Source of the DNA: Arthrobacter sp. PAMC25284
GTDB lineage: Bacteria; Actinomycetota; Actinomycetes; Actinomycetales; Micrococcaceae
DNA: 64,000 nt
NCBI RefSeq assembly: GCF_019443425.1
Contig: NZ_CP080382.1
Span: 2,294,001-2,358,000, forward strand
Direction: 5' to 3'
The notes under the pieces are model-generated. The model was given only the letters and a program-made list of their open reading frames with translations. It made no database searches and was not told the origin of the DNA. Position numbers and translations under genes: made by a program. The stretch's first letter is position 1, and every line of letters begins with the position of its first letter. This document shows, piece by piece, positions 1-64,000 of this stretch.

Positions 1-625
1 GCGCAGGCGGGTCTCGTCGACGTCGACGATCAGGCAGGCGCCGTCGTTAAGGGTGACGGCGAGCGGCTGGGGCCCCGCCCATGCCGCCGCAGCCGCCGGT
101 CAGGGTCAGCGTTCCGGCGAGTGTGCCCTCCTCGTTGCCGGTGAGCTTGCGGGCAATTGCGGCGAACGTCTCGAAGGTGCCCTGCAGGATGCCCTGGGTG
201 CCGATGTAGATCCAGGATCCTGCGGTCATCTGGCCGTACATCATCAGGCCTTCGGCCTCGAGTCGCCGGAATTCCGGCCAGGTGGCCCAGTCGCCGACGA
301 GGTTGGAGTTGGCCAGCAACACCCGGGGCGCCCATTCGTTGGTGCGGAAGACGCCGACGGGCTTGCCGGACTGGACCAGGAGGGTCTCGTCTTTTTCCAT
401 CGTTTCCAGGGTGCGGGTGATCGCATCAAACGCGGCCCAGGACCGTACGGCCCGGCCGGTGCCGCCGTAGACCACCAGGTCATCGGGGCGTTCGGCAACC
501 TCGGGGTCCAAGTTGTTCATCAGCATGCGCAGCGGGGCTTCGGTCTGCCACGACTTGGCAGTGAGCTCGGTGCCGCGGGCCGCTTTGACCGGGCGGGCAC
601 CGGTGGTGAAGTCGGCGGGTGCCAT
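1..625 (-). pseudogene. hutU: urocanate hydratase, N-terminal part, frameshifted and cut by window edge
   Basis: Urocanase adds water to urocanate in histidine degradation and uses a tightly bound NAD+. The visible part carries family blocks such as [50 protein letters not shown] and [10 protein letters not shown]. After GGMGGA the frame breaks: the GGGGCCCC tract at 69-76 has one base too many. Removing one base restores the expected [10 protein letters not shown] and then a VDVDETRLR tail running to base 1. The ATG at 625 follows GAAGGAGCCCTC. The gene lies downstream of an IclR regulator on the same strand, with an operator-like palindrome in the gap. Either a pseudogene or, more likely, a sequencing indel. 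Confidence 0.9.
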
Positions 626-733
626 GAGGGCTCCTTCGTGTTTAGTGCGCTTGTTAAGTGCGGTCCGGGAAGATCTTCTGTTTCAACTAAAGCCTGTGCG
701 CCGCCCCGGAAACAGGGCCTTCAGCCGGGTGCT

Positions 734-749
734 GTCCGGGATTCCAGAC
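734..749. promoter_or_regulatory. candidate IclR operator, copy 1, upstream of hutU
   Basis: GTCCGGGATTCCAGAC lies between the IclR gene and hutU. It matches 14 of 16 bases of the perfect palindrome GTCTGGGATACCAGAC at 1775-1790, in front of the regulator gene. IclR-family proteins bind palindromes of about this size, so this is the likely control site for hutU. A second palindrome, GAAGATCTTC at 669-678, lies closer to hutU. Binding is inferred. Confidence 0.6.
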
Positions 750-796
750 CCGACCGGCGTTCGGGACCTGGCTCCGGCCGCGCCCGGACGGGCATC

Positions 797-1684
797 TCAT
801 GCGGGCTGGTTGGATCCCGGTCTGCCGTGGATCCGGAGCGAGAGTTCGTCGGCGGCCTTTTGGACCCGTGCGGCCAGGGCCGGCCATTGATCTGCGGGCA
901 GCTTGTCCTCGAGGAATGTCACGGCCACGGCTGCCGTCGGCCAGCCGGCATGGTCGGTGACGGCGGCGGCGATCGAGCCGAACCCGGGCGTCACCTCGCC
1001 GTGTTCGGTGGCGTAGCCGCGCTGCCGGACCTGGTCCAGGTGTGAGGAGAGCACCGAGTACTTCATGATCGGCGATTCGGTCTCGTGCCGGGCGGTGAAG
1101 GCGGCGGTGTTCGGGTACAGCGCCCGGACCTGGGACTTCGGCAGCGCGGCGAGGATTGCCCGGCCGCTGGCGGTGAGGTGGCTGGGCAGCCGGACGCCGA
1201 CGTCGGTCACCAGGGATGGCCGGTTCTTGGCCCGTTCCTCCACGATATAGAGCACGTCACGGCCGTGCAGGACGGCCAGGTGGGCGCTTTCGCCAATCAC
1301 GTCCACGAGCGAGGCAAGCAGCGGCCGGCCCAGCCGGGACAGCGGTTCCTGGCGCGAATAGCCGGAGCTGAGTTCGAAGGCACTGATGCCCAGGCCATAG
1401 CGCTGTTCCTCGTGCAGGTGCAGCACAAAGCCGTTCGCCTCCATCACCCCGAGAAGGTGGTAGACGCTGGAGCGCGGCAACCCGAGCGCCGCGGCGATGT
1501 TCGACGCGGCCATCGGCCCGCGCTTGGAGGCGAGCAGTTTGAGGATGCGCAAGGTATTTTCCGCCGCCGGAACCTTGGACGCCTGCTTCACGGGCCGCGG
1601 GCGCGGAGGAACGCCAGCGGCAGAGTCCGCGGCGGACTCTGGCGCGGCGGCCGGTAACACGGCGGCGGTACTCACGGCTGGCAT
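797..1684 (-). CDS. IclR family transcriptional regulator (likely controls histidine utilisation)
   Basis: A 295-residue protein. A Pro/Ala-rich head of about 35 residues precedes an N-terminal winged helix-turn-helix (AAENTLRILKLLA, then IAAALGLPRSSVYHLLGVME). A C-terminal IclR effector domain follows, with SAHLAVLHGRDVLYIVEE, LTASGRAILAAL and GFGSIAAAV. The ATG at 1684 follows AAGAGGATGT. It sits directly upstream of hutU on the same strand, and operator-like palindromes flank it on both sides (734-749, 1708-1723, 1775-1790). This fits autoregulation plus control of hut genes. The effector is not visible; urocanate or another histidine catabolite is a guess from context. Confidence 0.88.
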   Translation of the reverse strand: MPAVSTAAVLPAAAPESAADSAAGVPPRPRPVKQASKVPAAENTLRILKLLASKRGPMAASNIAAALGLPRSSVYHLLGVMEANGFVLHLHEEQRYGLGISAFELSSGYSRQEPLSRLGRPLLASLVDVIGESAHLAVLHGRDVLYIVEERAKNRPSLVTDVGVRLPSHLTASGRAILAALPKSQVRALYPNTAAFTARHETESPIMKYSVLSSHLDQVRQRGYATEHGEVTPGFGSIAAAVTDHAGWPTAAVAVTFLEDKLPADQWPALAARVQKAADELSLRIHGRPGSNQPA

Positions 1685-1707
1685 ACATCCTCTTTTCAGC
1701 GGGCGGC

Positions 1708-1723
1708 GTCCGGTATCCCGTAC
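1708..1723. promoter_or_regulatory. candidate IclR operator, copy 3 (inverted)
   Basis: GTCCGGTATCCCGTAC reads on the other strand as GTACGGGATACCGGAC, which shares 13 of 16 bases with the palindrome at 1775-1790. It lies 24 bases from the IclR start codon, overlapping the expected promoter and leader, a typical place for autorepression. It is inferred only from the repeat. Confidence 0.45.
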
Positions 1724-1774
1724 TCAAGCATGCGCCCTCGCAGCACTCATTGGTCAGACCGGCCGGGTTGAAAT

Positions 1775-1790
1775 GTCTGGGATACCAGAC
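1775..1790. promoter_or_regulatory. candidate IclR operator, copy 2 (perfect palindrome)
   Basis: GTCTGG-GATA-CCAGAC is a perfect 6-4-6 inverted repeat between the divergent IclR and phosphatase genes. Near copies occur at 734-749 and 1708-1723. Three copies of one 16-bp motif around a single IclR gene and its neighbour hutU is good circumstantial evidence for its operator. Confidence 0.6.
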
Positions 1791-1821
1791 TAATGGCCAT
1801 GCCTGCCGCTCGCGGAACGGC

Positions 1822-1827
1822 TACGCT
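1822..1827 (+). promoter_or_regulatory. -10 element for leaderless phosphatase mRNA
   Basis: TACGCT fits the actinobacterial TANNNT -10 motif and ends seven bases before the ATG at 1835. Transcription would begin at or within a base of that ATG, and this decides the start codon in preference to the ATG at 1793. Confidence 0.55.
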
Positions 1828-1834
1828 CGTGCCC

Positions 1835-2275
1835 ATGGGACAGCTGTGGGAACAATCCCAGGACGGCGTCGTGGTTTTTCCATCTGGCCGGAGAATCCGC
1901 GGGCGGGGCCTGCGCCACCGCGTGCCTGCCGGACCGCTTCCGGATTTCGGGCTGTATTTGCTGGGCGTTCCTCCCCCTCCGGTGGAATGGGAGTCCAGAT
2001 GGTTGCCCTGGCGGGACCTGAGGCTGCCATCGGATGACCTCGAAGCCCTGGATGCCTTCCGCGAGGCGTGGGACCGTGCCGCCACGGAGCGTGTCGAAGT
2101 CGCCTGCTGGCGCGGCCGCGGCCGGACCGGCACCGCACTGGCCTGCATCGCCATCCTGGAAGGAATTCCGCCGGACCAGGCGGTGGCATTCGTCCGCCAG
2201 CAGTACCGCCGTCGGACGGTCGAAACACCGTGGCAGCACCGCTACATCACCCGCTTCCGGGCCGGGGGCCGCTGA
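1835..2275 (+). CDS. protein-tyrosine-phosphatase-like protein
   Basis: A small (146-residue) phosphatase-fold protein. The P-loop reads ACWRGRGRTG, so the CX5R core (Cys about 91, Arg about 97) and the following Thr are present. The His that normally precedes the Cys is Ala, and Trp-Arg follow it. The end (TPWQHRYITRF) resembles other actinobacterial members. I chose the ATG at 1835 because a TANNNT -10 box ends seven bases before it; an upstream ATG at 1793 would add 14 residues across that box. It is divergent from the IclR gene. Its substrate is unknown, and the missing His makes catalytic strength uncertain. Confidence 0.75.
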   Translation: MGQLWEQSQDGVVVFPSGRRIRGRGLRHRVPAGPLPDFGLYLLGVPPPPVEWESRWLPWRDLRLPSDDLEALDAFREAWDRAATERVEVACWRGRGRTGTALACIAILEGIPPDQAVAFVRQQYRRRTVETPWQHRYITRFRAGGR

Positions 2276-2288
2276 CGGGACACCGGCA

Positions 2289-3260
2289 TTACAGCGTGAT
2301 AACCACTTTCCCCCGGGCGCGGCCTTCGTGCACGTACTGGATGGCCGCCGGCGCGTCGGCCAATGCATAGCTCTTATCAATGATCGGAGTGACTTGGCCC
2401 GCTTCGATGAATCCGGCCAGGAACCGAAGGTCCGCCGCGCGCTCGGCTGCAATGAGCCCCTTGAGCTTTTGACCCACGAACAGGGACAGCACCGCTGCAC
2501 GCAGCGCACGTTCAAATCCACCGGTCCATCGCCCGCCGCCTTCACCGCCGACGATGACCAGGGTTCCCGTCGGTTTGAGCGCACACCGCAGGACCGGGAG
2601 CGGGCGGTTGCCTGCGGTATCGAGAATAAGGTCGTACTGCTGTCCGCCGCCTGCGAAGTCCTCACGCTGGTAATCGATGACATGGTCGGCACCGATAGAG
2701 CGGACCAGATCCGTCTTCGCGGTGCTGCACACACCGGTGACCCGCGCACCGAAGGCCTTGGCAAGCTGCACGGCATACGCACCGACTCCTCCGGCAGCCC
2801 CGATGACCAGGACGTCCTGCCCCGCCCGGACATGCCCGCTGTCGCGAAGCCCCTGCAGCGCGGTCCCGGCCGAGATGGGAACGACGGCGGCCTGCGCAAA
2901 GCTGAGGTTCGCCGGCTTCGGCGCCAGCATGCCCTCCTTGGCGCACACATACTCGGCAAAGGATCCTTCACAGGTACCGAACACCTCGTCACCTGGCCTG
3001 AACCCGCCGACGTTCTTCCCGGCGGCCTCCACAACACCCGCAACATCACGTCCGCGGATGCCGCTTTTCGGCTTCATCAACCCGAACCCGAAGGCCCGTG
3101 TGAGATACGGAAGGCCGGTCATGAGGTGCCAGACGCCGTGATCGACTCCGGCGGCCTGGACCCGGATGAGCACGTCGTCATCACCCGGCACCGGCTTGGC
3201 GACCTCCCGAAGCTGCAGCACGTCAGTGGAACCGTACACGTCCTGGATGATCGCCTGCAT
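2289..3260 (-). CDS. zinc-free NAD(P)-dependent alcohol dehydrogenase / quinone oxidoreductase family
   Basis: A 323-residue medium-chain dehydrogenase/reductase. It has the N-terminal GroES-like fold (GIRGRDVAGVVEAAG, PGDEVFG) and a Rossmann domain with GAAGGVGAYAVQLAKAFG. The structural-zinc four-Cys cluster is absent, which places it with quinone oxidoreductase-like enzymes using NADPH. The ATG at 3260 follows AGGGAGCGGC and starts the conserved MQAIIQDVYGS; the frame is open 28 codons further upstream without homologous sequence. It ends 13 bases from the phosphatase gene, tail to tail. The substrate cannot be read from the sequence. Confidence 0.85.
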   Translation of the reverse strand: MQAIIQDVYGSTDVLQLREVAKPVPGDDDVLIRVQAAGVDHGVWHLMTGLPYLTRAFGFGLMKPKSGIRGRDVAGVVEAAGKNVGGFRPGDEVFGTCEGSFAEYVCAKEGMLAPKPANLSFAQAAVVPISAGTALQGLRDSGHVRAGQDVLVIGAAGGVGAYAVQLAKAFGARVTGVCSTAKTDLVRSIGADHVIDYQREDFAGGGQQYDLILDTAGNRPLPVLRCALKPTGTLVIVGGEGGGRWTGGFERALRAAVLSLFVGQKLKGLIAAERAADLRFLAGFIEAGQVTPIIDKSYALADAPAAIQYVHEGRARGKVVITL

Positions 3261-3368
3261 GCCGCTCCCTGCCCGGAACCAACCCGATCCGCCCAGCTTC
3301 GGCAAGTCCCGTGCAGGAGTCAAGTGCCTGCTGCTTCCGGCCACGACCGCGCCTGCGGACCGGTGGGG

Positions 3369-4118
3369 TTACCGGGCGGACCAGCCGCCGTCCATGGTGT
3401 AGCTGGCCCCTGTGACCATGCCCGCGTGATCGGACGAGAGCCAGGCCACGAGCGAAGCCACCTCTTCCGGCTCCACCAGCCGTTTGACCGCCGACTCGGT
3501 CAGCATGATCTTGGCCAGTACCTCGGACTCCGGGATGCCGTGCACCTTGGCCTGATCCGCGATCTGCGCCTCAACGAGCGGGGTCCGGACGTAGCCGGGG
3601 TTGATGCAGTTGGACGTCACGCCGCGCGCGCCGCCCTCCAGCGCCGTCACCTTGCTCAGCCCTTCCAGGCCGTGCTTGGCAGAGACATAGGCGCTCTTGA
3701 ACGGCGAGGCCCGCAGCCCGTGGACCGAGGACAGGTTGATGATGCGGCCGAAGCCGTTGGCGTACATATGGGGCAGTGCAGCACGGATCAAGAGGAACGG
3801 AGCCTCAAGCATCAGCGTAATGATCCGGCGGAAATCAGCCGGGTTGAAGTCCTCGATGGGACTGATCCGCTGGATCCCGGCATTGTTCACCAGGATGTCG
3901 CAGTCCAGGCTGAGCGTCTGGAGCGCGTCCACATCGAGCAGGTTTACGGCCCAGGATGTGCCTCCCACCTCATCGGCGAGAGCCGCGGCGGCGGCTTCGT
4001 CCACATCCGCAATGACGACCTTGGCGCCGCGTGCCGCGAGGGCCCGCACGCTGGCAGCCCCGATTCCCCCGGCCCCGCCGGTCACGAGGGCCTTGCGTCC
4101 ATCCAGCGAGTTCTCCAT
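3369..4118 (-). CDS. bdhA: 3-hydroxybutyrate dehydrogenase
   Basis: A short-chain dehydrogenase of 249 residues that interconverts 3-hydroxybutyrate and acetoacetate with NAD. Visible motifs are TGGAGGIG for cofactor binding, NNAGIQ, the catalytic Ser in INLSSVHGL, YVSAK for the Tyr/Lys pair, and the family signature NCINPGYVRTPLVE. The ATG at 4118 begins MENSLDGRKAL after a GGAAGGG stretch. It follows an MHS transporter gene on the same strand, with a LysR regulator divergent from that transporter, so the trio probably imports and oxidises a ketone body or short hydroxy acid. The enzyme call is fairly firm; the pathway is inferred. Confidence 0.87.
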   Translation of the reverse strand: MENSLDGRKALVTGGAGGIGAASVRALAARGAKVVIADVDEAAAAALADEVGGTSWAVNLLDVDALQTLSLDCDILVNNAGIQRISPIEDFNPADFRRIITLMLEAPFLLIRAALPHMYANGFGRIINLSSVHGLRASPFKSAYVSAKHGLEGLSKVTALEGGARGVTSNCINPGYVRTPLVEAQIADQAKVHGIPESEVLAKIMLTESAVKRLVEPEEVASLVAWLSSDHAGMVTGASYTMDGGWSAR

Positions 4119-4146
4119 TACCCAGCCCTTCCGTTCGTTCAATTCA

Positions 4147-4171
4147 TGATCTTCGATGCTTGATCTTCGAT
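4147..4171. repeat. 11-bp direct repeat ahead of bdhA
   Basis: TGATCTTCGAT occurs twice (4147-4157 and 4161-4171), separated by GCT, in the 98-bp gap between the transporter and bdhA. It could be a binding site or a small duplication; nothing in the sequence decides. Confidence 0.5.
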
Positions 4172-4216
4172 TTTCCGGTTCGGCCGGACCGTTCCGGCCG
4201 CAGCGGCTCATCGGGT

Positions 4217-5596
4217 TCAGCGGACGGAGGCCAGTGCGAGTTCTTCGCGTTCAGCGTCGGCCCGGTCCACTTCCTCCAGTGCGATGCCCTTGGTTTCCTT
4301 CAGGCTGAACACGGCGGCAGCGGTCACAGCACAGGCGACCACGAGGTAGATCGCGGTTGGAACCCAGGACCCGGTGTCCTTAAGCCACTGGGTGGCCAGG
4401 AGCGGCGCCAGCGAGCCCGCGAAAATCGAGGTGACCTGGGATCCCAGCGAAACGCCCGCATAACGCATCCGCGTCGGGAAGAGCTCGGACATGATGGCCG
4501 GCTGGCCGGCGTACATAAAGGCGTGAATGCACAGGCCCAGCGTCACGGCCAGGACGATGATCACCGGGTTCCGGGTATCGAACATCGGGAAAGCGAAGAA
4601 CGGCCACGTGGCACCGGCGATTGCACCCACCATGTAGACCGGTTTGCGGCCCCAGCTGTCGACGAGCCGGCCGACCTGCGGGATGACCAGGAAGTGGATC
4701 ACGTGGGCGATCAGCAGGGCGAAGAGCAACGAGGAGGTGTCATATTTGTGGACCGACTTGAGGTAAACGATCGCGAAGCTGACCACGATGTAGTACATGA
4801 TGTTTTCGCCGAAGCGGAGACCCATTGCCTGCAGGATTCCCTTGGGGTACTTGCGGATGACTTCGCCGACGCCGAAGCTGGCGGTCTGCTCCTGCTCCAT
4901 CTTCGCCTTCGTCTCCAGGAAGATCGGCGATTCGGAAACGTGCGTGCGGATGTAGTAGCCAACAAACACGATCACGGCGGAGAGCCAGAACGCCACGCGC
5001 CAGCCCCAGCTCAGGAAGTCGGCACTGCTCAGGACGCTGGACATGATGTACAGGACCAGGGTGGCGAGGAGGTTGCCCACCGGGACGGCCGACTGGGGCC
5101 AGCTGGACCAGAACCCGCGGGATTCCTTCGGGCTGTGTTCGGCGACGAGGAGCACAGCGCCGCCCCATTCACCGCCCAGGGCGAACCCCTGGATGAAGCG
5201 AAGGACGACCAGCAGGGCCGGCGCAAGGTAGCCGATCTCGGCGAAGCCCGGGAGGCAGCCCATCAGGAAGGTGGAGACGCCGATGATAATGATGGTGAGC
5301 TGCAGAGTAGGCTTGCGGCCGAGCTTGTCGCCGATCTGGCCGAACACAATGCCGCCCAGAGGCCGGGCCACGAAGCCGACAGCGTAGGTCAGGAACGCCT
5401 GGATAATGCCGTCCAGTTCGTTACCGGTGGCAGGGAAGAAGTACTTGCCAAACACCAGGGTGGCGGCGGTGGCATAGAGGAAGAATTCGTACCATTCGAC
5501 GACGGTACCGACCATCGAGGCGGCGACGATCTTCTTGAGGCCCGATCCCCCGGATGCGGGGGCGGGGGGCGTTGCAGAGCGTGCGTCTACGCTCAT
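4217..5596 (-). CDS. MFS transporter, metabolite:H+ symporter (MHS) type
   Basis: A 459-residue inner-membrane symporter with twelve predicted hydrophobic segments. MHS hallmarks are the first helix GTVVEWYEFFLYATAA, RPLGGIVFGQIGDKLGRKP between helices 2 and 3, and RFIQGFALGGEWGGAVLLVAEHSP. The start is the ATG at 5596, seven bases after AAGGAG; a GTG seven codons upstream spans that ribosome site. It is probably cotranscribed with bdhA and divergent from a LysR gene, suggesting uptake of a hydroxy or keto acid such as 3-hydroxybutyrate. The family members carry many organic acids, so the substrate remains open. Confidence 0.88.
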   Translation of the reverse strand: MSVDARSATPPAPASGGSGLKKIVAASMVGTVVEWYEFFLYATAATLVFGKYFFPATGNELDGIIQAFLTYAVGFVARPLGGIVFGQIGDKLGRKPTLQLTIIIIGVSTFLMGCLPGFAEIGYLAPALLVVLRFIQGFALGGEWGGAVLLVAEHSPKESRGFWSSWPQSAVPVGNLLATLVLYIMSSVLSSADFLSWGWRVAFWLSAVIVFVGYYIRTHVSESPIFLETKAKMEQEQTASFGVGEVIRKYPKGILQAMGLRFGENIMYYIVVSFAIVYLKSVHKYDTSSLLFALLIAHVIHFLVIPQVGRLVDSWGRKPVYMVGAIAGATWPFFAFPMFDTRNPVIIVLAVTLGLCIHAFMYAGQPAIMSELFPTRMRYAGVSLGSQVTSIFAGSLAPLLATQWLKDTGSWVPTAIYLVVACAVTAAAVFSLKETKGIALEEVDRADAEREELALASVR

Positions 5597-5627
5597 GTCG
5601 TTCTCCTTGGTGTCCACGTTGACAGGC

Positions 5628-5642
5628 GCTGTGATTCACAGC
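5628..5642. promoter_or_regulatory. candidate LysR-box palindrome
   Basis: GCTGTGA-T-TCACAGC is a perfect 7-1-7 inverted repeat in the spacer between the transporter and the divergent LysR gene. Location and symmetry fit the recognition site of the LysR regulator. The half-sites are too close for a CRP-type site. Confidence 0.5.
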
Positions 5643-5728
5643 ACTAAGATGGCTTCCATAGAGTATTGCTGCACAAATCTGGCAGTTCAATGGTCAAAGC
5701 AGCACCGTATGCGTGCAGAATTGCAGAT

Positions 5729-6664
5729 ATGAAAGCCAATCCCGATGATCTGCTGGTCTTGCTGGCCGTGTCCCGTTCGGCCAAATTCACGACGGCGGCC
5801 CAGGCGCTCGGGCTTAACCACACGACCGTATCGCGGCGGATCGCGGCGCTGGAAAAGGCACTGGGAGGGCGGTTGCTCGCCCGTGCCGCAGGCGGCTGGG
5901 AGTTGACTGAGCTGGGCCAGCAGGCGGTCCGGGTCGCGGAAGAAGTCGAAGGCGCCGTCAGGCTCCTGGAGCAGCCGGGCCAGGCGCCGGATCCGGTCAC
6001 CGGCGTCGTCAGGATGACGGCAACGGATGCTTTCAGCGCCTATATCGCGGCGCCTGCGGTGACGCGGCTGCGGCGCAGCCATCCCGGGCTGAGCGTGGAG
6101 ATAGTAACGGTGACCCGGCGTGCGCTCCAGCAGCGCTCCGGGCTGGACATTGAAGTGGTGGTCGGGGAACCGCAGGTCCACCGGGCGGAAGCCGCCCGGC
6201 TGGGTGAGTACATGCTGGGCATGTACGCCTCACGGGACTATCTCGCGGAGTACGGGAGCCCGGCGACGGTCGAGGAATTGACGACCCACGCGCTGGTCTA
6301 CTTCGTCGATTCCATGCTGCAGGTGGACGATCTGGATGCTCCGCGCCGGCTCGTACCGGGGATGCGTGACGGTCTCAGTTCGACGAACGTCTTCGTCCAT
6401 GTCGAGGCGACCCGGGCCGGCGCCGGGATCGGATTCCTGCCGTGCTTCGCGGCGGATATACATCGGGATTTGGTTCGGCTGCTGCCGGGTGACTTCGCCG
6501 AACTGCTTCCTTACTGGATGGTGCTGCGGCCGGATTCAATGCGCCGCCCCGCGGTGGCGGCAGTAGTGCAGGCGCTGCGGGTGCAGACGGCCGCGCACCG
6601 GGAGGCACTGTTGGGCCGTGGCGGGCATGCGGCGGCCGCCTCAATCCGGCCGGCTGTACCTTAG
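5729..6664 (+). CDS. LysR family transcriptional regulator
   Basis: A 311-residue regulator. The N-terminal winged helix (LLVLLAVSRSAKFTTAAQALGLNHTTVSRRIAALE) is followed by a linker helix and a periplasmic-binding-like effector domain from about residue 90. The ATG at 5729 starts MKANPDDLL directly before the helix; two upstream Met codons precede non-conserved sequence. It is divergent from the MHS transporter and bdhA, with a perfect palindrome in between, so it likely controls them. Its stop overlaps the stop of the convergent spermidine-synthase-like gene within four bases. Confidence 0.87.
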   Translation: MKANPDDLLVLLAVSRSAKFTTAAQALGLNHTTVSRRIAALEKALGGRLLARAAGGWELTELGQQAVRVAEEVEGAVRLLEQPGQAPDPVTGVVRMTATDAFSAYIAAPAVTRLRRSHPGLSVEIVTVTRRALQQRSGLDIEVVVGEPQVHRAEAARLGEYMLGMYASRDYLAEYGSPATVEELTTHALVYFVDSMLQVDDLDAPRRLVPGMRDGLSSTNVFVHVEATRAGAGIGFLPCFAADIHRDLVRLLPGDFAELLPYWMVLRPDSMRRPAVAAVVQALRVQTAAHREALLGRGGHAAAASIRPAVP

Positions 6665-7584
6665 CCAGGCGCCGGAGCGGAGCCAGCCATTGGTGCGGGC
6701 GGATCGCGGCGGACTGCGGCGCCGGCGGCGAATGCCCTGACCTTGGCATCGTTCCAGATATGGGCGGGTACCGCGCCTCCCAGCAGGCGCCGCGCGAGCC
6801 CGGGATCGCCGTCGAACGGAAGGTCGCTGCCGGCCATCACCATGTTGCCGAAGCGCCGTCCCTTGAGCATGGCCGGATCCGCGATGATCATCGTGTGTTC
6901 GAAGGATGCCGCAATGGTAGCGGCATCCTCGCGGGCGTTTTTGAGGTCTGGAGCGTCGCCGGAATTCACCACATAGATCCCGCCGGGGGCCAGAACGGCC
7001 TTGGCCTGGCCGTTGAATTCCGCGGTGGTCAGGGGCCGGGGCGTGATAGACCCGGCGAAGACGTCACGGATAATCACGTCCCGCGTCTGCGGGGTGAGGC
7101 TTTCGGTGACCTCACGGGCTTCCCCCACCCGCAGCCGGAGCAGAGGCGCCTTGGGAAGATCGAACCAGCCGCGGACGTACCCGGCCAGCTTGCCGTCCAG
7201 TTCCACAACGATCTGGCGGGCGTCCGGATAGGCGGCATGGAAATAGCGGGCCATTGAGCATGCTCCCCCGCCGAGGTGGAGGGCGCGGAGTTTTGGTTTG
7301 GCGTCGCGCGGCCAGCGGGATTCCACGAGGGCGGCAATCCAGCGCATGTATTCGAAGTCAAGGAACAGCGGATCCACCAGGTCTATGTGCGAGCTCATTA
7401 CCCCGTTGATGCGCAGCAGCCAGCCGCTGGAATTGTCCTGGTCCGGGATCAGCTCGCAGTCCCCGGTATCGATGTAGTAGACGCCAGCCGTCGGGCCGTC
7501 AGGACGGGTTCCCTTAGGTACGTCCACCACGCCGGTCGACACGTTCGCGGTGCTCCGACCAGCCGCCCTGCCACGTTTGGCCAT
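6661..7584 (-). CDS. spermidine synthase-like methyltransferase-fold protein
   Basis: A 307-residue protein with the spermidine-synthase/SAM-binding fold: LRALHLGGGACSMARYF for nucleotide binding, VVELDGKLAGYVRGWF for the acidic residue after beta-2, and DVIIRDVFAG for the central strand. Polyamine-synthase active-site residues are not obvious, as in many actinobacterial members of unknown substrate. The ATG at 7584 begins MAKRGRAAG. It overlaps the stop of a seven-codon ORF in the form TAATG, and that ORF has its own -10 box, so translation may be coupled. The open frame extends 100 codons upstream but as low-complexity Ser/Ala sequence I consider non-coding. Confidence 0.75.
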   Translation of the reverse strand: MAKRGRAAGRSTANVSTGVVDVPKGTRPDGPTAGVYYIDTGDCELIPDQDNSSGWLLRINGVMSSHIDLVDPLFLDFEYMRWIAALVESRWPRDAKPKLRALHLGGGACSMARYFHAAYPDARQIVVELDGKLAGYVRGWFDLPKAPLLRLRVGEAREVTESLTPQTRDVIIRDVFAGSITPRPLTTAEFNGQAKAVLAPGGIYVVNSGDAPDLKNAREDAATIAASFEHTMIIADPAMLKGRRFGNMVMAGSDLPFDGDPGLARRLLGGAVPAHIWNDAKVRAFAAGAAVRRDPPAPMAGSAPAPG

Positions 7585-7607
7585 TAGCCGTCCACCGTAA
7601 TTTTCAT
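7584..7607 (-). CDS. seven-codon leaderless upstream ORF (MKITVDG)
   Basis: ATG at 7607, six more codons, then TAA whose last A is the first base of the ATG at 7584 (TAATG). Six bases before the small ATG lies TAGGGT (7614-7619), a TANNNT -10 box, so the mRNA would begin at this ATG. The mini-ORF contains GGTGGA, which may also serve as a ribosome site for the main gene. A role in translational coupling is inferred from layout only. Confidence 0.45.
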   Translation of the reverse strand: MKITVDG

Positions 7608-7613
7608 GGTTCA

Positions 7614-7619
7614 ACCCTA
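7614..7619 (-). promoter_or_regulatory. -10 element of leaderless transcript
   Basis: TAGGGT on the minus strand, six bases before the ATG of the seven-codon ORF at 7607. Spacing and sequence match the leaderless pattern seen at several genes in this window. No clear -35 is seen. Confidence 0.45.
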
Positions 7620-7684
7620 ATTCACCCGCCCTTTGTGCCTGGCCGCCCGTGGCCAGGACGGCCACCAGGGCAGAGAATGGCATT

Positions 7685-8972
7685 ATGACTGCCGCCGGAT
7701 CAGCGCACAGCCGCACAGCCAGGAACAGAAAGGCCCCCGAACCGGACGACGCCGAGGGCGTCAGGGACGCGGACGACGCCGAGGGCGTCAGGGACGCGGA
7801 CGACGGCGAGCACGCCAGGGACGCGGACGACGCCAGCAAAGTGGACCATCCCGCCAAACTGACAAAGCCAGTGTGGAAGTACATCCTCTGGAAGACGGCG
7901 CGGGAATTCAGGTCTGACCGGTGCCACGACCTTGCGGCAACCTTGACGTTTTACTCCGTGCTGTCACTCTTCCCGGCCCTGTTGATATTGGTCGCCCTCC
8001 TGGGGGTCTTTGGGCAGGCCGAAGAATCCACGGCCGCGCTGCTGGAGATCGTCCGGGGCATCGCGCCGGGGTCGGCCGTGGACATCATCCGACGCCCGAT
8101 CGAGGAACTGACCAATTCACCGTCCGCCGGCTTCACCCTGGTGATCGGCATCCTGACGGCGCTATGGTCGTCGTCCGGCTATGTCGCCGCGTTCTCCCGG
8201 GCCATCAACCGGATCTATCAGATCGACGCGGGCCGGCCCTTCATCAGGCGCCGGGGAACAATGCTCGTCGTTACTGTAATCACCGTTGTGATCGCGGCCG
8301 CTGTCGCTGCCATGCTCGTGTTGAGTGGACGGGTTGCCGAAGCGGTCGGCAGCGTCATCGGACTCAGCCAAGCGTTCCTCGCGACCTGGAATATCCTCAA
8401 GTGGCCGATCCTGGTGCTGTTGGTCGTAGCGGCGATTGCCATCCTCTACTACGCGACCCCGAACGTGAAGCAACCCAAGTTTCGATGGCTGGGCCCTGGG
8501 CGCGCTTCTCGCGCTGGCTGTCTCCATCACCGCGTCCCTGGGGTTTGCTTTCTACGTATCCACCATCGGCAGCTACAACAGGACGTACGGCGCGATCGGT
8601 GGCGTCCTGGTGATGCTGCTCTGGATCTGGATCCTGAATATGTCCCTCCTGCTTGGCGCGGAGTTCAACGCCGAAATGGAGCGGGGCCGGCAGCTGCTGT
8701 CCGGAATCGCGGCGGAGGAAACCCTCAGGCTCCCGCTCCGAAGCACAGAACGGCGCGATACCCTGCAGGATCGAAGGGACGAGGACATCCGGCGCGGGCG
8801 CGAACTGCGCGAAGATCACGGAAAGGATGGGCGGGACCACGCGCAACCCGTACCTGACGAGAGACGCACGCAGCCGCAGGACCAAAGTCCCTTGCCAGGG
8901 CCCGCCCAACCGCGCTCTACTGGGGCAGATGCCGCCGGGAGAGGCGGTATTGCAGTTGAGCCGGGAGGATCC
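7685..8972 (+). pseudogene. YihY/BrkB-family inner membrane protein, frameshifted
   Basis: The UPF0761/YihY family spans the membrane about six times; its function is unsettled. The first part shows DLAATLTFYSVLSLFPALL, GFTLVIGILTALWSSSGYVAAFSRAINRIY and YYATPNVKQPKFRWL. At 8490-8497 (GGGCCC) there is one base too many. Removing it gives LGALLALAVSITAS, then FYVSTIGSYNRTYGAIGGVL and LLGAEFNAEMERGRQL, exactly the missing C-terminal half. As written, the first frame stops at 8857. The restored frame has no stop before the next gene's ATG. The N-terminus has a 27-bp tandem repeat. The ATG at 7685 is preferred over the one at 7649, without a strong ribosome site. Confidence 0.8.
7745..7834 (+). 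repeat. 27-bp tandem repeat, 3.3 copies, in yihY head
   Basis: Two identical 27-bp units (7745-7771, 7772-7798), a diverged third (7799-7825) and a partial fourth. They encode DDAEGVRDA twice, then DDGEHARDA and DDA. The repeat adds an acidic, probably disordered cytoplasmic tail before the first membrane segment and is likely to vary in copy number. Confidence 0.85.
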
Positions 8973-9933
8973 ATGCCGACACCCGCAGGCCAGGACGGCG
9001 GCGTCGTGGCGGTTGGCTACGACGGGTCCGAATCCGCCAAGCTGGCTCTTCGCTGGGCCGCTGGCTACGCCGCAGAACGTCAGCTGAAGCTTCTGGTAGT
9101 CCATGCCTGGGTGTGGCCTGTCTTCACCCGGAGCCTTGGACCGGTTAAGGGCATCGCGGGGAGCGGACTGCGGCACGCCGCGGAGGCCGTGCTGGCCGAA
9201 GGCGTCGAGTTGGCATGCGCGGCAGCCGCAGAAGCACGAGCGGAAGCCGGCGGGGTCGCCGACGGGGAGGCCCGAGCGGAAGCCGGCGGGGCTGCCGGCA
9301 TGGACGGGGCTGGGGTTGAGGGCCTCATGGCGGCAGGCCTGCCCGCACCAGTCCTGCGGGAATCCGCCCGGGACGCGCAACTGCTGGTTGTGGGCAGCCG
9401 CGGTATGGGCGCCGTGCTGGGCTCGCTTGCGGGTTCCACGTGTGCGGATCTGGCCAGCTCCGCCCTCTGCCCCGTTATGGTCATCCGGCGTCCGTCCATT
9501 CCCGACGGCACCATCGTGGCCGGAATCGACGGCGGCAATGGCGTCGGCGATGGCATTGATGGCGTCGGCGCTGGAACACGGAACGCGGCGGCGCTGGCCG
9601 ACGCCGTGCGGCTGGCCGTCGCCTTGGGCGTCCCGCTACGGCTCGTCCACGTCTCGTCGAAGTGGACGGGAACCAGGGAGCAGCGCGGGCCGCCACGCTC
9701 TGCTGCACGGACAGGCGCTGCTGGACCACGCAATTGACGAGGCGCGGAGGTCAGCTCCCGGCCTGCAGGTTGACGGCTTCCTGACCGACGGCCAAGCCGC
9801 CAAGGAGCTGCTCTCCGCCGCATCTGACGCCGACGTGCTGGTACTCGGCATTCACACTCCGGGATCCGGGCCGGGAAACACTGTTTCGGCGGTCTTGCAC
9901 AAGGCTGACTGCAACGTGCTTATCACTCGCTGA
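8973..9933 (+). pseudogene. tandem universal stress protein, frameshifted
   Basis: Two UspA domains. Domain 1 opens VVAVGYDGSESAKLALRWA and carries the ATP-binding signature VGSRGMGAVLGSLAGST. Domain 2 opens IVAGIDGG and ends VLVLGIHTPGSGPGNTVSAVLHKADCNVLITR-like sequence in another frame. The shift lies at GGG 9687-9689; deleting one G joins REQR to GRHALLHGQALL and restores the protein to the stop at 9933. As written, the first frame stops at 9737. The ATG at 8973 follows GGGAGGATCC. Domain 1 contains a 24-bp direct duplication (about 9237-9260 and 9273-9296). Such proteins bind ATP and act in stress survival; the specific role is unknown. Confidence 0.82.
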
Positions 9934-10001
9934 CCGGATCCGACACGTACCGACGAGCGGGCACGGCCCGCTCACAGGATTGACAGGAAGAGGAGGCCGC
10001 C

Positions 10002-11012
10002 GTGAGGGTTTGGCGGGTTGGACATCCGGGACCGATTTCTGACGGCCCCCTGGAGGCTGCCGAGTGTCCGGAACCCCGGCCCGGGCGCGGCCAGGTGCTC
10101 CTCCGGGTCCGGGTCTGCGGCGTGTGCCGTACTGACCTGCACCTCGCAGAGGGCGATCTCCAGCCGCGGCATCCCGGCATCGTCCCGGGTCACGAGGTCG
10201 TCGGTGAAGTGCTCGAGTCCGGCCCGGGAGCCGACCGGTTCCGGGTCGGCGAGCGCGTCGGCGTCGCCTGGCTGGGCGGAACCTGCGGGTCGTGCCGCTT
10301 CTGCCTGCGCGGCCAGGAGAACCTGTGCCTGTCCCCCACGTTCACGGGCTGGGACCGCGACGGCGGCTACGCGGAACTGATCACGGTGGCCGAGGACTTC
10401 GCCTACCGGATTCCGGAGATCTTTACGGATGAGGAGGCCGCGCCGCTGCTGTGTGCCGGGATTATCGGCTACCGCGCATTGAGCCGCGCTGAGCTGCCTA
10501 TCGGCGGACGGCTGGGAATCTACGGCTTTGGCGGATCCGCCCATCTGGCCGCCCAGATCGCCCTCCACCGGGGCGCACGGGTCTATGTCATGACACGGTC
10601 CGAGGAGGCCCGCCGGCTCGCCCTGTCGTTGGGCGCCAGCTTCGCCGGCGGGGCCGCGGAACTGCCGCCGGATCCGCTGGACTCCGCCATCTTGTTTGCG
10701 CCGGTCGGCAGTCTGGTGCCCGTGGCGCTGCGGGCCCTGGACCGCGGGGGGACCCTCGCGGTGGCGGGCATCCATTTGAGTGATATCCCACCGCTGCACT
10801 ACACCGCCGATCTGTTTCAGGAACGGCAGCTCCGCAGCGTCACCGCCAATACCAGGGCCGACGGCGAGGAGTTCTTTCGAATCGCGGCCGAAATCCCGAT
10901 CCGTCCTACCACCGTCCCGTACCCGTTCGCCGCCGCGGATCAGGCGCTGCGGGATCTCGCGGCGGACCGGATTACGGGTGCCGCCGTGCTGAGCGTGGCC
11001 CCGGCGGTCTAA
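10002..11012 (+). CDS. zinc-dependent alcohol dehydrogenase
   Basis: A 336-residue medium-chain dehydrogenase. Catalytic zinc ligands are visible in VCGVCRTDLHLAEGDL and PGHEVVGEV; the structural zinc lobe is CGSCRFCLRGQENLC. The Rossmann motif is GIYGFGGSAHLAAQIA. The arrangement resembles the single-domain AdhP-like group with a reduced C-terminus. The GTG start at 10002 has GAGGAGG six bases upstream. It is the only gene between the stress protein and the convergent HAD-GH65 gene. The alcohol or aldehyde substrate cannot be told from sequence. Confidence 0.88.
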   Translation: MRVWRVGHPGPISDGPLEAAECPEPRPGRGQVLLRVRVCGVCRTDLHLAEGDLQPRHPGIVPGHEVVGEVLESGPGADRFRVGERVGVAWLGGTCGSCRFCLRGQENLCLSPTFTGWDRDGGYAELITVAEDFAYRIPEIFTDEEAAPLLCAGIIGYRALSRAELPIGGRLGIYGFGGSAHLAAQIALHRGARVYVMTRSEEARRLALSLGASFAGGAAELPPDPLDSAILFAPVGSLVPVALRALDRGGTLAVAGIHLSDIPPLHYTADLFQERQLRSVTANTRADGEEFFRIAAEIPIRPTTVPYPFAAADQALRDLAADRITGAAVLSVAPAV

Positions 11013-11083
11013 GCCTTTCCAGACCGGGCACGGGCCGCCGGGTCCGCAGGCGTGGTGCGTGTCCTGGAGCGGCTCTGCCCTGG

Positions 11084-14000
11084 TCAGCGGTGCCGCTGGT
11101 CCGGGTAGCGGAATTCATGCTCCTGACCGGCCCGGAGCAGCGCCTGTTCCGCGCCGACCCGGACCAGGACCGGGTCGGCGTCGCCGGGGGCGGCCGAGAC
11201 CTGCAGCCGGCCGGTCTCGAGACGGACGGACAGCAGCTGGTCCCGGTACCGGACCTGGAAAACCACCTCGTGGAGCTGCGCGGGCAGCCTCGGGGTGAAG
11301 TGCAGGGCGTCGCGGGTGATCCGCAACCCGGCGAAGCTGCGCTGGACGACATCGATCGAGCCCGCCATGGCGCCCAGATGGATGCCGGCGCGGGTCGTTC
11401 CGCCCTGGGTGTCGTCCAGATCCGCGTCGAGTGCTTCCCGGAACGTGGCCCAGGCCCGCTCGGGGTCCCGCTGCGCCAGCACGGACGCGTGCGCCACGCG
11501 GCTCAGGGTGGAGCCGTGGGCGGTACGGGCCAGATAAAAATCGACGGTGGCGGTGATTTGCGCGGGCGTCACCGAATAGCCCATGCGGCCCAGGAAGCCC
11601 AGCAGCTGGTCTTCGCCCAGGACGTACAGGAGCATCAGGACATCGGCCTGCTTGGCCAGCCGGTAGTGGTTGGTGCTGTCGCCTTCGGCTTCCAGAATCA
11701 GGTCCAGCCGCTCAATGTTCCCGTAGGTCCGGCGGTAGTGGTCCCAGTCAAACTCCCGGAGGGAACTGTAACCGTCAAACTGGCTGATGATGCCGTCGCC
11801 GTGGAACGGAACGAACATCCGCCGGCTCAACCGCTCCCAGCCTTCGATTTCCGCTCCGTCGACGCTGAGCCTGGCGCGCAGTTCGTCCATGTCGAACCCC
11901 TGGACGGAGTGCATGATCCAGACCGCCTGGTCAAAGACCCAGGCCGCCATGATGTTGGTGTAGGCGTTGTCAGCGAGACCGCCGCCAGGGTCGCCCGGGG
12001 GGCCGGTATGGTACTCATCCGGCCCCATGACCCCCCTGAGGTGAAAACGGTCCTCCACAGTGTCATGGTCCGCGAGGGAGGCGAACAGCCTCGCGACCTC
12101 CACCACGATTTCCGCACCATGGCTGATCAGCCAGGCGCGGTCCTGCGTGGCCTCGAAATATTGCCAGGCGTTGTAGGCGACTGCCAGGCCAACGTGCCGC
12201 TGCCGCCGGGAGTAATCCGGCATCCAGTGGCCGGACAATCTGTTGAACAGCATTGTGGGTGTTTGCTCGGTGCCGTCGCTGCCGCTCTGCCACGGGAACT
12301 GCGCGCCCCGGAGCCCGGCCGCGCGTGCGGCATCCCGGGCTGTCCCGAGCCGCCGCCAGCGGTAGTCCAGCATCTCCCGGACAAGGGCGGGGCTCCGTGA
12401 GTTCAGGACGGGCAGGACAAAAAGTTCATCCCAAAACACATGCCCCCGGTAGCCTTCGCCGTGCAGCCCGCGGGCGGGAACTCCGGCGTCCAGCTCAGCC
12501 GTGTGCCCGGTGAGGGTCTGGAGCAAGTGGAACACATGCAGGTTCAGGATCAAACGTGCCTGCGACGGCGCATCGAACTCGATAATGAAGGGGGCCAGCA
12601 GCTGGCCCCAGGCCGCCTCATGTTCCGCGAGCAGGACCTCAAAGCTCGGGTCCGCCCGGTCCAGTGCCGTGAGGGCCGCGGTCCGGGGCGAAGAGATCGC
12701 GCGGTCCCGGGAGGTGGCAACGGCAACCGTTTTCGTCACGGTGACCGGCGCCCCCTCGGTAATCGCAAGCTCGAAACGGTGGCTGTGCAGTCCAGCCAGT
12801 TGCTCGGGGGTCCCGTGCACAGGCTCAGGCGGGCCGGCGACGTCGGTGCGGAGGGCCATGGCAATCCCGATCCGGCTCTGGTTTGTCTGCGCTTCCACAG
12901 TCAAGCAGGCGCCCGAACCTCCACCGCGGCTGCCGATGACGGAACCGCTGCCGGTCGCGGCTCCGCCGTCGCCGCCACCGGACGCGGAAACACTGACGTC
13001 GGTCAGGTGCCGTCTGGCCAGCTGTCCGTCGTCGGGCACGTTCGCGTTCGTGACCTCCGTGTCGCAGCCGCTCCGGACGCTGATAGTGCCGCTCCAGCCC
13101 AGTGCGGTCAGCGTCATTTCCAGTGCGGCCAGATGCGGTTCAGCCATGGAGACTATCCTGCGCTGGAGTACCTGGAGCCGGCGTCCGGCGCCGTCCTCGA
13201 GCAGCGTTTCCCGGCTGAGCAGGCAGCGCTTGAGGTCCAGGGTGCGGCGTTCGCTCCGGAGCCTCAGCCCACCGCCGGACCACCAGTCCCCGCGCTCAAT
13301 CCGGACGTCCAGCGGCAGCCAGTCCGGGATGTTGACCATGTGCTCGTCCACGGATTCCTGGCCGTCGACGACGCTGCGGAGGCTGTTGTAGATCCCGGCA
13401 AGGTAGGTTCCGGGGTAGTGCACCCCGTCGGCGCGGTGTTCGGGGGCCGCTCCCCTGGTGGCCATATATCCGTTGCCGAGGGTGGTCAGCGCCTCCCGGT
13501 GCCCTTCGTGAACCGGGTCGGAGCCCGCATAGGTCAGCAGCCACGGGTCGGTGATGACCAGCCCGATGTCCAGCTCGATGACGTCTTCAACCACGACGTC
13601 GGCTCCGGCGGCTTCCAGTGCAGCGCGGCGTCCGGCGCGGTCGAGGCCCACCACCAGACCGAACCCGCCGCGGCGGCCCGCTTCGACCCCGGGGAGTGAT
13701 TGAGCGATGACCATGGCGCGCGACGGGGCAATCTCCAGCCGACGGACAGCCTCAAGTACGAGTGCGGGGGCCGGCTCGCCGGCAACGTGACGGTCCACGG
13801 CCGTCTGTCCGTCGATGACGAAGTCAAAGGCGCCCCGGAGACCGGCTGCCGCCAGGACCGCGCCGGCGGTCCGGCTGGAGGTAGCCAGGACCACGGGGAT
13901 CCCGCCGGCCCGGAGGCGCTTCAGGAATCCGACGGTGCTGGGGAAAACACGCACCGGATGCTCACGGAGAAGGTGCGCAAACACGTCATCGTGGCGTGCC

Positions 14001-14314
14001 GCCAGTCCGAACACGGTCCATTCCCCGGGGGTGTCGGACGGACGGCCGGGCGGTATCGAGACCCCGCGGGAGGCGAGGAAGGCTGCTGCCCCTTCTTCCC
14101 CGGTTCGCCCCTCGATGCAGCCAGTGAAGTCGCTGTCCAGAAGCGGACCCCGCCTCGCCTCCGTGGGGAGCCGCGCGTCCTGCAGCACGGCGTCGAACAG
14201 TTGCCGCCAGGCCGCGATCCGCAGCCCGGTGGTGTCCGTCACGACGCCGTCGAGGTCAAAGATCACGGCGTCGACAGGCGCCAGCGCGGCGGCAACAGTC
14301 GGCGACTCCGTCAT
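11084..14314 (-). CDS. fused HAD phosphatase/mutase and family 65 glycoside phosphorylase or hydrolase
   Basis: A 1076-residue fusion. Residues 1 to about 250 are a beta-phosphoglucomutase-type HAD domain, with nucleophile motif FDLDGVVTD and LATSSRTAG. From about 260 the sequence is GH65, with PWLLTYAG, TLGNGYMATRG, the catalytic acid region GVMGPDEYHTG, and the C-terminal GSTLSRVAHA. GH65 enzymes act on alpha-glucobioses such as trehalose, maltose or kojibiose, and a linked HAD would process the glucose 1-phosphate product. The architecture recalls mycobacterial OtsB1 but without a central trehalose-phosphatase domain. The ATG at 14314 follows TAGGAATGAACC. A second, unfused pair lies at 31-34 kb. 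Confidence 0.85.
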   Translation of the reverse strand: MTESPTVAAALAPVDAVIFDLDGVVTDTTGLRIAAWRQLFDAVLQDARLPTEARRGPLLDSDFTGCIEGRTGEEGAAAFLASRGVSIPPGRPSDTPGEWTVFGLAARHDDVFAHLLREHPVRVFPSTVGFLKRLRAGGIPVVLATSSRTAGAVLAAAGLRGAFDFVIDGQTAVDRHVAGEPAPALVLEAVRRLEIAPSRAMVIAQSLPGVEAGRRGGFGLVVGLDRAGRRAALEAAGADVVVEDVIELDIGLVITDPWLLTYAGSDPVHEGHREALTTLGNGYMATRGAAPEHRADGVHYPGTYLAGIYNSLRSVVDGQESVDEHMVNIPDWLPLDVRIERGDWWSGGGLRLRSERRTLDLKRCLLSRETLLEDGAGRRLQVLQRRIVSMAEPHLAALEMTLTALGWSGTISVRSGCDTEVTNANVPDDGQLARRHLTDVSVSASGGGDGGAATGSGSVIGSRGGGSGACLTVEAQTNQSRIGIAMALRTDVAGPPEPVHGTPEQLAGLHSHRFELAITEGAPVTVTKTVAVATSRDRAISSPRTAALTALDRADPSFEVLLAEHEAAWGQLLAPFIIEFDAPSQARLILNLHVFHLLQTLTGHTAELDAGVPARGLHGEGYRGHVFWDELFVLPVLNSRSPALVREMLDYRWRRLGTARDAARAAGLRGAQFPWQSGSDGTEQTPTMLFNRLSGHWMPDYSRRQRHVGLAVAYNAWQYFEATQDRAWLISHGAEIVVEVARLFASLADHDTVEDRFHLRGVMGPDEYHTGPPGDPGGGLADNAYTNIMAAWVFDQAVWIMHSVQGFDMDELRARLSVDGAEIEGWERLSRRMFVPFHGDGIISQFDGYSSLREFDWDHYRRTYGNIERLDLILEAEGDSTNHYRLAKQADVLMLLYVLGEDQLLGFLGRMGYSVTPAQITATVDFYLARTAHGSTLSRVAHASVLAQRDPERAWATFREALDADLDDTQGGTTRAGIHLGAMAGSIDVVQRSFAGLRITRDALHFTPRLPAQLHEVVFQVRYRDQLLSVRLETGRLQVSAAPGDADPVLVRVGAEQALLRAGQEHEFRYPDQRHR

Positions 14315-14388
14315 GGTTCATTCCTAGCAGCGATCGGGGCCGGACGACAGTGGCGCCCGGCCCGAGACGTTGGTGCGGGAGGGCGCAG

Positions 14389-14394
14389 TAGGAT
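14389..14394 (+). promoter_or_regulatory. -10 element for P-type ATPase transcript
   Basis: TAGGAT matches TANNNT. A transcript starting six or seven bases downstream would begin near 14401, a few bases before the nine-residue upstream ORF at 14408. No convincing -35 is visible. Confidence 0.4.
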
Positions 14395-14407
14395 TCAGGT
14401 AGTCGAA

Positions 14408-14437
14408 ATGGAGAGAACGAGGGCGGGTCATCCGTGA
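14408..14437 (+). CDS. nine-residue upstream ORF (MERTRAGHP) overlapping the ATPase start
   Basis: ATG at 14408, stop TGA at 14435-14437 overlapping the GTG start of the ATPase (14434) as GTGA. It lies about 13 bases after a -10-like box. The ATPase start lacks a good ribosome site of its own, so termination-reinitiation is plausible. Existence of the peptide is inferred from layout. Confidence 0.35.
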   Translation: MERTRAGHP

Positions 14438-16374
14438 AAATCGTGCTCAAATATCCGCTCGTTGCAGGGACGGTCGCCGCGCTGTCGGCGGTCATCATCC
14501 TGCTGCTGTCCGGGCAACCCGGCATCGCCCGGCTCGCCGCAAGCGTCTACGCCCTCGCCGTGGCTCTCTACCTCGCCGTAGGGATGATCCGCCGCCTGCT
14601 GGGCGGACGGTGGGGCATAGATATCCTGGCTGTCACCGCGATCGTCAGCACTGTGCTGGTCGGTGAGTTTTTGGCCTCGATGATCATCGTCCTGATGCTG
14701 GCCGGCGGAACGGCATTGGAGGACTACGCGGCAGGCCGGGCCAAGGGGGAGCTGACAGCCCTGCTGGAGCGTGTTCCGCAGACGGCCCACCGGGAACGCC
14801 ATGGTAACCACGCCGACGGCAACGGCAACAACGTCGGCGGCAACCACGAGGAAGTGGCGGCCACCGACGTCCGGATCGGGGACATCCTGTTGGTCAAACC
14901 GGGCGAAGTGGTGCCCCTGGACGGAATCCTGCTCTCTGCATCCGGCACGTTCGACGAATCCTCGCTCACCGGGGAAAGCCTTCCGGTGGAGCGGACCGCC
15001 GGGGACCCGCTCATGAGCGGATCCCTCAACGGGGAAGCTGCGGTCCGGATGCAGGTCACGGCGTTGCTGGAAGATTCGCAGTACAGCCGGATCATCGCAC
15101 TGGTCAAGGAGGCCTCGGACAGCAAGGCCCCCATGGTTCGGCTGGCTGACCGCTACGCCGTGCCGTTCACCGCCTTCGCCTATCTGCTGGGCGGCGCGGC
15201 CTGGATCATCAGCGGCAGCCCCGCACGGTTCGCGGAGGTGCTCGTGGTGGCCACACCCTGCCCGCTGCTGATTGCCGCGCCGGTGGCCTTCCTCGGCGGC
15301 ATGAGCCGGGCCGCCCGCGCAGGCATCATCGTCAAGTACGCTGGCGTCCTGGAACAGCTGGGACGGATCAAGACCGCCGCGTTCGACAAAACCGGGACCT
15401 TGACCCACGGCCAGCCGGCCCTCGTCGCCGTGCGGACCTCCGGGATACTGCCGGAGGACGAGGTGCTGCGCATGGCGGCCTCAGCCGAACAGTATTCCTC
15501 GCATGTTCTCGCAGCTTCGGTCGTCAACGCCGCCCGCTCGCGGGGCCTGATGCTGGCGACCGCCGCCGAAGCCACCGAATTCGCCACCCATGGGGTCCGC
15601 GCCCGGTTCGATGGCCGGGACGTGGTGGTCGGCAAGCCAGGCTTCGTAGCGGAGTCGGTCCCCGGGGTGCGGGCGGCGGACCTGGACAGCGGCGAGATCG
15701 CCGTTTACGTCGGGGTAGGCGCGGAGTTCGCTGGTTCGCTCATCCTCAGCGATCCGATCCGCCCCGAAGCCCGCCGGACCCTCAGCGAGCTCCGGGACCT
15801 GGGTGTGACGCAGACCGTGATGCTGACCGGCGACGCGCTCCCCACAGCGCAGCACATCGCGACTGAGGCGGGCCTTACCGATGTCCGGGCGGAGTGCCTG
15901 CCGGCGGACAAGGTGGACGCGGTCCGTTCGTTGCCTGACCGGCCTGTGATGATGGTCGGCGACGGCGTCAACGACGCCCCCGTGCTGGCGGTCGCCGACG
16001 TCGGCATCGCCATGGGAGCCCGGGGTTCGACGGCGGCGGGCGAGTCCGCCGACGTCGTGATCATCCTCGATGACCTGTCCAAGGCGGCGTCTGCGGTCCG
16101 GATCGGGCAGCGCACGGTGCAGGTGGCGCTGCAGAGCATCTGGATCGGCATTGGACTCAGCGTGGCCCTGATGCTGGCCGCCGCGGCGGGCTACGTCCCG
16201 GCCGTCGTGGGCGCACTGTCCCAGGAACTGGTGGACCTGGCCACCATCCTGAACGCGCTGCGCGCCCTGAGCGGAGGCCGGACCCATGGCGCCGGCAAGA
16301 GCGGCGGCGCCGGCACGCCTGCCGCCGGGCTGAAGCCCGGGCTGCCGCCGGCGCGGGGAGACCTACCCCGCTGA
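14434..16374 (+). CDS. P1B-type heavy-metal-transporting ATPase
   Basis: A 646-residue membrane pump. There is no N-terminal metal-binding domain. Visible are membrane helices from residue 5, actuator motif SLTGES, transport-site TPCPL at about 274-278 (instead of CPC), phosphorylation motif DKTGT at about 320, MLTGD, and hinge MVGDGVNDAP near 507. A His/Asn/Gly-rich insert (about residues 119-140) sits in the first cytoplasmic loop and could bind metal. The conserved nucleotide-domain HP dipeptide appears as HV in SSHVLAAS. The metal is not clear: TPCP types have been linked to divalent ions. The GTG start overlaps a small upstream ORF. Its last 12 bases overlap the convergent ppsA end. Confidence 0.87.
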   Translation: MKIVLKYPLVAGTVAALSAVIILLLSGQPGIARLAASVYALAVALYLAVGMIRRLLGGRWGIDILAVTAIVSTVLVGEFLASMIIVLMLAGGTALEDYAAGRAKGELTALLERVPQTAHRERHGNHADGNGNNVGGNHEEVAATDVRIGDILLVKPGEVVPLDGILLSASGTFDESSLTGESLPVERTAGDPLMSGSLNGEAAVRMQVTALLEDSQYSRIIALVKEASDSKAPMVRLADRYAVPFTAFAYLLGGAAWIISGSPARFAEVLVVATPCPLLIAAPVAFLGGMSRAARAGIIVKYAGVLEQLGRIKTAAFDKTGTLTHGQPALVAVRTSGILPEDEVLRMAASAEQYSSHVLAASVVNAARSRGLMLATAAEATEFATHGVRARFDGRDVVVGKPGFVAESVPGVRAADLDSGEIAVYVGVGAEFAGSLILSDPIRPEARRTLSELRDLGVTQTVMLTGDALPTAQHIATEAGLTDVRAECLPADKVDAVRSLPDRPVMMVGDGVNDAPVLAVADVGIAMGARGSTAAGESADVVIILDDLSKAASAVRIGQRTVQVALQSIWIGIGLSVALMLAAAAGYVPAVVGALSQELVDLATILNALRALSGGRTHGAGKSGGAGTPAAGLKPGLPPARGDLPR

Positions 16375-18762
16375 GGGAAGGCCTTCCGCGTTCTCCGCTT
16401 CGGCAATGGCCGGGACGGTCAACAGGAAGCTGTCAGGGTTCAGCGAGATCGAATCAATGCCTTCGCGGACCAGGAATGCGGCGAATTCCGGGTGGTTGCT
16501 GGGACCCTGGCCGCAAATACCGATCTTGATCCCCGCGGCGTGGGCCTTGCGGATGGCCTCGCTGATCATGGCCATCACGGCCGGATCCCGCTCATCGAAG
16601 AGCGCCGCAAGCTGCGCCGAGTCCCGGTCCACACCCAGGACCAGTTGCGTGAGGTCATTGGAACCGATGGAAAAGCCGTCGAAGCGGGTGGCGAATTCCT
16701 CGGCCAGGACGACATTCGCGGGAATCTCGCACATCATGTAGACCTGCAGCCCATTTCCGCCGCGGACCAGGCCGTTCTCCGCCATCACCGCCAGCACCTT
16801 GTCCGCCTCCTGCGTGGTGCGGCAGAACGGTACCATCACGATCACGTTGCTGAAGCCGAGCCGTTCGCGGACGCGTTTGAGGGCAGCGCATTCGAGGGCG
16901 AAACCTTCCCGGTAGCGGTCGTCGTAGTAGCGGGACGCGCCGCGGAAACCCAGCATGGGGTTCAGCTCCGGCAGTTCGAACGCGGCGCCACCGATCAGGT
17001 GGGCGTACTCGTTGGTCTTGAAGTCGCTGAGCCGCACTATCACCGGGAGCGGGTGGTAGGGCGCGGCGAGCTTGCCGATGCCCCGCGCGAGGGTATCCAC
17101 GAAGTACTCCGTCGGGTCCGGGTAGCCGCTCGTCAGCGCCCGGATCTGCTCCGTTTCGGCGGAATCCGCGACCCGGTCCGGATGCACCAGCGCCATCGGA
17201 TGGATCCGGATCAGGTTGCTGATGATGAATTCCATCCGGGCGAGTCCGACACCGGCGGCGGGCAGCCGCCACCACTGGAAGGCGGCGGCGGGGCTGGCGA
17301 TGTTGACCATCACGGCGGTGCGGGTCGCGGGCAGTTCGCCGAGGTCCACTTCTTCCGTCTCGAACGCCAGGCTGCCGGCATAGACCCGGCCCTGGGCCCC
17401 TTCGGCGCAGGAAATCGTGACGGCCTGTCCCTCCGCCAGCACGCCGGTTGCGTTGCCGGTTCCGACGACGGCCGGCACGCCCAGCTCCCGGCTGACGATG
17501 GCCGCATGGCTCGTGGGTCCGCCATGGTCCGTCACGATCCCGGCCGCGCGCTTCATCACGGGCACCCAGTCCGGGTCGGTCATTTCCGTGACCAGGATGG
17601 CGCCGTCACGGAACTCAGCGATGTCCGCGGCTGTCCGGATCACGCAGGCCGTGCCGTGGGCGATGGAGTCGCCAACCGCTGATCCGGTCGCCAGCACCTC
17701 GCCTCTCTCCAACAGGTGGTGAAGCACGAAGCGCGGGCCGGTCTTGCGCGACTGGACGGTTTCGGGCCGGGCCTGGACCAGGAAGAGCTCGCCGGTGACG
17801 CCGTCACGGGCCCATTCCATGTCCATCGGCCGCCCGTAGTGCTCCTCGACGGTGACGGCCCACCGGGCGAGGGCGAGAATTTCGGCGTCATCCAGAACGA
17901 AAGTCCGGCGTTCCGCGTCCGAGGTGTCCATCATCCGGGTGCGGGCGCTGCCGCCGCGGCTGTACACCATTTTCCGTTCCTTGGACCCGAGGGTCTTTTC
18001 GATGATCGGTGCCAGGTCCGGGTCCGTCAGGAGGGGCTTGAACACAACATAGTTGTCCGGGTTGATGGTGCCCTGGACGACGGTTTCGCCGAGTCCCCAG
18101 GCGGCGCTGATCACGGCGGCGCGGGGAAACCCCGAATCGGTATCGATGGAGAACATCACACCGGACGCGCCGACGTCGGACCGGACCATCCGCTGCACCC
18201 CAATCGAGAGCGCGACGTCGAGGTGGCCAAATCCTTTGATCTCCCGGTAGCTGATGGCACGGTCGGTGAAGAGCGAGGCGTAGCAGCGGCGGCAGGCGTC
18301 CAGCAGGTCGCGCTCCCCCGCCACGTTCAAAAAGGTCTCCTGCTGCCCGGCGAAACTCGCGTCGGGCAGGTCCTCGGCCGTGGCGCTGCTGCGGACGGCG
18401 ACGGAGAGCCGCTCCAGTCCGGCCCGCCGGCCCAGTTCCCGGTAGTGGGTGCGGATGGACCCGGCGATGTCGACGGGGAATTCGCTCTCCAGGAAAAGCG
18501 CCCGGATGGCCTCGCCGGTGGCGCGCAGCGTGGCTTCCCCGGCCCGGTAGTCGCGGATCCGCGAGCGCATGGCCGCCTCGATCCCGTTGGCATCGAGGAA
18601 CGCCCGGTAGGCGTCGGCCGTGGTGGCGAACCCGTCGGGGACGCGCACGCCCCGAGCGGTGAGCGACCGGATGAGCTCACCGAGGGAGGCGTTTTTGCCG
18701 CCTACTTGCGCGACATCGCCGATGCCCGTGTCCTCAAACCACTTCACCGGGGATTGAACCAT
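16363..18762 (-). CDS. ppsA: phosphoenolpyruvate synthase
   Basis: A 799-residue enzyme that makes PEP, AMP and phosphate from pyruvate, ATP and water for gluconeogenesis. Order: N-terminal ATP-grasp domain (VGGKNASLGELIRSL, VAVRSSATAEDLPDASFAGQQ), swivelling phospho-His domain (DHGGPTSHAAIVSRELG, His near 420), and C-terminal PEP-binding TIM barrel (NPMLGFRGASRYY, SIGSNDLTQL, GICGQGPS). The ATG at 18762 (MVQSPVKWFED) has GGGAG upstream. Another ATG at 18786 is possible, and the frame stays open to 18942 without homologous sequence. It converges with the P-type ATPase with 12 bases of overlap. Confidence 0.9.
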   Translation of the reverse strand: MVQSPVKWFEDTGIGDVAQVGGKNASLGELIRSLTARGVRVPDGFATTADAYRAFLDANGIEAAMRSRIRDYRAGEATLRATGEAIRALFLESEFPVDIAGSIRTHYRELGRRAGLERLSVAVRSSATAEDLPDASFAGQQETFLNVAGERDLLDACRRCYASLFTDRAISYREIKGFGHLDVALSIGVQRMVRSDVGASGVMFSIDTDSGFPRAAVISAAWGLGETVVQGTINPDNYVVFKPLLTDPDLAPIIEKTLGSKERKMVYSRGGSARTRMMDTSDAERRTFVLDDAEILALARWAVTVEEHYGRPMDMEWARDGVTGELFLVQARPETVQSRKTGPRFVLHHLLERGEVLATGSAVGDSIAHGTACVIRTAADIAEFRDGAILVTEMTDPDWVPVMKRAAGIVTDHGGPTSHAAIVSRELGVPAVVGTGNATGVLAEGQAVTISCAEGAQGRVYAGSLAFETEEVDLGELPATRTAVMVNIASPAAAFQWWRLPAAGVGLARMEFIISNLIRIHPMALVHPDRVADSAETEQIRALTSGYPDPTEYFVDTLARGIGKLAAPYHPLPVIVRLSDFKTNEYAHLIGGAAFELPELNPMLGFRGASRYYDDRYREGFALECAALKRVRERLGFSNVIVMVPFCRTTQEADKVLAVMAENGLVRGGNGLQVYMMCEIPANVVLAEEFATRFDGFSIGSNDLTQLVLGVDRDSAQLAALFDERDPAVMAMISEAIRKAHAAGIKIGICGQGPSNHPEFAAFLVREGIDSISLNPDSFLLTVPAIAEAENAEGLPSAG

Positions 18763-18987
18763 GATGCCTGCGCTCCCACCCGTCATTGCCGGACAGTGTT
18801 TGTGATGGAGCCGTGTTTGGCGGCCAGCTGCTGCCTCTGATCTTTCCCGGCACCGTGCCCGCCCGGCAGAGTCTTTGGACCTTGCGACCGGTAGTCGGCG
18901 GCGGGCGGCTTGCGCCGGATGGCCGGCGGGGCGGCCGCACATCCATAGGCGTGCCCTCCCGCGGCGCGCCCGGTACGCACGGCTGTG

Positions 18988-19788
18988 TCAGCCGGCCGCG
19001 GACGGCCGGTAGCGTTCCAGATCCCGCAGGTAGGTGCCGAAGCCTTCCGGGGCCCGGGGCCGGGTCCGCCCGGACGTCAGCACCCGCACGCTGTCTGTGC
19101 TGGTGACCGTGAACGCGCTGCTTCGGAGGCGCTGAATGAGGATCGTGTCCTCGTGCGAGGCGGCGTCCGGGAACCCGCCGGCCGCCACATAGGCCGACGC
19201 GCGCACTCCAAGATTGGCCCCGTAGACGTGCGGGTGATCCTCGGTGAAAGGATGGCGTTCCCGCCAGCGCCGAAGCAGTTCCGGATCCATCCCGTCGGGG
19301 TCCGGCTCCACCGAGCCCAGCACGGCGTCGGCACCGGCATCCGCGAACTCGAGCTGACGCACCAGCCAGTTCTCCGGGACCTGGGAGTCGGCGTCGGTGT
19401 TGGCCAGCCAGATCCGGGCCGCCGGCCGTGGCGTCCAAGGCAGTGTTCCCGGTTGCGCCGGACTGGGACCGATGCCGGCGGCCCGGATTCCCGCGGCACG
19501 GCTGGCACCGGCGCTGCGGAACGGCACCTCAACGGCGCTGATGCGGCGGTCGGCGGCAACATGCCGTGCCGTGATGCGCGCCGAACCGTCGGTGCAGCCA
19601 TCCAGCACCACCATCACGCCGCATTCCACCTCGGGCAGGGTCCGGTGCAGGGTGTCGACGGCCCGGCGCGCCGCGTTGAGGGCCCGGTCCAGATGCTCTT
19701 CCTCGTTGTGGGCCGGCATCACCACAGCGACGCGCGCGATGCGGTTCCGCGACGGCAGCGGCCCGGCGGTCGTGGCCATCCGGGTCAC
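18988..19788 (-). CDS. family 2 glycosyltransferase
   Basis: A 266-residue GT-A fold enzyme with the N-terminal strand VAVVMPAHNEEEHLDRAL, VVLDGCTDGS, and the metal-binding NTDADS near the middle. HPHVYGANLGVRASAY and SHEDTILIQRL are usual acceptor-region blocks. No membrane segment is seen, so it is likely cytoplasmic. Its ATG overlaps the stop of the upstream PIG-L/methyltransferase gene (ATGA), and that gene in turn overlaps the acyl-CoA dehydrogenase gene, so the three are translated together. Sugar donor and acceptor are unknown. Confidence 0.85.
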   Translation of the reverse strand: MTRMATTAGPLPSRNRIARVAVVMPAHNEEEHLDRALNAARRAVDTLHRTLPEVECGVMVVLDGCTDGSARITARHVAADRRISAVEVPFRSAGASRAAGIRAAGIGPSPAQPGTLPWTPRPAARIWLANTDADSQVPENWLVRQLEFADAGADAVLGSVEPDPDGMDPELLRRWRERHPFTEDHPHVYGANLGVRASAYVAAGGFPDAASHEDTILIQRLRSSAFTVTSTDSVRVLTSGRTRPRAPEGFGTYLRDLERYRPSAAG

Positions 19789-21227
19789 CGGTCCAGTTCC
19801 GGGGCGACGGCCAGGCCGGCGTCCGGGGCGGCGGCCAGGCCGGCGTCCGGGGCGCGAAGAACCTCAAGAACGAAGTCCCGTTCCCGGTACAGCCCGGCAT
19901 CGGCCCAGCCCAGCTGCCGGTGCGCGGCGGCATGCACGGCGTCGCCGTCGAGTTCCCAGCCGTCGATGGGATGCCGCCAGTGGCACAGGAGCAGGGTCCC
20001 GCCCGGCCGCAGCGTCCCCTCGACCCGGGAAAACAGCGAGGCCAGTTCATCCGGCGCAAGGTAGTACCCCACTTCCGAGACCACAATCAGGTCGAAGGTT
20101 TCGTCCGGCCAGTCCTGCGGAACGGTGAGCTGGCGGGTCCGGGCCGAGGGCAAGTGTGCGAGCCGGGCGGTGGCGTGCCCCAGTGCTGCGCTGCTCGCAT
20201 CGACGGCAAGGAAGCTGTCGCAGCGCTGCGCCAGGTCTGCGCTCAGCGTCCCGATCGAGCAGCCAATTTCCAGCCCGGAGGCGTAGGAATGTTCGGGCAG
20301 CACGGCAAGGGTGAGGGCACGTTTGCGCTGTTCATACCGGCTGCCCGTGTAGTCCCAGGGATCATCGCCGCGGCGGTGGACGGCGTCGAAAACGGTCTCC
20401 GCGTCGGCGGCGGCGTAGGCCCGCCCGGAGGCTCCGGCGTGCCCCGGGCGCTGCCAGGCATACGTCTCCCAGGACCGCTCGAAGTGTTCCAGAAAGGCCG
20501 GCGGCAGGAGCACTTCATCCCCCGGCAGGGGCGACAGCGCCCGGATCTGCGAACCGTGTGAGGCCATGGCGGCAGTTTTCGCCTGCTGTTCCGCCGGGCT
20601 TAGTGGCAGCCGGCGCCAGGCCCGCCATGCCTCGTCGTCCGGGTCCGCCCACAGCCAGTACCAGATGGGGTACTCCAGCAGCCCGTACCCGCGGGCGGCG
20701 CAAAACTCGGCGGCGACGGACCCCAGCGTCTCGTGGTCCGTGTGCCCGTCGTGGCGGTACGGGGCGACGACGATGGTCCGGTCCGTATTCCGGCTGGCGT
20801 CGGCGTCAGCCAGTGCCCTGCTTATCTGCTCCCGGTGCCCGGCAAGGTTCCCGTCCCGCAGACCCAGGTAACGCCAGTCCGCCGCCGGACCGGCGGGGTC
20901 CGGGGCCGGCTGGAGCTGCGCCAGCGCGGCGGCGAATTCCGCCAACCGGACAGCGGCAAGCCGGTCCGGCGTCGTCGTCGGCGATCCGGGATGCGAGGCT
21001 TCCCCTGCCGTGCACAGCAGGACCGTGATGCCGGCCCCGAGTCCCTGCAGCCGGGTGAGAAGTCCGCCGGCGCCCAGGGATTCGTCGTCGGGGTGGGCAG
21101 CGAGGACAATAAACGTCGTCCGGGCGAGTTCAGCAGCGTCCAGCGGCAGCTCTGGAAGCGCCGTCAGGCCGCCGGCCGCCCAGTGGTCTGCGCTGGTGCC
21201 GGCGTCTTGGTGGGTAAATTTCACCAT
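19785..21227 (-). CDS. bifunctional PIG-L deacetylase / NodS-like methyltransferase
   Basis: A 480-residue fusion. The N-terminal half is a PIG-L (LmbE) deacetylase with the zinc motif AHPDDE, a second block RHDGHTDHE, and GYGLLEYPIWYW. Such enzymes remove acetyl from N-acetylglucosamine groups. From about residue 290 a class I SAM methyltransferase follows (WDYTGSRYEQRKRALTLA, LEIGCSIGTLSADLA, DLIVVSEVGYYL), which looks like NodS, the N-methyltransferase of rhizobial Nod-factor synthesis. A degenerate repeat (PDAGLA) lies at the C-terminus. It is coupled by overlap to genes on both sides. Joint deacetylation and N-methylation of an amino sugar is my inference. Confidence 0.85.
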   Translation of the reverse strand: MVKFTHQDAGTSADHWAAGGLTALPELPLDAAELARTTFIVLAAHPDDESLGAGGLLTRLQGLGAGITVLLCTAGEASHPGSPTTTPDRLAAVRLAEFAAALAQLQPAPDPAGPAADWRYLGLRDGNLAGHREQISRALADADASRNTDRTIVVAPYRHDGHTDHETLGSVAAEFCAARGYGLLEYPIWYWLWADPDDEAWRAWRRLPLSPAEQQAKTAAMASHGSQIRALSPLPGDEVLLPPAFLEHFERSWETYAWQRPGHAGASGRAYAAADAETVFDAVHRRGDDPWDYTGSRYEQRKRALTLAVLPEHSYASGLEIGCSIGTLSADLAQRCDSFLAVDASSAALGHATARLAHLPSARTRQLTVPQDWPDETFDLIVVSEVGYYLAPDELASLFSRVEGTLRPGGTLLLCHWRHPIDGWELDGDAVHAAAHRQLGWADAGLYRERDFVLEVLRAPDAGLAAAPDAGLAVAPELDR

Positions 21228-22438
21228 GGGTCCCCTCCGGCCAGGGTCAGGCCGCCCAACTGGGCGTCGTCTCGCATTGCACGGTGCTGGAGAAGATACA
21301 GCGAGAGGTCCGCCATCCGTTTTCCGTATTGTTCGTCAAAGACCAGCGGTCCCGGCCCCAGGTTCTGACTCACCAGTGACTGGATGTGTCCGACGGCGGA
21401 AGCGACAGTTCCCCTCACGCGCAAGGCCTCGTTCCAGGCTCCCGGGCCGGAGAGGTCTCCAGCGTCGATTCTGGCGGCCGCCTGGGCCAGGCAGGCCCGC
21501 AGGGCGCTCAGGGTGCGGTCAATTTCGCCGAGGTGGGCCAGGGCAACCTGGTCCGGGTCACGTCCGCCGGCCGCCGTGTCCCGCAGCGATCCGGCAAAGC
21601 CGCGTGCCACCGCGACGGCGCCCCCGAACCAGCAGGCGGCAACTCCCATCCCGCCCCACGCGAATCCGGGGCGCCGGTAGTACCAGCCGGGTCCGCCCAG
21701 CGGCACGGCCGGGACGTCCTCGAAGTGGACGGTGCCGCTGGGGATTTCGCGGAGCCCCCTGCTGGTCCATCCCGGGTCCGCGACGTCAACGCCCGGGGCG
21801 CGGAGGTCGACGGCAAAGGCGGCCCGGGCGCCGGCGTCCGTGTGGGCCGTCACGACCGCCCCGTCCAACTGCGCGGCGAGCGAGCACCACGGTTTCGATC
21901 CATGCAGCCGAAAGCCGTTGCCGGTTGGCCTGGCCTCCAGCCGAAGTCCCGCCGCCTCAGCCGCGAAAACGCCCCAGGTCCCCGCCGGTCGGAGCCCCTC
22001 AGCCTCCGCCGGTCCGCGGTCGGCTGGCGCGGCGCCGGCCGTGGTGGCCGTGCTGGCCGTGCTGGCCGTGCTGGCCGTGCTGGCCGTGCTGGCCGTGCTG
22101 GCCGTGCTGGCCGTGCTGGCCGTGCTGGCCGTGCTGGCCGTGCTGGCCGTGCTGGCCTGGGCCAGGATGGCGGCCGCATCCAGATGCGGTTCGAGCACCC
22201 GGCCGGCCGCGACGTCGACTGCGGTCACGGAGGCCAGGATTTCCCACAGCTGGGCTGTTCTGCCGTCCCCCGGCGACGGAGCAGTCCCGGCGGCGGTCTG
22301 CGCCAGCTCAAGGAGCGCCGGCACGTCGCCGCTGGCTGCGTGCGCCGCGGACAACAGGGGTCCGAGCGCGTGGAGGCCGGTGTCGGGCGAGCTGATCCTG
22401 ACGGCCCGCGGGCTGTCCGCGGTGGAAGTCCCGGTCAT
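21221..22438 (-). CDS. acyl-CoA dehydrogenase-like flavoprotein with Ala-Ser-Thr repeat
   Basis: A 405-residue protein resembling acyl-CoA/acyl-ACP dehydrogenases, with GTWGVFAAEAAGLRLE, LHGSKPWCSLA, the FEDVPAVPLG block and a C-terminal helical bundle. The catalytic Glu is not identifiable by eye. Near residues 94-132 a 9-bp tandem array encodes a run of Ala-Ser-Thr units that lengthens a linker between the N-terminal helical part and the beta domain. It is first in an overlapping three-gene set with the PIG-L/NodS-like and GT2 genes, so it may desaturate an acyl chain in the same product rather than act in fatty acid breakdown. Confidence 0.8.
   Translation of the reverse strand: MTGTSTADSPRAVRISSPDTGLHALGPLLSAAHAASGDVPALLELAQTAAGTAPSPGDGRTAQLWEILASVTAVDVAAGRVLEPHLDAAAILAQASTASTASTASTASTASTASTASTASTASTASTASTATTAGAAPADRGPAEAEGLRPAGTWGVFAAEAAGLRLEARPTGNGFRLHGSKPWCSLAAQLDGAVVTAHTDAGARAAFAVDLRAPGVDVADPGWTSRGLREIPSGTVHFEDVPAVPLGGPGWYYRRPGFAWGGMGVAACWFGGAVAVARGFAGSLRDTAAGGRDPDQVALAHLGEIDRTLSALRACLAQAAARIDAGDLSGPGAWNEALRVRGTVASAVGHIQSLVSQNLGPGPLVFDEQYGKRMADLSLYLLQHRAMRDDAQLGGLTLAGGDPW
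22041..22157. repeat. 9-bp minisatellite, 12 perfect copies
   Basis: Twelve identical gtgctggcc units (22050-22157) preceded by one variant unit gtggtggcc (22041-22049). The period is a multiple of three, so copy-number change lengthens or shortens the Ala-Ser-Thr linker without breaking the frame. All six frames stay open across it. Confidence 0.95.
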
Positions 22439-22544
22439 TCGGCAACTGTCCCTTCGGAGGGTGTGGTCGGTCGTGGCGGCGGCCGCCGAAGCAGCGGCAC
22501 CCTCTCAAATATAAGCACACTTAGCATCCGGGGCGAGTGGCGGG

Positions 22545-23222
22545 CTACCGGACCAGCGCCAGCGCGAAGCCGTCCCAGCCCTTGGTGCCCACAGTCTGGA
22601 TGGCGGTGCCGTCGAGCCGCGGATCCTCGCCCATCATTTGCAGCGCGGCAATGATGCCGCGAACGTTTGCCGGGTCGCGGGATGGATCCAGCACGGCGCC
22701 GTCCCACACCACGTTGTCGATCACCACCACAGTTCCGGACCGCCCCAGCCGGATGGCCCACTCCAGATAGTGCGGGTTATTTTCCTTGTCCGCGTCGATG
22801 AAGACGAAATCGAAGGGCTCCGCGTCCTCCTCCTTAAGGGCTCGAAGGGTGTCCAGGGCCGCACCTACCCTGATCTCCACCTTGGCCCCGAGGCCCGCGT
22901 CGTCGATGTTGGCCCGGGCCACCTCCGCGTGGCCCGGAAGGTACTCGCAACTGACCAGCCGGCCGCCGTCGGGCAGGCCCCTCGCCATCCAGATCGTGCT
23001 GAAGCCGGCCAGGGTGCCTATCTCCAGCACCCGGCGGGCGCCGGAGAGCCGGACCAGCAACTGCAGGAGCTTGCCGGCGTTCGGCGCTACCTCAATGGGC
23101 GGCATCCCCGCCTCGGCGGCGGAGGTCACGGCATGGAGGAGGGTTCGGTCGGGGCGGACCACAGTCTCAGCAAGGTAGTCCTCCACGGCAGACCAGGCCG
23201 GGGCGGCAGGATGCTCGATCAT
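22545..23222 (-). CDS. SAM-dependent O-methyltransferase, catechol/caffeoyl-CoA type
   Basis: A 225-residue class I methyltransferase of the family 3 O-methyltransferases. Motifs are VLEIGTLAGFSTIWMARGL, FDFVFIDADKENNPHYLEWA (Asp residues for metal binding) and GTVVVIDNVVWDGAV. These enzymes methylate a catechol hydroxyl using a divalent metal. The ATG at 23222 follows GGGAGACTGTCGGC. It lies 106 bases downstream of nothing related and upstream of the acyl-CoA dehydrogenase trio on the same strand, but is not overlapping with it. The natural acceptor is unknown. Confidence 0.87.
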   Translation of the reverse strand: MIEHPAAPAWSAVEDYLAETVVRPDRTLLHAVTSAAEAGMPPIEVAPNAGKLLQLLVRLSGARRVLEIGTLAGFSTIWMARGLPDGGRLVSCEYLPGHAEVARANIDDAGLGAKVEIRVGAALDTLRALKEEDAEPFDFVFIDADKENNPHYLEWAIRLGRSGTVVVIDNVVWDGAVLDPSRDPANVRGIIAALQMMGEDPRLDGTAIQTVGTKGWDGFALALVR

Positions 23223-23270
23223 GCCGACAGTCTCCCAGTTGGACGGTTCCGCCGGAAGGGTGTCCGGCGC

Positions 23271-23609
23271 TTAAACCTGCCCGGGCTCCACTGGAACGTC
23301 AATTGCCTTTTCCAACCGCTCCACTTTACCGGCGAGTTCGCCTGAGAACCCGGGACGGATGTCCGCTTTGAGCACGAGGGAGACGCGGCTGCCGAAGCGC
23401 CCCGCGGCGTCCGTCGCACGTTTGATAACGTCGAACACCTCATCCCAGTCGCCCTCGATCGTGGTGAACATGGCATCCGTATGGTTCGGCAACCCGGACT
23501 CACGGACGATCCGCACCGCCGCTGCAACGGCATCGTGGACGGAGGCATCGCCCGGAGCCGGACCGCCGGCGGGGGCACCCGAGGGGGCAACGGAAAATGC
23601 AACGAGCAT
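23271..23609 (-). CDS. thiamine-binding protein, MTH1187/YqgV family
   Basis: A 112-residue single-domain protein. The opening MLVAFSVAPSG, the centre GLPNHTDAMFTTIEGDWDEVFDVIKRA and the ending VSLVLKADIRP are typical of the MTH1187 (DUF77) fold. Members bind thiamine or its pyrimidine and are thought to help thiamine salvage. The ATG at 23609 follows AAGGGAATTGATCC. It lies upstream of the O-methyltransferase gene, 48 bases away, on the same strand. No thiamine transporter is near, so the role rests on family only. Confidence 0.8.
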   Translation of the reverse strand: MLVAFSVAPSGAPAGGPAPGDASVHDAVAAAVRIVRESGLPNHTDAMFTTIEGDWDEVFDVIKRATDAAGRFGSRVSLVLKADIRPGFSGELAGKVERLEKAIDVPVEPGQV

Positions 23610-23769
23610 GGATCAATTCCCTTCACGTATCCGGGGCTCCGGACAAACCTGGCTGGCACGCTGGCACCAGTCTGCCACGCGGGCCGCCGCGCGGCGGTTC
23701 TTTGGCCGGTCTTAACCGTCATACAACGGGCCAACCAGGGCCAACAGCTTTCCTCAACCAGCGCGTTGC

Positions 23770-23775
23770 TACCCT
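23770..23775 (+). promoter_or_regulatory. -10 element of leaderless tetR mRNA
   Basis: TACCCT ends exactly six bases before the ATG at 23782 and there is no Shine-Dalgarno sequence, so the mRNA probably begins at the start codon. Confidence 0.55.
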
Positions 23776-23781
23776 AGCCAA

Positions 23782-24414
23782 ATGAACCGGGACGCAGACC
23801 GCCGGCCGCTCCGAGCCGATGCCGCGCGAAATGTGGACAAGATCATCACCGCGGCCCATCAGTGCTTCCGCGACCACGGGCCGGACGTGCCGCTGCAAAC
23901 CATCGCCGCCACCGCCGGAGTAGGCCCTGCCACGCTCTTCAGAAACTTCGCGGACAAGGAAGAGTTGGTGCTGGCGGCGCTGAACAGGCAGCTCCGTCTG
24001 CGCGTGGGCCCGGTCATCGGACAAGCACTGGCCACGCCGGACGCGGCCGATGGACTCTTCCTGGTCATCGACGCGTTGATGGAGGTTGCCAGCGAAGACG
24101 CGAATCTGGTCACTGCCGTGGCGGGCCGGCGCGGGTCGCTGACCGGCATCACCGGCGGCATGGTCGAATCAGTCGCCGTGCTGCTGGGCCGGGGGCAGCG
24201 CCAGGGCACGTTGCGAAGTGACATCTCCATGACCGACATGATCCGCCTCCTGGCCATGCTGATTGGTGTCGTGGACACCATAATGCCTGGCTCCGATGCC
24301 TGGCGCCGGCCGGTGGCCCTGTTCGAGGACGCCATACGGACCGAGCGGCCGCGCCGGCCGCTGCCGCCGCAGGCCCCGCTGTACAACGCCACCATCGAGG
24401 ATCCACTGGGCTAG
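23782..24414 (+). CDS. TetR family transcriptional regulator
   Basis: A 210-residue regulator. The N-terminal helix-turn-helix region reads ARNVDKIITAAHQCFRDHG, then IAATAGVGPATLFRNFADKEELVLAAL. The C-terminal ligand domain resembles other actinobacterial TetR proteins (VAVLLGRGQRQGTLRSDISMTDMIRLLAML). It appears leaderless (TACCCT six bases upstream of ATG). It stands between the divergent thiamine-binding gene and the convergent GAF-ANTAR gene; its target is not evident. Confidence 0.87.
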   Translation: MNRDADRRPLRADAARNVDKIITAAHQCFRDHGPDVPLQTIAATAGVGPATLFRNFADKEELVLAALNRQLRLRVGPVIGQALATPDAADGLFLVIDALMEVASEDANLVTAVAGRRGSLTGITGGMVESVAVLLGRGQRQGTLRSDISMTDMIRLLAMLIGVVDTIMPGSDAWRRPVALFEDAIRTERPRRPLPPQAPLYNATIEDPLG

Positions 24415-24443
24415 CGGTCCGCGGCGCGGCCCTGGACCTGGAT

Positions 24444-25166
24444 TCAGGTGCTGAAATCCGTGACGCAATTCCCGGAGTCGAAGCGGCGCAGGATCTCCTC
24501 GGCCACCGTCCGCAGTTTGACGTTGCGGCTGTTCGAGGCCTTGCTGAGGAGGTCGAAGGCCTCCGCCTGGGAGCATCTGCTCTGTGCCATGAGGACGCCC
24601 GAGGCCAGGTTGATGGACGTGCGGGACTTCATGGCCTGCAGCAAATCGCGGTTCAGGCTCCGGACTGTTCCGAGCCGCACGGCCAGCCGCAGCGGTTTAC
24701 CGGCCATGGCCGCGAACACCAGGCACGCGTCAGCGGCTCCGCCGTCCAGGGCCTCCGGACTGCGGGAGAAAAAGGACAACGTGGCTGCTGCGTCCCCGTC
24801 CAGGGCCAGGGGGATGCCCATGATGCCGTGGATTCCCCGCTGCGCCGCAGCCGCTTGGTAGCGGGACAACCGGGGTCCGGTGCCGGGCCGGCCCGGAACG
24901 ACGGTGTTCCCTGCCTTCAAGGATTCCATGCCGGAGCCGGGAAACCGGTCCTGCAGTTCTTCCAGGGCCAGCGCCTCGGAGCAGCTGCCGGCCATCATAA
25001 CGGGCTCCCGGTCCCGGGTGAGGCGGACAGACGCCAGAACGGGGCACCCGGCCGCAGCAGTAGCGAACTCCGCCGACATGGCAGCGAAGTCCTCGAGGAA
25101 TTGCTCGATCCCGCAGTCCTCCAGCACGAGGTCCTGCAGCCGCTCCCCCAACCGCGGATCTGCCAT
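24444..25166 (-). CDS. GAF and ANTAR domain protein (RNA-binding antiterminator)
   Basis: A 240-residue protein. A GAF sensor domain covers about residues 20-165 (HGIMGIPLALDGDAAATLSFFSRSPEAL). An ANTAR domain follows from about 175 (AMKSRTSINLASGVLMAQSRCSQAEAFDLL, NVKLRTVAEEILRRF). ANTAR domains bind paired hexaloop hairpins in nascent RNA to stop termination. The sensed signal is unknown. Its start codon shares a base with the stop of a small upstream gene (25166), so they are coupled. No paired hexaloop target was recognised in this window. Confidence 0.87.
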   Translation of the reverse strand: MADPRLGERLQDLVLEDCGIEQFLEDFAAMSAEFATAAAGCPVLASVRLTRDREPVMMAGSCSEALALEELQDRFPGSGMESLKAGNTVVPGRPGTGPRLSRYQAAAAQRGIHGIMGIPLALDGDAAATLSFFSRSPEALDGGAADACLVFAAMAGKPLRLAVRLGTVRSLNRDLLQAMKSRTSINLASGVLMAQSRCSQAEAFDLLSKASNSRNVKLRTVAEEILRRFDSGNCVTDFST

Positions 25167-25357
25167 CAGTGCCCGGTCTGCTTCTGTTTGGCCTCGAGCA
25201 GATGCTGTTGCAGCTTCTCCTCGGCCTCCCTGCGGCGCTGGGCCAACTCCTGCAGGTCTTTCGTGGACAAGACCCCGGTGTGAACGTGTGGTTCGTGCGG
25301 CTTGGAGCGATGCCCCCGGACGGGCATGGCTGAACCGCGTTCGTCGTGATCACGCAT
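25166..25357 (-). CDS. small hydrophilic protein of unknown function
   Basis: A 63-residue basic/acidic protein with MRDHDERGSAMP at the start, a His-rich stretch HEPHVHTG, and a predicted helix QELAQRRREAEEKLQQHLLEAKQKQ likely to form a coiled coil. The ATG at 25357 follows GGGAG; an ATG five codons upstream precedes that ribosome site. The stop overlaps the start of the GAF-ANTAR gene, suggesting a linked role. I do not recognise the family. Confidence 0.65.
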   Translation of the reverse strand: MRDHDERGSAMPVRGHRSKPHEPHVHTGVLSTKDLQELAQRRREAEEKLQQHLLEAKQKQTGH

Positions 25358-25414
25358 AATCCATGCTCCCATGAAGCCTCGGCGGCCACTAGGGACTAAA
25401 GACCGTTCCCGGGA

Positions 25415-25726
25415 TCAGCCCCAGCCGAGGAGCCGCAGTCCGGCCGCCGCGCCGGCACCGGCGAGCACAACGACGAGGAACGGAGCCCGGAGGCACAGGG
25501 CGAGGCCGGCAGCCGCCAGCGCGCCCAGCCGCGCATCCAGCACGAGGGACTGCCCGGCGGCCACCGCGTTCACGATCGTCAGGGACGCCAGCAGGCCGAT
25601 GGTCATGGTGCCGGCAATCCTCGACATCCGGGGGTTGCGGAGCAGGTCTGCCGGCACGAGGTAGCCCAGGAATTTCCACGCATAAGCCAGCAGACAGGCG
25701 AGCAACAGCCACAGCCAAAGGTTCAT
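25415..25726 (-). CDS. azlD: AzlD-family branched-chain amino acid exporter small subunit
   Basis: A 103-residue membrane protein with three or four hydrophobic segments (LWLWLLLACLLAYAWKFLGYLVP, GTMTIGLLASLTIVNA, and the C-terminal Ala/Leu-rich helix). AzlD works with the larger AzlC in export of branched-chain amino acids. Its ATG overlaps the azlC stop by four bases (ATGA), the usual layout for this pair. Confidence 0.83.
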   Translation of the reverse strand: MNLWLWLLLACLLAYAWKFLGYLVPADLLRNPRMSRIAGTMTIGLLASLTIVNAVAAGQSLVLDARLGALAAAGLALCLRAPFLVVVLAGAGAAAGLRLLGWG

Positions 25727-26461
25727 GCGGCGCCGCCCGGGGCACGTCCGGAATGCTCCGCATACGGGTCAACGTCCGGTTCCAGGCCTTCGTCGCTTCG
25801 TCCGTGGCTGAACCAGCCGATCCCGGCGGCGACCACGGCGGCAATGAGGATCGGCACACCGGCAGGCACGAACGGGACCGCCAGTACGGTGGCCAGCGCG
25901 CATACGACGGCGATCGCCACCGGTTCGCGGCCCTTCAGCCGCGGCCACAGCAGCCCCAGGAAAGCCGCGACCGCGGCGCCGTCGAGCCCCCACTGCTTGG
26001 GGTCCCCAAGCGATCCGCCCGCGAGTGCGCCCACCGCGGTGAACAGGTTCCACAGGACGAAGATCCCGAGTCCTGCGGTCCAGAAGCCGCGCCGCTGCTC
26101 GACCGGGTCCGTCTGTCCGGCGCACGTGGCTGTTGACTCGTCGATTGTCACGTGAGCGGCGGCGAACCTGAGCCAGCCGCGCGGCTGCAGCAGCGCGTTC
26201 ATCTGCATTCCGTATATCCCGTTGCGCATGCCCAGCAGCGTGGCGGCCCCCATCGCAGCCAGGGCCCGAGCCGCCGCCGGCGATGACGCCGATGAACGCG
26301 AACTGCGAGCCGCCGCTGAACAGCAGCAGGCTCAAGGCCATGGTCTGCCAGAAATCGAGTCCGGAGGTGACGGACAAGGCGCCAAAGGAGACCCCGTACA
26401 GGCCGGTGGCGATGCTGATCGACAGCCCGATCCGGGCTGCCGGGGAATGCCGGAACTTCAT
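25723..26461 (-). pseudogene. azlC: AzlC-family amino acid exporter large subunit, frameshifted
   Basis: The N-terminal frame from ATG 26461 gives RIGLSISIATGLYGVSFGAL, FWQTMALSLLLFSGGSQFAF and IGVIAGGGS. It then runs out of frame at the tract GGGCCC (minus strand; bases 26262-26267). Removing one base joins to ALAAMGAATLLGMRNGIYGMQ and the rest of AzlC down to the stop at 25723. Joined length is about 245 residues, normal for the family. The start overlaps the DoxX-like gene (ATGA) and the end overlaps azlD, so the operon layout is intact. A base-calling error is the simplest explanation. Confidence 0.82.
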
Positions 26462-26937
26462 CGCAGCAGTTCAGCCGGTCCGGGCCGGGACACGACGGAC
26501 AGAACCGGCGTGCGCAGGCTCCACGCCCACGCGATCAGTGGCACGTGGAGCGCGAGCCGGAGCGCATGCTCCGAGCGCTGCCGTGACGTGCCGCCGGGGC
26601 CATCCGCCCGGCGCAGCACATCGAGGCGGCAGGCCAGGCGGAGCCCGGACAAGGCAGCCACGCAGGCGGCAGTGGCCCGGCGTGTTGCCGGGATCAGGAG
26701 ACCGACGGCGGCCCCCGCTTGCAGCAGTCCGCTCACCGCCACCCATTCCTCACGCGAGAGCACCGCGAAGGGTCCGTTCGAATGATCCCCTGAATCGTCG
26801 CGGCAGAGAACGTCCGGGACTGTGCCGACGAACAGCCCGGGTTCGTCGAAGTGCTTTCCGGCGCTGGCCAGCAGCAGCGCGCTCAATGCCGCCGCGGACA
26901 GCGTCTGGGTGGTCCGGCCGGACCAGCTAAATGGCAT
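26458..26937 (-). CDS. DoxX-like small membrane protein
   Basis: A 159-residue protein with about four hydrophobic segments (LSAAALSALLLASAGKHF, EWVAVSGLLQAGAAVGLLIPA, AACVAALSGLRLACRL, LALHVPLIAWAWSL). The SAGKHF and ...PDVL region resembles DoxX/SURF4-type proteins, whose function is mostly unknown. The ATG at 26937 is chosen; a TTG four codons upstream is possible. Its stop overlaps the azlC start. Family assignment is tentative. Confidence 0.6.
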   Translation of the reverse strand: MPFSWSGRTTQTLSAAALSALLLASAGKHFDEPGLFVGTVPDVLCRDDSGDHSNGPFAVLSREEWVAVSGLLQAGAAVGLLIPATRRATAACVAALSGLRLACRLDVLRRADGPGGTSRQRSEHALRLALHVPLIAWAWSLRTPVLSVVSRPGPAELLR

Positions 26938-27002
26938 GGAACCACTCAATCACAGCCGCCGGGCAGTCCGTAATCCACCCGGCAACCGGGTGGACCGCCA
27001 TC

Positions 27003-27899
27003 TCACCGTGCGGCCTGGCTGCCGGCAGCGAGCCGGGCCAGGACCCGGGCCGGCCGGTTCGTCGTGAGTTCCTGGCAGCCAAGGTCCCGGCAGAGCGCCA
27101 CATCCTCGTCAGAATCGACCGTCCACACCCGGACCCGGCGGCCGGCGTCCAGCCAGCGGCGAATTATCCGGGAATGCTGCCGGACGTAGTCGATGCCGGG
27201 TCCGGCCAGGCCCGCTTCGCCGTGCTCCAGGATCCGTTCGGCCTCCGTCTGCGCAGCCTTCAGGACGTTTGCCAGGGCCCCGCCGGTAAGCGCGCCGAGC
27301 CCGAGCTCCTCCCGGATTTCCTGCACGTCGACGTCGTCCACGAGCTGGCAGACGGCCGACTGCGGCACGAACTTGAGCAGGTGTTTGACGGACTCGGGGC
27401 TGAAACTCATAAAGGAGACCCTGACGTTCTCCAGTTCCGACGTAGCCGGATCCCACCCCTCGGCCGTCAGGAGCTCCAGGACCCGGTCCTCCAGCTTGAG
27501 CTGGTAGGGGCTGGGATGCTTAAGCTCGATGGCCAGCCCAATCTCCCGGCCCGCCGAGCGGAGGATATCCAGCAGCTCGGGCAGGGTCAGGAACTGATCG
27601 GACTTCCCGCCATAGGCATCCGGGATCCTGGCGCCCTTCCACGAGGAAAAGTCCAGCAGCCGGAGTTCCTCCAGGGTACGGTCGGCCACTTGGCCGGTTC
27701 CGTCGCAGGTGCGGTCGAGGGTAGCGTCGTGCAGCAGCACCGCGTGCTGATCCCGGGTCAGGTGGACGTCGCATTCCACACCGTCGGCGCCGTCGGCTAT
27801 TGCTTGCAGGTAGGCGGCCCGGGTGTGCTCGGCAAAGGCTGCGCTGGAACCCCGGTGGGCGTAGACCAGCGGGCGGGCTGCCTTCTCCTGAGTCGTCAT
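27003..27899 (-). CDS. glycerophosphodiester phosphodiesterase
   Basis: A 298-residue TIM-barrel phosphodiesterase that releases glycerol 3-phosphate from deacylated phospholipids. Active-site blocks are YAHRGSSAAFAEHT, GVECDVHLTRD and LLHDATLDRTCDG, followed by LAIELKHPSPY and, near the end, VRVWTVDSDEDV. No signal peptide is seen, so it acts in the cytoplasm. It looks leaderless: TAACGT ends six bases before the ATG at 27899. It is divergent from the DUF445 gene with a 49-base spacer that holds both -10 boxes. Confidence 0.9.
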   Translation of the reverse strand: MTTQEKAARPLVYAHRGSSAAFAEHTRAAYLQAIADGADGVECDVHLTRDQHAVLLHDATLDRTCDGTGQVADRTLEELRLLDFSSWKGARIPDAYGGKSDQFLTLPELLDILRSAGREIGLAIELKHPSPYQLKLEDRVLELLTAEGWDPATSELENVRVSFMSFSPESVKHLLKFVPQSAVCQLVDDVDVQEIREELGLGALTGGALANVLKAAQTEAERILEHGEAGLAGPGIDYVRQHSRIIRRWLDAGRRVRVWTVDSDEDVALCRDLGCQELTTNRPARVLARLAAGSQAAR

Positions 27900-27905
27900 G
27901 GTGTC

Positions 27906-27942
27906 ACGTTAGCGGATGCGCCTGCCGCCACGGCGCTAGGCT
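27906..27942. promoter_or_regulatory. divergent leaderless promoter pair
   Basis: On the minus strand TAACGT (27906-27911) ends six bases before the GDPD ATG. On the plus strand TAGGCT (27937-27942) ends six bases before the DUF445 ATG at 27949. Neither gene has a Shine-Dalgarno sequence. The two -10 boxes are only 25 bases apart, so each promoter's upstream region overlaps the other promoter. Confidence 0.55.
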
Positions 27943-27948
27943 GGGTAT

Positions 27949-29292
27949 ATGCGGGTGAACACTGAAGAAAGCACACGGAGCGACGGAACCGGGCCGGGCG
28001 GCCTGGCAGGACCGCCGCGCACCGGATTGGGCGGTCGGGGATCGGCCGCGCCCGGGGACGCCGAGAAGGCTGCCGGGCTGCGCAGGATGAAGCTCCTGGC
28101 CCTTGTGCTGCTGATCGTAATGGCCATCATTTTTGTCTTCGCCTTCGCCCTTCAGCGGCAGTACCCGTGGCTTGAATATGTCCGGGCCGCAGCCGAGGGC
28201 GGCATGGTCGGCGCTATCGCTGACTGGTTCGCGGTCACGGCCCTGTTCAAATACCCGATGGGCATCAAAATCCCGCACACGGCCATCATCCCGAACCGCA
28301 AGGACCAGATCGGCGCTTCGCTCGGTGAGTTTGTGGAGACCAACTTCCTGTCCGAGCAGGTTGTGAAAGACAAGCTGGCCTCCGTGGACATCGCCCGTAA
28401 GGCCGGGGCGTGGCTGGCAGGACCGGCCGGCCCCGAACGCGTGGCCAAGGAGGGGGCTGCCTTCATCCGCGGCGCGTTCAAGATCCTCAATGACGACGAC
28501 GTTCAGGCGGTCATCGAGGGGATGGTCCGCCGGCACCTGCTCGCTCCGCCCTGGGGTCCGCCGGTGGGCCGGCTCGCGGGGCGGATCTTCGCCGACGGCC
28601 ACCACCACACCCTCGTGGATCTGCTGGTGGACCGCACGGTGGACTGGGTGCGGGACAACCACGAGACGGTCGGCCAGCTGATCTCGGACCGCTCCCCGCA
28701 GTGGGTGCCGCAGTTCGTGGACGGGCTTGTAGGCGACAAGGTCTACCTCGAAATCCTGAAATTCACCAAGGCGGTCCAGTCCGATCCGCAGCACGAAGTA
28801 CGGCGGTCCATCGACACGTACCTGAACTCCTTGGCCGATGACCTGCAGCATGATCCCGTGATGATCGCCCGTGCCGAAGGTATCAAGGCCCAGGTACTTG
28901 GCGATCCGGAGGTCAGGGAACTTGCCTCCCGCACGTGGGGCACCATCAAGGCGGCGCTGCTGACCGCCGTCGACGATCCGCACAGCGAGCTGACCATGAA
29001 GTTCAAGGCCGCCGTCCATGATTTCGGCACCCGCCTGGTGGTCGATCCGGAGCTGGCCGGCAAGGTCAACGCCTGGATCGGCGACGCCGCCGGTTACCTC
29101 GTGACCACCTACCGCTCAGACATTGCCGGGGTGATCACCGAGACCGTGGCTCGGTGGGACGCGGAAGAGACCTCGCAGAAGATCGAACTGCAGGTCGGCC
29201 GCGACCTGCAGTTCATCCGGATAAACGGCACTGTGGTCGGGGCCCTGGCCGGACTCGCGATCTTCACCGTGGCGCACCTGGTCTTCGGCTAG
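27949..29292 (+). CDS. DUF445 family membrane protein
   Basis: A 447-residue protein. After a hydrophilic head there is a membrane helix (LLALVLLIVMAIIFVFAFAL), the DUF445 hallmark YVRAAAEGGMVGAIADWFAVTALFKYPMG, IPHTAIIPNRKDQIGASLG, a long soluble region and a C-terminal membrane helix (VVGALAGLAIFTVAHLVFG). This matches the whole family, which has no assigned function. It is probably leaderless and divergent from GDPD. Confidence 0.88.
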   Translation: MRVNTEESTRSDGTGPGGLAGPPRTGLGGRGSAAPGDAEKAAGLRRMKLLALVLLIVMAIIFVFAFALQRQYPWLEYVRAAAEGGMVGAIADWFAVTALFKYPMGIKIPHTAIIPNRKDQIGASLGEFVETNFLSEQVVKDKLASVDIARKAGAWLAGPAGPERVAKEGAAFIRGAFKILNDDDVQAVIEGMVRRHLLAPPWGPPVGRLAGRIFADGHHHTLVDLLVDRTVDWVRDNHETVGQLISDRSPQWVPQFVDGLVGDKVYLEILKFTKAVQSDPQHEVRRSIDTYLNSLADDLQHDPVMIARAEGIKAQVLGDPEVRELASRTWGTIKAALLTAVDDPHSELTMKFKAAVHDFGTRLVVDPELAGKVNAWIGDAAGYLVTTYRSDIAGVITETVARWDAEETSQKIELQVGRDLQFIRINGTVVGALAGLAIFTVAHLVFG

Positions 29293-29343
29293 CGCAGGTT
29301 TTTGGCTGGCGCCGGTCCTCGAGTGCGCCGGCGAACCTCCGGC

Positions 29344-30093
29344 TTACGCAAACGGCTCCAGCTCCACGCCGGCTGCCTCCAGTGCGGCGCGCACGGCGCC
29401 GGCCAGGCGGGCGGACCCGGGGGTGTCCCCGTGCAGGCAAAGCGAGTCAGGCCGGATCCGGAGCACGGAACCATCCACTGCTTCGACTTCGCCCTTCACC
29501 GCGAGTCGGACGGCGCGTTCGGTAACCGCAGCGGCGTCGAACAGGACTGCCCCGTCCTGCGAGCGCGGCAGCAACGTGCCGTCCGGGAGGTAGGCGCGGT
29601 CCGCGAACGCTTCCTGGAACACCGGGTGCCCGGCCTCCCGGGCGATTTCCAGCAAGGCAGAACCGGCGAAGCCCAGCACGGGAAGCCCCGGGTCGTAGGC
29701 CTGGACCGCCGCGATCACGGCGGAGGCCTGCTCGGCATCGCGCACCGTCCGGTCATAGAGCCCCCCATGGACCTTGACGTAGTCGACCGAGGCACCCACG
29801 GCGTGCGCCACGCCGTCGAGTGCGCCGAGCTGGTACAGCACGGCTCCGAAGAGGTCGTCGAATGTCATCTCCAGCGCCCGGAGCCCGAAGCCGGCCAGGT
29901 CCGGGTACCCGAGATGGGCGCCCACCGTGACGTCGAGGTCCAAGGCGGCGCGGCAGGTGTCCAGCATCGTCACAGGGTCCCCCGCGTGGAGCCCGCAGGC
30001 CACGCTGGCGCTGGTGATGAGCGGCAGCATGGCAGCGTCATCGCCTTTGGTCCAGCTGCCGTAGGATTCGCCGAGGCCAGCGTTAAGATCCAT
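29344..30093 (-). CDS. pxpA: 5-oxoprolinase subunit A (LamB/YcsF family)
   Basis: A 249-residue protein of the PxpA family. With PxpB and PxpC it opens 5-oxoproline to glutamate using ATP. Motifs include MDLNAGLGESYGSW, SVACGLHAGDP, VGAHLGYPD and the ending LCLHGDTPGS. The first motif normally reads NAD-LGE or similar; here the Asp is Gly (codon GGC). PxpB and PxpC are not in the window. The ATG at 30093 lies inside the end of the upstream gene (stop at 30083), so the two are coupled. Activity without partners or with the changed residue is uncertain. Confidence 0.82.
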   Translation of the reverse strand: MDLNAGLGESYGSWTKGDDAAMLPLITSASVACGLHAGDPVTMLDTCRAALDLDVTVGAHLGYPDLAGFGLRALEMTFDDLFGAVLYQLGALDGVAHAVGASVDYVKVHGGLYDRTVRDAEQASAVIAAVQAYDPGLPVLGFAGSALLEIAREAGHPVFQEAFADRAYLPDGTLLPRSQDGAVLFDAAAVTERAVRLAVKGEVEAVDGSVLRIRPDSLCLHGDTPGSARLAGAVRAALEAAGVELEPFA

Positions 30094-30970
30094 GAATTTC
30101 GCCTTCCAGCGCGTCGTCTGTGGCCGGGTTCCCGGCACCGTGTACTGCGGAGCCGGGAGGCGCGGAGCGTTCCAGGGCGGCGTCATTTCCGACGTTCGCG
30201 TCGTTTCCGTCGTTTCCCTCCAGAAGCTCTCCCGGGATGGTGTCCGGGAGCGGGCCAAAGGCTTCCCTGGTATTGGCGACGACGGCGCGTCCCATGACCT
30301 GGTTGCCGACGCCGCCCACCACGGCACCGATGCCGAAGGGCAGGGCCCGTCCCAGCAGGAACGAGCCCTGCCGCTTGAGCACGCTGCGCAGGAAGGCCCG
30401 CTGGACCCAGCCACGCACCGAGCCGACGCCCGCCTGGGGTACGTTGCGGGCAAACGCCGAGCCCCAGGCCTGCGAGGCTCCCTTGCCCTGGCCTGCAGCC
30501 TGTCCACTGAGTGCGCTGAGCAGTTCGGTTCCCTCTTCGCCCAGGATGACCGCCATGACGATGGTGCTGGCCCGGTCCGGGTCCACCATCCGGATGCCGT
30601 GAAGTTCAGCCAGTGACGAGGTGTACAGCGCCGTGGCTTCCAGGAAGCCCACCGTGGCGGCGGCGGAGAGTCCCAGTGCGGCAACCGTGCCGATACCGGG
30701 GATGACAGCTGATCCGCCCACGAGGGCGCCGCCGCCGGTGACGGCCAACAGGTAGTCCCGCTCCAGCTTCGCGGCGAGCTGTGACGCTGTCGCCTGCGGA
30801 TGGCGGCGCTGGAGACGCCGGAGGTTGGCCAAAACCAGGGGCCGCTGCACCTCGACGGCGCGCAGGAGCATGTTGTGGATGCCCGGCTTGGGTTTGCCGT
30901 CGGCGTCGAACATCGCGTTGTGGGCCGTTTTCTGGGCCATCCTCATCGCCGGATTGCTGCGCTTGGCCAT
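30083..30970 (-). CDS. membrane-associated protein of unknown function (EcsC-like)
   Basis: A 295-residue protein. There is a Gly/Ala-rich hydrophobic region (LAVTGGGALVGGSAVIPGIGTVAALGLSAAATVGF) at about residues 75-115, a conserved-looking LAELHGIRMVDPDRASTIVMAVILGEEG block, and a second glycine-rich stretch (PFGIGAVVGGVGNQVMG). This resembles EcsC-type proteins, but I am not certain. The tail has an Asn/Asp repeat (NDGNDANVGND). The ATG at 30970 follows GGAGAGGCAACG. It overlaps pxpA. Confidence 0.65.
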   Translation of the reverse strand: MAKRSNPAMRMAQKTAHNAMFDADGKPKPGIHNMLLRAVEVQRPLVLANLRRLQRRHPQATASQLAAKLERDYLLAVTGGGALVGGSAVIPGIGTVAALGLSAAATVGFLEATALYTSSLAELHGIRMVDPDRASTIVMAVILGEEGTELLSALSGQAAGQGKGASQAWGSAFARNVPQAGVGSVRGWVQRAFLRSVLKRQGSFLLGRALPFGIGAVVGGVGNQVMGRAVVANTREAFGPLPDTIPGELLEGNDGNDANVGNDAALERSAPPGSAVHGAGNPATDDALEGEIHGS

Positions 30971-31053
30971 CGTTGCCTCTCCTGTCGAACCGGTTGCGTC
31001 CAGCCTTAACATTAGGCCACCGCATTGCCGGCAGAAGAAGACTGCCGGCAGCT

Positions 31054-33384
31054 TCAGAGCGAGTTGAGCCCCTGCGGGAGCGCCGTTGCCGGGAGTCCGC
31101 TCGGGAAAACCGTCGGCTCCGGAACAGGCACGGGGGCAAGTGCCACCGCCACCGGGTCGCTGCCGATCGTGAACAGTTCGCCGCGGACGTCGACTTCGAG
31201 CGGGGCACCTTCGCGGACGCTCAGGCGGATCGAGCCCTGGACCAGGTCCACGTGCAGCAGCCGGCCCTGGATTTTCAGGTGGAAGCTCAGGCCCTCCCAG
31301 CCCGCGGGCAGGCGCGGGTCAAAGAACGGCACCCGGCCCTGGTCGCGCAGTCCGGCGAAACCGCTGATCAGCGAGCTCCACACCCCGCCGGTGGAGGCGA
31401 TATGGACGCCGTCGATTGTGTTGCCGTGGGTGTCATCGAAGTCGATGAACAGCCCGTGCGCGAAGTGGCGCAGCGCAGCATCTCCATAGCCCACTTCGGC
31501 GGCCATGATGCCCTGGACGCAGGCGGACAGGGTCGAGTCGCCGGTGGTGATGGGGTCGTAGAAGTCGAAGGCGCGGCGCTTCTCCTCGGCGGTGAAGTCC
31601 TGCCACTGCAGGAACATGGCCAGAACGGTGTCGGCCTGCTTAAGGACCTGGTGGCGGTAGATCACGAGCGGGTGGTAGTTGAGCAGCAGCGGATATTTTG
31701 ACCGCGGTGTGGTCCAGTCCCACGGCTCCAGTGACATGAAGTCATTGTCCTGCGAGTGGACCCGGAAGTCCTCGTCGTAGGGCAGGTGCATGCGGGTGGC
31801 GGCCTGTTCCCAGAGTTCGCGTTCGGCCTCGTCAATTCCCGGGTGGACCAGCGCCGCGGCGGTGCGCAGGTTAAACCGGGCCATCACGTTGGTGTAGAGA
31901 TTGTCGTTGACGACGGCGGTGTACTCATCCGGTCCCGTCACCCCATGGATGTGGAACAGCCCGTCCTTGCCGAAAAAGCCGAGGGACACCCACATCCGGG
32001 CCGTTTCGATCAGCAGGTCTGCGCCCTGGCTGTCCTGGAACAACGCGTCGCCGCTGGCCCAGATATAACGGTTGGTGGCGAAGGCGACGGCCGAGGCGAT
32101 GTGGAACTGGGCAGTACCGGCCGCGTAGTAGGCGCTGGCTTCCAGCCCGTTGATGGTACGCCAGGGGAACAGCGCGCCGTCGACGTTGAGTTCCTTCGAC
32201 CGGATCTGGGCCTCGGGCAGCATCCGGTGCCGGGACTCCAGGACCTGCCGGGCATTGTCCGGGTTGGTGTAGGTCAGGTAGGGCAGCAGGTAGATCTCCT
32301 GGTCCCAGAAATAGTGTCCGTCGTAGCCGGCACCGCTGACACCCTTGGCAGGGATGCCGGCTACGTCGGCCCGGCCGGTCGCCTGGACCAGCTGGAAGAG
32401 GTTCCAGCGGACTGCCTGCTGAAGCTCGGACTGTCCGGCCAGCACGATGTCGCTCGTGGCCCAGTAGTCGCGGAAGTGGGCCACGCTCTCGGCGAAGATC
32501 TCCGGCACCGGTTTCAGGCTGGCCTCCGCGGCCTCAACCAGGTCCTCGATGGTCTGCCCCACGGCGTAGCTGACGCTCTTCGACAGCACAAAAGGGGCCT
32601 CCGGACCAACAACAAGCACGTAGCGGACGGTGCTTTCATCCTGCTCCACCACGGTGTCGAAAGGCAGGACAGCGGTTTCGGTGGAGTGGTCCACGGCCAT
32701 ACCGAGCCGCTGCTGGGATTCCGCGGCCTCCCAGGAGAGCCGCAGGGAGCCATCCGCGCCGTCCAGGCGCCGCGGCAGCAGGACACGCCCTGCGTGGCGG
32801 CCGGCGCGGCGGGGGTCGTGCTCGGAGTGGTCTTCCACCGGCTGGTCCTGGCGGTTAATCACGGTCGAGGTAACGTCGGCGGACACGTCCTGGTCGGCGG
32901 TCACCTCGAGGCTGATGCCAAGTGCGCCGCGGGTCTCGTATCCGACGGCCCGGCGCTCCGTGGTGGTGACGATAGCACCGGAACGGCACTGCCACGTGAT
33001 CCGGCATTCATAAACCCCGGTCGCGAAGTCGAGCGTACGGCGGTAGTCGAGCACGGTGGATTCCGCGAGGCTGAGGGTTTCGCCGTCGATCATGACGGCG
33101 AAGTTGTTGGCGTCCGGGACATAGAGGATCCGCTGCCCGGTGCGGGCAAACCCGTACGCGTTTTCGGCGTGCTTGATGTCCCAGGTCTCGTGGAAGCCGT
33201 TGATGAAGCTGCCCGGCAGTTCGGCGTCGGCGGCACCCCAGTGAGCGCCGCGGATCCCCAGGTGCCCGTTGCCGAGGCTGAAGAGCGTTTCCAGCGTGCC
33301 GGCGCCTTCTGGCGCGTACGTGGATTCCACCAGCCGCCAGGGGTCGTTGGGGAAACGGGTGCGGTCCGAGGTGATGAGGGCCAT
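31054..33384 (-). CDS. family 65 glycoside phosphorylase (maltose/kojibiose/trehalose type)
   Basis: A 776-residue GH65 enzyme. Blocks in order: ETLFSLGNGHLGIRG, GSFINGFHETW, YDGHYFWDQEIYLLPYLTY, GALFPWRTINGLEA, and the catalytic acid region HGVTGPDEYTAVVNDN (Glu). The end has GNTIDGVHIASTGGVW. GH65 phosphorylases split an alpha-glucobiose with phosphate into glucose 1-phosphate and glucose. The ATG at 33384 follows AAGGAACCCCGTC. A beta-phosphoglucomutase gene is 59 bases upstream on the same strand and would turn beta-glucose 1-phosphate into glucose 6-phosphate. Which disaccharide is used cannot be read from the sequence. Confidence 0.88.
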   Translation of the reverse strand: MALITSDRTRFPNDPWRLVESTYAPEGAGTLETLFSLGNGHLGIRGAHWGAADAELPGSFINGFHETWDIKHAENAYGFARTGQRILYVPDANNFAVMIDGETLSLAESTVLDYRRTLDFATGVYECRITWQCRSGAIVTTTERRAVGYETRGALGISLEVTADQDVSADVTSTVINRQDQPVEDHSEHDPRRAGRHAGRVLLPRRLDGADGSLRLSWEAAESQQRLGMAVDHSTETAVLPFDTVVEQDESTVRYVLVVGPEAPFVLSKSVSYAVGQTIEDLVEAAEASLKPVPEIFAESVAHFRDYWATSDIVLAGQSELQQAVRWNLFQLVQATGRADVAGIPAKGVSGAGYDGHYFWDQEIYLLPYLTYTNPDNARQVLESRHRMLPEAQIRSKELNVDGALFPWRTINGLEASAYYAAGTAQFHIASAVAFATNRYIWASGDALFQDSQGADLLIETARMWVSLGFFGKDGLFHIHGVTGPDEYTAVVNDNLYTNVMARFNLRTAAALVHPGIDEAERELWEQAATRMHLPYDEDFRVHSQDNDFMSLEPWDWTTPRSKYPLLLNYHPLVIYRHQVLKQADTVLAMFLQWQDFTAEEKRRAFDFYDPITTGDSTLSACVQGIMAAEVGYGDAALRHFAHGLFIDFDDTHGNTIDGVHIASTGGVWSSLISGFAGLRDQGRVPFFDPRLPAGWEGLSFHLKIQGRLLHVDLVQGSIRLSVREGAPLEVDVRGELFTIGSDPVAVALAPVPVPEPTVFPSGLPATALPQGLNSL

Positions 33385-33443
33385 GACGGGGTTCCTTAGG
33401 CGGAGGGGGTGCGAAAAAGGGGGTTACGCGCGGAGCGGGCGGT

Positions 33444-34193
33444 TCAAAGCAGTTCGGCGAGGTCGTAGACGACGAGGCTCGCGCCGGCGTCCAGCAAGGT
33501 CTGCCGGCCTGCTCCCCGGTCGACGCCGATTACCGAATGGAAGGTTCCCGCGCTTCCGGCCTGGACGCCTGAGACGGCGTCCTCGACGACGACGCATGCC
33601 TCGCTCGGCAGGCCCAGCAGCCGGGCGGCGTATTCATACGTGGCCGGGCTCGGTTTACCGGGCAGCCCTTCGGCCACGGCGACGGTGCCGTCCACTACCA
33701 CCGGGAAGTGGCCGGACAGGCCGGCAGCCTTGAGGACCGCCGGGGCGTTGCGGGAAGAGGAGACGACGGCGAGCTTGAGTCCCCGGGCGAGGGCGGCTTC
33801 GATGAAACGGACGGACCCTTCGTAGGGCCTCACTCCGCCTGCCGCGACGATATCGTTAAAGACCTTGTTCTTGCGGTTGCCGAGGCCGTGCACGGTGTCG
33901 TTCCCGGGGTCGTCGTCCAGCGGGCCTTCGGGCAGCACGATGTTGCGGGAGGCCAGGAAGTCGCGGACGCCGTCGAACCGGGGCTTTCCGTCGATGTGGT
34001 CGAAGTAGTCGCTTTCGCGGTACGGCTGCGCGTCGGGGGCCGAGCGGAGGAAGCCGTCGAAGAGTTCCTGCCAGGCGTGCTCGTGCACAACCGCGGTGGG
34101 CGTCAGGACGCCGTCGAGGTCAAAAAGGATGGCCGCGGCGCCGGTCCAGCTTTGGGCATCGGAGCGCGCGGGGTGCACCGGGTTCTCGGTCAT
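33444..34193 (-). CDS. beta-phosphoglucomutase family HAD hydrolase
   Basis: A 249-residue HAD protein with the nucleophile motif LFDLDGVLTPTA, a cap domain, LAVVSSSRNAPAVLKAAG and CVVVEDAVSGVQAG. Beta-phosphoglucomutase interconverts beta-glucose 1-phosphate and glucose 6-phosphate. The ATG at 34193 follows AAGGACCCCGACCC; an ATG ten codons upstream lies before that ribosome site. It is followed by the GH65 gene, so it probably completes disaccharide phosphorolysis. It is related to the HAD half of the fusion at 11-14 kb. Confidence 0.85.
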   Translation of the reverse strand: MTENPVHPARSDAQSWTGAAAILFDLDGVLTPTAVVHEHAWQELFDGFLRSAPDAQPYRESDYFDHIDGKPRFDGVRDFLASRNIVLPEGPLDDDPGNDTVHGLGNRKNKVFNDIVAAGGVRPYEGSVRFIEAALARGLKLAVVSSSRNAPAVLKAAGLSGHFPVVVDGTVAVAEGLPGKPSPATYEYAARLLGLPSEACVVVEDAVSGVQAGSAGTFHSVIGVDRGAGRQTLLDAGASLVVYDLAELL

Positions 34194-34562
34194 GGGTCGG
34201 GGTCCTTTCAGGCGTGCAGGCAAGACGGTGGTGGTTCCTGGCGATGGCCGCGAAGGATCACGACGGAGCCCGCGGAGTGGAGCTCGAAGTGGGGGAGACT
34301 GGCGTCGGGCCGGCTCAGACGGGGCTGCGGCTGCTATGACGCTTTATCAGTTTAGTGCCAAACACGCGGGGCGAAGGAACGGGCGCGTCAGCAGGCCCGG
34401 GGCGAGGGGCCACTGGTCGGCTGCGGGGTACGCGGAATGCCCGGGGGTCTTGGCCTGAAGCACCTGCCCGGCCCTTCCTTCCCCCTGGAGTAGCGTGCCG
34501 CGGCTGCGGACCGCCCTGACTGTAGTGGCCCACAAATTTGCCGCGCAAGTGGACTGTCGAAG
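34194..34562 (-). other. intergenic region ahead of the HAD-GH65 operon
   Basis: No gene is supported in this stretch of about 370 bases. On the minus strand TTGGCA (34356-34361) is followed after 17 bases by CATAGC (34333-34338), a weak promoter that would leave a leader of about 130 bases before the ATG at 34193. No terminator for the hydrolase gene at 34563 is evident, and no clear operator was found. Confidence 0.35.
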
Positions 34563-35195
34563 TTAGGACTTCCGGCCCTGGCGCAGCACATAATGGCGAA
34601 GGAACGCGCTGACATCCGTCAATTCCGCCTGCGAGACGGAGTGCCCCATGCCCGGGTAGGTCCGGGCTGTCAGCCGGGTGTTCCGCTGCAGCCATTCGGC
34701 CGTGTGGTCCGTGGCCGCGTCGTTGATGACCACGTCCGCTTTGTCCCGTCCCCAGAAGAACGGCGGCCGGGAGGTGGAGGACTCGCTCATGGCAAGCAGT
34801 TCGTTGTCCAGTACGAATCCGGACAGCCCGACGACGGCGCAGAACGGTTCCGGGCGGAGGCGCAGCAGAGTGCTGGCCATGGCCATCCCCTGTGAGTAGC
34901 CCAGAAGACTGACACTGGAGTGCTGCATCCGGATGGAGTCGATCCAGGTCAGTACGGAAGTGCTGCTGGAAATGACGTCGGCGAAGTCGTGGTTAAGGAA
35001 GTAGTCCAGCAGGAACCAGCCGTAGCCGTCGCCGATCACCTCCGGCCCGCGCAGGGCGGCGCAGCTGAATTCGGCCGGCAGGGACCGGAACAGCCTGACC
35101 ATTCGCGATTCGTCCGTGCCGTAGCCGTGCAGCATCACCAGCAGCGGCGTTCCGGGCCGTTCCCGCTCCGGCCTGGACCAGGTAACCGTCTCCAT
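34563..35195 (-). CDS. alpha/beta hydrolase, carboxylesterase/phospholipase type
   Basis: A 210-residue alpha/beta hydrolase with the oxyanion loop LLVMLHGYGTDESRM, nucleophile elbow LLGYSQGMAMA, FFWGRDKADVVI for the acid region, and PGMGHSV with the catalytic His. It resembles small carboxylesterases related to YpfH. The ATG at 35195 is chosen because TAGGCT ends six bases upstream, implying a leaderless mRNA; the GTG at 35201 would touch that -10 box. The substrate is unknown. Confidence 0.82.
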   Translation of the reverse strand: METVTWSRPERERPGTPLLVMLHGYGTDESRMVRLFRSLPAEFSCAALRGPEVIGDGYGWFLLDYFLNHDFADVISSSTSVLTWIDSIRMQHSSVSLLGYSQGMAMASTLLRLRPEPFCAVVGLSGFVLDNELLAMSESSTSRPPFFWGRDKADVVINDAATDHTAEWLQRNTRLTARTYPGMGHSVSQAELTDVSAFLRHYVLRQGRKS

Positions 35196-35201
35196 CTGCA
35201 C

Positions 35202-35207
35202 AGCCTA
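35202..35207 (-). promoter_or_regulatory. -10 element of leaderless hydrolase mRNA
   Basis: TAGGCT on the minus strand ends six bases before the ATG at 35195. The same hexamer and spacing precede the DUF445 gene and the SDR gene at 48372. Confidence 0.55.
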
Positions 35208-35378
35208 GCCAATGCAGCGCGGGGTCACCTCCGTCCCATAAATCCCTCGCGGACCGGACGGAAGTGACGCCGCGCTGCGGACGCTGGATTGAAACGGCTC
35301 GCTGGGGACTGTAGCGTGTCGACCGACAGCATGCTTACCATGTTCCATCCACTCACGGACACCAAGGAGCAACACATT

Positions 35379-35636
35379 ATGAGAATCGGTTCCTCCATCT
35401 TCCTCATCGCCATCGGCGCCATCCTCGCCTGGGCCGTCGCCCCGGGCCTGATCCCCAACGTCGACCAGGCCATGATCGGTTACATCCTGATGATCGTTGG
35501 CGTCATCGGCCTGATCGCTTCACTCGTCCTCGCCTCGCCCGGCCGCAGCCGCCGCGTCAGCGAGACTCGGTCCGTCGTGGATCCGAACACCGGCGAGCGG
35601 ATCACCCGCAACGAGAGCCGCGACGCCGGAATCTAG
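35379..35636 (+). CDS. DUF6458-type small membrane protein
   Basis: An 85-residue protein with two membrane helices (IFLIAIGAILAWAV and MIGYILMIVGVIGLIASLVLA) and a basic tail (VDPNTGERITRNE). The start MRIGSSIF at ATG 35379 follows CAAGGAGCAACACATT. Upstream codons in the open frame are not protein-like. It is monocistronic and followed by a strong hairpin. Function unknown; similar proteins are common in Micrococcaceae. Confidence 0.8.
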   Translation: MRIGSSIFLIAIGAILAWAVAPGLIPNVDQAMIGYILMIVGVIGLIASLVLASPGRSRRVSETRSVVDPNTGERITRNESRDAGI

Positions 35637-35662
35637 GCCGCAAGCCGCAACAAAGTGCTCCC

Positions 35663-35700
35663 GGAAGCCGGGCCCGCCCTCAGGGGCGGGCCCGGCTTCC
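35663..35700 (+). terminator. strong hairpin terminator after the DUF6458 gene
   Basis: A perfect 17-bp stem (ggaagccgggcccgccc with its complement) around a TCAG loop, 26 bases past the stop codon. There is no U-run, as is frequent for high-GC actinobacterial terminators. Confidence 0.8.
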
Positions 35701-35831
35701 TGCATTTCCGCCTTCGTCCGCCTCGACTTCCACCACAATCCTCACAGTCACTTCCGGCCGATAAAACGCCGCCGGATGGGCCGAAAGTGACCCCGCATAG
35801 AGTCAGCTTCTTTGTTCGTGTTGTTTTTTCA

Positions 35832-35859
35832 TTGACAAAGCAAAGTAAACAAAGATAAA
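35832..35859 (+). promoter_or_regulatory. promoter of the fructose operon with repeated CAAAG motifs
   Basis: TTGACA (35832-35837), 16-bp spacer, GATAAA (35854-35859). The spacer and flanks are unusually AT-rich and carry direct repeats: ACAAAGcAAAGT at 35835-35846 and ACAAAGatAAAGT at 35849-35861, then two CAATCA copies (35862-35867, 35872-35877). DeoR-type regulators bind repeats of this kind, so these are likely FruR sites overlapping the promoter. Confidence 0.65.
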
Positions 35860-35878
35860 GTCAATCAAAGCCAATCAG

Positions 35879-35894
35879 TGTGATGACCATCACG
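35879..35894. promoter_or_regulatory. CRP/GlxR-like site in the fructose operon leader
   Basis: TGTGATGACCATCACG matches the CRP-family pattern TGTGA-N6-TCACA at 9 of 10 half-site bases and contains a perfect GTGATG-AC-CATCAC palindrome. It lies about 20 bases after the -10 element, a position where binding would block elongation or initiation. This suggests cAMP-linked control of fructose uptake. Confidence 0.6.
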
Positions 35895-35941
35895 CGAACA
35901 GCGAAGATTCGCAGCAACTGACAGTACGCAATGGAGGGTAA

Positions 35942-36751
35942 GTGTTCGCCGAAGAACGCCAAGAGTTGATCGCGGGGCTCGTCACAGCCAACGGCCGCGC
36001 CAGCGTCACAGATCTTGCCGGCCGGTTCCGCATCACCACCGAAACAGTCCGCCGGGATCTCGCCGCCCTCGAGGCCGCCGGCAGCGTCCGCCGGGTCCAC
36101 GGCGGCGCGGTCTCCCCGGACCGCTTCAGCACCTCGGAAGAGAGCATCCTGGAGCGGATGGGGCAGCGGCCGGCGGAAAAGATTCGCATTGCCCAGGCCG
36201 CACTCGCCCTGATCCCCCAGGGACGCGCCGGAAGCATCCTGATCGACGCCGGTTCCACCACCGAAGCCCTGGCCGAACTCCTCGCCGCGCGGGCCGCCGG
36301 GGCCGGCCGCTCCGGCGCCGCGCCGTCGGAGACCGAACTCGTCGTCATCACCAACGCCCTGCCGGTTGCGGCAAAGCTGTCCGGCGAACCCGGCATCGCC
36401 CTGCACCTGCTCGGCGGAAAGGTCCGCGGCCTCACCCAGGCGGCAGTCGGAACGTCAACAGTAGAGTCTGTCCGCCGCCTGCGTCCGGACATCGCTTTCA
36501 TCGGGGCCAACGGCATCGACGCAGCCTTCGGCCTGAGCACCCCCGATCCTGAAGAAGCCGCCGTCAAGGCGTCCTTCGTCCAATCCGCGCACCGCATTGT
36601 GGTGCTGGCCGATTCGTCCAAACTGGACGCAGAAACGCTTGTCCAGTTCGCCTCGTTGAAAGATCTGGATACCTTGATCACAGACAAGAACCCCACACGG
36701 GACCTCGCCGACGCCCTCGCGGAAGCCGGAGTGGAGGTGGTGGTCGCGTGA
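35942..36751 (+). CDS. fruR: DeoR/GlpR family regulator of the fructose operon
   Basis: A 269-residue repressor with an N-terminal winged helix (RQELIAGLVTANGRASVTDLAGRFRITTETVRRDLAAL), the usual RVHGGAV block, and a C-terminal sugar-phosphate sensor (ILIDAGSTTEALAELL, VVITNALPVAAKL, FIGANGIDAAFGLSTPD). The GTG start at 35942 has GGAGGG upstream. It is first in fruR-fruK-fruA-ptsH and overlaps fruK. The likely effector is fructose 1-phosphate or fructose 1,6-bisphosphate, from family knowledge. Confidence 0.88.
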   Translation: MFAEERQELIAGLVTANGRASVTDLAGRFRITTETVRRDLAALEAAGSVRRVHGGAVSPDRFSTSEESILERMGQRPAEKIRIAQAALALIPQGRAGSILIDAGSTTEALAELLAARAAGAGRSGAAPSETELVVITNALPVAAKLSGEPGIALHLLGGKVRGLTQAAVGTSTVESVRRLRPDIAFIGANGIDAAFGLSTPDPEEAAVKASFVQSAHRIVVLADSSKLDAETLVQFASLKDLDTLITDKNPTRDLADALAEAGVEVVVA

Positions 36752-37734
36752 TCGTCACCCTGACAGCCAACCCCAGCCTGGACCGCACGGTGTCCCTGCC
36801 GGGTCCCCTGCTCCGCGGTGAAGTTCAGCGGGCCAGTTCGGTCCGGCAGGAATCCGGCGGCAAGGGGGTTAACGTCTCCCGCGCCCTCGTGGCCTCCGGG
36901 CTGAAAACGGTCGCTATCCTGCCCGGAGCCGACTCGGATCCGGTTCTGGCCGGGCTGCGGGAGGGCGGGGTGCCGTTCGCAGCCCTGCCCATCGGTGAAC
37001 CCCTGCGCACGAATGTGGCCCTCACTGAGCCTGACGGAACCACCACCAAAATTAACGAACCCGGCCCCGCACTGAGCGAGGATCAGCAGGAAGCCCTCAT
37101 CGGGTTGCTCCTGGACCGCTCCCGCGGCGCAGGCTGGGTCGTCCTGGCCGGGTCGCTCCCGCCCGGCGTCCCGGCCGACTTCTACGCAACCGTCACCCGG
37201 CGGCTGCGCTCCCTGCACGACGGCACGCATGCGCCCCGCATCGCCGTCGACTCCTCCGGCGAACCGCTCGCCGCAGTAATCTCCGGCGACGCCTGGGGAA
37301 AGCCTGACCTCCTGAAGCCCAATGCCGAGGAACTGGTGGAACTGGCTGCGGCAGCCGGGTTCGCCACGAACAAATCCGCCGACGAACTCGAAGCCGATCC
37401 GGAGGCCGCTGCGGCTGCCGCCGCCGCCCTCGTCCGTTCGGGAGTGGGTGCCGTACTGGCAACTCTGGGTTCCAAGGGTGCCGTGCTGGTAACGGCCGAC
37501 GGCGCGTGGCATGCCACGCACCCGCCGGTCAAGGCCGTCAGCACAGTCGGCGCGGGCGATTCGTCGCTGGCCGGCTACCTGCTCGCCTCAAGCGAGGACG
37601 CAGGTCCGGCCGATTGCCTCCGCCAGGCGGTGGCACACGGTGCCGCCGCCGCTTCCCTGCCTGGCTCCACTGTCCCGGCAGTTCACCAAACCACCCCTGA
37701 TGCCGTAACCATCACGGCCCTCCGGAAGGATTAA
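36748..37734 (+). CDS. fruK: 1-phosphofructokinase
   Basis: A 328-residue PfkB-family kinase that phosphorylates fructose 1-phosphate to fructose 1,6-bisphosphate. Motifs: IVTLTANPSLDRTV, ESGGKGVNVSRAL (substrate), LLKPNAEELVEL and the ATP/anion-hole motif STVGAGDSSLAGYL with the catalytic Asp. The GTG start overlaps the fruR stop by four bases (GTGA) and fruA begins three bases after its stop, so the three are translationally linked. Confidence 0.93.
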   Translation: MIVTLTANPSLDRTVSLPGPLLRGEVQRASSVRQESGGKGVNVSRALVASGLKTVAILPGADSDPVLAGLREGGVPFAALPIGEPLRTNVALTEPDGTTTKINEPGPALSEDQQEALIGLLLDRSRGAGWVVLAGSLPPGVPADFYATVTRRLRSLHDGTHAPRIAVDSSGEPLAAVISGDAWGKPDLLKPNAEELVELAAAAGFATNKSADELEADPEAAAAAAAALVRSGVGAVLATLGSKGAVLVTADGAWHATHPPVKAVSTVGAGDSSLAGYLLASSEDAGPADCLRQAVAHGAAAASLPGSTVPAVHQTTPDAVTITALRKD

Positions 37735-37736
37735 CA

Positions 37737-39764
37737 GTGACTCAGCTCATTACGCACGAACTGGTCGAGCTCGACCAGAATCTGGGCAACACGCCCGAGG
37801 ACGTGATCCGGCACCTGGCCACCAGGGTCGCCGCCAGCGGACGCGCCACCGAAGTCGAAGGCCTCTTCGCCGACGCTTTCGCCCGGGAACAGAAAACGGC
37901 GACGGGCGTCCCCGGCGGCATCGCCATCCCGCACTGCCGATCGACGGCGGTCACGGAACCGACGCTCGCGATGGCCAGGCTGTCCCAGCCTGTCGATTTC
38001 GGCGCCAAGGACGGCCCCGCGGACCTGATCTTCTTCATCGCAGCCCCCGAGGGCGCCGACCAGGAGCACCTCTCCCTGCTGTCCAAGCTCGCCCGCTCGC
38101 TGATCAGGAAGGACTTCCGGTCGGCCCTGCGTGCGGCATCGTCGCCGGCGGACATCGTTGACCTCGTCGACGGCGCACTGGCGGACAAGCCTGCCGTGCA
38201 CACGGCTGCGGCCGCAGCCACGCCGAACGTCGCTTCCGCAGCCAAGGGGCCAAAACGCCTTGTGGCCGTGACAGCCTGCCCCACCGGCATCGCCCACACC
38301 TACATGGCCGCCGACTCCCTCGTGGCCGCGGCCAAGGAAATCGGCGTGGACCTGCAGGTCGAGACCCAGGGGTCCTCAGGGGCGAAGCCACTGGATCCGG
38401 CAGTCATCGCCGCCGCCGACGCCGTCATCTTCGCCGTCGATGTGGACGTCCGCGGCAAGGAGCGCTTCGCCGGCATGCCGGTCATCAACGCTCCCGTCAA
38501 GCGGGGCATCGACGAGCCCGAGAAGATGGTCCACGAGGCTCTCGCAGCCGCAGAGAACCCGAACGCCCACCGGGTGCCGCACTTCGGCGCCGAGGAACAG
38601 GCCGAGAACGCGGCGGCGGAGCAGGGCGAGCACATCGGCCAGAAACTGAAGAAGGCACTCCTCACCGGTGTCAGCTACATGATCCCGTTCGTGGCAGGCG
38701 GCGGTCTGCTGATCGCCCTTGGCTTCCTGATGGCCGGCTACGACATCACTGGATTCGCAGACAAGATCCTCGCCGAAAACAACCTCGGGAACCTGCCGAC
38801 GGAGTACCCCGAACTCGCGTGGGGCCCGCTCGGAGCGTACCTCGGAGCCGTCTTCTTCAAGATCGGCGCCCTGTCCCTCGGCTTCCTGGTGCCTGCACTG
38901 GCAGGCTACATCGCTTACGCCATCGCAGACCGCCCGGGCATCGCCCCCGGTTTCGTCGCCGGCGCCGTTGCCGGTTACATGGGCGCCGGCTTCCTTGGCG
39001 GCATCGTCGGCGGCCTGCTGGCCGGCTACATCGCACACCAGATCGGACGCCTCAACGTCGCCCGCTGGCTGCGCGGCCTGATGCCCGTGGTCATCATCCC
39101 GCTGGTCGCCTCCATTGTCGCCTCCGGCCTGATGTTCCTAATCCTGGGCGGGCCGATCGCCGGCATCACCACCGGGCTGAACGACTGGCTCTCCGGACTG
39201 ACCGGCGCGAGCGCAATCGTGCTCGGTATCATCCTGGGCCTCATGATGTGCTTCGACCTCGGCGGACCGGTCAACAAGGTTGCCTACTCCTTCGCCGTCG
39301 CCGGACTGGGCGCCGCAACGATCACAAACCAGGCCCCGTGGCAGATCATGGCCGCCGTTATGGCTGCAGGAATGGTTCCCCCGCTGGCCATGGCCCTCGC
39401 GACGGTCCTGGACAAGGCACGCTTCAGCCTGGCCGAACGCGAAAACGGCAAGGCCGCATGGCTGCTGGGTGCTTCCTTCATCTCCGAAGGCGCTATTCCG
39501 TTCGCCGCCGCCGATCCGCTGCGCGTTATCCCGGCCAGCATGCTGGGCGGTGCCGTGACCGGCGCCATCTCCATGGCTGCAGGCGTCGGATCCAAGGCCC
39601 CGCACGGCGGAGTCTTCGTATTCTTCGCGATCGACAACTTCCTGATGTTTGTTGTAGCCATCGCGGTCGGCACCATTATTACGGCGCTGTCCGTCCTGGC
39701 GCTCAAGCGCTGGGCAGTCAAGAAGTCCGTTGATACGGTAGAACAGGTTCCCGTAACCGTCTGA
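37737..39764 (+). CDS. fruA: fructose PTS enzyme IIABC
   Basis: A 675-residue PTS permease. IIA domain: residues 1 to about 145, phospho-His in GGIAIPHCRS. IIB domain: about 175-270, phospho-Cys in AVTACPTGIAHTYMAAD. IIC domain: about 300-660, with many membrane segments (SYMIPFVAGGGLLIALGFLM, FVAGAVAGYMGAGFLGGIVGGLLAGY, FDLGGPVNKVAYSFA, FISEGAIPFAAADPLRVIP). It imports fructose and phosphorylates it to fructose 1-phosphate using phospho-HPr. The GTG start directly follows fruK. Length and domain order are normal. Confidence 0.94.
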   Translation: MTQLITHELVELDQNLGNTPEDVIRHLATRVAASGRATEVEGLFADAFAREQKTATGVPGGIAIPHCRSTAVTEPTLAMARLSQPVDFGAKDGPADLIFFIAAPEGADQEHLSLLSKLARSLIRKDFRSALRAASSPADIVDLVDGALADKPAVHTAAAAATPNVASAAKGPKRLVAVTACPTGIAHTYMAADSLVAAAKEIGVDLQVETQGSSGAKPLDPAVIAAADAVIFAVDVDVRGKERFAGMPVINAPVKRGIDEPEKMVHEALAAAENPNAHRVPHFGAEEQAENAAAEQGEHIGQKLKKALLTGVSYMIPFVAGGGLLIALGFLMAGYDITGFADKILAENNLGNLPTEYPELAWGPLGAYLGAVFFKIGALSLGFLVPALAGYIAYAIADRPGIAPGFVAGAVAGYMGAGFLGGIVGGLLAGYIAHQIGRLNVARWLRGLMPVVIIPLVASIVASGLMFLILGGPIAGITTGLNDWLSGLTGASAIVLGIILGLMMCFDLGGPVNKVAYSFAVAGLGAATITNQAPWQIMAAVMAAGMVPPLAMALATVLDKARFSLAERENGKAAWLLGASFISEGAIPFAAADPLRVIPASMLGGAVTGAISMAAGVGSKAPHGGVFVFFAIDNFLMFVVAIAVGTIITALSVLALKRWAVKKSVDTVEQVPVTV

Positions 39765-39820
39765 CGCAGCCGGGATAACTTTCTGGACGAACACCCCAAT
39801 GCTGATCCCAAGGAGCAGAA

Positions 39821-40099
39821 ATGACCGAACGTAACGCCACCATTGCCAGCCGTGTAGGGCTGCACGCCCGGCCGGCCGCGATCTTTGCAGAAGCAGCCGG
39901 CGAGTTCGATCTCGAAATCACCATTGCCCGCGAAGGCGAACCGGCCGACGAGGCCATGGATGCTGCCAGCATCCTGTCCCTGATGAGCCTCGGCGCTTCG
40001 CACGGCGAGGTCGTGGTGTTGCGCGCCGAGGGCGATGGCGCCGACGCTGCGCTGGAACGCCTGGTGCAGATCCTCGAGACGGACCACGACGCCGCATAG
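39821..40099 (+). CDS. ptsH: phosphocarrier protein HPr
   Basis: A 92-residue PTS phosphocarrier. The phosphorylated His is in RVGLHARPAA (position 16 or so), and the regulatory-site region reads AASILSLMSLGASHGE with a Ser. HPr passes phosphate from enzyme I to the IIA domain of FruA. The ATG at 39821 follows CCAAGGAGCAGAA. It is last in the fructose operon, 56 bases after fruA, and is followed by a strong hairpin. Enzyme I is not in the window. Confidence 0.93.
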   Translation: MTERNATIASRVGLHARPAAIFAEAAGEFDLEITIAREGEPADEAMDAASILSLMSLGASHGEVVVLRAEGDGADAALERLVQILETDHDAA

Positions 40100-40116
40100 C
40101 GGCACAGCGCTTCACC

Positions 40117-40157
40117 GGAGGCCCGGCCGCACCCCCCGTGGGTGCCGCCGGGCCTCC
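40117..40157 (+). terminator. terminator of the fructose operon
   Basis: Arms ggaggcccgg (40117-40126) and ccgggcctcc (40148-40157) with an inner stem gcaccc/gggtgc. Begins 18 bases after the ptsH stop codon. Confidence 0.75.
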
Positions 40158-40292
40158 CGTGTTTGGCGCCACCGTCGCATTTTCATAAGTGACCTTAGTA
40201 AACTCTTGTCTTTGGTTCTTCCCGCCGCTAGTTTGGAAATCGCCGCACCACGCTCCTGCGATATCAAGTGTCACTGGCGGAAGGAAGCCACG

Positions 40293-40385
40293 ATGCCCAC
40301 CAAAGATAACGCCAGGGAACTTGGCCTCACGGGATACCCGGTGGAGGAGGAGAACGATCTGATCTCCGCCCTGAGGAACTCCTGA
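40293..40385 (+). CDS. putative 30-residue small protein
   Basis: ATG at 40293, six bases after AAGGAAG, and 30 codons ending at TGA 40385. The product begins MPTKDNARELGLTG, continues with an acidic segment VEEENDL and ends SALRNS. It lies alone between the ptsH terminator and the convergent ku gene. Ribosome site and plausible composition support it; nothing is known of the family. Confidence 0.45.
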   Translation: MPTKDNARELGLTGYPVEEENDLISALRNS

Positions 40386-40411
40386 TCCCGGTGGCCGCCG
40401 GCGCCGGATCC

Positions 40412-41413
40412 TCAGGCGCCCTTGCGCGTCGCCTTCCCGGCGGCCTTGGCGGACGTCTTGGCAGCGGCCTTGGAGGACGTCTTGGTGGAGGCCCCAGCCG
40501 TGGTCCTGGCGGCGGCCTTGGGAGTGGCTTTCGCGGCGGATCCCGACGACGGCCTGGCAGCCGGTCGGGTGGCCGATTTGGCCGGCGGCTTGTCTGCCGG
40601 AGCAGCTGTCCCGGCCCCCGCGGCAGCGCCCCGCTTCCTCTCAAGGCTCCGCTTGAGCGCTTCCATGAGGTCGATCACTTCGCCGGCGCCGTCGTCGGCG
40701 GCGGCAGCTCCGAACGTCTCCTCGGTGACCAGGGACTCCCCCTTGTCCAGCTTGGCCTCAATGAGCTGGCGCAATTGCGTCTGGTAGTCGTCCGTGAACT
40801 GGCCCGGCTCGAAATCGGAAGCCATCGACTCCACCAGAGCCGCCGACATTTCCCGCTCCTGGGCGGAAATCCGGAGCGAGGTCTCAAGCGCCGGGAAACT
40901 GGCCTCCCGGACCTCGTCGGCCCACAGAAGGGACTGCAGCATCATCACCTCGCCACGGACCCGCAGGGCCCCCAGCCGGGTCTTCTCACGCAACGCGAAC
41001 TGGACGATTGCCACCCGGTCCGTGTCCTCCAGAGCCCGGCGCAGCAGCACGTACGCCTTGGGCGATTTGGCGTCGGGCTCAAGGTAGTAGCTCTTTTCAA
41101 ACATGATCGGATCCAACTGCTCCGCCGGAACGAACTGCACAACTTCGATTTCGCGGCTGTTTTCGGCCGGAACGGACTTGAGCTCTTCCCTGCTAAGGAC
41201 CACAGTCCGGCCGTCTTCCTCGTACGCCTTGTCGATGTCCTCGTAGTCAACGATATTGCTGCACACCTCGCAGCGGCGCTGGTAGCGGATCCGTCCGCCG
41301 TCGGCGTTGTGGACCTGATGCAGGCTGATGTCGTGGTCCTCGGTGGCGCCGTACACCTTCACTGGTACGTTGACCAGCCCGAACGCTATTGCGCCTTTCC
41401 AGATGGCTCTCAT
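40412..41413 (-). CDS. ku: Ku DNA end-binding protein
   Basis: A 333-residue bacterial Ku for non-homologous end joining. The core (MRAIWKGAIAFGLVNVPVKVY to about residue 255) includes HNADGGRIRYQRRCEVC and AYVLLRRALEDTDRVAIVQF. The last 75 residues are a Lys/Ala/Pro-rich, histone-like tail probably binding DNA. It is divergent from ligD with a 40-base spacer. The ATG at 41413 has no clear ribosome site; a tiny ATG-TTC-ACT-TGA lies just before it. Confidence 0.93.
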   Translation of the reverse strand: MRAIWKGAIAFGLVNVPVKVYGATEDHDISLHQVHNADGGRIRYQRRCEVCSNIVDYEDIDKAYEEDGRTVVLSREELKSVPAENSREIEVVQFVPAEQLDPIMFEKSYYLEPDAKSPKAYVLLRRALEDTDRVAIVQFALREKTRLGALRVRGEVMMLQSLLWADEVREASFPALETSLRISAQEREMSAALVESMASDFEPGQFTDDYQTQLRQLIEAKLDKGESLVTEETFGAAAADDGAGEVIDLMEALKRSLERKRGAAAGAGTAAPADKPPAKSATRPAARPSSGSAAKATPKAAARTTAGASTKTSSKAAAKTSAKAAGKATRKGA

Positions 41414-41453
41414 GGATCAAGTGAACATCAGACTTCTTCGGAGGTGAAGACCC

Positions 41454-44021
41454 ATGCCTGAGGGCACCGCGACGTCCAACGGGAAGCAACGCGTCCGCGT
41501 GGCCGGCCGGGAACTCTTCGTCACCAACCTGGATAAGGTGATCTACCCGGAAACCGGGACCACCAAGGCCGACGTCCTCGCGTACTACGCCGCGGTGGCC
41601 CCCGTGCTGATTCCGGCCGCTGCCAACCGCCCGGCGACCCGGAAGCGCTGGGTCCACGGTGTGGGCACGGCCGAGGCCCCCGGTGAGATGTTCTTCCAGA
41701 AGAACCTGGACGATTCGACTCCCGGGTGGGTGCCGCGAGCGTTCATCGTTCACAAGGAACGTACCAACCAGTACCCGCTGGTCAATGATCCCGCCACACT
41801 GGCCTGGCTGGCCCAGATCGCGGCACTGGAGATCCACGTTCCGCAATGGCGGGTTGATTCGCGCGGCAATGCCATGAATCCGGACCGGCTGGTCCTGGAC
41901 CTGGATCCGGGCGAAGGGGCGGGGCTGGCAGAGTGCGTGGAAGTCGCCCGGCTGGCCCGGGCCATTCTGCAGGATGTGGGCCTGGACCCGGTCCCGGTGA
42001 CGAGCGGCAGCAAGGGAATCCATCTCTATGCCGCCCTGGACGGAACCCGGAGCTCCGAACAGATCTCGGACTTCGCGCACGAACTGGCCCGGTCGCTGGA
42101 GGCCGATCATCCGGGGCTGGTGGTCAGTGATATGAAGAAGGCCCTGCGCGCCGGCAAGGTCCTGGTGGACTGGAGCCAGAACAGCTCCGCGAAAACCACG
42201 ATCGTGCCCTATTCCCTCCGCGGCAGGCCCCGGCCCACCGTGGCCGCCCCGCGGACCTGGCGCGAGCTCGGCTCACGGTCCCTGCACCAGCTCGACTACC
42301 GCGAAGTCACCAAAAGGGTGGAGTCCGGCAAGGATCCCTTCGCCGTCATCTCGGGCGGCCGCCGCACCGGCGGCGGGCCGCCCGCAGAGCAGTCGGGCGC
42401 CGCGGTAGGCACCGGACCGGACGACGACGGCGATCCGCGGCTGGAGGAGTACCGGAAGAAGCGGGATGCGGCAGGAACGCCCGAGCCGTTCACGGCCGGG
42501 CGGCACCCCGCCCCGGCGGAGGGAGGAACCCTCCGGGAGCAGTTCGTCATCCAGGAACACCACGCCCGGCGGCTGCACTTTGACTTCCGGCTGGAGCGCG
42601 ACGGCGTGCTGGTGTCGTGGGCACTCCCGAAAGGCGTCCCGGTCTCCGGGACGAAAAACCACCTCGCAGTGCAGACGGAGGACCATCCGCTGGACTACGC
42701 CGGCTTCGAAGGGACTATCCCCGAAGGCCAGTACGGCGCCGGGACAGTCAGCATCTGGGACCGCGGCCACTACGAAAGTGAAAAATGGATTGCGGGCAAA
42801 GAAGTCATCGCCGTGCTCACCGGCCAAAACGGCGGTGGCCTGGGCGGAACCCGCCGATTCGCCCTCATCCACACCGGCCAGGGCGACGACCAGTGGCTCA
42901 TCCACCTCATGGATTCCCCGGATTCGACGCAGGAGCACGCCTCCGTCCCGGCGGTTTCGGAGGTCGGCCAGGCCGGCGCAATCACCAGCGCGACGGCGGC
43001 CAGTGCAGCAACGGACGGTACAGCGGCGGACGGCACGTCCCCGCACGTGCCGGATTTCCGGCCGATGCTTGCCAGTTCCGGGACGGTCGCCGATCTGGCA
43101 GGAAAGAACTGGCAATTCGAGCTCAAATGGGACGGAATCCGTGCCCTGGTCCTGGGGGATGCAACGGCCATCCGGCTGATCAGCCGCAACGGTATCGATA
43201 TCTCCGCAAGCTACCCCGAGCTGACTGAACGCAGTTGCTGGCCGGAACGGGACTTCGCCGCCGACGGTGAAATCATCGCCGTCGGGCGCTCCGGGCGGCC
43301 TGACTTCGGGCTTCTCCAGGCCCGGATGAAACTCACTAAGTCCGCCGAGGTCGCCCAGGCGCAGCTCACGACGCCGGTGCGGCTGATGCTCTTCGACCTG
43401 CTCTCCGACGGCGGCGAGGACCTCCGCTCCCTGCCGCTGGGCGAGCGCCGGTCCCGGCTGGAAGGGTTTTTCGAGGCCTCCGGCTGCCCGGTCCGGCTCT
43501 CCGACGTGGTCGACGGCGACGTCGCGCACATCCTGGAAAGCACCCGGGAACTCGGGCTGGAAGGGGTCATGGCGAAGCGGGTGGACGGCCGATACGTCGG
43601 GCAGCGCAGCAGGTCGTGGCTCAAGCTCAAGTTCGAACGGACCCAGGAGGTGGTGGTCGGCGGCTGGCGTACCGGAAAAGGCGATCGCAAGGACTCGCTG
43701 GGCTCGCTGCTCCTTGGCATCCCTGAAGGCTCGGGACTGCGGTATGTGGGGCGGGTGGGCAGCGGGTTCGGCACCCGGGAACTGCGGGAACTGCGGGAGA
43801 AACTCGATGCCATCCCCCGGAAGACGTCTCCCTTCGTCGAGGTTCCGGACACAGATGCATCCGACGCCCACTGGGTGAGCGCCAGGCTCGTCGGCGAAGT
43901 CAGCTACGGGGACTGGACCGGCAGCGGAAAGCTGCGGCACCCGGTGTGGCGCGGCTGGCGGCTGGATAAGAAACCGGCCGACGTCGCACTGGAAGACTGG
44001 CCGCCGGCCCTGACCACCTAG
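41454..44021 (+). CDS. ligD: multifunctional ATP-dependent DNA ligase LigD
   Basis: An 855-residue NHEJ enzyme with the actinobacterial domain order. Polymerase/primase: about 1-300 (LFVTNLDKVIYPETG, LVLDLDPGEG with metal-binding Asp residues, TSGSKGIHLY). 3'-phosphoesterase: about 355-495 (FVIQEHHARRLHFDFRLE, DHPLDYAGFEGTIPEGQYGAG). Ligase: about 540-850 (nucleophile Lys in FELKWDGIRA, DGEIIAVG, EGVMAKR, SWLKLK, and an OB-fold end). The ATG at 41454 follows GGAGGTGAAGACCC. It is paired divergently with ku. Confidence 0.94.
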   Translation: MPEGTATSNGKQRVRVAGRELFVTNLDKVIYPETGTTKADVLAYYAAVAPVLIPAAANRPATRKRWVHGVGTAEAPGEMFFQKNLDDSTPGWVPRAFIVHKERTNQYPLVNDPATLAWLAQIAALEIHVPQWRVDSRGNAMNPDRLVLDLDPGEGAGLAECVEVARLARAILQDVGLDPVPVTSGSKGIHLYAALDGTRSSEQISDFAHELARSLEADHPGLVVSDMKKALRAGKVLVDWSQNSSAKTTIVPYSLRGRPRPTVAAPRTWRELGSRSLHQLDYREVTKRVESGKDPFAVISGGRRTGGGPPAEQSGAAVGTGPDDDGDPRLEEYRKKRDAAGTPEPFTAGRHPAPAEGGTLREQFVIQEHHARRLHFDFRLERDGVLVSWALPKGVPVSGTKNHLAVQTEDHPLDYAGFEGTIPEGQYGAGTVSIWDRGHYESEKWIAGKEVIAVLTGQNGGGLGGTRRFALIHTGQGDDQWLIHLMDSPDSTQEHASVPAVSEVGQAGAITSATAASAATDGTAADGTSPHVPDFRPMLASSGTVADLAGKNWQFELKWDGIRALVLGDATAIRLISRNGIDISASYPELTERSCWPERDFAADGEIIAVGRSGRPDFGLLQARMKLTKSAEVAQAQLTTPVRLMLFDLLSDGGEDLRSLPLGERRSRLEGFFEASGCPVRLSDVVDGDVAHILESTRELGLEGVMAKRVDGRYVGQRSRSWLKLKFERTQEVVVGGWRTGKGDRKDSLGSLLLGIPEGSGLRYVGRVGSGFGTRELRELREKLDAIPRKTSPFVEVPDTDASDAHWVSARLVGEVSYGDWTGSGKLRHPVWRGWRLDKKPADVALEDWPPALTT

Positions 44022-44127
44022 CCTGGCCGTGCCACCTTGCTTCAGCAACAGACCGGCGGCCTGCTACCGCAATTGCGCGGCGGTCCCCGGCGGTTTGTCA
44101 CCAGCCGGGCACGGCCGCGCGAATTTC

Positions 44128-44385
44128 CTAGTCGTGGTGCGGCAGTTGGGGCCTGCTGGTCCGGTGCACGGCCGCGTCCGCCACTTGCTGGCCACGCTGC
44201 CCGCTTGCGGTGTCGCGGTCTTTGGGATGGCGGTGCTTACCGCTCCCGTCCGGCCATTGCTGCCCCGCCGGCGGCGGAGGCGGCACATGGTGGACAGGCT
44301 CGGGGCCAGGCGCCTCATCCATGGATTCGGCCAAATGGCTTGCTACCTCCGGTTCGATGGTATTTCCGGCGTCGTGTTCGGCCAT
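44128..44385 (-). CDS. putative small Pro/His-rich protein
   Basis: An 85-residue product starting MAEHDAGNTIEPEVASHLAE, with a run HHVPPPPPAGQ in the middle and a basic His-rich tail. The ATG at 44385 follows GGAAAGGAAGAGCA, a good ribosome site. Composition suggests a disordered protein. No family is recognised; it could be a chance ORF in the 700-base gap after ligD. Confidence 0.4.
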   Translation of the reverse strand: MAEHDAGNTIEPEVASHLAESMDEAPGPEPVHHVPPPPPAGQQWPDGSGKHRHPKDRDTASGQRGQQVADAAVHRTSRPQLPHHD

Positions 44386-44749
44386 TGCTCTTCCTTTCCG
44401 CTGCGCACGTGCTCCTGGGTGAAATGAAGTGTCCAATAATCGTAGGTCGGCAGGCGTGAGATGTCTGTAGCCGCACCTCCCCAGCGTCGAAAACCAGGGG
44501 TTGCAGGGCGCAGAACGGCGGATCTGGAAAGAAGTTTCCGGCGACCGCGGCCAGCTCCTCTGCTTCCCAGTATCCGCAAGGCAGGATCGGTGAACAGCAG
44601 ACCTCAATTACCGAGCAAAATGCGGCCAAAAACGACGAAAATACACCATCGAACTCGGAATCGCCCCGGAAATTGCCTAAAATTGATGGTCTGCCCGGAG
44701 CCGGGCAGGTTCACGTCGCAAGCAAATGACCTCCACAGGAGCCGCCCAA
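44386..44749 (+). other. upstream region of the ProP-like transporter
   Basis: No gene supported over about 360 bases. It is less GC-rich than its surroundings near 44620-44690. TAAAAT in cctaaaattg is a plausible -10, followed by a small perfect hairpin (ctgcccg-gagc-cgggcag, 44692-44709) in the leader. Osmotic or other control might act here but no known riboswitch was recognised. Confidence 0.35.
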
Positions 44750-46349
44750 ATGCCCACAGACCGCAGCATGACCGACTCTCCGGCAGGCGTCACCGACGCC
44801 AGCGGAACCAACCAGGCACCCGCGGGTGCAGAGAAGCCGAAGTTGCTTCGCCGTCGCCGATTGAAGGAATCCGACGTCAACGTTGTCGACAAGCCGATGC
44901 TGAAAAAGGCCCTCGGCGGCACCATCGTGGGAAACACGATGGAATGGTACGACGTCGGCGTATTCGGATACCTCATCACCACCATGGGCCCGGTGTTCCT
45001 GCCGGAAGCGGATAAGTCGGTCCAGACCTTGTTCCTGCTGGGCACGTTCGCGGCGACGTTCATTGCCCGGCCGCTCGGCGGAGTCATCTTCGGCTGGTTC
45101 GGTGACAAGATCGGACGGCAGAAGGTCCTGGCTGCGACGCTGATGCTTATGGCCGCCAGCACGTTCGCGATCGGGCTGCTCCCGGGCTACGCCCAGATCG
45201 GCATCTGGGGCCGCGGCCCTGCTGGTGTTGCTCAAGATTGTCCAGGGCTTCTCCACCGGTGGTGAGTACGCCGGCGCCACTACGTTCGTGAGCGAATACT
45301 CCCCTGACGCCCGCCGCGGCTTCTTTGCCAGCTTCCTGGACCTCGGCAGCTACCTGGGCTTCGCGATCGGCGCCGCCTTCGTTTCGGGCCTGCAGCTCAC
45401 GCTGGGCCAGAGCACCATGGAGGAATGGGGCTGGCGCATTCCCTTCCTCGTCGCCGGACCGCTGGGCCTGATCGCCGTCTACTTCCGGAGCAAGATCGAG
45501 GAATCCCCGCAGTTCCAGGCCACCCTGGACGCCCAGGAGAGCCTCGCCAAGAACGCCGGCACCGCGGACGGCGTCGGCACCAAGGGCCCGGTCGGCATCG
45601 TGAAGGCCTACTGGCGGTCCATCATCGTAGCCATGGTCCTGGTTGCCGCAGCCAACACCGCCGGGTATGCGCTGACCTCCTACATGCCGACGTACCTGAC
45701 GGAGTCCAAGGGCTACGACCCGGTCCACGGCACCCTCCTGACCATCCCGGTGCTGGTCGTGATGAGCCTGTGCATCCCACTGACCGGAAAGCTCTCGGAC
45801 CGGATCGGCCGCCGCCCCGTGCTCTGGATCGGGGCCTTCAGCACCGTCGTCCTGGCCGCCCCGGCCTTCCTGCTGATCGGCGTCGGCGAAATCTGGTCCA
45901 CGCTGCTGGGCCTGGGCCTGATCGCCTTCCCGGTGACGTTCTACGTCGCCAACCTGGCCTCGGCGCTGCCGGCGCAGTTCCCGACGTCGAGCCGCTACGG
46001 CGCAATGGGCATTGCGTACAACTTTTCAGTCGCCATCTTCGGCGGGACCACGCCGTTCATCGTCGCCGCCCTTATCGCGGTCACCGGCAACGACATGATG
46101 CCCGCGTATTACCTGATGGCCACCTCGGCCATTGGCGCCGTGGCCATCTATTTCCTGAAGGAATCGGCGCGGCGGCCGCTGCCGGGATCCATGCCCAGCG
46201 TGGACAGCAGCGCCGAAGCCTGCGAACTCGTCGCTACCCAGGATGAGAATCCGCTGATCGACCTCGAGCAGATGGAGATGCCCTTCGCGGATCCGGCGAT
46301 GGATTCCGACCCGGACCGCTATGCAGAACGGGTCCCCGCCCGGGTCTAG
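44750..46349 (+). pseudogene. ProP-like MHS family transporter, frameshifted
   Basis: A metabolite:H+ symporter most like proline/betaine permease ProP. The first frame has [38 protein letters not shown] and GYAQIGIW, then fails at GGGG 45207-45210. Removing one G gives [23 protein letters not shown] and the rest to 46349 (SYMPTYLTESKGYD, KLSDRIGRRPVLWIG). About 532 residues if joined, with a long acidic C-terminal tail. The ATG at 44750 follows AGGAGCCGCCCAA; an ATG at 44726 precedes that site. As written, the first frame stops at 45265. Confidence 0.83.
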
Positions 46350-46380
46350 GCTGGAAGCTGAAAGGCCAAAGCCCGGAGCG

Positions 46381-46425
46381 GAAGGCCTGTCCTGGGTTTG
46401 TTTATTGAATGCAGGACAGGCCTTC
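46381..46425 (+). terminator. hairpin after the ProP-like gene
   Basis: A perfect 14-bp stem, gaaggcctgtcctg with caggacaggccttc, around a 17-base AT-rich loop, 32 bases past the stop. Probably the transporter's terminator. The loop is larger than usual. Confidence 0.65.
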
Positions 46426-46484
46426 GCCATGCCCGGACCGGCCGGGTAAACATCAAGGATCGGCTACGGACAAGGAGTGCACAC

Positions 46485-47546
46485 GTGGACTTCTTCCTGC
46501 GGCACATCCGCATTCTGCACACCCTGGCTCCAGCCAACAACGATCACGTCTCGGCATGGCGAGTGGCCATAAGCGTCGCTGTTCCCACGCTGGCGCTGCT
46601 GGCCGCGGGACGCACGGACCTGACAATCTATGCTGTTTTTGGCGCCTTGACCGGAATGTATGGCCGGACGGAACCGCACCAACTCAGGTTGAGGCACCAG
46701 GGGCAGGCTGCGGTCCTCCTGGTGGGAGGGGTGGCCGTCGGCGTGGCCCTCTCGGTGGGGCACGTCCATTCGCTGGAGCTCGTGGCGGCCGAGGCAATCT
46801 TCGCCTTTGGCGCGTCGTTGTTCGCGGACCGGATGCGACTCAAGCCCAACGGCCCGTTCTTCAGCATCCTGGCCCTGGGCGCCTGCGCGTCCATCCCCGC
46901 CGCCGTTCCGTGGCATACAGCTGTTCTCATCGCTGCCGCGTCATCCGTCTTTTCCCTGCTGGTTGGATTTGGCGGATGGATCCGTACCCGTGAGTGGCAG
47001 CCCCGCGCTGGACGGGGAGACACTCCGCTGCCCCGTGCGCACCGCCGCCGTGCGTGGATCCATGCCGCCCGGTATGTCGTCGCGGTAGGGGCTGCCGGAT
47101 CGATCGGGGTGCTCAGCGGAAGCGGCCACCCGCATTGGGCCATGGCCGCGGCAGCCGTTCCCCTGGCCGGGGCGGACATGCCCAGCAGCGTCTACCGGGG
47201 AATCCACCGGATCATCGGCACCCTGTTGGGTTTGGTGGTGGTCGCTTTCGTCCTGTTCCCTTGGCCCGGGTCGCCGTTGCGGGCCTTCCCCGGGCAGGAG
47301 TCCGCGGTCCTGGCCGTGCTGGTCATCGTTCTGCAGTTCACGACCGAACTGTTCATGACCCGGCACTATGGCCTCGCCATGGTCTCCTTCACCCCGCTAA
47401 TCCTGCTGGTCGGACAACTCGCCGCGCCGGATGACCCTTATATCCTCGTGACGGAGCGCGCCGTCGAGACCCTGGTGGGCGCCGTTGTCGGCATTCTTGT
47501 GGTGGTGCTGATCAGGCGCAGGTCGAGCAACATTCCATTGCGGTAA
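46485..47546 (+). CDS. FUSC/aromatic acid exporter-like membrane protein
   Basis: A 353-residue protein with two blocks of membrane helices (about residues 20-175 and 215-345) typical of FUSC-family proteins. Visible: VSAWRVAISVAVPTLALLAAG, TIYAVFGALTGMYGR, and the repeat-like HWAMAAAAVPLAGADMPSSVYRGIHRIIGTLLG. The GTG at 46485 has AAGGAG eight bases upstream; the open frame reaches 46398 but crosses the preceding hairpin. Family members export aromatic acids or similar compounds; the substrate here is unknown. Confidence 0.8.
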   Translation: MDFFLRHIRILHTLAPANNDHVSAWRVAISVAVPTLALLAAGRTDLTIYAVFGALTGMYGRTEPHQLRLRHQGQAAVLLVGGVAVGVALSVGHVHSLELVAAEAIFAFGASLFADRMRLKPNGPFFSILALGACASIPAAVPWHTAVLIAAASSVFSLLVGFGGWIRTREWQPRAGRGDTPLPRAHRRRAWIHAARYVVAVGAAGSIGVLSGSGHPHWAMAAAAVPLAGADMPSSVYRGIHRIIGTLLGLVVVAFVLFPWPGSPLRAFPGQESAVLAVLVIVLQFTTELFMTRHYGLAMVSFTPLILLVGQLAAPDDPYILVTERAVETLVGAVVGILVVVLIRRRSSNIPLR

Positions 47547-47551
47547 TCCGT

Positions 47552-47578
47552 CCAACCAACCCTTGAAGCGGCGGTTGG
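47552..47578. terminator. possible bidirectional terminator
   Basis: ccaacc (47552-47557) and ggttgg (47573-47578) form a six-bp stem in the 43-base gap between the convergent FUSC and SDR genes. The stem is weak. Confidence 0.3.
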
Positions 47579-47589
47579 GATCCCGTGTG

Positions 47590-48372
47590 CTACTTCGCCC
47601 GCCGTGGCCGAACGGCCGTGACCCTCGCCGGCAGGAACTGCAGCGCCGCCACCAGGACTTTATATCGCCGGCTCGGGACTGAGACCGCCTTGCCGCGTTG
47701 GTTGTCCGCAAGTCCTTCACTGACCACCCGCCGAACCTCGAGCCACATCCAGCGCGGGACCATCGTTTTATCCATGCCCATCCGCTCGTGGAACTCGGTG
47801 TGGGTGAATCCCGGGCAAACGGCTGTGACCTTCACCCCTCGTGCGGAGTAGGCCACGTTGGCCCAGCGCGAGAAACCCAGCAGCCAGGCCTTCGCGGCGG
47901 AGTAGGTCCCGTTGGAGGCGAACGCCGCGACGCTGGCCACGTTGATGATCCTGCCGGACCGCCGCGCCAGCATCCCCTGCAGTGCTGCGTGCGTGAGTTC
48001 CAGGGCTGTCTCGACGTGCAGTTTGAGGTGCTGTTTCTCCTCGGAAACATCGTTTTGCTCGAAGGAATGCAGCAACCCGATACCGGCATTATTGACCAGG
48101 ATCCCGACGGGCCTTGTGGGGTCGCTGAGCCGCTCGACGACCGCCGCCACGCCGGCGTCGTCCGTCAGATCCGCGGCAATTACCTCGGTCCGGATGCTGT
48201 AGCGCTGCTCCAGTTCCGCAGCCTTCGTCCCGAGCCGGTCCTTGTTCCGGGCCACCAGCACAACGTTGTGCCCGTGCTCGGCGAGCTGGCGCGCAAATTC
48301 CGCGCCGATACCGGCGGTGGCTCCCGTGATGAGGGCAGTGGTGCTGGCGGTATCAGGGGTGGTTGGGGTCAT
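47590..48372 (-). CDS. short-chain dehydrogenase/reductase
   Basis: A 260-residue SDR with ALITGATAGIGAEFARQL for cofactor binding, NNAGIGLL, the Ser in INVASVAAF and the catalytic YSAAK. Arg after the second strand (VARNKDRL) suggests NADP preference. The overall pattern matches the DltE/YvaG-like classical SDRs with a C-terminal basic tail. The start is leaderless: TAGGCT ends six bases before the ATG at 48372. The substrate is unknown. Confidence 0.85.
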   Translation of the reverse strand: MTPTTPDTASTTALITGATAGIGAEFARQLAEHGHNVVLVARNKDRLGTKAAELEQRYSIRTEVIAADLTDDAGVAAVVERLSDPTRPVGILVNNAGIGLLHSFEQNDVSEEKQHLKLHVETALELTHAALQGMLARRSGRIINVASVAAFASNGTYSAAKAWLLGFSRWANVAYSARGVKVTAVCPGFTHTEFHERMGMDKTMVPRWMWLEVRRVVSEGLADNQRGKAVSVPSRRYKVLVAALQFLPARVTAVRPRRAK

Positions 48373-48378
48373 AGCGAC

Positions 48379-48384
48379 AGCCTA
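48379..48384 (-). promoter_or_regulatory. -10 element of leaderless SDR mRNA
   Basis: TAGGCT on the minus strand, six bases before the ATG at 48372, the same arrangement as at 27937 and 35202. Confidence 0.5.
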
Positions 48385-48403
48385 GTCCCCCGGCTCCGCG
48401 GCG

Positions 48404-49141
48404 TCAGCCGGTCGCCGGCCCCGGAGTGAGTTCTTTCGCTTCGGCTGTCCCGCCGGAAACACAATCCCCATCGTGCAGGTGGCGGTCTTGGATTTCCTCG
48501 GCAGCGAGTTCGTACCAGGTGTGCGCGCCGAACGATGGCCTGGCCGTGTCAAGGTGGCTGAACAGTGCGTCGGCGAGCCGGCACAATGCGATGTCCGAAA
48601 GGGCACGGACGGTGGCGGCCGGATCAAGAGTGCCCTCGAAGTACGCCGACAGTTCCAGCCCATCGTTGGGTTCGCCGAGGAGGTCCAGCCTCAGATGCTC
48701 TTCAGGGCGGACCTCGGCCCACCGGCCGGGCCCGGCTCCGGCCGGTACCAGCGCCCCGCCCGAGCCGGCCGGAAGTCCGGATTCCAGATCGGCGAGGACC
48801 TCGCCCCCGGCACCGACGTGAAGCAGGCAGATCGGCAGATCGGCAGGCTCTTCTAGGGTTAGCCGGACATGCTGGCCGGCGGCTGCTGTCCCGGCCGGAT
48901 TGGTACCTGTCCGGATTCCCGCCGCAGCCATCCGCCGCAGGTCCAGCAGCACTTCGGGATCCAGGTGGGAGGCGCCCCGAAGGTCAAGGATGACGTTGGC
49001 TTCCGCCGCGACGCGGGCGGCACGGCGCAGGATATGGTGCAGTGCCTCGGAGTCCGACTGGGTGACGCAGCCGGTGACTTCAACGGTGACTTGGGCGGGA
49101 TCAATGTCCACACGGACAAGCACACGCAGTTTGTGGTTCAT
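48404..49141 (-). CDS. STAS-like domain protein with unassigned C-terminal region
   Basis: A 245-residue protein. The first about 95 residues (VTVEVTGCVTQSDSEALHHIL, NVILDLRGASHLDPEVLLDLRRM) have the shape of a STAS/anti-sigma-antagonist domain, though the usual phosphorylated Ser is not clear. The remainder is hydrophilic with LRLDLLGEPNDGLELSAYFEGTLDPAATVRAL and is not recognised. The ATG at 49141 follows TTTGGAGTACCC. It is not adjacent to an anti-sigma factor. Possibly a regulatory partner protein; function unproven. Confidence 0.6.
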   Translation of the reverse strand: MNHKLRVLVRVDIDPAQVTVEVTGCVTQSDSEALHHILRRAARVAAEANVILDLRGASHLDPEVLLDLRRMAAAGIRTGTNPAGTAAAGQHVRLTLEEPADLPICLLHVGAGGEVLADLESGLPAGSGGALVPAGAGPGRWAEVRPEEHLRLDLLGEPNDGLELSAYFEGTLDPAATVRALSDIALCRLADALFSHLDTARPSFGAHTWYELAAEEIQDRHLHDGDCVSGGTAEAKELTPGPATG

Positions 49142-49267
49142 GGGTACTCCAAAGGGACACATCCAAGAGCCAGCTGCATAACTCCAGTTCGACCATACGG
49201 TGTTGTTATCCGACCCACAAGCCCGGCTTTGCCGCGCCAGCCCTTTCCGGGACGGCGCGAAGCAGGC

Positions 49268-49612
49268 TCAGGCCCCTTCGGGCGGGCGCTCAGGCCAGTC
49301 CACGTACTGGTTGTAGGCGTCGTGCTTGCGCAGGTAGCGGTAGGTGAAGGGGCAGTTGGGAATGATCCGCTTGCCGGCTGCGACGACGTCGTCGAGGGCG
49401 AAGTGCGCCAGCACTTTTGCCAGGCCCCGCCCTTGGAAGGCCTCCGCGGTGTCGGTGTGAACGAAGTCGATGTGGCCGGGTCTGTCGATGAAGCGGATCC
49501 GGACGGCCGGCTGGGCTCCGACGTGCAACTCATAGCAGTGCAGCTCATCGTTGCGGGTGGTGGTGACGTCCGGATTGAACCGGTCTTCAGTTGCTGCCGA
49601 GTTCTCCGTCAT
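49268..49612 (-). CDS. GNAT-fold N-acetyltransferase (YjdJ-like)
   Basis: A 114-residue minimal acetyltransferase. The acetyl-CoA loop is AEAFQGRGLAKVLAHFAL, and the end IIPNCPFTYRYLRKH is the typical signature of the small YjdJ/GtlB-type group. The ATG at 49612 overlaps the stop of the acyltransferase-3 gene (ATGA), so it is translationally coupled. Substrate unknown. Confidence 0.85.
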   Translation of the reverse strand: MTENSAATEDRFNPDVTTTRNDELHCYELHVGAQPAVRIRFIDRPGHIDFVHTDTAEAFQGRGLAKVLAHFALDDVVAAGKRIIPNCPFTYRYLRKHDAYNQYVDWPERPPEGA

Positions 49613-50946
49613 GGTTCGAGATTGGCACTTAATGGCGGGTGTGGCAATGGTGGCGCGGAGGCTTCGGGCCGGGCGCCGGCGGTATCCCGCGCGGGGGCGC
49701 GGCCCAGGAGCAGGGTGGCGAGGACGAAGCATGCCGCGCCTCCGCCAAGGAGGCCCAGGGTGAGCCCGTTGAGTGCGGCATCGGAGACGGGGATAAAAAC
49801 GACGACGGCGGCCGTGACCACGGCGGCCGCGGGCCGGCCGCGGGTGTGGGAGGACGCCGTCGGTAATTCCTCCAACGGGCCAAACAGTGCCAGGACCGGC
49901 AGGAGCAGCGCCATCACGGCGAGCAGCACAAGCGGCCTGCCCCACCACCATGCGGCGGTTCCTCCCGCCGGCTGGGGGAATCCGGTCAGCAGGAGCAGCC
50001 CGGACATGGCCGCCAGGACGGGAAGGTGCCACAAATACACGGTCATCGCCCGGCGGCCGGCCCCTGCCACGAGCCGCAAGACCCACTCAACCGACGCAAG
50101 CCGGTGCAGCCACGGGCGGAACAGCTGCAGGGCGGCGGCCTGGGAAATGCCAAGAAACAAAAGGCTCGCATTGGGCGGGTTGAGATTCGCCAGCATATTT
50201 CCCGGGTAGAGCCCCAGCAGCACCAACAGCCCCAGGCCCAGATTGCCGGCAAGGATGATTCCCGCCAGGTTGTGGCGGCCCAGGCGCTGCAGCCAGCCGT
50301 CCTCAACCATAAATCCGAGTTGCTGGACGGCGCACCAGAGGAAAATCATATTTGCGTGGGCAAGCAGCGGCAGCACCCCCCGCAGGCAATCGATGGCAAT
50401 CACCAGCGAGACAAGGCCGGCCAGTGTCAACCAGGGTGCACGGGCATGCAGGGCGGCCAGGCAGGGCACGTTCAACTGGGCGGCCAGGTACGCGGCGAGG
50501 AACCACAGTGGCATGCCGGCCCCTGCGGCCAGCAACTCGATGACCTGCGGATCCACGCCGGCCAGGCGTGCGGCCCACAGCCCGGTGAACATCACGCCGA
50601 GCAATACGGCCGCCGGGCGGATGAGGCGCAGCATCCGGGCCTGAATGTAGTCGTAGGCGCTGCCGCCCCGGGACCGGAGCCGGCGCCAGGACTGCAGTCC
50701 GGTGATACCGCCGGCCACAAAGAACAGCGGCATCACTTGAAGCACCCAGATGACCGGCAGGAACCACGGCTGGTTTTCCAGGGTGTTCTCCGAGGTCACA
50801 GTGCCGTCGGGGTGCAGCACGGGGCTCACCATCATGGTGTGGGCTACGACGACGAGGGCAAGACAGATGAACCTGGCGAGGTCAATCACCAGGTCACGGC
50901 CCGGGACCATGACCGGAACCGCCTTCCGCTGCCGCGGAACACGCAT
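49609..50946 (-). CDS. acyltransferase family 3 membrane protein
   Basis: A 445-residue protein with about ten membrane segments. The first helix carries the family signature RDLVIDLARFICLALVVVAHTMM. Further blocks are MPLFFVAGGITGLQSW, MPLWFLAAYLAAQL and TVYLWHLPVL (His in a helix). Such proteins transfer acyl groups to exported glycans or lipids across the membrane. The ATG at 50946 follows AGGGGGCACA; the frame is open to 51000. It is coupled to the GNAT gene. The acceptor is unknown. Confidence 0.85.
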   Translation of the reverse strand: MRVPRQRKAVPVMVPGRDLVIDLARFICLALVVVAHTMMVSPVLHPDGTVTSENTLENQPWFLPVIWVLQVMPLFFVAGGITGLQSWRRLRSRGGSAYDYIQARMLRLIRPAAVLLGVMFTGLWAARLAGVDPQVIELLAAGAGMPLWFLAAYLAAQLNVPCLAALHARAPWLTLAGLVSLVIAIDCLRGVLPLLAHANMIFLWCAVQQLGFMVEDGWLQRLGRHNLAGIILAGNLGLGLLVLLGLYPGNMLANLNPPNASLLFLGISQAAALQLFRPWLHRLASVEWVLRLVAGAGRRAMTVYLWHLPVLAAMSGLLLLTGFPQPAGGTAAWWWGRPLVLLAVMALLLPVLALFGPLEELPTASSHTRGRPAAAVVTAAVVVFIPVSDAALNGLTLGLLGGGAACFVLATLLLGRAPARDTAGARPEASAPPLPHPPLSANLEP

Positions 50947-51142
50947 TGTGCCCCCTGGAACCGGCGAACACGGCTTGCTGGTATGCCGCCTGTCCTTCAT
51001 TGTGGCCCTTGCTGCGGTCGACGGCCAGCAACGGGACGGAAGATCCGCCCCGGGACGCTGGTGCTGCGGCGGCCTGCAGAAAACGCAGGGACCAGGACCA
51101 TCGAATGGCCCTGGTGCCTGCGTATCTCTTCAACCGGGGGCG

Positions 51143-52018
51143 TCAGCGGGTAAGGATGCCCAGGGCCTGTCCCGCGAATGCTTTGGCCGAGGCGTCCCAC
51201 TGGCGCAGCAGGCCCTGGAGGTTCTCGCCGTCGGCCCGGTGCGCGGCAGTTTGCGCCTGCAGGACCGCCAGCACACCGGTGCGGAGTTCGGTGTTGAAGT
51301 TGACCTTGCCCACCTTCATGGCCGCGGCCTTGACCAGTTCGTGCGCCGGAATGCCTGAGGCGCCGTGCAGCACCAGCGGGATTCGGGCCCGTACAGCGAT
51401 GTCCTGCAGCACGTCCCAGCGCAGCTTGGGTTCCCCCGTGTAGTGTCCGTGGACGTTGCCCACGGCCACGGCCAGGAGCTGCGCGCCGGTGCGGGCAACA
51501 AAGTCTTCCACCTGCGCGGAGTCAGTGAGGCCGGCAGCACCATGCGACGGCGCGCTGCCTTCGGCCTCGGAACCGAAGGCCCGGTCCTCGTCGCCGGCCA
51601 GGCCGCCGAGCTCCGCTTCGATCACGACGTCGGCATTCCCCTGTGCGGCGAGCGCGGCACGGACTCCCGCGACCAGGGCAATGTTCTCCTCGTAGGGCAG
51701 TGCTGACCCGTCCACGAGCACGGAGTCGGCCCCGGCGTTGACGGCGTCGGCGATCATCCCCGGGTCGGCGGCGTGGTCCAGCTGCACGGCAACCGGAACA
51801 GCGGCGGCGTCCGCGAGTCCGCGGAGAGCTGCGATCAGCCGCAGCCCGTTGGGCGTGGCGGCGGTCTTCGGAGCCACGAGCAGGATCGCCCCGCGGCCGG
51901 CCTCTTCGGCCGCCGCGACGACAGCGAGCGCGGTCGTGAAGTCGTAACAGGTGAAGGCCGGTACTGCCGAGCCCTGTTGCAGGGCGGAGCCAACCAGATC
52001 GTCGAGGCGGGCCCGCAT
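51143..52018 (-). CDS. class II (zinc) fructose-bisphosphate aldolase family protein
   Basis: A 291-residue aldolase of the FbaA/GatY/KbaY type: AFTCYDFTTALAVVAAAEE, zinc His in VQLDHA, VLVDGSALPYEENI, GNVHGHYTGEPKLRW, LHGASGIPAHEL and VNFNTELRTG. It cleaves or forms a bond next to a dihydroxyacetone phosphate unit. The ATG at 52018 shares one base with the gntP stop (TGATG). It ends the acid-sugar operon, where E. coli-type clusters carry otnC and otnI instead. It may therefore act on a phosphorylated sugar acid rather than fructose 1,6-bisphosphate; this is inference. Confidence 0.85.
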   Translation of the reverse strand: MRARLDDLVGSALQQGSAVPAFTCYDFTTALAVVAAAEEAGRGAILLVAPKTAATPNGLRLIAALRGLADAAAVPVAVQLDHAADPGMIADAVNAGADSVLVDGSALPYEENIALVAGVRAALAAQGNADVVIEAELGGLAGDEDRAFGSEAEGSAPSHGAAGLTDSAQVEDFVARTGAQLLAVAVGNVHGHYTGEPKLRWDVLQDIAVRARIPLVLHGASGIPAHELVKAAAMKVGKVNFNTELRTGVLAVLQAQTAAHRADGENLQGLLRQWDASAKAFAGQALGILTR

Positions 52019-53446
52019 CAGACGCTCAGGCCGCCGGCCAGCATCCAGACCAGGAACGTCAGGGCGAAGCCTGCGAGTCCGAGGATGGTGGTGAGCACGG
52101 TCCACGTCCGCAGGCCGTCTGCGACGGACAGGCCCAGGAAGCGGGTGACGATCCAGAAGCCGGAGTCATTGACGTGGCTGAGGCCGAAGGCGCCGAAGCC
52201 GATCGCCACCAGGATCAGCGCAGTCTGCAGCGGCGAGAATCCGCCGTCGGCCACTGACGCACTGAGCAGGCCGGCGGTGGTGATGATCGCAACCGTGGCG
52301 GAGCCCTGTGAGGCCCGGAGGACTGCCGCGAGGATAAAGGCCATCAGGATTACGGGGAGACCGACCGCGTGCAGGCCCTCGGCCAGTGCCTTGCCGATTC
52401 CGGAGACGGTCAGGACCTTGCCGAAGACGCCGCCGGCTCCGGTGACGAGGATAACGATCGCGGTGGGGGCCAGGGCGGAGTCCATGACCTCACCGGTCTG
52501 CTGCGAGGACCAGCCGCGGCGGATGCCGAGGAAGTAGAAGGCAAGGCCAAGGGTGGTCAGCAGGGCGATCAGCGGTGAGCCGACGAAGGCCGCTACGTCT
52601 GCGCCCGGGGCACCCTTGGGGAGAATGACGGCACCGAGGGTTCCCACCATGATCATGAGGATGGGCAGGACGATGAGGGAGATGATCATGGCCGGGCTCG
52701 GGGCGGTCTGGACCACCGCGACGCGGTTCTTGACCGCGACGCCGGACCCGCCCTGGTCGGCGTCCTGCTCAACCTCGGACTTGCCGGTGCCGAAGAGACG
52801 GAACTGCTCGGCGGTGCTGGGCAGCATGGTGAAATCGCGGCGGTTCAGCTTCCGGGCAACGAAGTACCCGAGTACGCCGACGGGGATGCAGATCAGGAGA
52901 CCGACGATGGTGACCCAGCCGATGTCGGCATTGAGGATGCCTGCGCCGCCCACGACGCCCGGGTGCGGCGGAACCACAACGTGAATGGCGAGCATGATGG
53001 CGCCAACCGGCAGCCCGATCTTGACCGGGTTGACGCCGGCGGCCTTCGCAAAGCCGTAGATGATCGGAATCAGGATGATGAATCCCACGTCGAAGAAAAC
53101 GGGAATGGCCAGCAGGAACGCGGCCGAAGTGAGGGCGGCGATCACCCGGCGCGGCCCCCAGCAACTGGGTGAACTTGCCGGCCAGGGCCTGGGCTCCGCC
53201 CGAGATTTCAATCATCTTGCCGAGCATGGCGCCGAGGCCGACGAGGATGGCCACGTTGCCGAGGGTGCCGCCCATGCCGTCCGTGACGGTTTTGACCACG
53301 TCCGCCAGCGGAATTCCGGCGGTGAGCGCCACGGCCACGCTGACAACCAGCAGGGCCAGGAAGGCGGGGATTTTGAACTTGATGACGGCCAGGAGCAGCA
53401 GGGCAACGCCTGCTACAGCAATGGCCAGGAGAGCTAGAGCGCTCAT
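52018..53446 (-). pseudogene. GntP family gluconate/acid-sugar permease, frameshifted
   Basis: A gluconate:H+ symporter family membrane protein, about 475 residues if joined. The N-terminal frame from ATG 53446 (after AAAGGAGACACACC) has FKIPAFLALLVVSVAVALTAG, GMGGTLGNVAILVGLGAMLGKMIEISGGAQ and KFTQLLG. It then breaks at the C5 tract 53155-53159 (GGGGGCC on the minus strand). Dropping one base gives PRRVIAALTSAAFLLAIPVFFDVGF, VPPHPGVVGG and the rest, ending at 52018. It probably imports the acid sugar handled by the adjacent kinase and dehydrogenase. Confidence 0.84.
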
Positions 53447-53545
53447 GGTGTGTCTCCTTTGACGGTGCTAGTTAAGCCTAGCGATCTGGTTGGATCGACG
53501 ACGGCGGAAAGCAGATCCGCCGTCGTCGGGCTGTTGGGGTGGTGG

Positions 53546-54445
53546 CTAAGCGGTACGTTTCACGGGGGCGACGACCTTGATGACGGCGGAGTCGTCGGCG
53601 GCGGCGAGGCCCTGGGACTGGCCAAGCAAATAGAGCTGCTCGGCGGCGGCGGCAACCGGGGTGGCCAGACCGGCGGCGCGGGTCGCCTTGCCCACGATGC
53701 CCATGTCCTTGACGAAGATGTCGAGGCGGCTCAGGACCTCCGCGCCGTCCTCCGTGTAGGCCTCAAGGATGCGGGGCCCGCGGTTGGAGAGCATAAAGGA
53801 ACCGGCGGCGCCGGCTTCGAGTGCCGCGAGGGTCTTGGCCTGGTCCAGTCCGAGGGCGTCGGCGAGGGCCATGGCCTCGGCGGCAGCGGCGATGTGGACA
53901 CCGCAAAGCAGCTGGTTGACGGTCTTGAGGGCCTGGCCGTCGCCGGGCTTGTCGCCCACCACGGTCAGGGTGGAGGCCAGGAGTTCCAGGACAGGGCGGG
54001 CAGTGGCGAGTGCCACCGGCGCGGCGCCGACGACGATCAGCAGGTCACCCTCGCCGGCCCGCTTGGGACCGCCGGAGAGCGGCGCGTCGACGAGTTCGAC
54101 GCCAAATTCGGCGAGGCGGGCGACGGTTGCCGGAATCGCTTCGGTACCCACCGTGCTGGTCAGGATCACAACGGCGCCCGGCTTGAGGACATCAGCGACG
54201 CCGTTCGTGCCGAAGAGAACGTCGTCGAGCTGTTCGCCGTTGCGGACGGCCAACAGGAGGGCGTCTGATTCAGCGGCGGCGGCGCGGGCGGAATCGAAGA
54301 TGCGGACACCGGCTTCTTCGGCGAGCCGGAGGCGCGGCTCGGCGATGTCGAAGCCGTGGACTGTCAGTTCGCTTGCCAGCCGGGTGGCCATCGGCAGGCC
54401 CATGGCGCCGAGGCCCAGGACGGTGACTGTGTACTGTGCGGTCAT
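53546..54445 (-). CDS. NAD-dependent tetronate (L-threonate-like) dehydrogenase
   Basis: A 299-residue beta-hydroxyacid dehydrogenase. NAD loop VLGLGAMGLPMA, substrate loop DAPLSGGPKRAGEG, and catalytic Lys in ALKTVNQLLCGVHIAAAAEAMALA, the last block being characteristic of LtnD/YgbJ. Such enzymes oxidise L-threonate or D-erythronate at C2. The ATG at 54445 follows TGGAGAACATC; the open frame continues upstream into unrelated sequence. It lies between the DUF1537 kinase and the GntP permease in one operon. Confidence 0.86.
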   Translation of the reverse strand: MTAQYTVTVLGLGAMGLPMATRLASELTVHGFDIAEPRLRLAEEAGVRIFDSARAAAAESDALLLAVRNGEQLDDVLFGTNGVADVLKPGAVVILTSTVGTEAIPATVARLAEFGVELVDAPLSGGPKRAGEGDLLIVVGAAPVALATARPVLELLASTLTVVGDKPGDGQALKTVNQLLCGVHIAAAAEAMALADALGLDQAKTLAALEAGAAGSFMLSNRGPRILEAYTEDGAEVLSRLDIFVKDMGIVGKATRAAGLATPVAAAAEQLYLLGQSQGLAAADDSAVIKVVAPVKRTA

Positions 54446-54480
54446 GATGTTCTCCATTGAAATCGGCTGGAAGCGGCGGG

Positions 54481-55956
54481 TCAGAATGTGTTGCTGAGCT
54501 TGCGGGTGACCTGGGCGAGGGAATCGTCGTCGCCGACGTTGCCGGCGAAGACGATGTAGGGGATCCCCTTGGCGGGCCCGTCCACCGGTTCCCACAGGCT
54601 CACGATGCCCGGCAGCATGGGGCCGCGGACAATGGCATGCCGGATCTCCAGGCCGTGGGCGGCGACGTCCGAGGACGTGATGCCGCCCTTGGCGATCACG
54701 AAACGCGGCGGGAAGGTCTTCAGGGTCCGGTTAACCACGGCGACGACGGCGGCCGAGACGGCGCGTGCGATCCGCAGGCTTTCGGCGGCGTCGTCGGTTT
54801 TGATCAGCAGGCGGCTGGTGTGGAGGATTACGTCGCCGTCGTGCAGGGCCGCAACGACCGTGGCGACGGTCCTGTCCAGGTACTCCCCCGCGTTTTCGCC
54901 GAGGAGCTGTTTGACGTCGACTTCGACGATGCGGGCTGCGCTGTGCTGCTCGGTGAGCGCGTTGAGCTGGCGCGTGGTGACGCCGACATGGGAGCCGACG
55001 ACGATCAGTCCGCCGGCCTCCGAAGGAGTATTGCCCGCGTAGGCTTCCTCGCCGCTGAGCTCGGTACGGATTTCCTGACCGATGCGGGCGCGGACGAACG
55101 GCGGGCCGACGCGGTAGAGCAGCTTCTTACCGCGGCGCTCGGCCTCCTCAAGGCCCAGGGCCAGGGCGCGGAGGTCGTTCTCGGTGACGACGTCCGCGAC
55201 GATCGGGGTGGAGTTTTCTGCGGACGCAATGGCGTCGGCGATGGCTTCAGCCGAGGACCGGATGACGTGCAGGTCCAGAACGATCACGGAGCCAGCGGCG
55301 ACGCGGCCCTGCGATTTCTCTTCCACGTACTTGGCCAGCTCCGAGTTGGCGAAGCCGAAGCTGGCATCCCGGGCGAACTCGGTTTCGGCCACCGGGGTGA
55401 GCCGGCCCGCCGTCCCGCCGGTGCCGCGAAGGTAATGGACGCCGCCGATCGTGACACGCCCCGCGTCGGGGAATGCAGGAACAATCACGACGCCGTCCGT
55501 CGCCTCACCGGTGACTGCGGCAATGGTGGCCGCAATGACATCGGGCTCGAGCGGGTAGTGTCCGCGGAGCGTGGAATCGCCGCGGCTGACGAAGCTGAGG
55601 CGCACTTCCGCCTCTCCGGCAGCAGTGAGCGCGTTCCGGACGATTTCCTCGTTGCGGGCGGCCGCCTCTGCCGGGTCAAGGCTGCGGGTGTTGGTCAGTA
55701 CGTATACGGCGCGCTGCCGCCGTCCGTCAATCTCCTGGGCGAAGGCCCAGGCGAAATCCGCGGCCTCCCATTGGGTGAGGACCGGCAGGTTGGCGACTGA
55801 CTGGGTACCGGTGGGATCGTCGTCGAGGACCACCAGGATCCTGGGGAACCCGGGACCTGACGCCGCCAGGCTGTCTGCCACGATCCGGGCGGGGATCTGT
55901 ACCTCCGCGGGGAACGCGGCCAGCACTTCTGCTTCGAGGATCACTGTGCACTCCAT
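54481..55956 (-). CDS. DUF1537 four-carbon acid sugar kinase
   Basis: A 491-residue acid-sugar kinase. N-terminal substrate domain with VLDDDPTGTQSV and YVLTNTRSL, SRGDSTLRGHYPLE and VVPAFPDAGR. C-terminal nucleotide domain with VAKGGITSSDVA and YIVFAGNVGDDDSL. In characterised clusters this family phosphorylates 3-oxo-tetronates. The ATG at 55956 is given; a GTG four codons later (55944) has GGAG six bases ahead and may be the true start. It is first in the operon after the divergent GntR gene and palindromic operator. Confidence 0.88.
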   Translation of the reverse strand: MECTVILEAEVLAAFPAEVQIPARIVADSLAASGPGFPRILVVLDDDPTGTQSVANLPVLTQWEAADFAWAFAQEIDGRRQRAVYVLTNTRSLDPAEAAARNEEIVRNALTAAGEAEVRLSFVSRGDSTLRGHYPLEPDVIAATIAAVTGEATDGVVIVPAFPDAGRVTIGGVHYLRGTGGTAGRLTPVAETEFARDASFGFANSELAKYVEEKSQGRVAAGSVIVLDLHVIRSSAEAIADAIASAENSTPIVADVVTENDLRALALGLEEAERRGKKLLYRVGPPFVRARIGQEIRTELSGEEAYAGNTPSEAGGLIVVGSHVGVTTRQLNALTEQHSAARIVEVDVKQLLGENAGEYLDRTVATVVAALHDGDVILHTSRLLIKTDDAAESLRIARAVSAAVVAVVNRTLKTFPPRFVIAKGGITSSDVAAHGLEIRHAIVRGPMLPGIVSLWEPVDGPAKGIPYIVFAGNVGDDDSLAQVTRKLSNTF

Positions 55957-56001
55957 TGTGGGTCTGTCTGCGGCGCCGGAAGCGCCCCATCAATATATGT
56001 A

Positions 56002-56016
56002 AGATGTCAGACATCT
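56002..56016. promoter_or_regulatory. candidate GntR operator
   Basis: AGATGTC-A-GACATCT is a perfect 7-1-7 palindrome containing the GTNNNAC core typical of FadR-subfamily GntR sites. It lies just upstream of TATATT (minus strand 55992-55997), a likely -10 of the kinase operon, in the AT-rich spacer to the gntR gene. A further half-site TATCTGAC follows. Repression of the acid-sugar operon is the natural reading. Confidence 0.65.
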
Positions 56017-56104
56017 GATATCTGACTAGTATTGTGGCATATAACACAGAGGGCGCGCAAGTAGACTTGACGCTCAACCGGAATTGAGCTCTGAACGGGG
56101 AACA

Positions 56105-56779
56105 TTGGCTAGGAAATCGTTGGTCGGAGTGGTGGCAGATGAGCTGCTGGACCGGATCATTGCCGGGGAATTCCCGCCCGGAGCCGTCGTCCCCGGCGAA
56201 CTTGAGCTCAGCGCGCGGCACGAAGTCAGCCGCATGACCGTGCGGGAAGCCATGAAGACCCTCGAAGCGCAGCGGATCCTCAGCGTGGAGCGCGGCCGGG
56301 GCACCTACGTGAACCCGCTGAACCGCTGGGCCTCCCTGGAGGCCGTGTTGCGGGCCGCCGCCGAAGGAAAAAATGACGCGTCCGCGGCCATCCAGCTGAT
56401 CGAACTGCGCAGGATGTTGGAGTCAGGCGCATGCGAGCTTGCGGCCGGGAAGATCGGCGACGCCGAGATCCAGGACCTGCACGGATACGTCGAATCGATG
56501 CGGCTGGCACACGAGGGCAATGACCTGGCGGCATTCGTGGAAGCGGACCTGGCGTTCCATGACCTCATCCTGCAGGCCTCAGGAAATGTTTTTGTTGCCG
56601 TGCTGTTCGAGCCGCTGCAACGGGTCCTGCAAAAACGCCGGACCGAAACGTCCAGGGTGCCGGACATCCAGGAGCATGCGATCGGACATCACCAGAGCAT
56701 CGCGGAGGCGCTGGCCTCGCGCGAGCCGCACCGGGCCCCGGGATGCCATGGACGCGCATATGCAGCAGACCCTCGATGA
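56105..56779 (+). CDS. GntR (FadR subfamily) regulator, C-terminus frameshifted
   Basis: A regulator of the acid-sugar operon. Winged helix: SLVGVVADELLDRIIAGEFPPGAVVPGELELSARHEVSRMTVREAMKTL-type sequence at about residues 4-55. C-terminal FCD domain: IQLIELRRMLESGACELA, FVEADLAFHDLILQASGN, and HHQSIAEALASREP. The CCCC tract 56736-56739 has one base too many. Without it the end reads RDAMDAHMQQTLDDLKTY and stops at 56816. As given, the protein ends early in unrelated residues at 56779. The TTG at 56105 (after ACGGGGAACA) begins MARKSLVG; another TTG is at 56084. Confidence 0.83.
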   Translation: MARKSLVGVVADELLDRIIAGEFPPGAVVPGELELSARHEVSRMTVREAMKTLEAQRILSVERGRGTYVNPLNRWASLEAVLRAAAEGKNDASAAIQLIELRRMLESGACELAAGKIGDAEIQDLHGYVESMRLAHEGNDLAAFVEADLAFHDLILQASGNVFVAVLFEPLQRVLQKRRTETSRVPDIQEHAIGHHQSIAEALASREPHRAPGCHGRAYAADPR

Positions 56780-56842
56780 CCTCAAGACGTACGTTCTGGC
56801 GGACCGGTCCGACTGACGCCGCGGCGGCCTTCCAGCGGGGCC

Positions 56843-57154
<312 letters not shown>

Positions 57155-57324
57155 TCATGGATCGTCCGGCCGGACAGCCTGCACCGGGCGGCAAGCGTTC
57201 GGGGCCCGGCCCACCCGCCGGCATCCAATCCGCGGTCCGCCGGCCCTAGTCCAGCACGTCTCCGTCGACTAGTCTGCAGGAACGGCCTGCTGCCGGCTTT
57301 CGATGGCGATCACGAGGAGCGAAG

Positions 57325-57534
57325 TTGTCTAATCACACTTACAGCATTTCTGAAATTGTCGGTACCTCGAACGAAGGCGTAGACGCCGCCGTCCGCAATG
57401 GGATTGCCACGGCGGCAAAGACTTTGCGGAATCTTGACTGGTTTGAGGTTAAGGAAATCCGCGGTCACCTCGTGGAGGGGGAAATCGCTGACTGGCAGGT
57501 AACCATCAAATTGGGGTTTCGGCTCGAGCACTGA
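57325..57534 (+). CDS. dodecin family flavin-binding protein
   Basis: A 69-residue protein that forms dodecameric flavin-storage shells in other species. Sequence features: YSISEIVGTSNEGVDAAVRNG, NLDWFEVKEIRGHL and WQVTIKLGFRLE, matching the beta-alpha-beta-beta fold. The start is TTG at 57325 with GAGGAG five bases upstream; no ATG or GTG fits. It is monocistronic, between the CsoR-like gene (divergent) and an aldo/keto reductase. Confidence 0.88.
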   Translation: MSNHTYSISEIVGTSNEGVDAAVRNGIATAAKTLRNLDWFEVKEIRGHLVEGEIADWQVTIKLGFRLEH

Positions 57535-57623
57535 CTTCCACCCGGAGCCGGCCCCCGCCAAGGTCCGGCTTTGGACGGCGTGCCGATGCCGGGGACCAAG
57601 ACGGGGATCGGGAGGGACAATCC

Positions 57624-58595
57624 ATGCGGTACACGCATTTGGGCCGTTCGGGCCTGACAGTTTCCCGGCTCTGCCTCGGCACCATGAATTTCGGCCCGCA
57701 AACCGAAGAGCCGGACGCTCACGCCGTGATGGACGCGGCGCGGGACGCCGGTATCAATTTCTTTGACACCGCTAACGTCTATGGCGGATCGGGGCACAGA
57801 GGCTGGACGGAAGAGATCATCGGCCGCTGGTTTGCCCAAGGCGGCGAACGGCGCGAACGGACAGTGCTGGCTACAAAGGTCTTTGGCACCATGGCCGACG
57901 CCCCCAACGGGTCCAAACTCTCCGCGCTGCACATCCGCCGGGCCCTGGACGACAGCCTGAAGCGCCTCCAGACTGACTACATCGACCTCTACCAGTTCCA
58001 CCACGTAGACCGGAAGACCCCCTGGGATGAGATCTGGCAAGCCATCGAGGTCGCGGTCCAGCAGGGAAAGATCCTGTATTCGGGCAGCAGCAACTTCGCC
58101 GGCTGGCACATCGCCCAGGCCCAGGAGACTGCTGCGCGGCGTCACTACACCGGCCTGGTCAGCGAGCAGTCCCTCTACAACCTGATCACCCGCGATGTGG
58201 AGCTGGAAGTCATTCCCGCTGCCCAGAACTACGGGCTGGGGCTCCTCCCCTGGTCCCCGCTGCATGGCGGCCTGCTGGGCGGGGTCCTGAAGAAGGAACG
58301 TGAGGGCGTCCGGCGTGCCGCGGGCCGCGCCGTCGAAGCCCTCAAAACACACCAGAAACAGATCCGGCGATACGAGGATTTCTGCGACCAGCTCGGGCAT
58401 GAACCCGGCGACGTGGCCCTCGCGTGGCTGCTGCACCAGCCGGCCGTGACTGCGCCAATCATCGGCCCGCGGACGGCGGGCCAACTGACCGCCGCCCTAA
58501 GGGCGGAAAAAATTCAACTCGATGCGGACGCCCTCAAGCGCATCGACGAGATCTTTCCGGGACACCGCCCCGCCCCGGAGGATTATGCCTGGTAA
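57624..58595 (+). CDS. aldo/keto reductase
   Basis: A 323-residue NADPH-dependent reductase of the AKR superfamily. MRYTHLGRSGLTVSRLCLGTMNFG at the start, active-site Asp/Tyr in FFDTANVYGGSGHRG, Lys in VLATKVFG, His in YQFHHVDRKTPWDEIW, and the C-terminal cofactor end TAPIIGPRTAGQL. It resembles YghZ/Gsp69-type general stress reductases. The ATG at 57624 follows GGGAGGGACAATCC. Substrate unknown. Confidence 0.9.
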   Translation: MRYTHLGRSGLTVSRLCLGTMNFGPQTEEPDAHAVMDAARDAGINFFDTANVYGGSGHRGWTEEIIGRWFAQGGERRERTVLATKVFGTMADAPNGSKLSALHIRRALDDSLKRLQTDYIDLYQFHHVDRKTPWDEIWQAIEVAVQQGKILYSGSSNFAGWHIAQAQETAARRHYTGLVSEQSLYNLITRDVELEVIPAAQNYGLGLLPWSPLHGGLLGGVLKKEREGVRRAAGRAVEALKTHQKQIRRYEDFCDQLGHEPGDVALAWLLHQPAVTAPIIGPRTAGQLTAALRAEKIQLDADALKRIDEIFPGHRPAPEDYAW

Positions 58596-58728
58596 CTAGA
58601 CCCGCGCGCTGCTGTTTAGCGGCACGGTTGGCCCATTGATGCTAAGCATGATTAGTATTGGGGATGAAGGATGAAGCGCGCCCGGCGATCCGGGTGCCTC
58701 CTCAACGAATGAAGAAGGAACGATAATA

Positions 58729-58992
58729 ATGGGATTTCTCGCATTTTTGATTCTCGGACTCATCGCCGGAGCGATCGCCAAGGCGATCCTCCCGGGCCGC
58801 CAGGGTGGTGGAATCCTGATCACCCTCGTCCTCGGGGTAGTCGGGGCGCTCCTCGGCGGTTTCATTGGCAGCGCACTGTTTGGCGTCGGCATCAATGAAT
58901 TCTTCTCCCTGTCGACCTGGCTGCTGGCCATCGGCGGTGCGATCATTGTCCTGCTGGTTTACGGCATGATCGCCAAGCGCTCCGCCCGCTAA
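58729..58992 (+). CDS. GlsB/YeaQ/YmgE family stress membrane protein
   Basis: An 87-residue protein with three membrane helices (GFLAFLILGLIAGAIAKAIL, ILITLVLGVVGALLGGFIG, LLAIGGAIIVLLVYGMI) and the conserved PGRQGGG loop. Family members respond to envelope or general stress; the mechanism is unclear. The ATG at 58729 follows AAGGAACGATAATA. A strong terminator follows. Confidence 0.9.
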   Translation: MGFLAFLILGLIAGAIAKAILPGRQGGGILITLVLGVVGALLGGFIGSALFGVGINEFFSLSTWLLAIGGAIIVLLVYGMIAKRSAR

Positions 58993-59006
58993 GCGGACGC
59001 GATCCG

Positions 59007-59043
59007 AAAACCGGCTCCGGGATTCATCCCGGGGCCGGTTTTT
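59007..59043 (+). terminator. intrinsic terminator after the GlsB-like gene
   Basis: aaaaccggctccggg and cccggggccggtttt form a long stem with one mismatch around ATTCAT, ending in a run of five T. It begins 14 bases after the stop codon. Confidence 0.85.
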
Positions 59044-59074
59044 CATAGGAGGCGAATTTTTCATAGGAGGCGAA
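59039..59074 (+). repeat. 18-bp perfect tandem duplication
   Basis: tttttcataggaggcgaa occurs twice in direct succession (59039-59056, 59057-59074), overlapping the T-tract of the terminator. Each copy contains TAGGAGG, a strong ribosome-binding sequence with no start codon nearby. Confidence 0.9.
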
Positions 59075-59159
59075 GAACGAACGTGGGCCGCATGTCCACC
59101 GCCGGCCTTCCCCAACGAATTACGCGCAATGAATTCCGGCTAAATGATTGGAGTGCAGC

Positions 59160-59456
59160 ATGAAAGGCAAGCTTCTTTTTGGCACCGGACTGGCCGCTGG
59201 CTACGTCCTGGGGACGCGGTCCGGCCGTGCGAATTACGACAAGCTCAAGGAAAGGGCCGCCGCGCTCTGGGCGAGCAAACCCGTGCAGGACAAGGTGTCG
59301 GCGGCGGCTGAGGCGGTCAAGGACAAGGCCCCGGAAGTCTCGGACCAGTTGGCCGAAGCGGCCCGGCGTGCCGGGACCGTTATCGGCTCAGCGATGCACC
59401 GCGAAGCCCCCGACCACACCCACAGCGCCGCGCCTGGCCCCGCGGGCATCCACTAG
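59160..59456 (+). CDS. small YtxH-like protein
   Basis: A 98-residue protein. It begins MKGKLLFGTGLAAGYVLGTRSGRANYDKL-type sequence: a short hydrophobic helix with Gly and an RSGR motif, then an Ala/Lys-rich amphipathic helix (VSAAAEAVKDKAPEVSDQLAEAARRAG) and a Pro/His tail. This is the look of YtxH-like stress proteins anchored by one N-terminal helix. The ATG at 59160 follows GGAGTGCAGC. Function unknown. Confidence 0.75.
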   Translation: MKGKLLFGTGLAAGYVLGTRSGRANYDKLKERAAALWASKPVQDKVSAAAEAVKDKAPEVSDQLAEAARRAGTVIGSAMHREAPDHTHSAAPGPAGIH

Positions 59457-59506
59457 ACCGGCAACCGGTCCGCCGGGCACCGCTGACGCATTGGCGGGCG
59501 CACGAG

Positions 59507-59545
59507 AAATCCCCGGCGTCCTGTTTCCAGGATGCCGGGGATTTT
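59507..59545. terminator. bidirectional hairpin between the YtxH-like gene and tRNA-Lys
   Basis: aaatccccggcgtcctg and caggatgccggggattt pair with one mismatch around TTTC, flanked by A on the left and T on the right. It can serve both the plus-strand gene and the minus-strand tRNA. Confidence 0.75.
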
Positions 59546-59564
59546 CCACTCTTCGCTAAAAGAG

Positions 59565-59637
59565 TGGGCCCTGTGGGGATCGAACCCACGACCCACGGAT
59601 TAAAAGTCCGATGCTCTACCAACTGAGCTAAAGGCCC
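59565..59637 (-). tRNA. tRNA-Lys (anticodon TTT)
   Basis: Full cloverleaf on the minus strand. Acceptor stem GGGCCTT pairs with AGGGCCC and discriminator A. The D-arm is GCTC-AGTTGGTAGA-GC, the anticodon loop CTTTTAA gives anticodon TTT, and the T-arm is GTGGG-TTCGATC-CCCAC. The CCA end is not encoded. Length 73. Confidence 0.97.
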
Positions 59638-59876
59638 GCACTGATGCTTAAGGAACACGGATTGCTCCGCGCTAAAAAGGCTATCAGCCCCGTCCATTTC
59701 TGGACGATAATACTGTACCCCACACCGGGCCCGACTGTTGAACGAGGCCTTGCGGGGCCTGTGTGCGGCTCCGGCGCCGCTCCCTCGGAGTTGCGCGGAT
59801 GTGGGCCCCGGTCCGTTGCCATCCTGCCCCGCGGGCGGGGTTCCGTCCGTTCCTCGATAACCCGGCGGCGCAGGAG

Positions 59877-59882
59877 TAGCGT
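59877..59882 (+). promoter_or_regulatory. -10 element of leaderless mRNA
   Basis: TAGCGT ends six bases before the ATG at 59889, which lacks a normal ribosome site apart from GGTGG. Confidence 0.45.
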
Positions 59883-59888
59883 GGTGGC

Positions 59889-60542
59889 ATGAGCGAGCAC
59901 GAATCCAACACCCCAGGACCGCCCCGGCACCACAAGCCGAAGCCCTTCGCGCCCATCGATTTCGAGCCCTTCGCGGGCGGAGCCGACCCCGCCCGGGTGT
60001 CAGAAGCCGCTCATCTGGCCGCACAGGCGCTGGTCCGGCGCGGACGCGACAGTGACGACCCCAAGGTCACCAAGCGGCTCGTCAAGCTGGCGGACGAGCA
60101 GGGGCTGGAGGCAATTGCGGAGATGTGGGCAGAGAGTCCTGCCCGGTCGCTGCCCGGCGCCCTGTGGCGGCTCTACGCCCTGCGGGCGGCCACCATCCAG
60201 GACCCGGAGCGAATCTCCGTTTACTTCAAGGCAGGCAAGGACACCGCCCAGGTTTCGCACGCTGTGGCGGGCGCCGCCGAACCGCCAGGCGCCGAGGAGA
60301 TGAAGACAATGGCGGACGCCATCCTTTCCGGGGCCTTCGACGGCGAGTTCGACGTCGCCCTTGAGCGTTCTGCCGCCTTCTGCCGGGTCGTGGCGCTTGG
60401 CCAGGCGACACTGGCCGACGGCGTCGAGCACGGTAACGCCAGCCATGCCAGCAAGCTCACGCGGAGTTCACACCTCCTGGTCAAGACCGCCGAGGACCTC
60501 GAACACGCCGCCAACGCGTGGCGGCTGGGCGAACTGGACTGA
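59889..60542 (+). CDS. conserved soluble protein of unknown function
   Basis: A 217-residue protein. After a Pro/His-rich head the body is helical (ARVSEAAHLAAQALVRRGRD, TKRLVKLADEQGLEAIAEMWAE, LPGALWRLYALRAATIQDPERIS, HASKLTRSSHLLVKTAEDLEHAANAWRLGELD). I recognise the type from Arthrobacter relatives but no function. Probably leaderless. It is followed by a 397-base gap holding a candidate RNA. Confidence 0.78.
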   Translation: MSEHESNTPGPPRHHKPKPFAPIDFEPFAGGADPARVSEAAHLAAQALVRRGRDSDDPKVTKRLVKLADEQGLEAIAEMWAESPARSLPGALWRLYALRAATIQDPERISVYFKAGKDTAQVSHAVAGAAEPPGAEEMKTMADAILSGAFDGEFDVALERSAAFCRVVALGQATLADGVEHGNASHASKLTRSSHLLVKTAEDLEHAANAWRLGELD

Positions 60543-60656
60543 CCTCCACCAGGGCCTGGTCTCCGCGGCGCATCAGCGCCCGCAGAACCGGCTCCGGGAC
60601 GCACGCCGGCGGGCGGCTGTCAATCTTGACTTGCGGCAGGAGTCGTAGAAAACTGA

Positions 60657-60750
60657 AACCGGTGCCGAACCGCGAAACCCCCGGGCTTCAACATTTAGCC
60701 GCCTAGAGCGGCCTACCGCCGAGAGGCGTATCCGGTTCGGCACCATTTTT
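60657..60750 (+). ncRNA. candidate structured small RNA
   Basis: In the gap after the gene at 59889-60542. Arms GGTGCCGAACC (60661-60671) and GGTTCGGCACC (60734-60744) pair perfectly over 11 bp and enclose about 62 bases with two further hairpins: GCCGC-CTAGA-GCGGC and CGCC-GAGA-GGCG. A run of five T follows at once (60746-60750). TTGACT at 60626-60631 is a possible -35 that would place the start near the first arm. The whole resembles a stand-alone RNA with paired ends, or an elaborate terminator. I do not recognise a known family. Confidence 0.5.
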
Positions 60751-60852
60751 ACGCCCCGCCTCTTATGCCGCGTCACCCCACCGCACGGCGGCCTGTTGCA
60801 GTCCCCCGGACCCCGGGGGCGGGGCCTGGCCGCGGCCGCACCGCCCGGACGG

Positions 60853-60858
60853 TAAAGT
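60853..60858 (+). promoter_or_regulatory. -10 element of the DUF47-pit operon
   Basis: TAAAGT, ending seven bases before an ATG at 60866 that opens a 25-codon ORF leading into the DUF47 start. This is the best promoter candidate for the operon. Confidence 0.45.
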
Positions 60859-60865
60859 AATCCCC

Positions 60866-60943
60866 ATGCGCGGGCCCTCACAGCAGATTCCCCGGCAGGC
60901 CCTGTCCGGAACACCTTTCCCGAAGACCGGTGACATTACGTGA
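60866..60943 (+). CDS. 25-residue leaderless upstream ORF
   Basis: ATG at 60866 begins MRGPSQQIPRQ and ends with TGA at 60941-60943, overlapping the GTG start of the DUF47 gene (60940) as GTGA. The -10 box TAAAGT lies seven bases before its ATG. The DUF47 start has no ribosome site of its own, so reading of this ORF may be needed to start DUF47 translation. Confidence 0.45.
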   Translation: MRGPSQQIPRQALSGTPFPKTGDIT

Positions 60944-61557
60944 AACTCCGTCTTTTCCCCCAGGAGACCGCCGGACTGGACCTGTTATCCCAGATGGCAC
61001 GCCAGATTGTGCTCGCCACGGGGACACTCTCGGAAATCCTTGGCGCGCCGGCGGGCGAACACTCCCGGCTCGTGGACGACATGCACAACCATGAGGCCAA
61101 ATCCGCGGACCTGCACGTGGCCCTGCTCACCCATATGCGGACGAGCTTTGTGAATCCGCTGCCCCGCGAGGACATGTACACGCTGTCCCGCTTCCTCAAC
61201 GAGGCGATCGAGAAGCTGGACGCCGCGGCCGAACTGGTGGCCCTTTACAAGCTGGACCGGCTTCCGCGTCGGGCAGCTGAACAGCTGGAAATTATCAGCA
61301 GGCAGGCTGAGCTCACCGTCACTGCCATGCAGCAGCTAAACAACCTCGATGACCTCGAGGACTACTGGATCGAAATCCTGCGTCTGGCCAAGCGTGCGGA
61401 AAAGACCCATCGGGTTTGGGTGGCGGACATGCTCAACGAAATGAAGTCCGCGCAATACGCCCGCCACCGCGATATCGCCAACCAACTGGTCGACGTCACA
61501 AAGGACATGCGCCGGATCGCGACCCAGGTGGGCAGCATCATCGTCAAGGAATCCTGA
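60940..61557 (+). CDS. DUF47/PhoU-like phosphate transport accessory protein
   Basis: A 205-residue all-helical protein with MKLRLFPQETAGLDLLSQMA, the metal-binding-type block MHNHEAKSADLHVALL and ...FVNPLPREDMYTLSRFLNEAIEKLDAAAEL. DUF47 proteins resemble PhoU and are nearly always encoded just before a Pit phosphate transporter, as here. The GTG start overlaps the stop of a small upstream ORF. Two bases separate it from the pit gene. Confidence 0.9.
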   Translation: MKLRLFPQETAGLDLLSQMARQIVLATGTLSEILGAPAGEHSRLVDDMHNHEAKSADLHVALLTHMRTSFVNPLPREDMYTLSRFLNEAIEKLDAAAELVALYKLDRLPRRAAEQLEIISRQAELTVTAMQQLNNLDDLEDYWIEILRLAKRAEKTHRVWVADMLNEMKSAQYARHRDIANQLVDVTKDMRRIATQVGSIIVKES

Positions 61558-61558
61558 C

Positions 61559-62575
61559 GTGACAATAGTTTTCTTCACCCTGGTGGTGCTCGCCGCCGGG
61601 GTGTTTGCCTTCCTCAACGGATTCAAGGACGCGTCGAGTTCGGTAGCGGTAGCAGTCCGCACCCGGGCACTCACCCCAACTGTCGCCGTTTTGCTGGCCG
61701 GGCTTTTCAACTTCATCGGCGCGGCCCTCAGCGCCACGCTGGTGCTGGAAGTCAGTCGGACTTGGATCAGTCTCCCGCCCGGGGACAACGGCCTGACCAT
61801 CGTCCTGGCCGGGTTGCTCAGTGCCGCCGCGTGGGGCCTGTACACGTGGTGGCGCGGCATCCCGGCGTCGTCCACCCACGCCCTGATCGGCGGCCTCGCA
61901 GGCGCCAGCGTCGGAAATATCGCCACCGGCGGCATCCCGGTCACCGGGGTCGACAGCTCATTGCTTCTCCAGGTCGTCCTGCCCCTGGTGCTGTCTCCCG
62001 CCATTGCCTTCGCGGCCGCCTACGCCCTGGTCTGGCCCGCCCACTGGGCAGCCCGCTACACACCGCCAAACGTCGTTAACAGCCGGTCACGGCGGTCCCA
62101 AGCCGTGGCCGCCGGCGCTGTGGCATTCGCCCACGGACTCCAGGACGGCCAGCGGACCAGTGCCATCCTGGTACTGGCCCTGCTCGCCGCCGGGCTCTCC
62201 GATGGCGCCTCGCTGCCACCGTGGGTTGCGGTGCTCACCGCCGCGATGCTGGCCGCAGGCACCCTGGCCGGCGGCTGGAGGATTTCTTATACGATCGGAT
62301 ACCGGCTGAGCCGGATTGACCCGCTTCGCGGCTTCGTCGCCTTGCTGTGGAGTTCCACGCTGCTGCTGGTGGGCGCCGTCGCCTTGCATCTGCCTATGTC
62401 CACGACGCACACCACCACCTCAGCCGTGCTCGGGGCCGGTGCCAACCAGAATTTTTCCTCGGTGAACCGCCGCCTGGCTATCCGAATCCTCGTCTACTGG
62501 CTTCTGACACCGGCGATGGCCGCTGCTGGGGCGTTCGTTCTGCAGTTGGCGCTCTCGCCCCTTGCCGGAAAGTAG
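61559..62575 (+). CDS. pit: low-affinity inorganic phosphate transporter, Pit family
   Basis: A 338-residue membrane protein with about ten helices and the two Pit signature halves: FAFLNGFKDASSSVAVAVRTRAL near the start and AVAFAHGLQDGQRTSAILVLAL in the second half, plus PASSTHALIGGLAG and MSTTHTTTSAVLGAG. Pit proteins move metal-phosphate with protons. GTG start one base past the DUF47 stop. It ends 11 bases from the convergent pstB. Confidence 0.9.
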   Translation: MTIVFFTLVVLAAGVFAFLNGFKDASSSVAVAVRTRALTPTVAVLLAGLFNFIGAALSATLVLEVSRTWISLPPGDNGLTIVLAGLLSAAAWGLYTWWRGIPASSTHALIGGLAGASVGNIATGGIPVTGVDSSLLLQVVLPLVLSPAIAFAAAYALVWPAHWAARYTPPNVVNSRSRRSQAVAAGAVAFAHGLQDGQRTSAILVLALLAAGLSDGASLPPWVAVLTAAMLAAGTLAGGWRISYTIGYRLSRIDPLRGFVALLWSSTLLLVGAVALHLPMSTTHTTTSAVLGAGANQNFSSVNRRLAIRILVYWLLTPAMAAAGAFVLQLALSPLAGK

Positions 62576-62586
62576 AGACTCCGGGT

Positions 62587-63366
62587 TTACCCGAAGCGTC
62601 CGGAGACGTAGTCCTCGGTGGCCTTCTGGGTCGGGTTACTGAAGATCGTGTGGGTGTCGCCGAACTCGATCAGCTTGCCGGGCTTGCCGGTGCCGGCAAT
62701 GTTGAAGAACGCCGTCCGGTCAGAGACGCGCGCCGCCTGCTGCATGTTGTGGGTCACGATCACCACGGTGTAGTGGTCCTTGAGGTCGTTGATGAGGTCC
62801 TCAATCGCGAGCGTGGAGATTGGGTCCAGGGCGGAGCAGGGCTCGTCCATCAGGATCACCTGGGGTTCCACGGCAATCGCACGGGCGATGCAGAGGCGCT
62901 GCTGCTGCCCGCCGGAGAGGCCGGAGCCGGGCTTGGCGAGGCGGTCCTTGACCTCGTTCCACAGGTTGGCGCCCTGCAGGGAGCGCTCGACGAGGGCGTC
63001 GGCCTCCCCCTTGGAGATCTTCTGGTTGTTCAGCTTCACGCCGGCCAGTACGTTATCCCGGATGGACATGGTCGGGAATGGGTTCGGCCGCTGAAAGACC
63101 ATACCGATCTGCGAGCGGACGGTGACTGGGTCAACGGAGGGTCCGTACAGGTTGTCGCCGTCCAGCAGGACCTCCCCTTCGACCCGGGCACCCGGAATCA
63201 CTTCGTGCATGCGGTTCAGGGTACGCAGGAAGGTGGACTTGCCACAGCCGGACGGGCCGATGAAGGCCGTGACGGATTTAGCCTCAATGTTGATGTTGAC
63301 GTCTTCGACCGCGAGGAATTTGCTGTAATAGACGTTCAGGTCCTTGACGTCGATGCGCTTAGACAT
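62587..63366 (-). CDS. pstB: phosphate ABC transporter ATP-binding protein
   Basis: A 259-residue ATPase. Walker [11 protein letters not shown]-loop [13 protein letters not shown], signature [16 protein letters not shown], Walker [14 protein letters not shown] and the switch His in [12 protein letters not shown]. It powers high-affinity phosphate uptake by PstSCAB. The ATG at 63366 follows GAAGGAACACC. It lies 46 bases downstream of pstA on the same strand and converges on the low-affinity Pit gene. Confidence 0.96.
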
Positions 63367-63412
63367 GGTGTTCCTTCAGTTCTGGAGGTGGGCGGCGGAC
63401 GCTGGCCGGGGC

Positions 63413-64000
63413 CTAGCGGCCGGCTTTCGGGGCGAAGACGCGGGCAACCAGGCGGGCGGCAAGGTTGAGCAGCATCACGAGAATAATGAGGACCAGCGCG
63501 GCACCCCATGCACGCTGGGAGGACGGATCCGGGTTGGACGGCGAGGTGGGGTTGAGGATCTGGGTGTAGATGAAGGTCGGCAGCGACGCCATCCAGCCGC
63601 TGAAGACGTTCGCGTTGATACCGGTGGCAAAGCCCGCGGTGACAAGAATCGGTGCAGTTTCGCCGATGACCCGCGCGATCGCAAGCGTGATGCCGGACGC
63701 GATGCCGGAGATCGCCGTCGGGATCACCACCTTCAGGATGGTCCGCCACTTCCGGACGCCGAGCGCGTACGCCGCCTCCCGCAGTTCGTTGGGGACGATC
63801 TTGAGCATTTCCTCACTGGATCGGACCACCACCGGGATCATCAGCACGGACAGCGCGACGGCGGCCACGGCGCCGGTCTTGGTCCCGGGCCCCACGACCG
63901 CGAAAAAGAAGGCAGCCGCGAACAGGCCGGCCACGATCGAGGGAATGCCGGTCATCACGTCAATGAAGAACGTGATGACGCGGGACAGCGGGCGGTCGTT
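63413..64000 (-). CDS. pstA: phosphate ABC transporter permease, C-terminal part
   Basis: The last 195 residues of PstA; the start lies beyond the window. Membrane segments and the permease EAA loop are seen: FFIDVMTGIPSIVAGLF, RSSEEMLKIVPNELREAAYALGVRKWRTILKVVIPTA, ITLAIARVIGETAPIL and the final helix AALVLIILVMLLNLAARL. It forms the channel with PstC. The gene order matches pstSCAB reading toward the left. Confidence 0.95.
   Translation of the reverse strand, partial: NDRPLSRVITFFIDVMTGIPSIVAGLFAAAFFFAVVGPGTKTGAVAAVALSVLMIPVVVRSSEEMLKIVPNELREAAYALGVRKWRTILKVVIPTAISGIASGITLAIARVIGETAPILVTAGFATGINANVFSGWMASLPTFIYTQILNPTSPSNPDPSSQRAWGAALVLIILVMLLNLAARLVARVFAPKAGR

Follow-up and report, generated by a model that had tools for sequence, protein, structure and literature searches.

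The window, i.e., the whole stretch of 64,000 nucleotides from Arthrobacter sp. PAMC25284 that was analysed, contains three overlapping open reading frames (ORFs), all of which are located on the minus strand (Table 1). As the flavoprotein gene overlaps with the fusion gene by 7 nt and the latter with the GT2 gene by 4 nt, the order of transcription is flavoprotein, fusion and GT2. An earlier note, made from the sequence alone, had described an overlapping three-gene set with a fused deacetylase and methyltransferase, and both the ORFs and their Pfam domains confirm this description: the fusion protein matched PIG-L (84.2 bits, cut-off 28.2) and NodS (PF05401; 51.1 bits, gathering cut-off 24) within one polypeptide. 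The O-methyltransferase gene listed in Table 1 is a possible accessory of the set; its cluster is limited to a part of the Arthrobacter-group loci (13 of 21).

Table 1. Positions of the cassette genes, their domains and nearby features in the window.
Feature	Position	Strand	Evidence or detail
Flavoprotein gene (ACAD fold), 405 aa, opening the cassette; putative flavin monooxygenase/oxidase of group D type	21221..22438	-	
PIG-L de-N-acetylase / NodS-like SAM methyltransferase fusion gene, 480 aa	19785..21227	-	model pLDDT 90
GT2 glycosyltransferase gene, 266 aa, without hydrophobic segment	18988..19788	-	Pfam and hydropathy
PIG-L domain, residues 41-175, HPDDE (45-49) and DGHxDH motifs	20703..21107	-	Pfam
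NodS-like class I methyltransferase domain, residues 288-418	19974..20366	-	Pfam, NCBIfam, PDB matches, fold
9-bp tandem repeat inside the flavoprotein gene, in frame	22037..22157	-	13.4 copies, 99% match
O-methyltransferase gene, 106 bp upstream of the flavoprotein gene	22545..23222	-	PF01596, 149 bits

Conservation and linkage of the cassette

A search of 59 genomes with the fusion protein returned full-length relatives (E<=1e-50) in 33 (its own included), and the four domains occur in identical order in all 30 loci obtained from this search (L004-L033), so that the gene set is not a product of chance. The fusion form was seen in loci which had been retrieved with the fusion protein as query; in annotated plasmid records of five genera, deacetylase and methyltransferase are encoded by separate, adjacent genes. 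The trio of the window represents one version of a cassette which comprises four genes and is uncharacterised.

A second set of loci was anchored on the flavoprotein, using a four-row alignment of this protein, and comprises the best 80 of 365. Among these 80 loci, PIG-L was located within 4 kb of the flavoprotein in 71, the methyltransferase in 72 and GT2 in 67 (the match in L115 being weak with 26 bits). Distance correlations, calculated for the 60 loci carrying all four genes, ranged from 0.87 to 0.92. Of 198 sampled Actinomycetota genomes, 21 contained the flavoprotein and 23 matched the deacetylase/methyltransferase model; 20 had both, and in all 20 they were adjacent. Several actinobacterial loci (L160, L161, L162, L164) exhibit a permuted gene order with the genes still being together. 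The flavoprotein was also present in 22 of 299 sampled Pseudomonadota genomes (the centre counted), from which 21 loci were taken. All of these contained a methyltransferase match in the cassette, 17 a PIG-L match and 15 a GT2 match within the stretch. G244 was left out of the locus retrieval. The neighbourhood survey proposed in the earlier note hence found the trio conserved together in the anchored, the actinobacterial and the pseudomonadotal loci. The cassette occurs across phyla, in Actinomycetota, Pseudomonadota and others, and is partly plasmid-borne.

Enzymes encoded by the cassette

The deacetylase of the window carries PIG-L (PF02585) and not the NodB-type CE4 domain (PF01522), and its HPDDE and DGHxDH motifs are kept in all 32 PIG-L-bearing rows of alignment A5. 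By fold it matches LnmX (5bmo) and a chitobiose deacetylase (4xm1). The nearest deacetylase models are BshB1 and MshB, but an identity as MshB or BshB, as in mycothiol-like pathways, is rejected on the basis of the NCBIfam equivalogs, none of whose cut-offs was reached (MshB: 33.3 vs. 224 bits; BshB: 35.4 vs. 182.5 bits). In a distant actinobacterial group (L152-L159, L163 and L165), all ten loci lack PIG-L and contain a CE4 gene just upstream instead; CE4 was encountered in this group only. The best NCBIfam model for this CE4 deacetylase was NodB (113 bits vs. a cut-off of 240; one protein tested). This replacement in ten of ten loci supports an N-deacetylation step and makes a combined logic of deacetylase, N-methyltransferase and GT2 credible. 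In the same ten loci, the methyltransferase is followed by a gene for a pyridine-nucleotide reductase; the one tested is nearest to oxygenase ferredoxin reductases.

Among characterised proteins, NodS is the one closest to the methyltransferase domain by both sequence and fold. A structure comparison, as suggested in the earlier note, returned NodS (3ofk_B) as the best characterised fold match (TM 0.83 by target, rmsd 2.6), and the two share the stretches DDPW and SEVxYYL, so that the proposed NodS-like nature of this domain holds. The NCBIfam equivalog for NodS (NF041650) was nevertheless not reached (57.5 bits vs. a cut-off of 300). Searching the PDB by sequence yielded 131 bits for 4isc and 51 bits for NodS 3ofj. 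The former, a putative methyltransferase from Pseudomonas syringae and the closest solved relative (TM 0.93 by target), is a single separate domain with no function stated in its title, unlike the fused domain of the window.

The flavoprotein matched the middle domain of acyl-CoA dehydrogenases (Acyl-CoA_dh_M, PF02770; 35.7 bits, cut-off 33.3) as the only domain in the Pfam scan, which did not report the C-terminal PF00441. Its model exhibits the full ACAD fold (pLDDT 83). In a profile-profile comparison with ACADs from the same genome, the Glu of the EGT position is replaced by Gln or Ser in the family and by His in the window protein; the stretch GFWHGGAGVAACW of the flavoprotein likewise contains no Glu. 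Top matches of the family profile were the group D monooxygenases TdsC (1.7e-13) and DszC (5.5e-12), followed by ACAD-type proteins from 1.9e-10. With the single sequence, in contrast, the ACAD 2dvl came first (2.1e-8) and TdsC reached 0.013, which speaks against an oxygenase reading. A VIA-align comparison did not separate monooxygenases from dehydrogenases, with true ACADs being level by fold. Group D monooxygenases (DszC, TdsC, KijD3, DnmZ and the nitrososynthase 3mxl) share the ACAD fold and a KxFCSG/KxWCSG stretch with the flavoprotein at only about 16-21% identity, and KijD3 acts on an amino sugar. An oxygenase-type reductase gene lies within the operon in one cassette group, namely the CE4-bearing one. 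No NAD(P)H reductase was seen among the scanned neighbours in the window (seven ORFs with Pfam, seven with NCBIfam); PMC5481743 discusses that unrelated host reductases may be used. The 9-bp repeat within the gene encodes an Ala-Ser-Thr linker (approximately residues 94-134) joining the middle domain to the N-terminal helical one, is absent in all 11 (of 14) relatives with a readable linker, and coincides in part with a region of low model confidence (pLDDT <50 at residues 114-138).

For the glycosyltransferase, Glycos_transf_2 (PF00535) was the sole domain (49.5 bits, cut-off 23.3). None of its segments reached a Kyte-Doolittle value of 1.6 (highest 19-residue value: 0.87), and on this scale no hydrophobic segment was found in any of the three window proteins. 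NodC is membrane-bound. Judged by length, domain and hydropathy against this topology, the GT2 of the window does not appear to be NodC-like. The scans of neighbouring ORFs (seven with Pfam, seven with NCBIfam) revealed no acyltransferase (NodA); for the set itself, the earlier note had already remarked on this. Given also the missing EGT Glu and the GT2 devoid of a hydrophobic segment, an acylated product, as envisaged in that note, or a lipid product is not supported.

Stress-related neighbours and co-expression

Among the anchored loci (best 80 of 365), otsA was present within 10 kb in 32, distributed over 6 of 28 genus-level labels, and katE (>100 bits) in 19 from 6 labels; the latter count was reduced from 21 by excluding weak matches in L044 (28 bits) and L080 (42 bits). 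Of the 21 Pseudomonadota loci, which are less biased, 3 contained otsA and 3 contained katE. By simple arithmetic, a stretch of 20 kb in a genome of 4-6 Mb corresponds to approximately 0.3-0.5% per single-copy gene. A cluster of Dps-like ferritins lies directly upstream of the flavoprotein gene in four Arthrobacter-group loci (the member in L126 was checked with Pfam). Other clusters in at least five labels belong to the LysR, SDR, ABC ATPase and FadE families or represent an antisense shadow (one representative each).

In Table 2 of PMC5660220 (RNA-seq), the Acinetobacter baumannii genes ACICU_02432-02435, annotated as glycosyltransferase, SAM methyltransferase, LmbE and acyl-CoA dehydrogenase-related protein and marked as one operon, are 31-62-fold down in colistin-dependent mutants, along with otsA/otsB and catalase. 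The section concerned lists them by these annotated names and does not discuss the quartet. A quartet in the order of ACICU_02432-02435 is present on an A. baumannii chromosome. The link to stress genes, i.e., to otsA/otsB and katE together with co-expression, is the main clue to the function of the cassette and lay beyond the reach of the earlier note. As neighbourhood and published expression both tie this cross-phylum set of four enzymes to trehalose synthesis and catalase, an overlooked stress metabolite is implied. Survival on dry surfaces is important in Acinetobacter, where the quartet belongs to the genes more than 10-fold down along with otsAB and katE (PMC5660220), and in A. baumannii it has so far been known by domain names only.

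Genes annotated as 'iron-containing redox enzyme' are located near the cassettes of A. towneri, A. populi and A. puyangensis. By annotation and position they are likely relatives of DtpC, which forms an operon with KatE according to PMC13232832.

Full-text searches of the literature yielded no paper that describes this gene set as a pathway, and the pertinent parts of PMC8092242, PMC13130816, PMC6599016, PMC12029717, PMC6181384, PMC10325922, PMC4694148, PMC10653896 and PMC10696468 do not mention it.

Possible functions of the cassette

The cassette, which is common to very different bacteria and often neighboured by genes for desiccation and oxidative stress, probably produces a modified amino-sugar compound which aids stress survival. 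More specifically, we tentatively favour, with somewhat less than even confidence, the biosynthesis of an intracellular amino-sugar conjugate that is N-methylated, possibly oxygenated, and serves general stress or desiccation survival. For substrate, reaction order, product, oxygenation and protective role, we infer the following scheme. GT2 would transfer an N-acetylated sugar, probably GlcNAc with UDP-GlcNAc as donor, to a soluble acceptor, and the PIG-L domain (or the NodB-type CE4 enzyme in the distant group) would take off the acetyl group of this sugar. The NodS-like domain would then N-methylate the freed amine, and the fusion might let the amine pass straight to methylation. Finally, the flavoprotein might oxygenate the amine or a nearby position in a DszC/KijD3-like manner, with a separate reductase supplying the reduced flavin. 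A bolder and rather unlikely version of this idea is that the product represents a novel type of stress protectant, namely a soluble glycoside with an amino group that is first N-methylated and subsequently N-oxygenated (to a hydroxylamine, nitrone or N-oxide). It would be a redox-active counterpart of trehalose, with the cassette spread across phyla partly on plasmids and with PIG-L and NodB-type CE4 enzymes, two unrelated deacetylase families, recruited independently to perform this one deacetylation.

Unlikely, though the likeliest of the alternatives, is an envelope glycan modification, in which the modified amino sugar would be placed or edited on lipo-oligosaccharide, capsule or a wall polymer under stress. 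Colistin dependence is linked to the cell surface. The fall of the A. baumannii quartet in colistin-dependent mutants would fit, as would the exopolysaccharide-type GT2 models matched (EpsD with 34 bits in the window). However, the three window proteins lack hydrophobic segments, and no transporter, polymerase or lipid-carrier genes lie inside the cassette (plasmid records of five genera; 30 loci). Among the annotated recurring clusters, an ABC-ATPase cluster does occur within 10 kb in six genus labels, but it belongs to a large family. Moreover, the cassette occurs in Gram-negative as well as Gram-positive bacteria, whose envelopes differ.

Improbable is also a low-molecular-weight redox cofactor, i.e., an amino-sugar conjugate made by glycosyltransferase and PIG-L and given a redox-active group. 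The pathways of mycothiol and bacillithiol both open with a glycosyltransferase followed by a PIG-L deacetylase, and by analogy the cassette resembles the MshA-MshB and BshA-BshB steps on a GlcNAc conjugate; BshB1/MshB as nearest deacetylase models and the katE and Dps-type genes close by in some genomes point in the same direction. But MshA and BshA are GT4 enzymes, whereas the cassette encodes a GT2, the MshB and BshB cut-offs are missed by far, and instead of a cysteine ligase, none of which lies inside the cassette in the plasmid records of five genera, it contains a methyltransferase and a flavoprotein. Just as improbable is a specialised metabolite, such as an antibiotic- or signal-like amino sugar, with incidental stress neighbours. 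KijD3 and nitrososynthases, whose substrates are antibiotic amino sugars, share the fold of the flavoprotein, and the PIG-L fold is near to that of LnmX from Streptomyces atroolivaceus, but the cassette is small, contains no export gene in the same plasmid records and has otsBA or katE as a neighbour in several genera that are not related.

Very improbable is a Nod-factor-like pathway, in which GT2, deacetylase and N-methyltransferase would form an N-methylated amino sugar and the acyl-CoA dehydrogenase would desaturate the chain used for its acylation. In its favour, NodS is the nearest characterised methyltransferase, the deacetylase tested from the distant group is nearest to NodB, and the flavoprotein retains the ACAD fold and is as a single sequence nearest to dehydrogenases. 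Against it, neither an acyltransferase nor a NodC-like synthase turned up among the scanned ORFs (seven with Pfam, seven with NCBIfam), the catalytic Glu is missing, the family profile is nearest to monooxygenases, the GT2 is short and without hydrophobic segment, and the curated NodS and NodB cut-offs are missed. Of the Nod-factor chemistry proposed in the earlier note, the NodS-like methyltransferase with its deacetylase and GT2 partners thus stands, whereas the synthase, acylation and dehydrogenase parts do not. Compared to the Nod set, the window has PIG-L in place of NodB and a GT2 that does not seem NodC-like, and the cassette adds a flavoprotein, several phyla and a stress context. Returning to the favoured amino-sugar conjugate, the cassette family suggests that the logic of a Nod-type deacetylase combined with an N-methyltransferase exists outside symbiosis, and the swap of the deacetylase together with the methyltransferase closest to NodS makes its chemistry specifically and cheaply testable.

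Linkage of the cassette genes

The three overlapping genes claimed in the earlier note are present in the window, as ORF coordinates and Pfam domains agree on them, and the ORFs overlap by 7 nt and 4 nt. The source genome consists of a single contig of 3.88 Mb and belongs, by its named homologues, to the Arthrobacter group. NCBI annotates proteins homologous to the fusion as 'bifunctional PIG-L family deacetylase/class I SAM-dependent methyltransferase', which names the domains and gives no function.

Features of the cassette and its surroundings in the window
Feature	Position	Strand	Description
Flavoprotein gene	21221-22438	-	ORF; Pfam acyl-CoA dehydrogenase middle domain
Fusion gene	19785-21227	-	ORF; Pfam PIG-L + NodS-class methyltransferase
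GT2 gene	18988-19788	-	ORF; Pfam GT2 domain
9-bp tandem repeat within flavoprotein gene	22037-22157	-	13.4 copies, 99% match
HAD hydrolase/glycoside hydrolase family 65 fusion	11084-14314	-	1076 aa; 4.7 kb downstream of cassette
PEP-synthase/PPDK-type protein	16363-18942	-	859 aa; start 45 bp past GT2 stop
Thiamine-binding protein	23271-23609	-	PF01910, 85 bits; same strand as cassette, upstream

A search with the fusion protein yielded full-length matches (E ≤ 1e-50) in 33 of 59 genomes, its own genome counted, and all 30 loci read out from this search exhibited the order flavoprotein, PIG-L, methyltransferase, GT2. On plasmids of Pandoraea, Acinetobacter towneri and Sulfitobacter the same four parts are found as individual genes next to each other, in the order of the window, and Kitasatospora contains all four, with the GT2 being unannotated. 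On a Deinococcus plasmid a TnpB gene is followed by PIG-L and methyltransferase, while a flavoprotein relative precedes TnpB.

Named genomes were also searched with the flavoprotein alone, a choice made against circularity. Within 4 kb of the flavoprotein, the best 80 of 365 confirmed stretches included PIG-L in 71, the methyltransferase in 72 and GT2 in 67 cases, one of the GT2 matches being weak. Evenly drawn samples agree with this linkage. Of 198 Actinomycetota genomes, 21 contain the flavoprotein, 23 the deacetylase/methyltransferase model and 20 both, and in all of these 20 the two adjoin each other. Among 299 Pseudomonadota genomes, centre genome counted, 22 contained the flavoprotein; 21 loci were fetched, of which all included the methyltransferase within the cassette, 17 PIG-L and 15 a GT2 match somewhere in the stretch (at L192 on the opposite strand). 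The gene set, whose conservation was to be checked, is conserved together. Across 60 loci, pairwise distances for the four proteins show correlations of 0.87-0.92, and in four distant members (L160-L162, L164) the gene order is permuted with the set still being together.

Six Mycobacterium loci (L084, L093, L097, L102, L113, L115) exhibited the flavoprotein alone or with PIG-L only, and four of the six have katE within 10 kb. The cassette may be decaying there, although a diverged methyltransferase could escape detection. In two Arthrobacter-group loci (L120, L135) the PIG-L part of the fusion appears to be split into three segments that occupy different frames, so that the gene could be disrupted there.

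Proposed amino-sugar pathway

In the best-supported scheme, the GT2 would transfer an N-acetyl sugar, which would then be de-N-acetylated and subsequently N-methylated, with a flavin-dependent oxygenation in addition, yielding a soluble amino-sugar conjugate. No hydrophobic segment was detected in any of the three cassette proteins, which fits with a putatively cytosolic product.

HPDDE and DGHxDH are kept in all 32 PIG-L-bearing sequences of a structure alignment. The model of the fusion has a mean pLDDT of 90, and its PIG-L half matches LnmX and chitobiose deacetylases; an identity as MshB or BshB was ruled out by curated cut-offs. The most telling result on the deacetylase step is its replacement. 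Ten distant actinobacterial loci (L152-L159, L163, L165), related to the window at the level of 'same phylum' and belonging to families f32 and f23 of the 198-genome sample, had no PIG-L match, and all ten carry a CE4 polysaccharide-deacetylase gene directly upstream of the flavoprotein. The one CE4 protein tested was nearest to NodB (113 bits vs a cut-off of 240). In the remaining searched loci the CE4 profile matched at L121 only, 1.7 kb past GT2. With two unrelated de-N-acetylases occupying one slot, the replacement argues for removal of an N-acetyl group as the cassette step. Counting against this, no deacetylase is nearby in Achromobacter and Paraburkholderia (six of the 80 loci), in four of the 21 Pseudomonadota loci and at L164. 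The genomes checked (three Achromobacter, one Paraburkholderia, one Mycobacterium) contain other PIG-L genes elsewhere; for Achromobacter (L143, L145, L146) these include long open frames of 736, 785 and 769 aa with a PIG-L match, which could possibly provide the deacetylase in trans.

The Achromobacter cassette L044, which lacks PIG-L, adjoins genes for an ATP-dependent DNA ligase and an Lhr-type helicase; members of the same ORF clusters, assigned by cluster alone, lie on the other cassette side at L050.

Among solved structures, 4isc of Pseudomonas syringae (131 bits) comes closest to the methyltransferase, followed by NodS (3ofj, 51 bits), and fold ranking gave the same order. The window methyltransferase shares DDPW and SEVxYYL stretches with NodS and does not reach the NCBIfam cut-off for NodS proper. 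The Nod-factor analogy of the earlier note is useful for the deacetylase (NodB-nearest CE4) and methyltransferase (NodS-like) steps, but not for acylation and chain synthesis.

For the flavoprotein, acyl-CoA dehydrogenation had to be weighed against oxygenation. Its model has the whole ACAD fold, and a profile-profile alignment against dehydrogenases encoded in the same genome covered the full length. As a single query, the window protein gave dehydrogenases on top and TdsC only at 0.013; a family-profile search placed TdsC and DszC on top and dehydrogenase-type proteins next. The top Foldseek matches included TdsC, KijD3, DszC and nitrososynthases, interspersed with dehydrogenases, and VIA-align tied both classes. 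In acyl-CoA dehydrogenases the catalytic base is usually the Glu of the EGT motif; in the profile-profile alignment this position holds Gln or Ser in the family and His in the window protein. A Pyr_redox_2 protein follows the methyltransferase in all ten CE4 loci, with GT2 beyond it in nine (the L159 stretch ends there), and the single one compared with NCBIfam models scored closest to oxygenase ferredoxin reductases. The ACAD fold is also that of group D monooxygenases, which depend on a distinct reductase for their reduced flavin and some of which are described as N-hydroxylases (PMC5481743). From these results, acyl-CoA dehydrogenation is unlikely, and oxygenation would be the more likely activity.

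In the open full-text literature, a scope that leaves out most subscription papers, no paper was found that describes these genes as a pathway. Within this scope, the cassette would count as a previously undescribed variant of glycosyltransferase plus deacetylase amino-sugar pathways, of clear interest for its breadth, the deacetylase swap and the link to stress.

Stress genes and surroundings

Among the best 80 of 365 stretches, otsA lies within 10 kb at 32 loci (six of 28 genus-level labels) and strong katE matches at 19 (six labels), counts to which Psychrobacter, Mycobacterium and Acinetobacter contribute heavily. The less biased Pseudomonadota set gave three of 21 for each. The remaining ORF clusters in at least five labels were LysR, SDR, ABC-ATPase or FadE families or antisense shadow, one representative of each being judged. 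Co-directional otsB-otsA-cassette arrays occur in Psychrobacter, Comamonas, Delftia, Giesbergeria and one Acinetobacter (A. indicus), and a 14-kb stretch of the A. towneri plasmid contains the cassette together with katE, otsAB and a gene annotated as 'iron-containing redox enzyme'. Four Arthrobacter-group loci have a Dps-like ferritin directly upstream of the flavoprotein (by ORF clusters; L126 member Pfam-checked).

Evidence independent of gene neighbourhood comes from expression data for A. baumannii, where the quartet ACICU_02432-02435 is listed as one operon with a 31-62-fold drop, alongside drops of 12-50-fold for otsA/otsB and 22-31-fold for catalase (PMC5660220, Table 2). The quartet order was also found on an A. 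baumannii chromosome. The genome that carries the window has its otsA and catalase genes far from the cassette, so a stress link can there only be inferred.

The in-frame 9-bp repeat encodes an Ala-Ser-Thr linker of the window flavoprotein; the 11 relatives, of 14 examined, that had a readable linker lack this repeat. The glycoside hydrolase family 65 part downstream is presumably maltose/trehalose-phosphorylase-like. The PEP-synthase/PPDK-type ORF cluster is present at three of 21 loci, and the thiamine-binding cluster at nine of 21 Arthrobacter-group loci.
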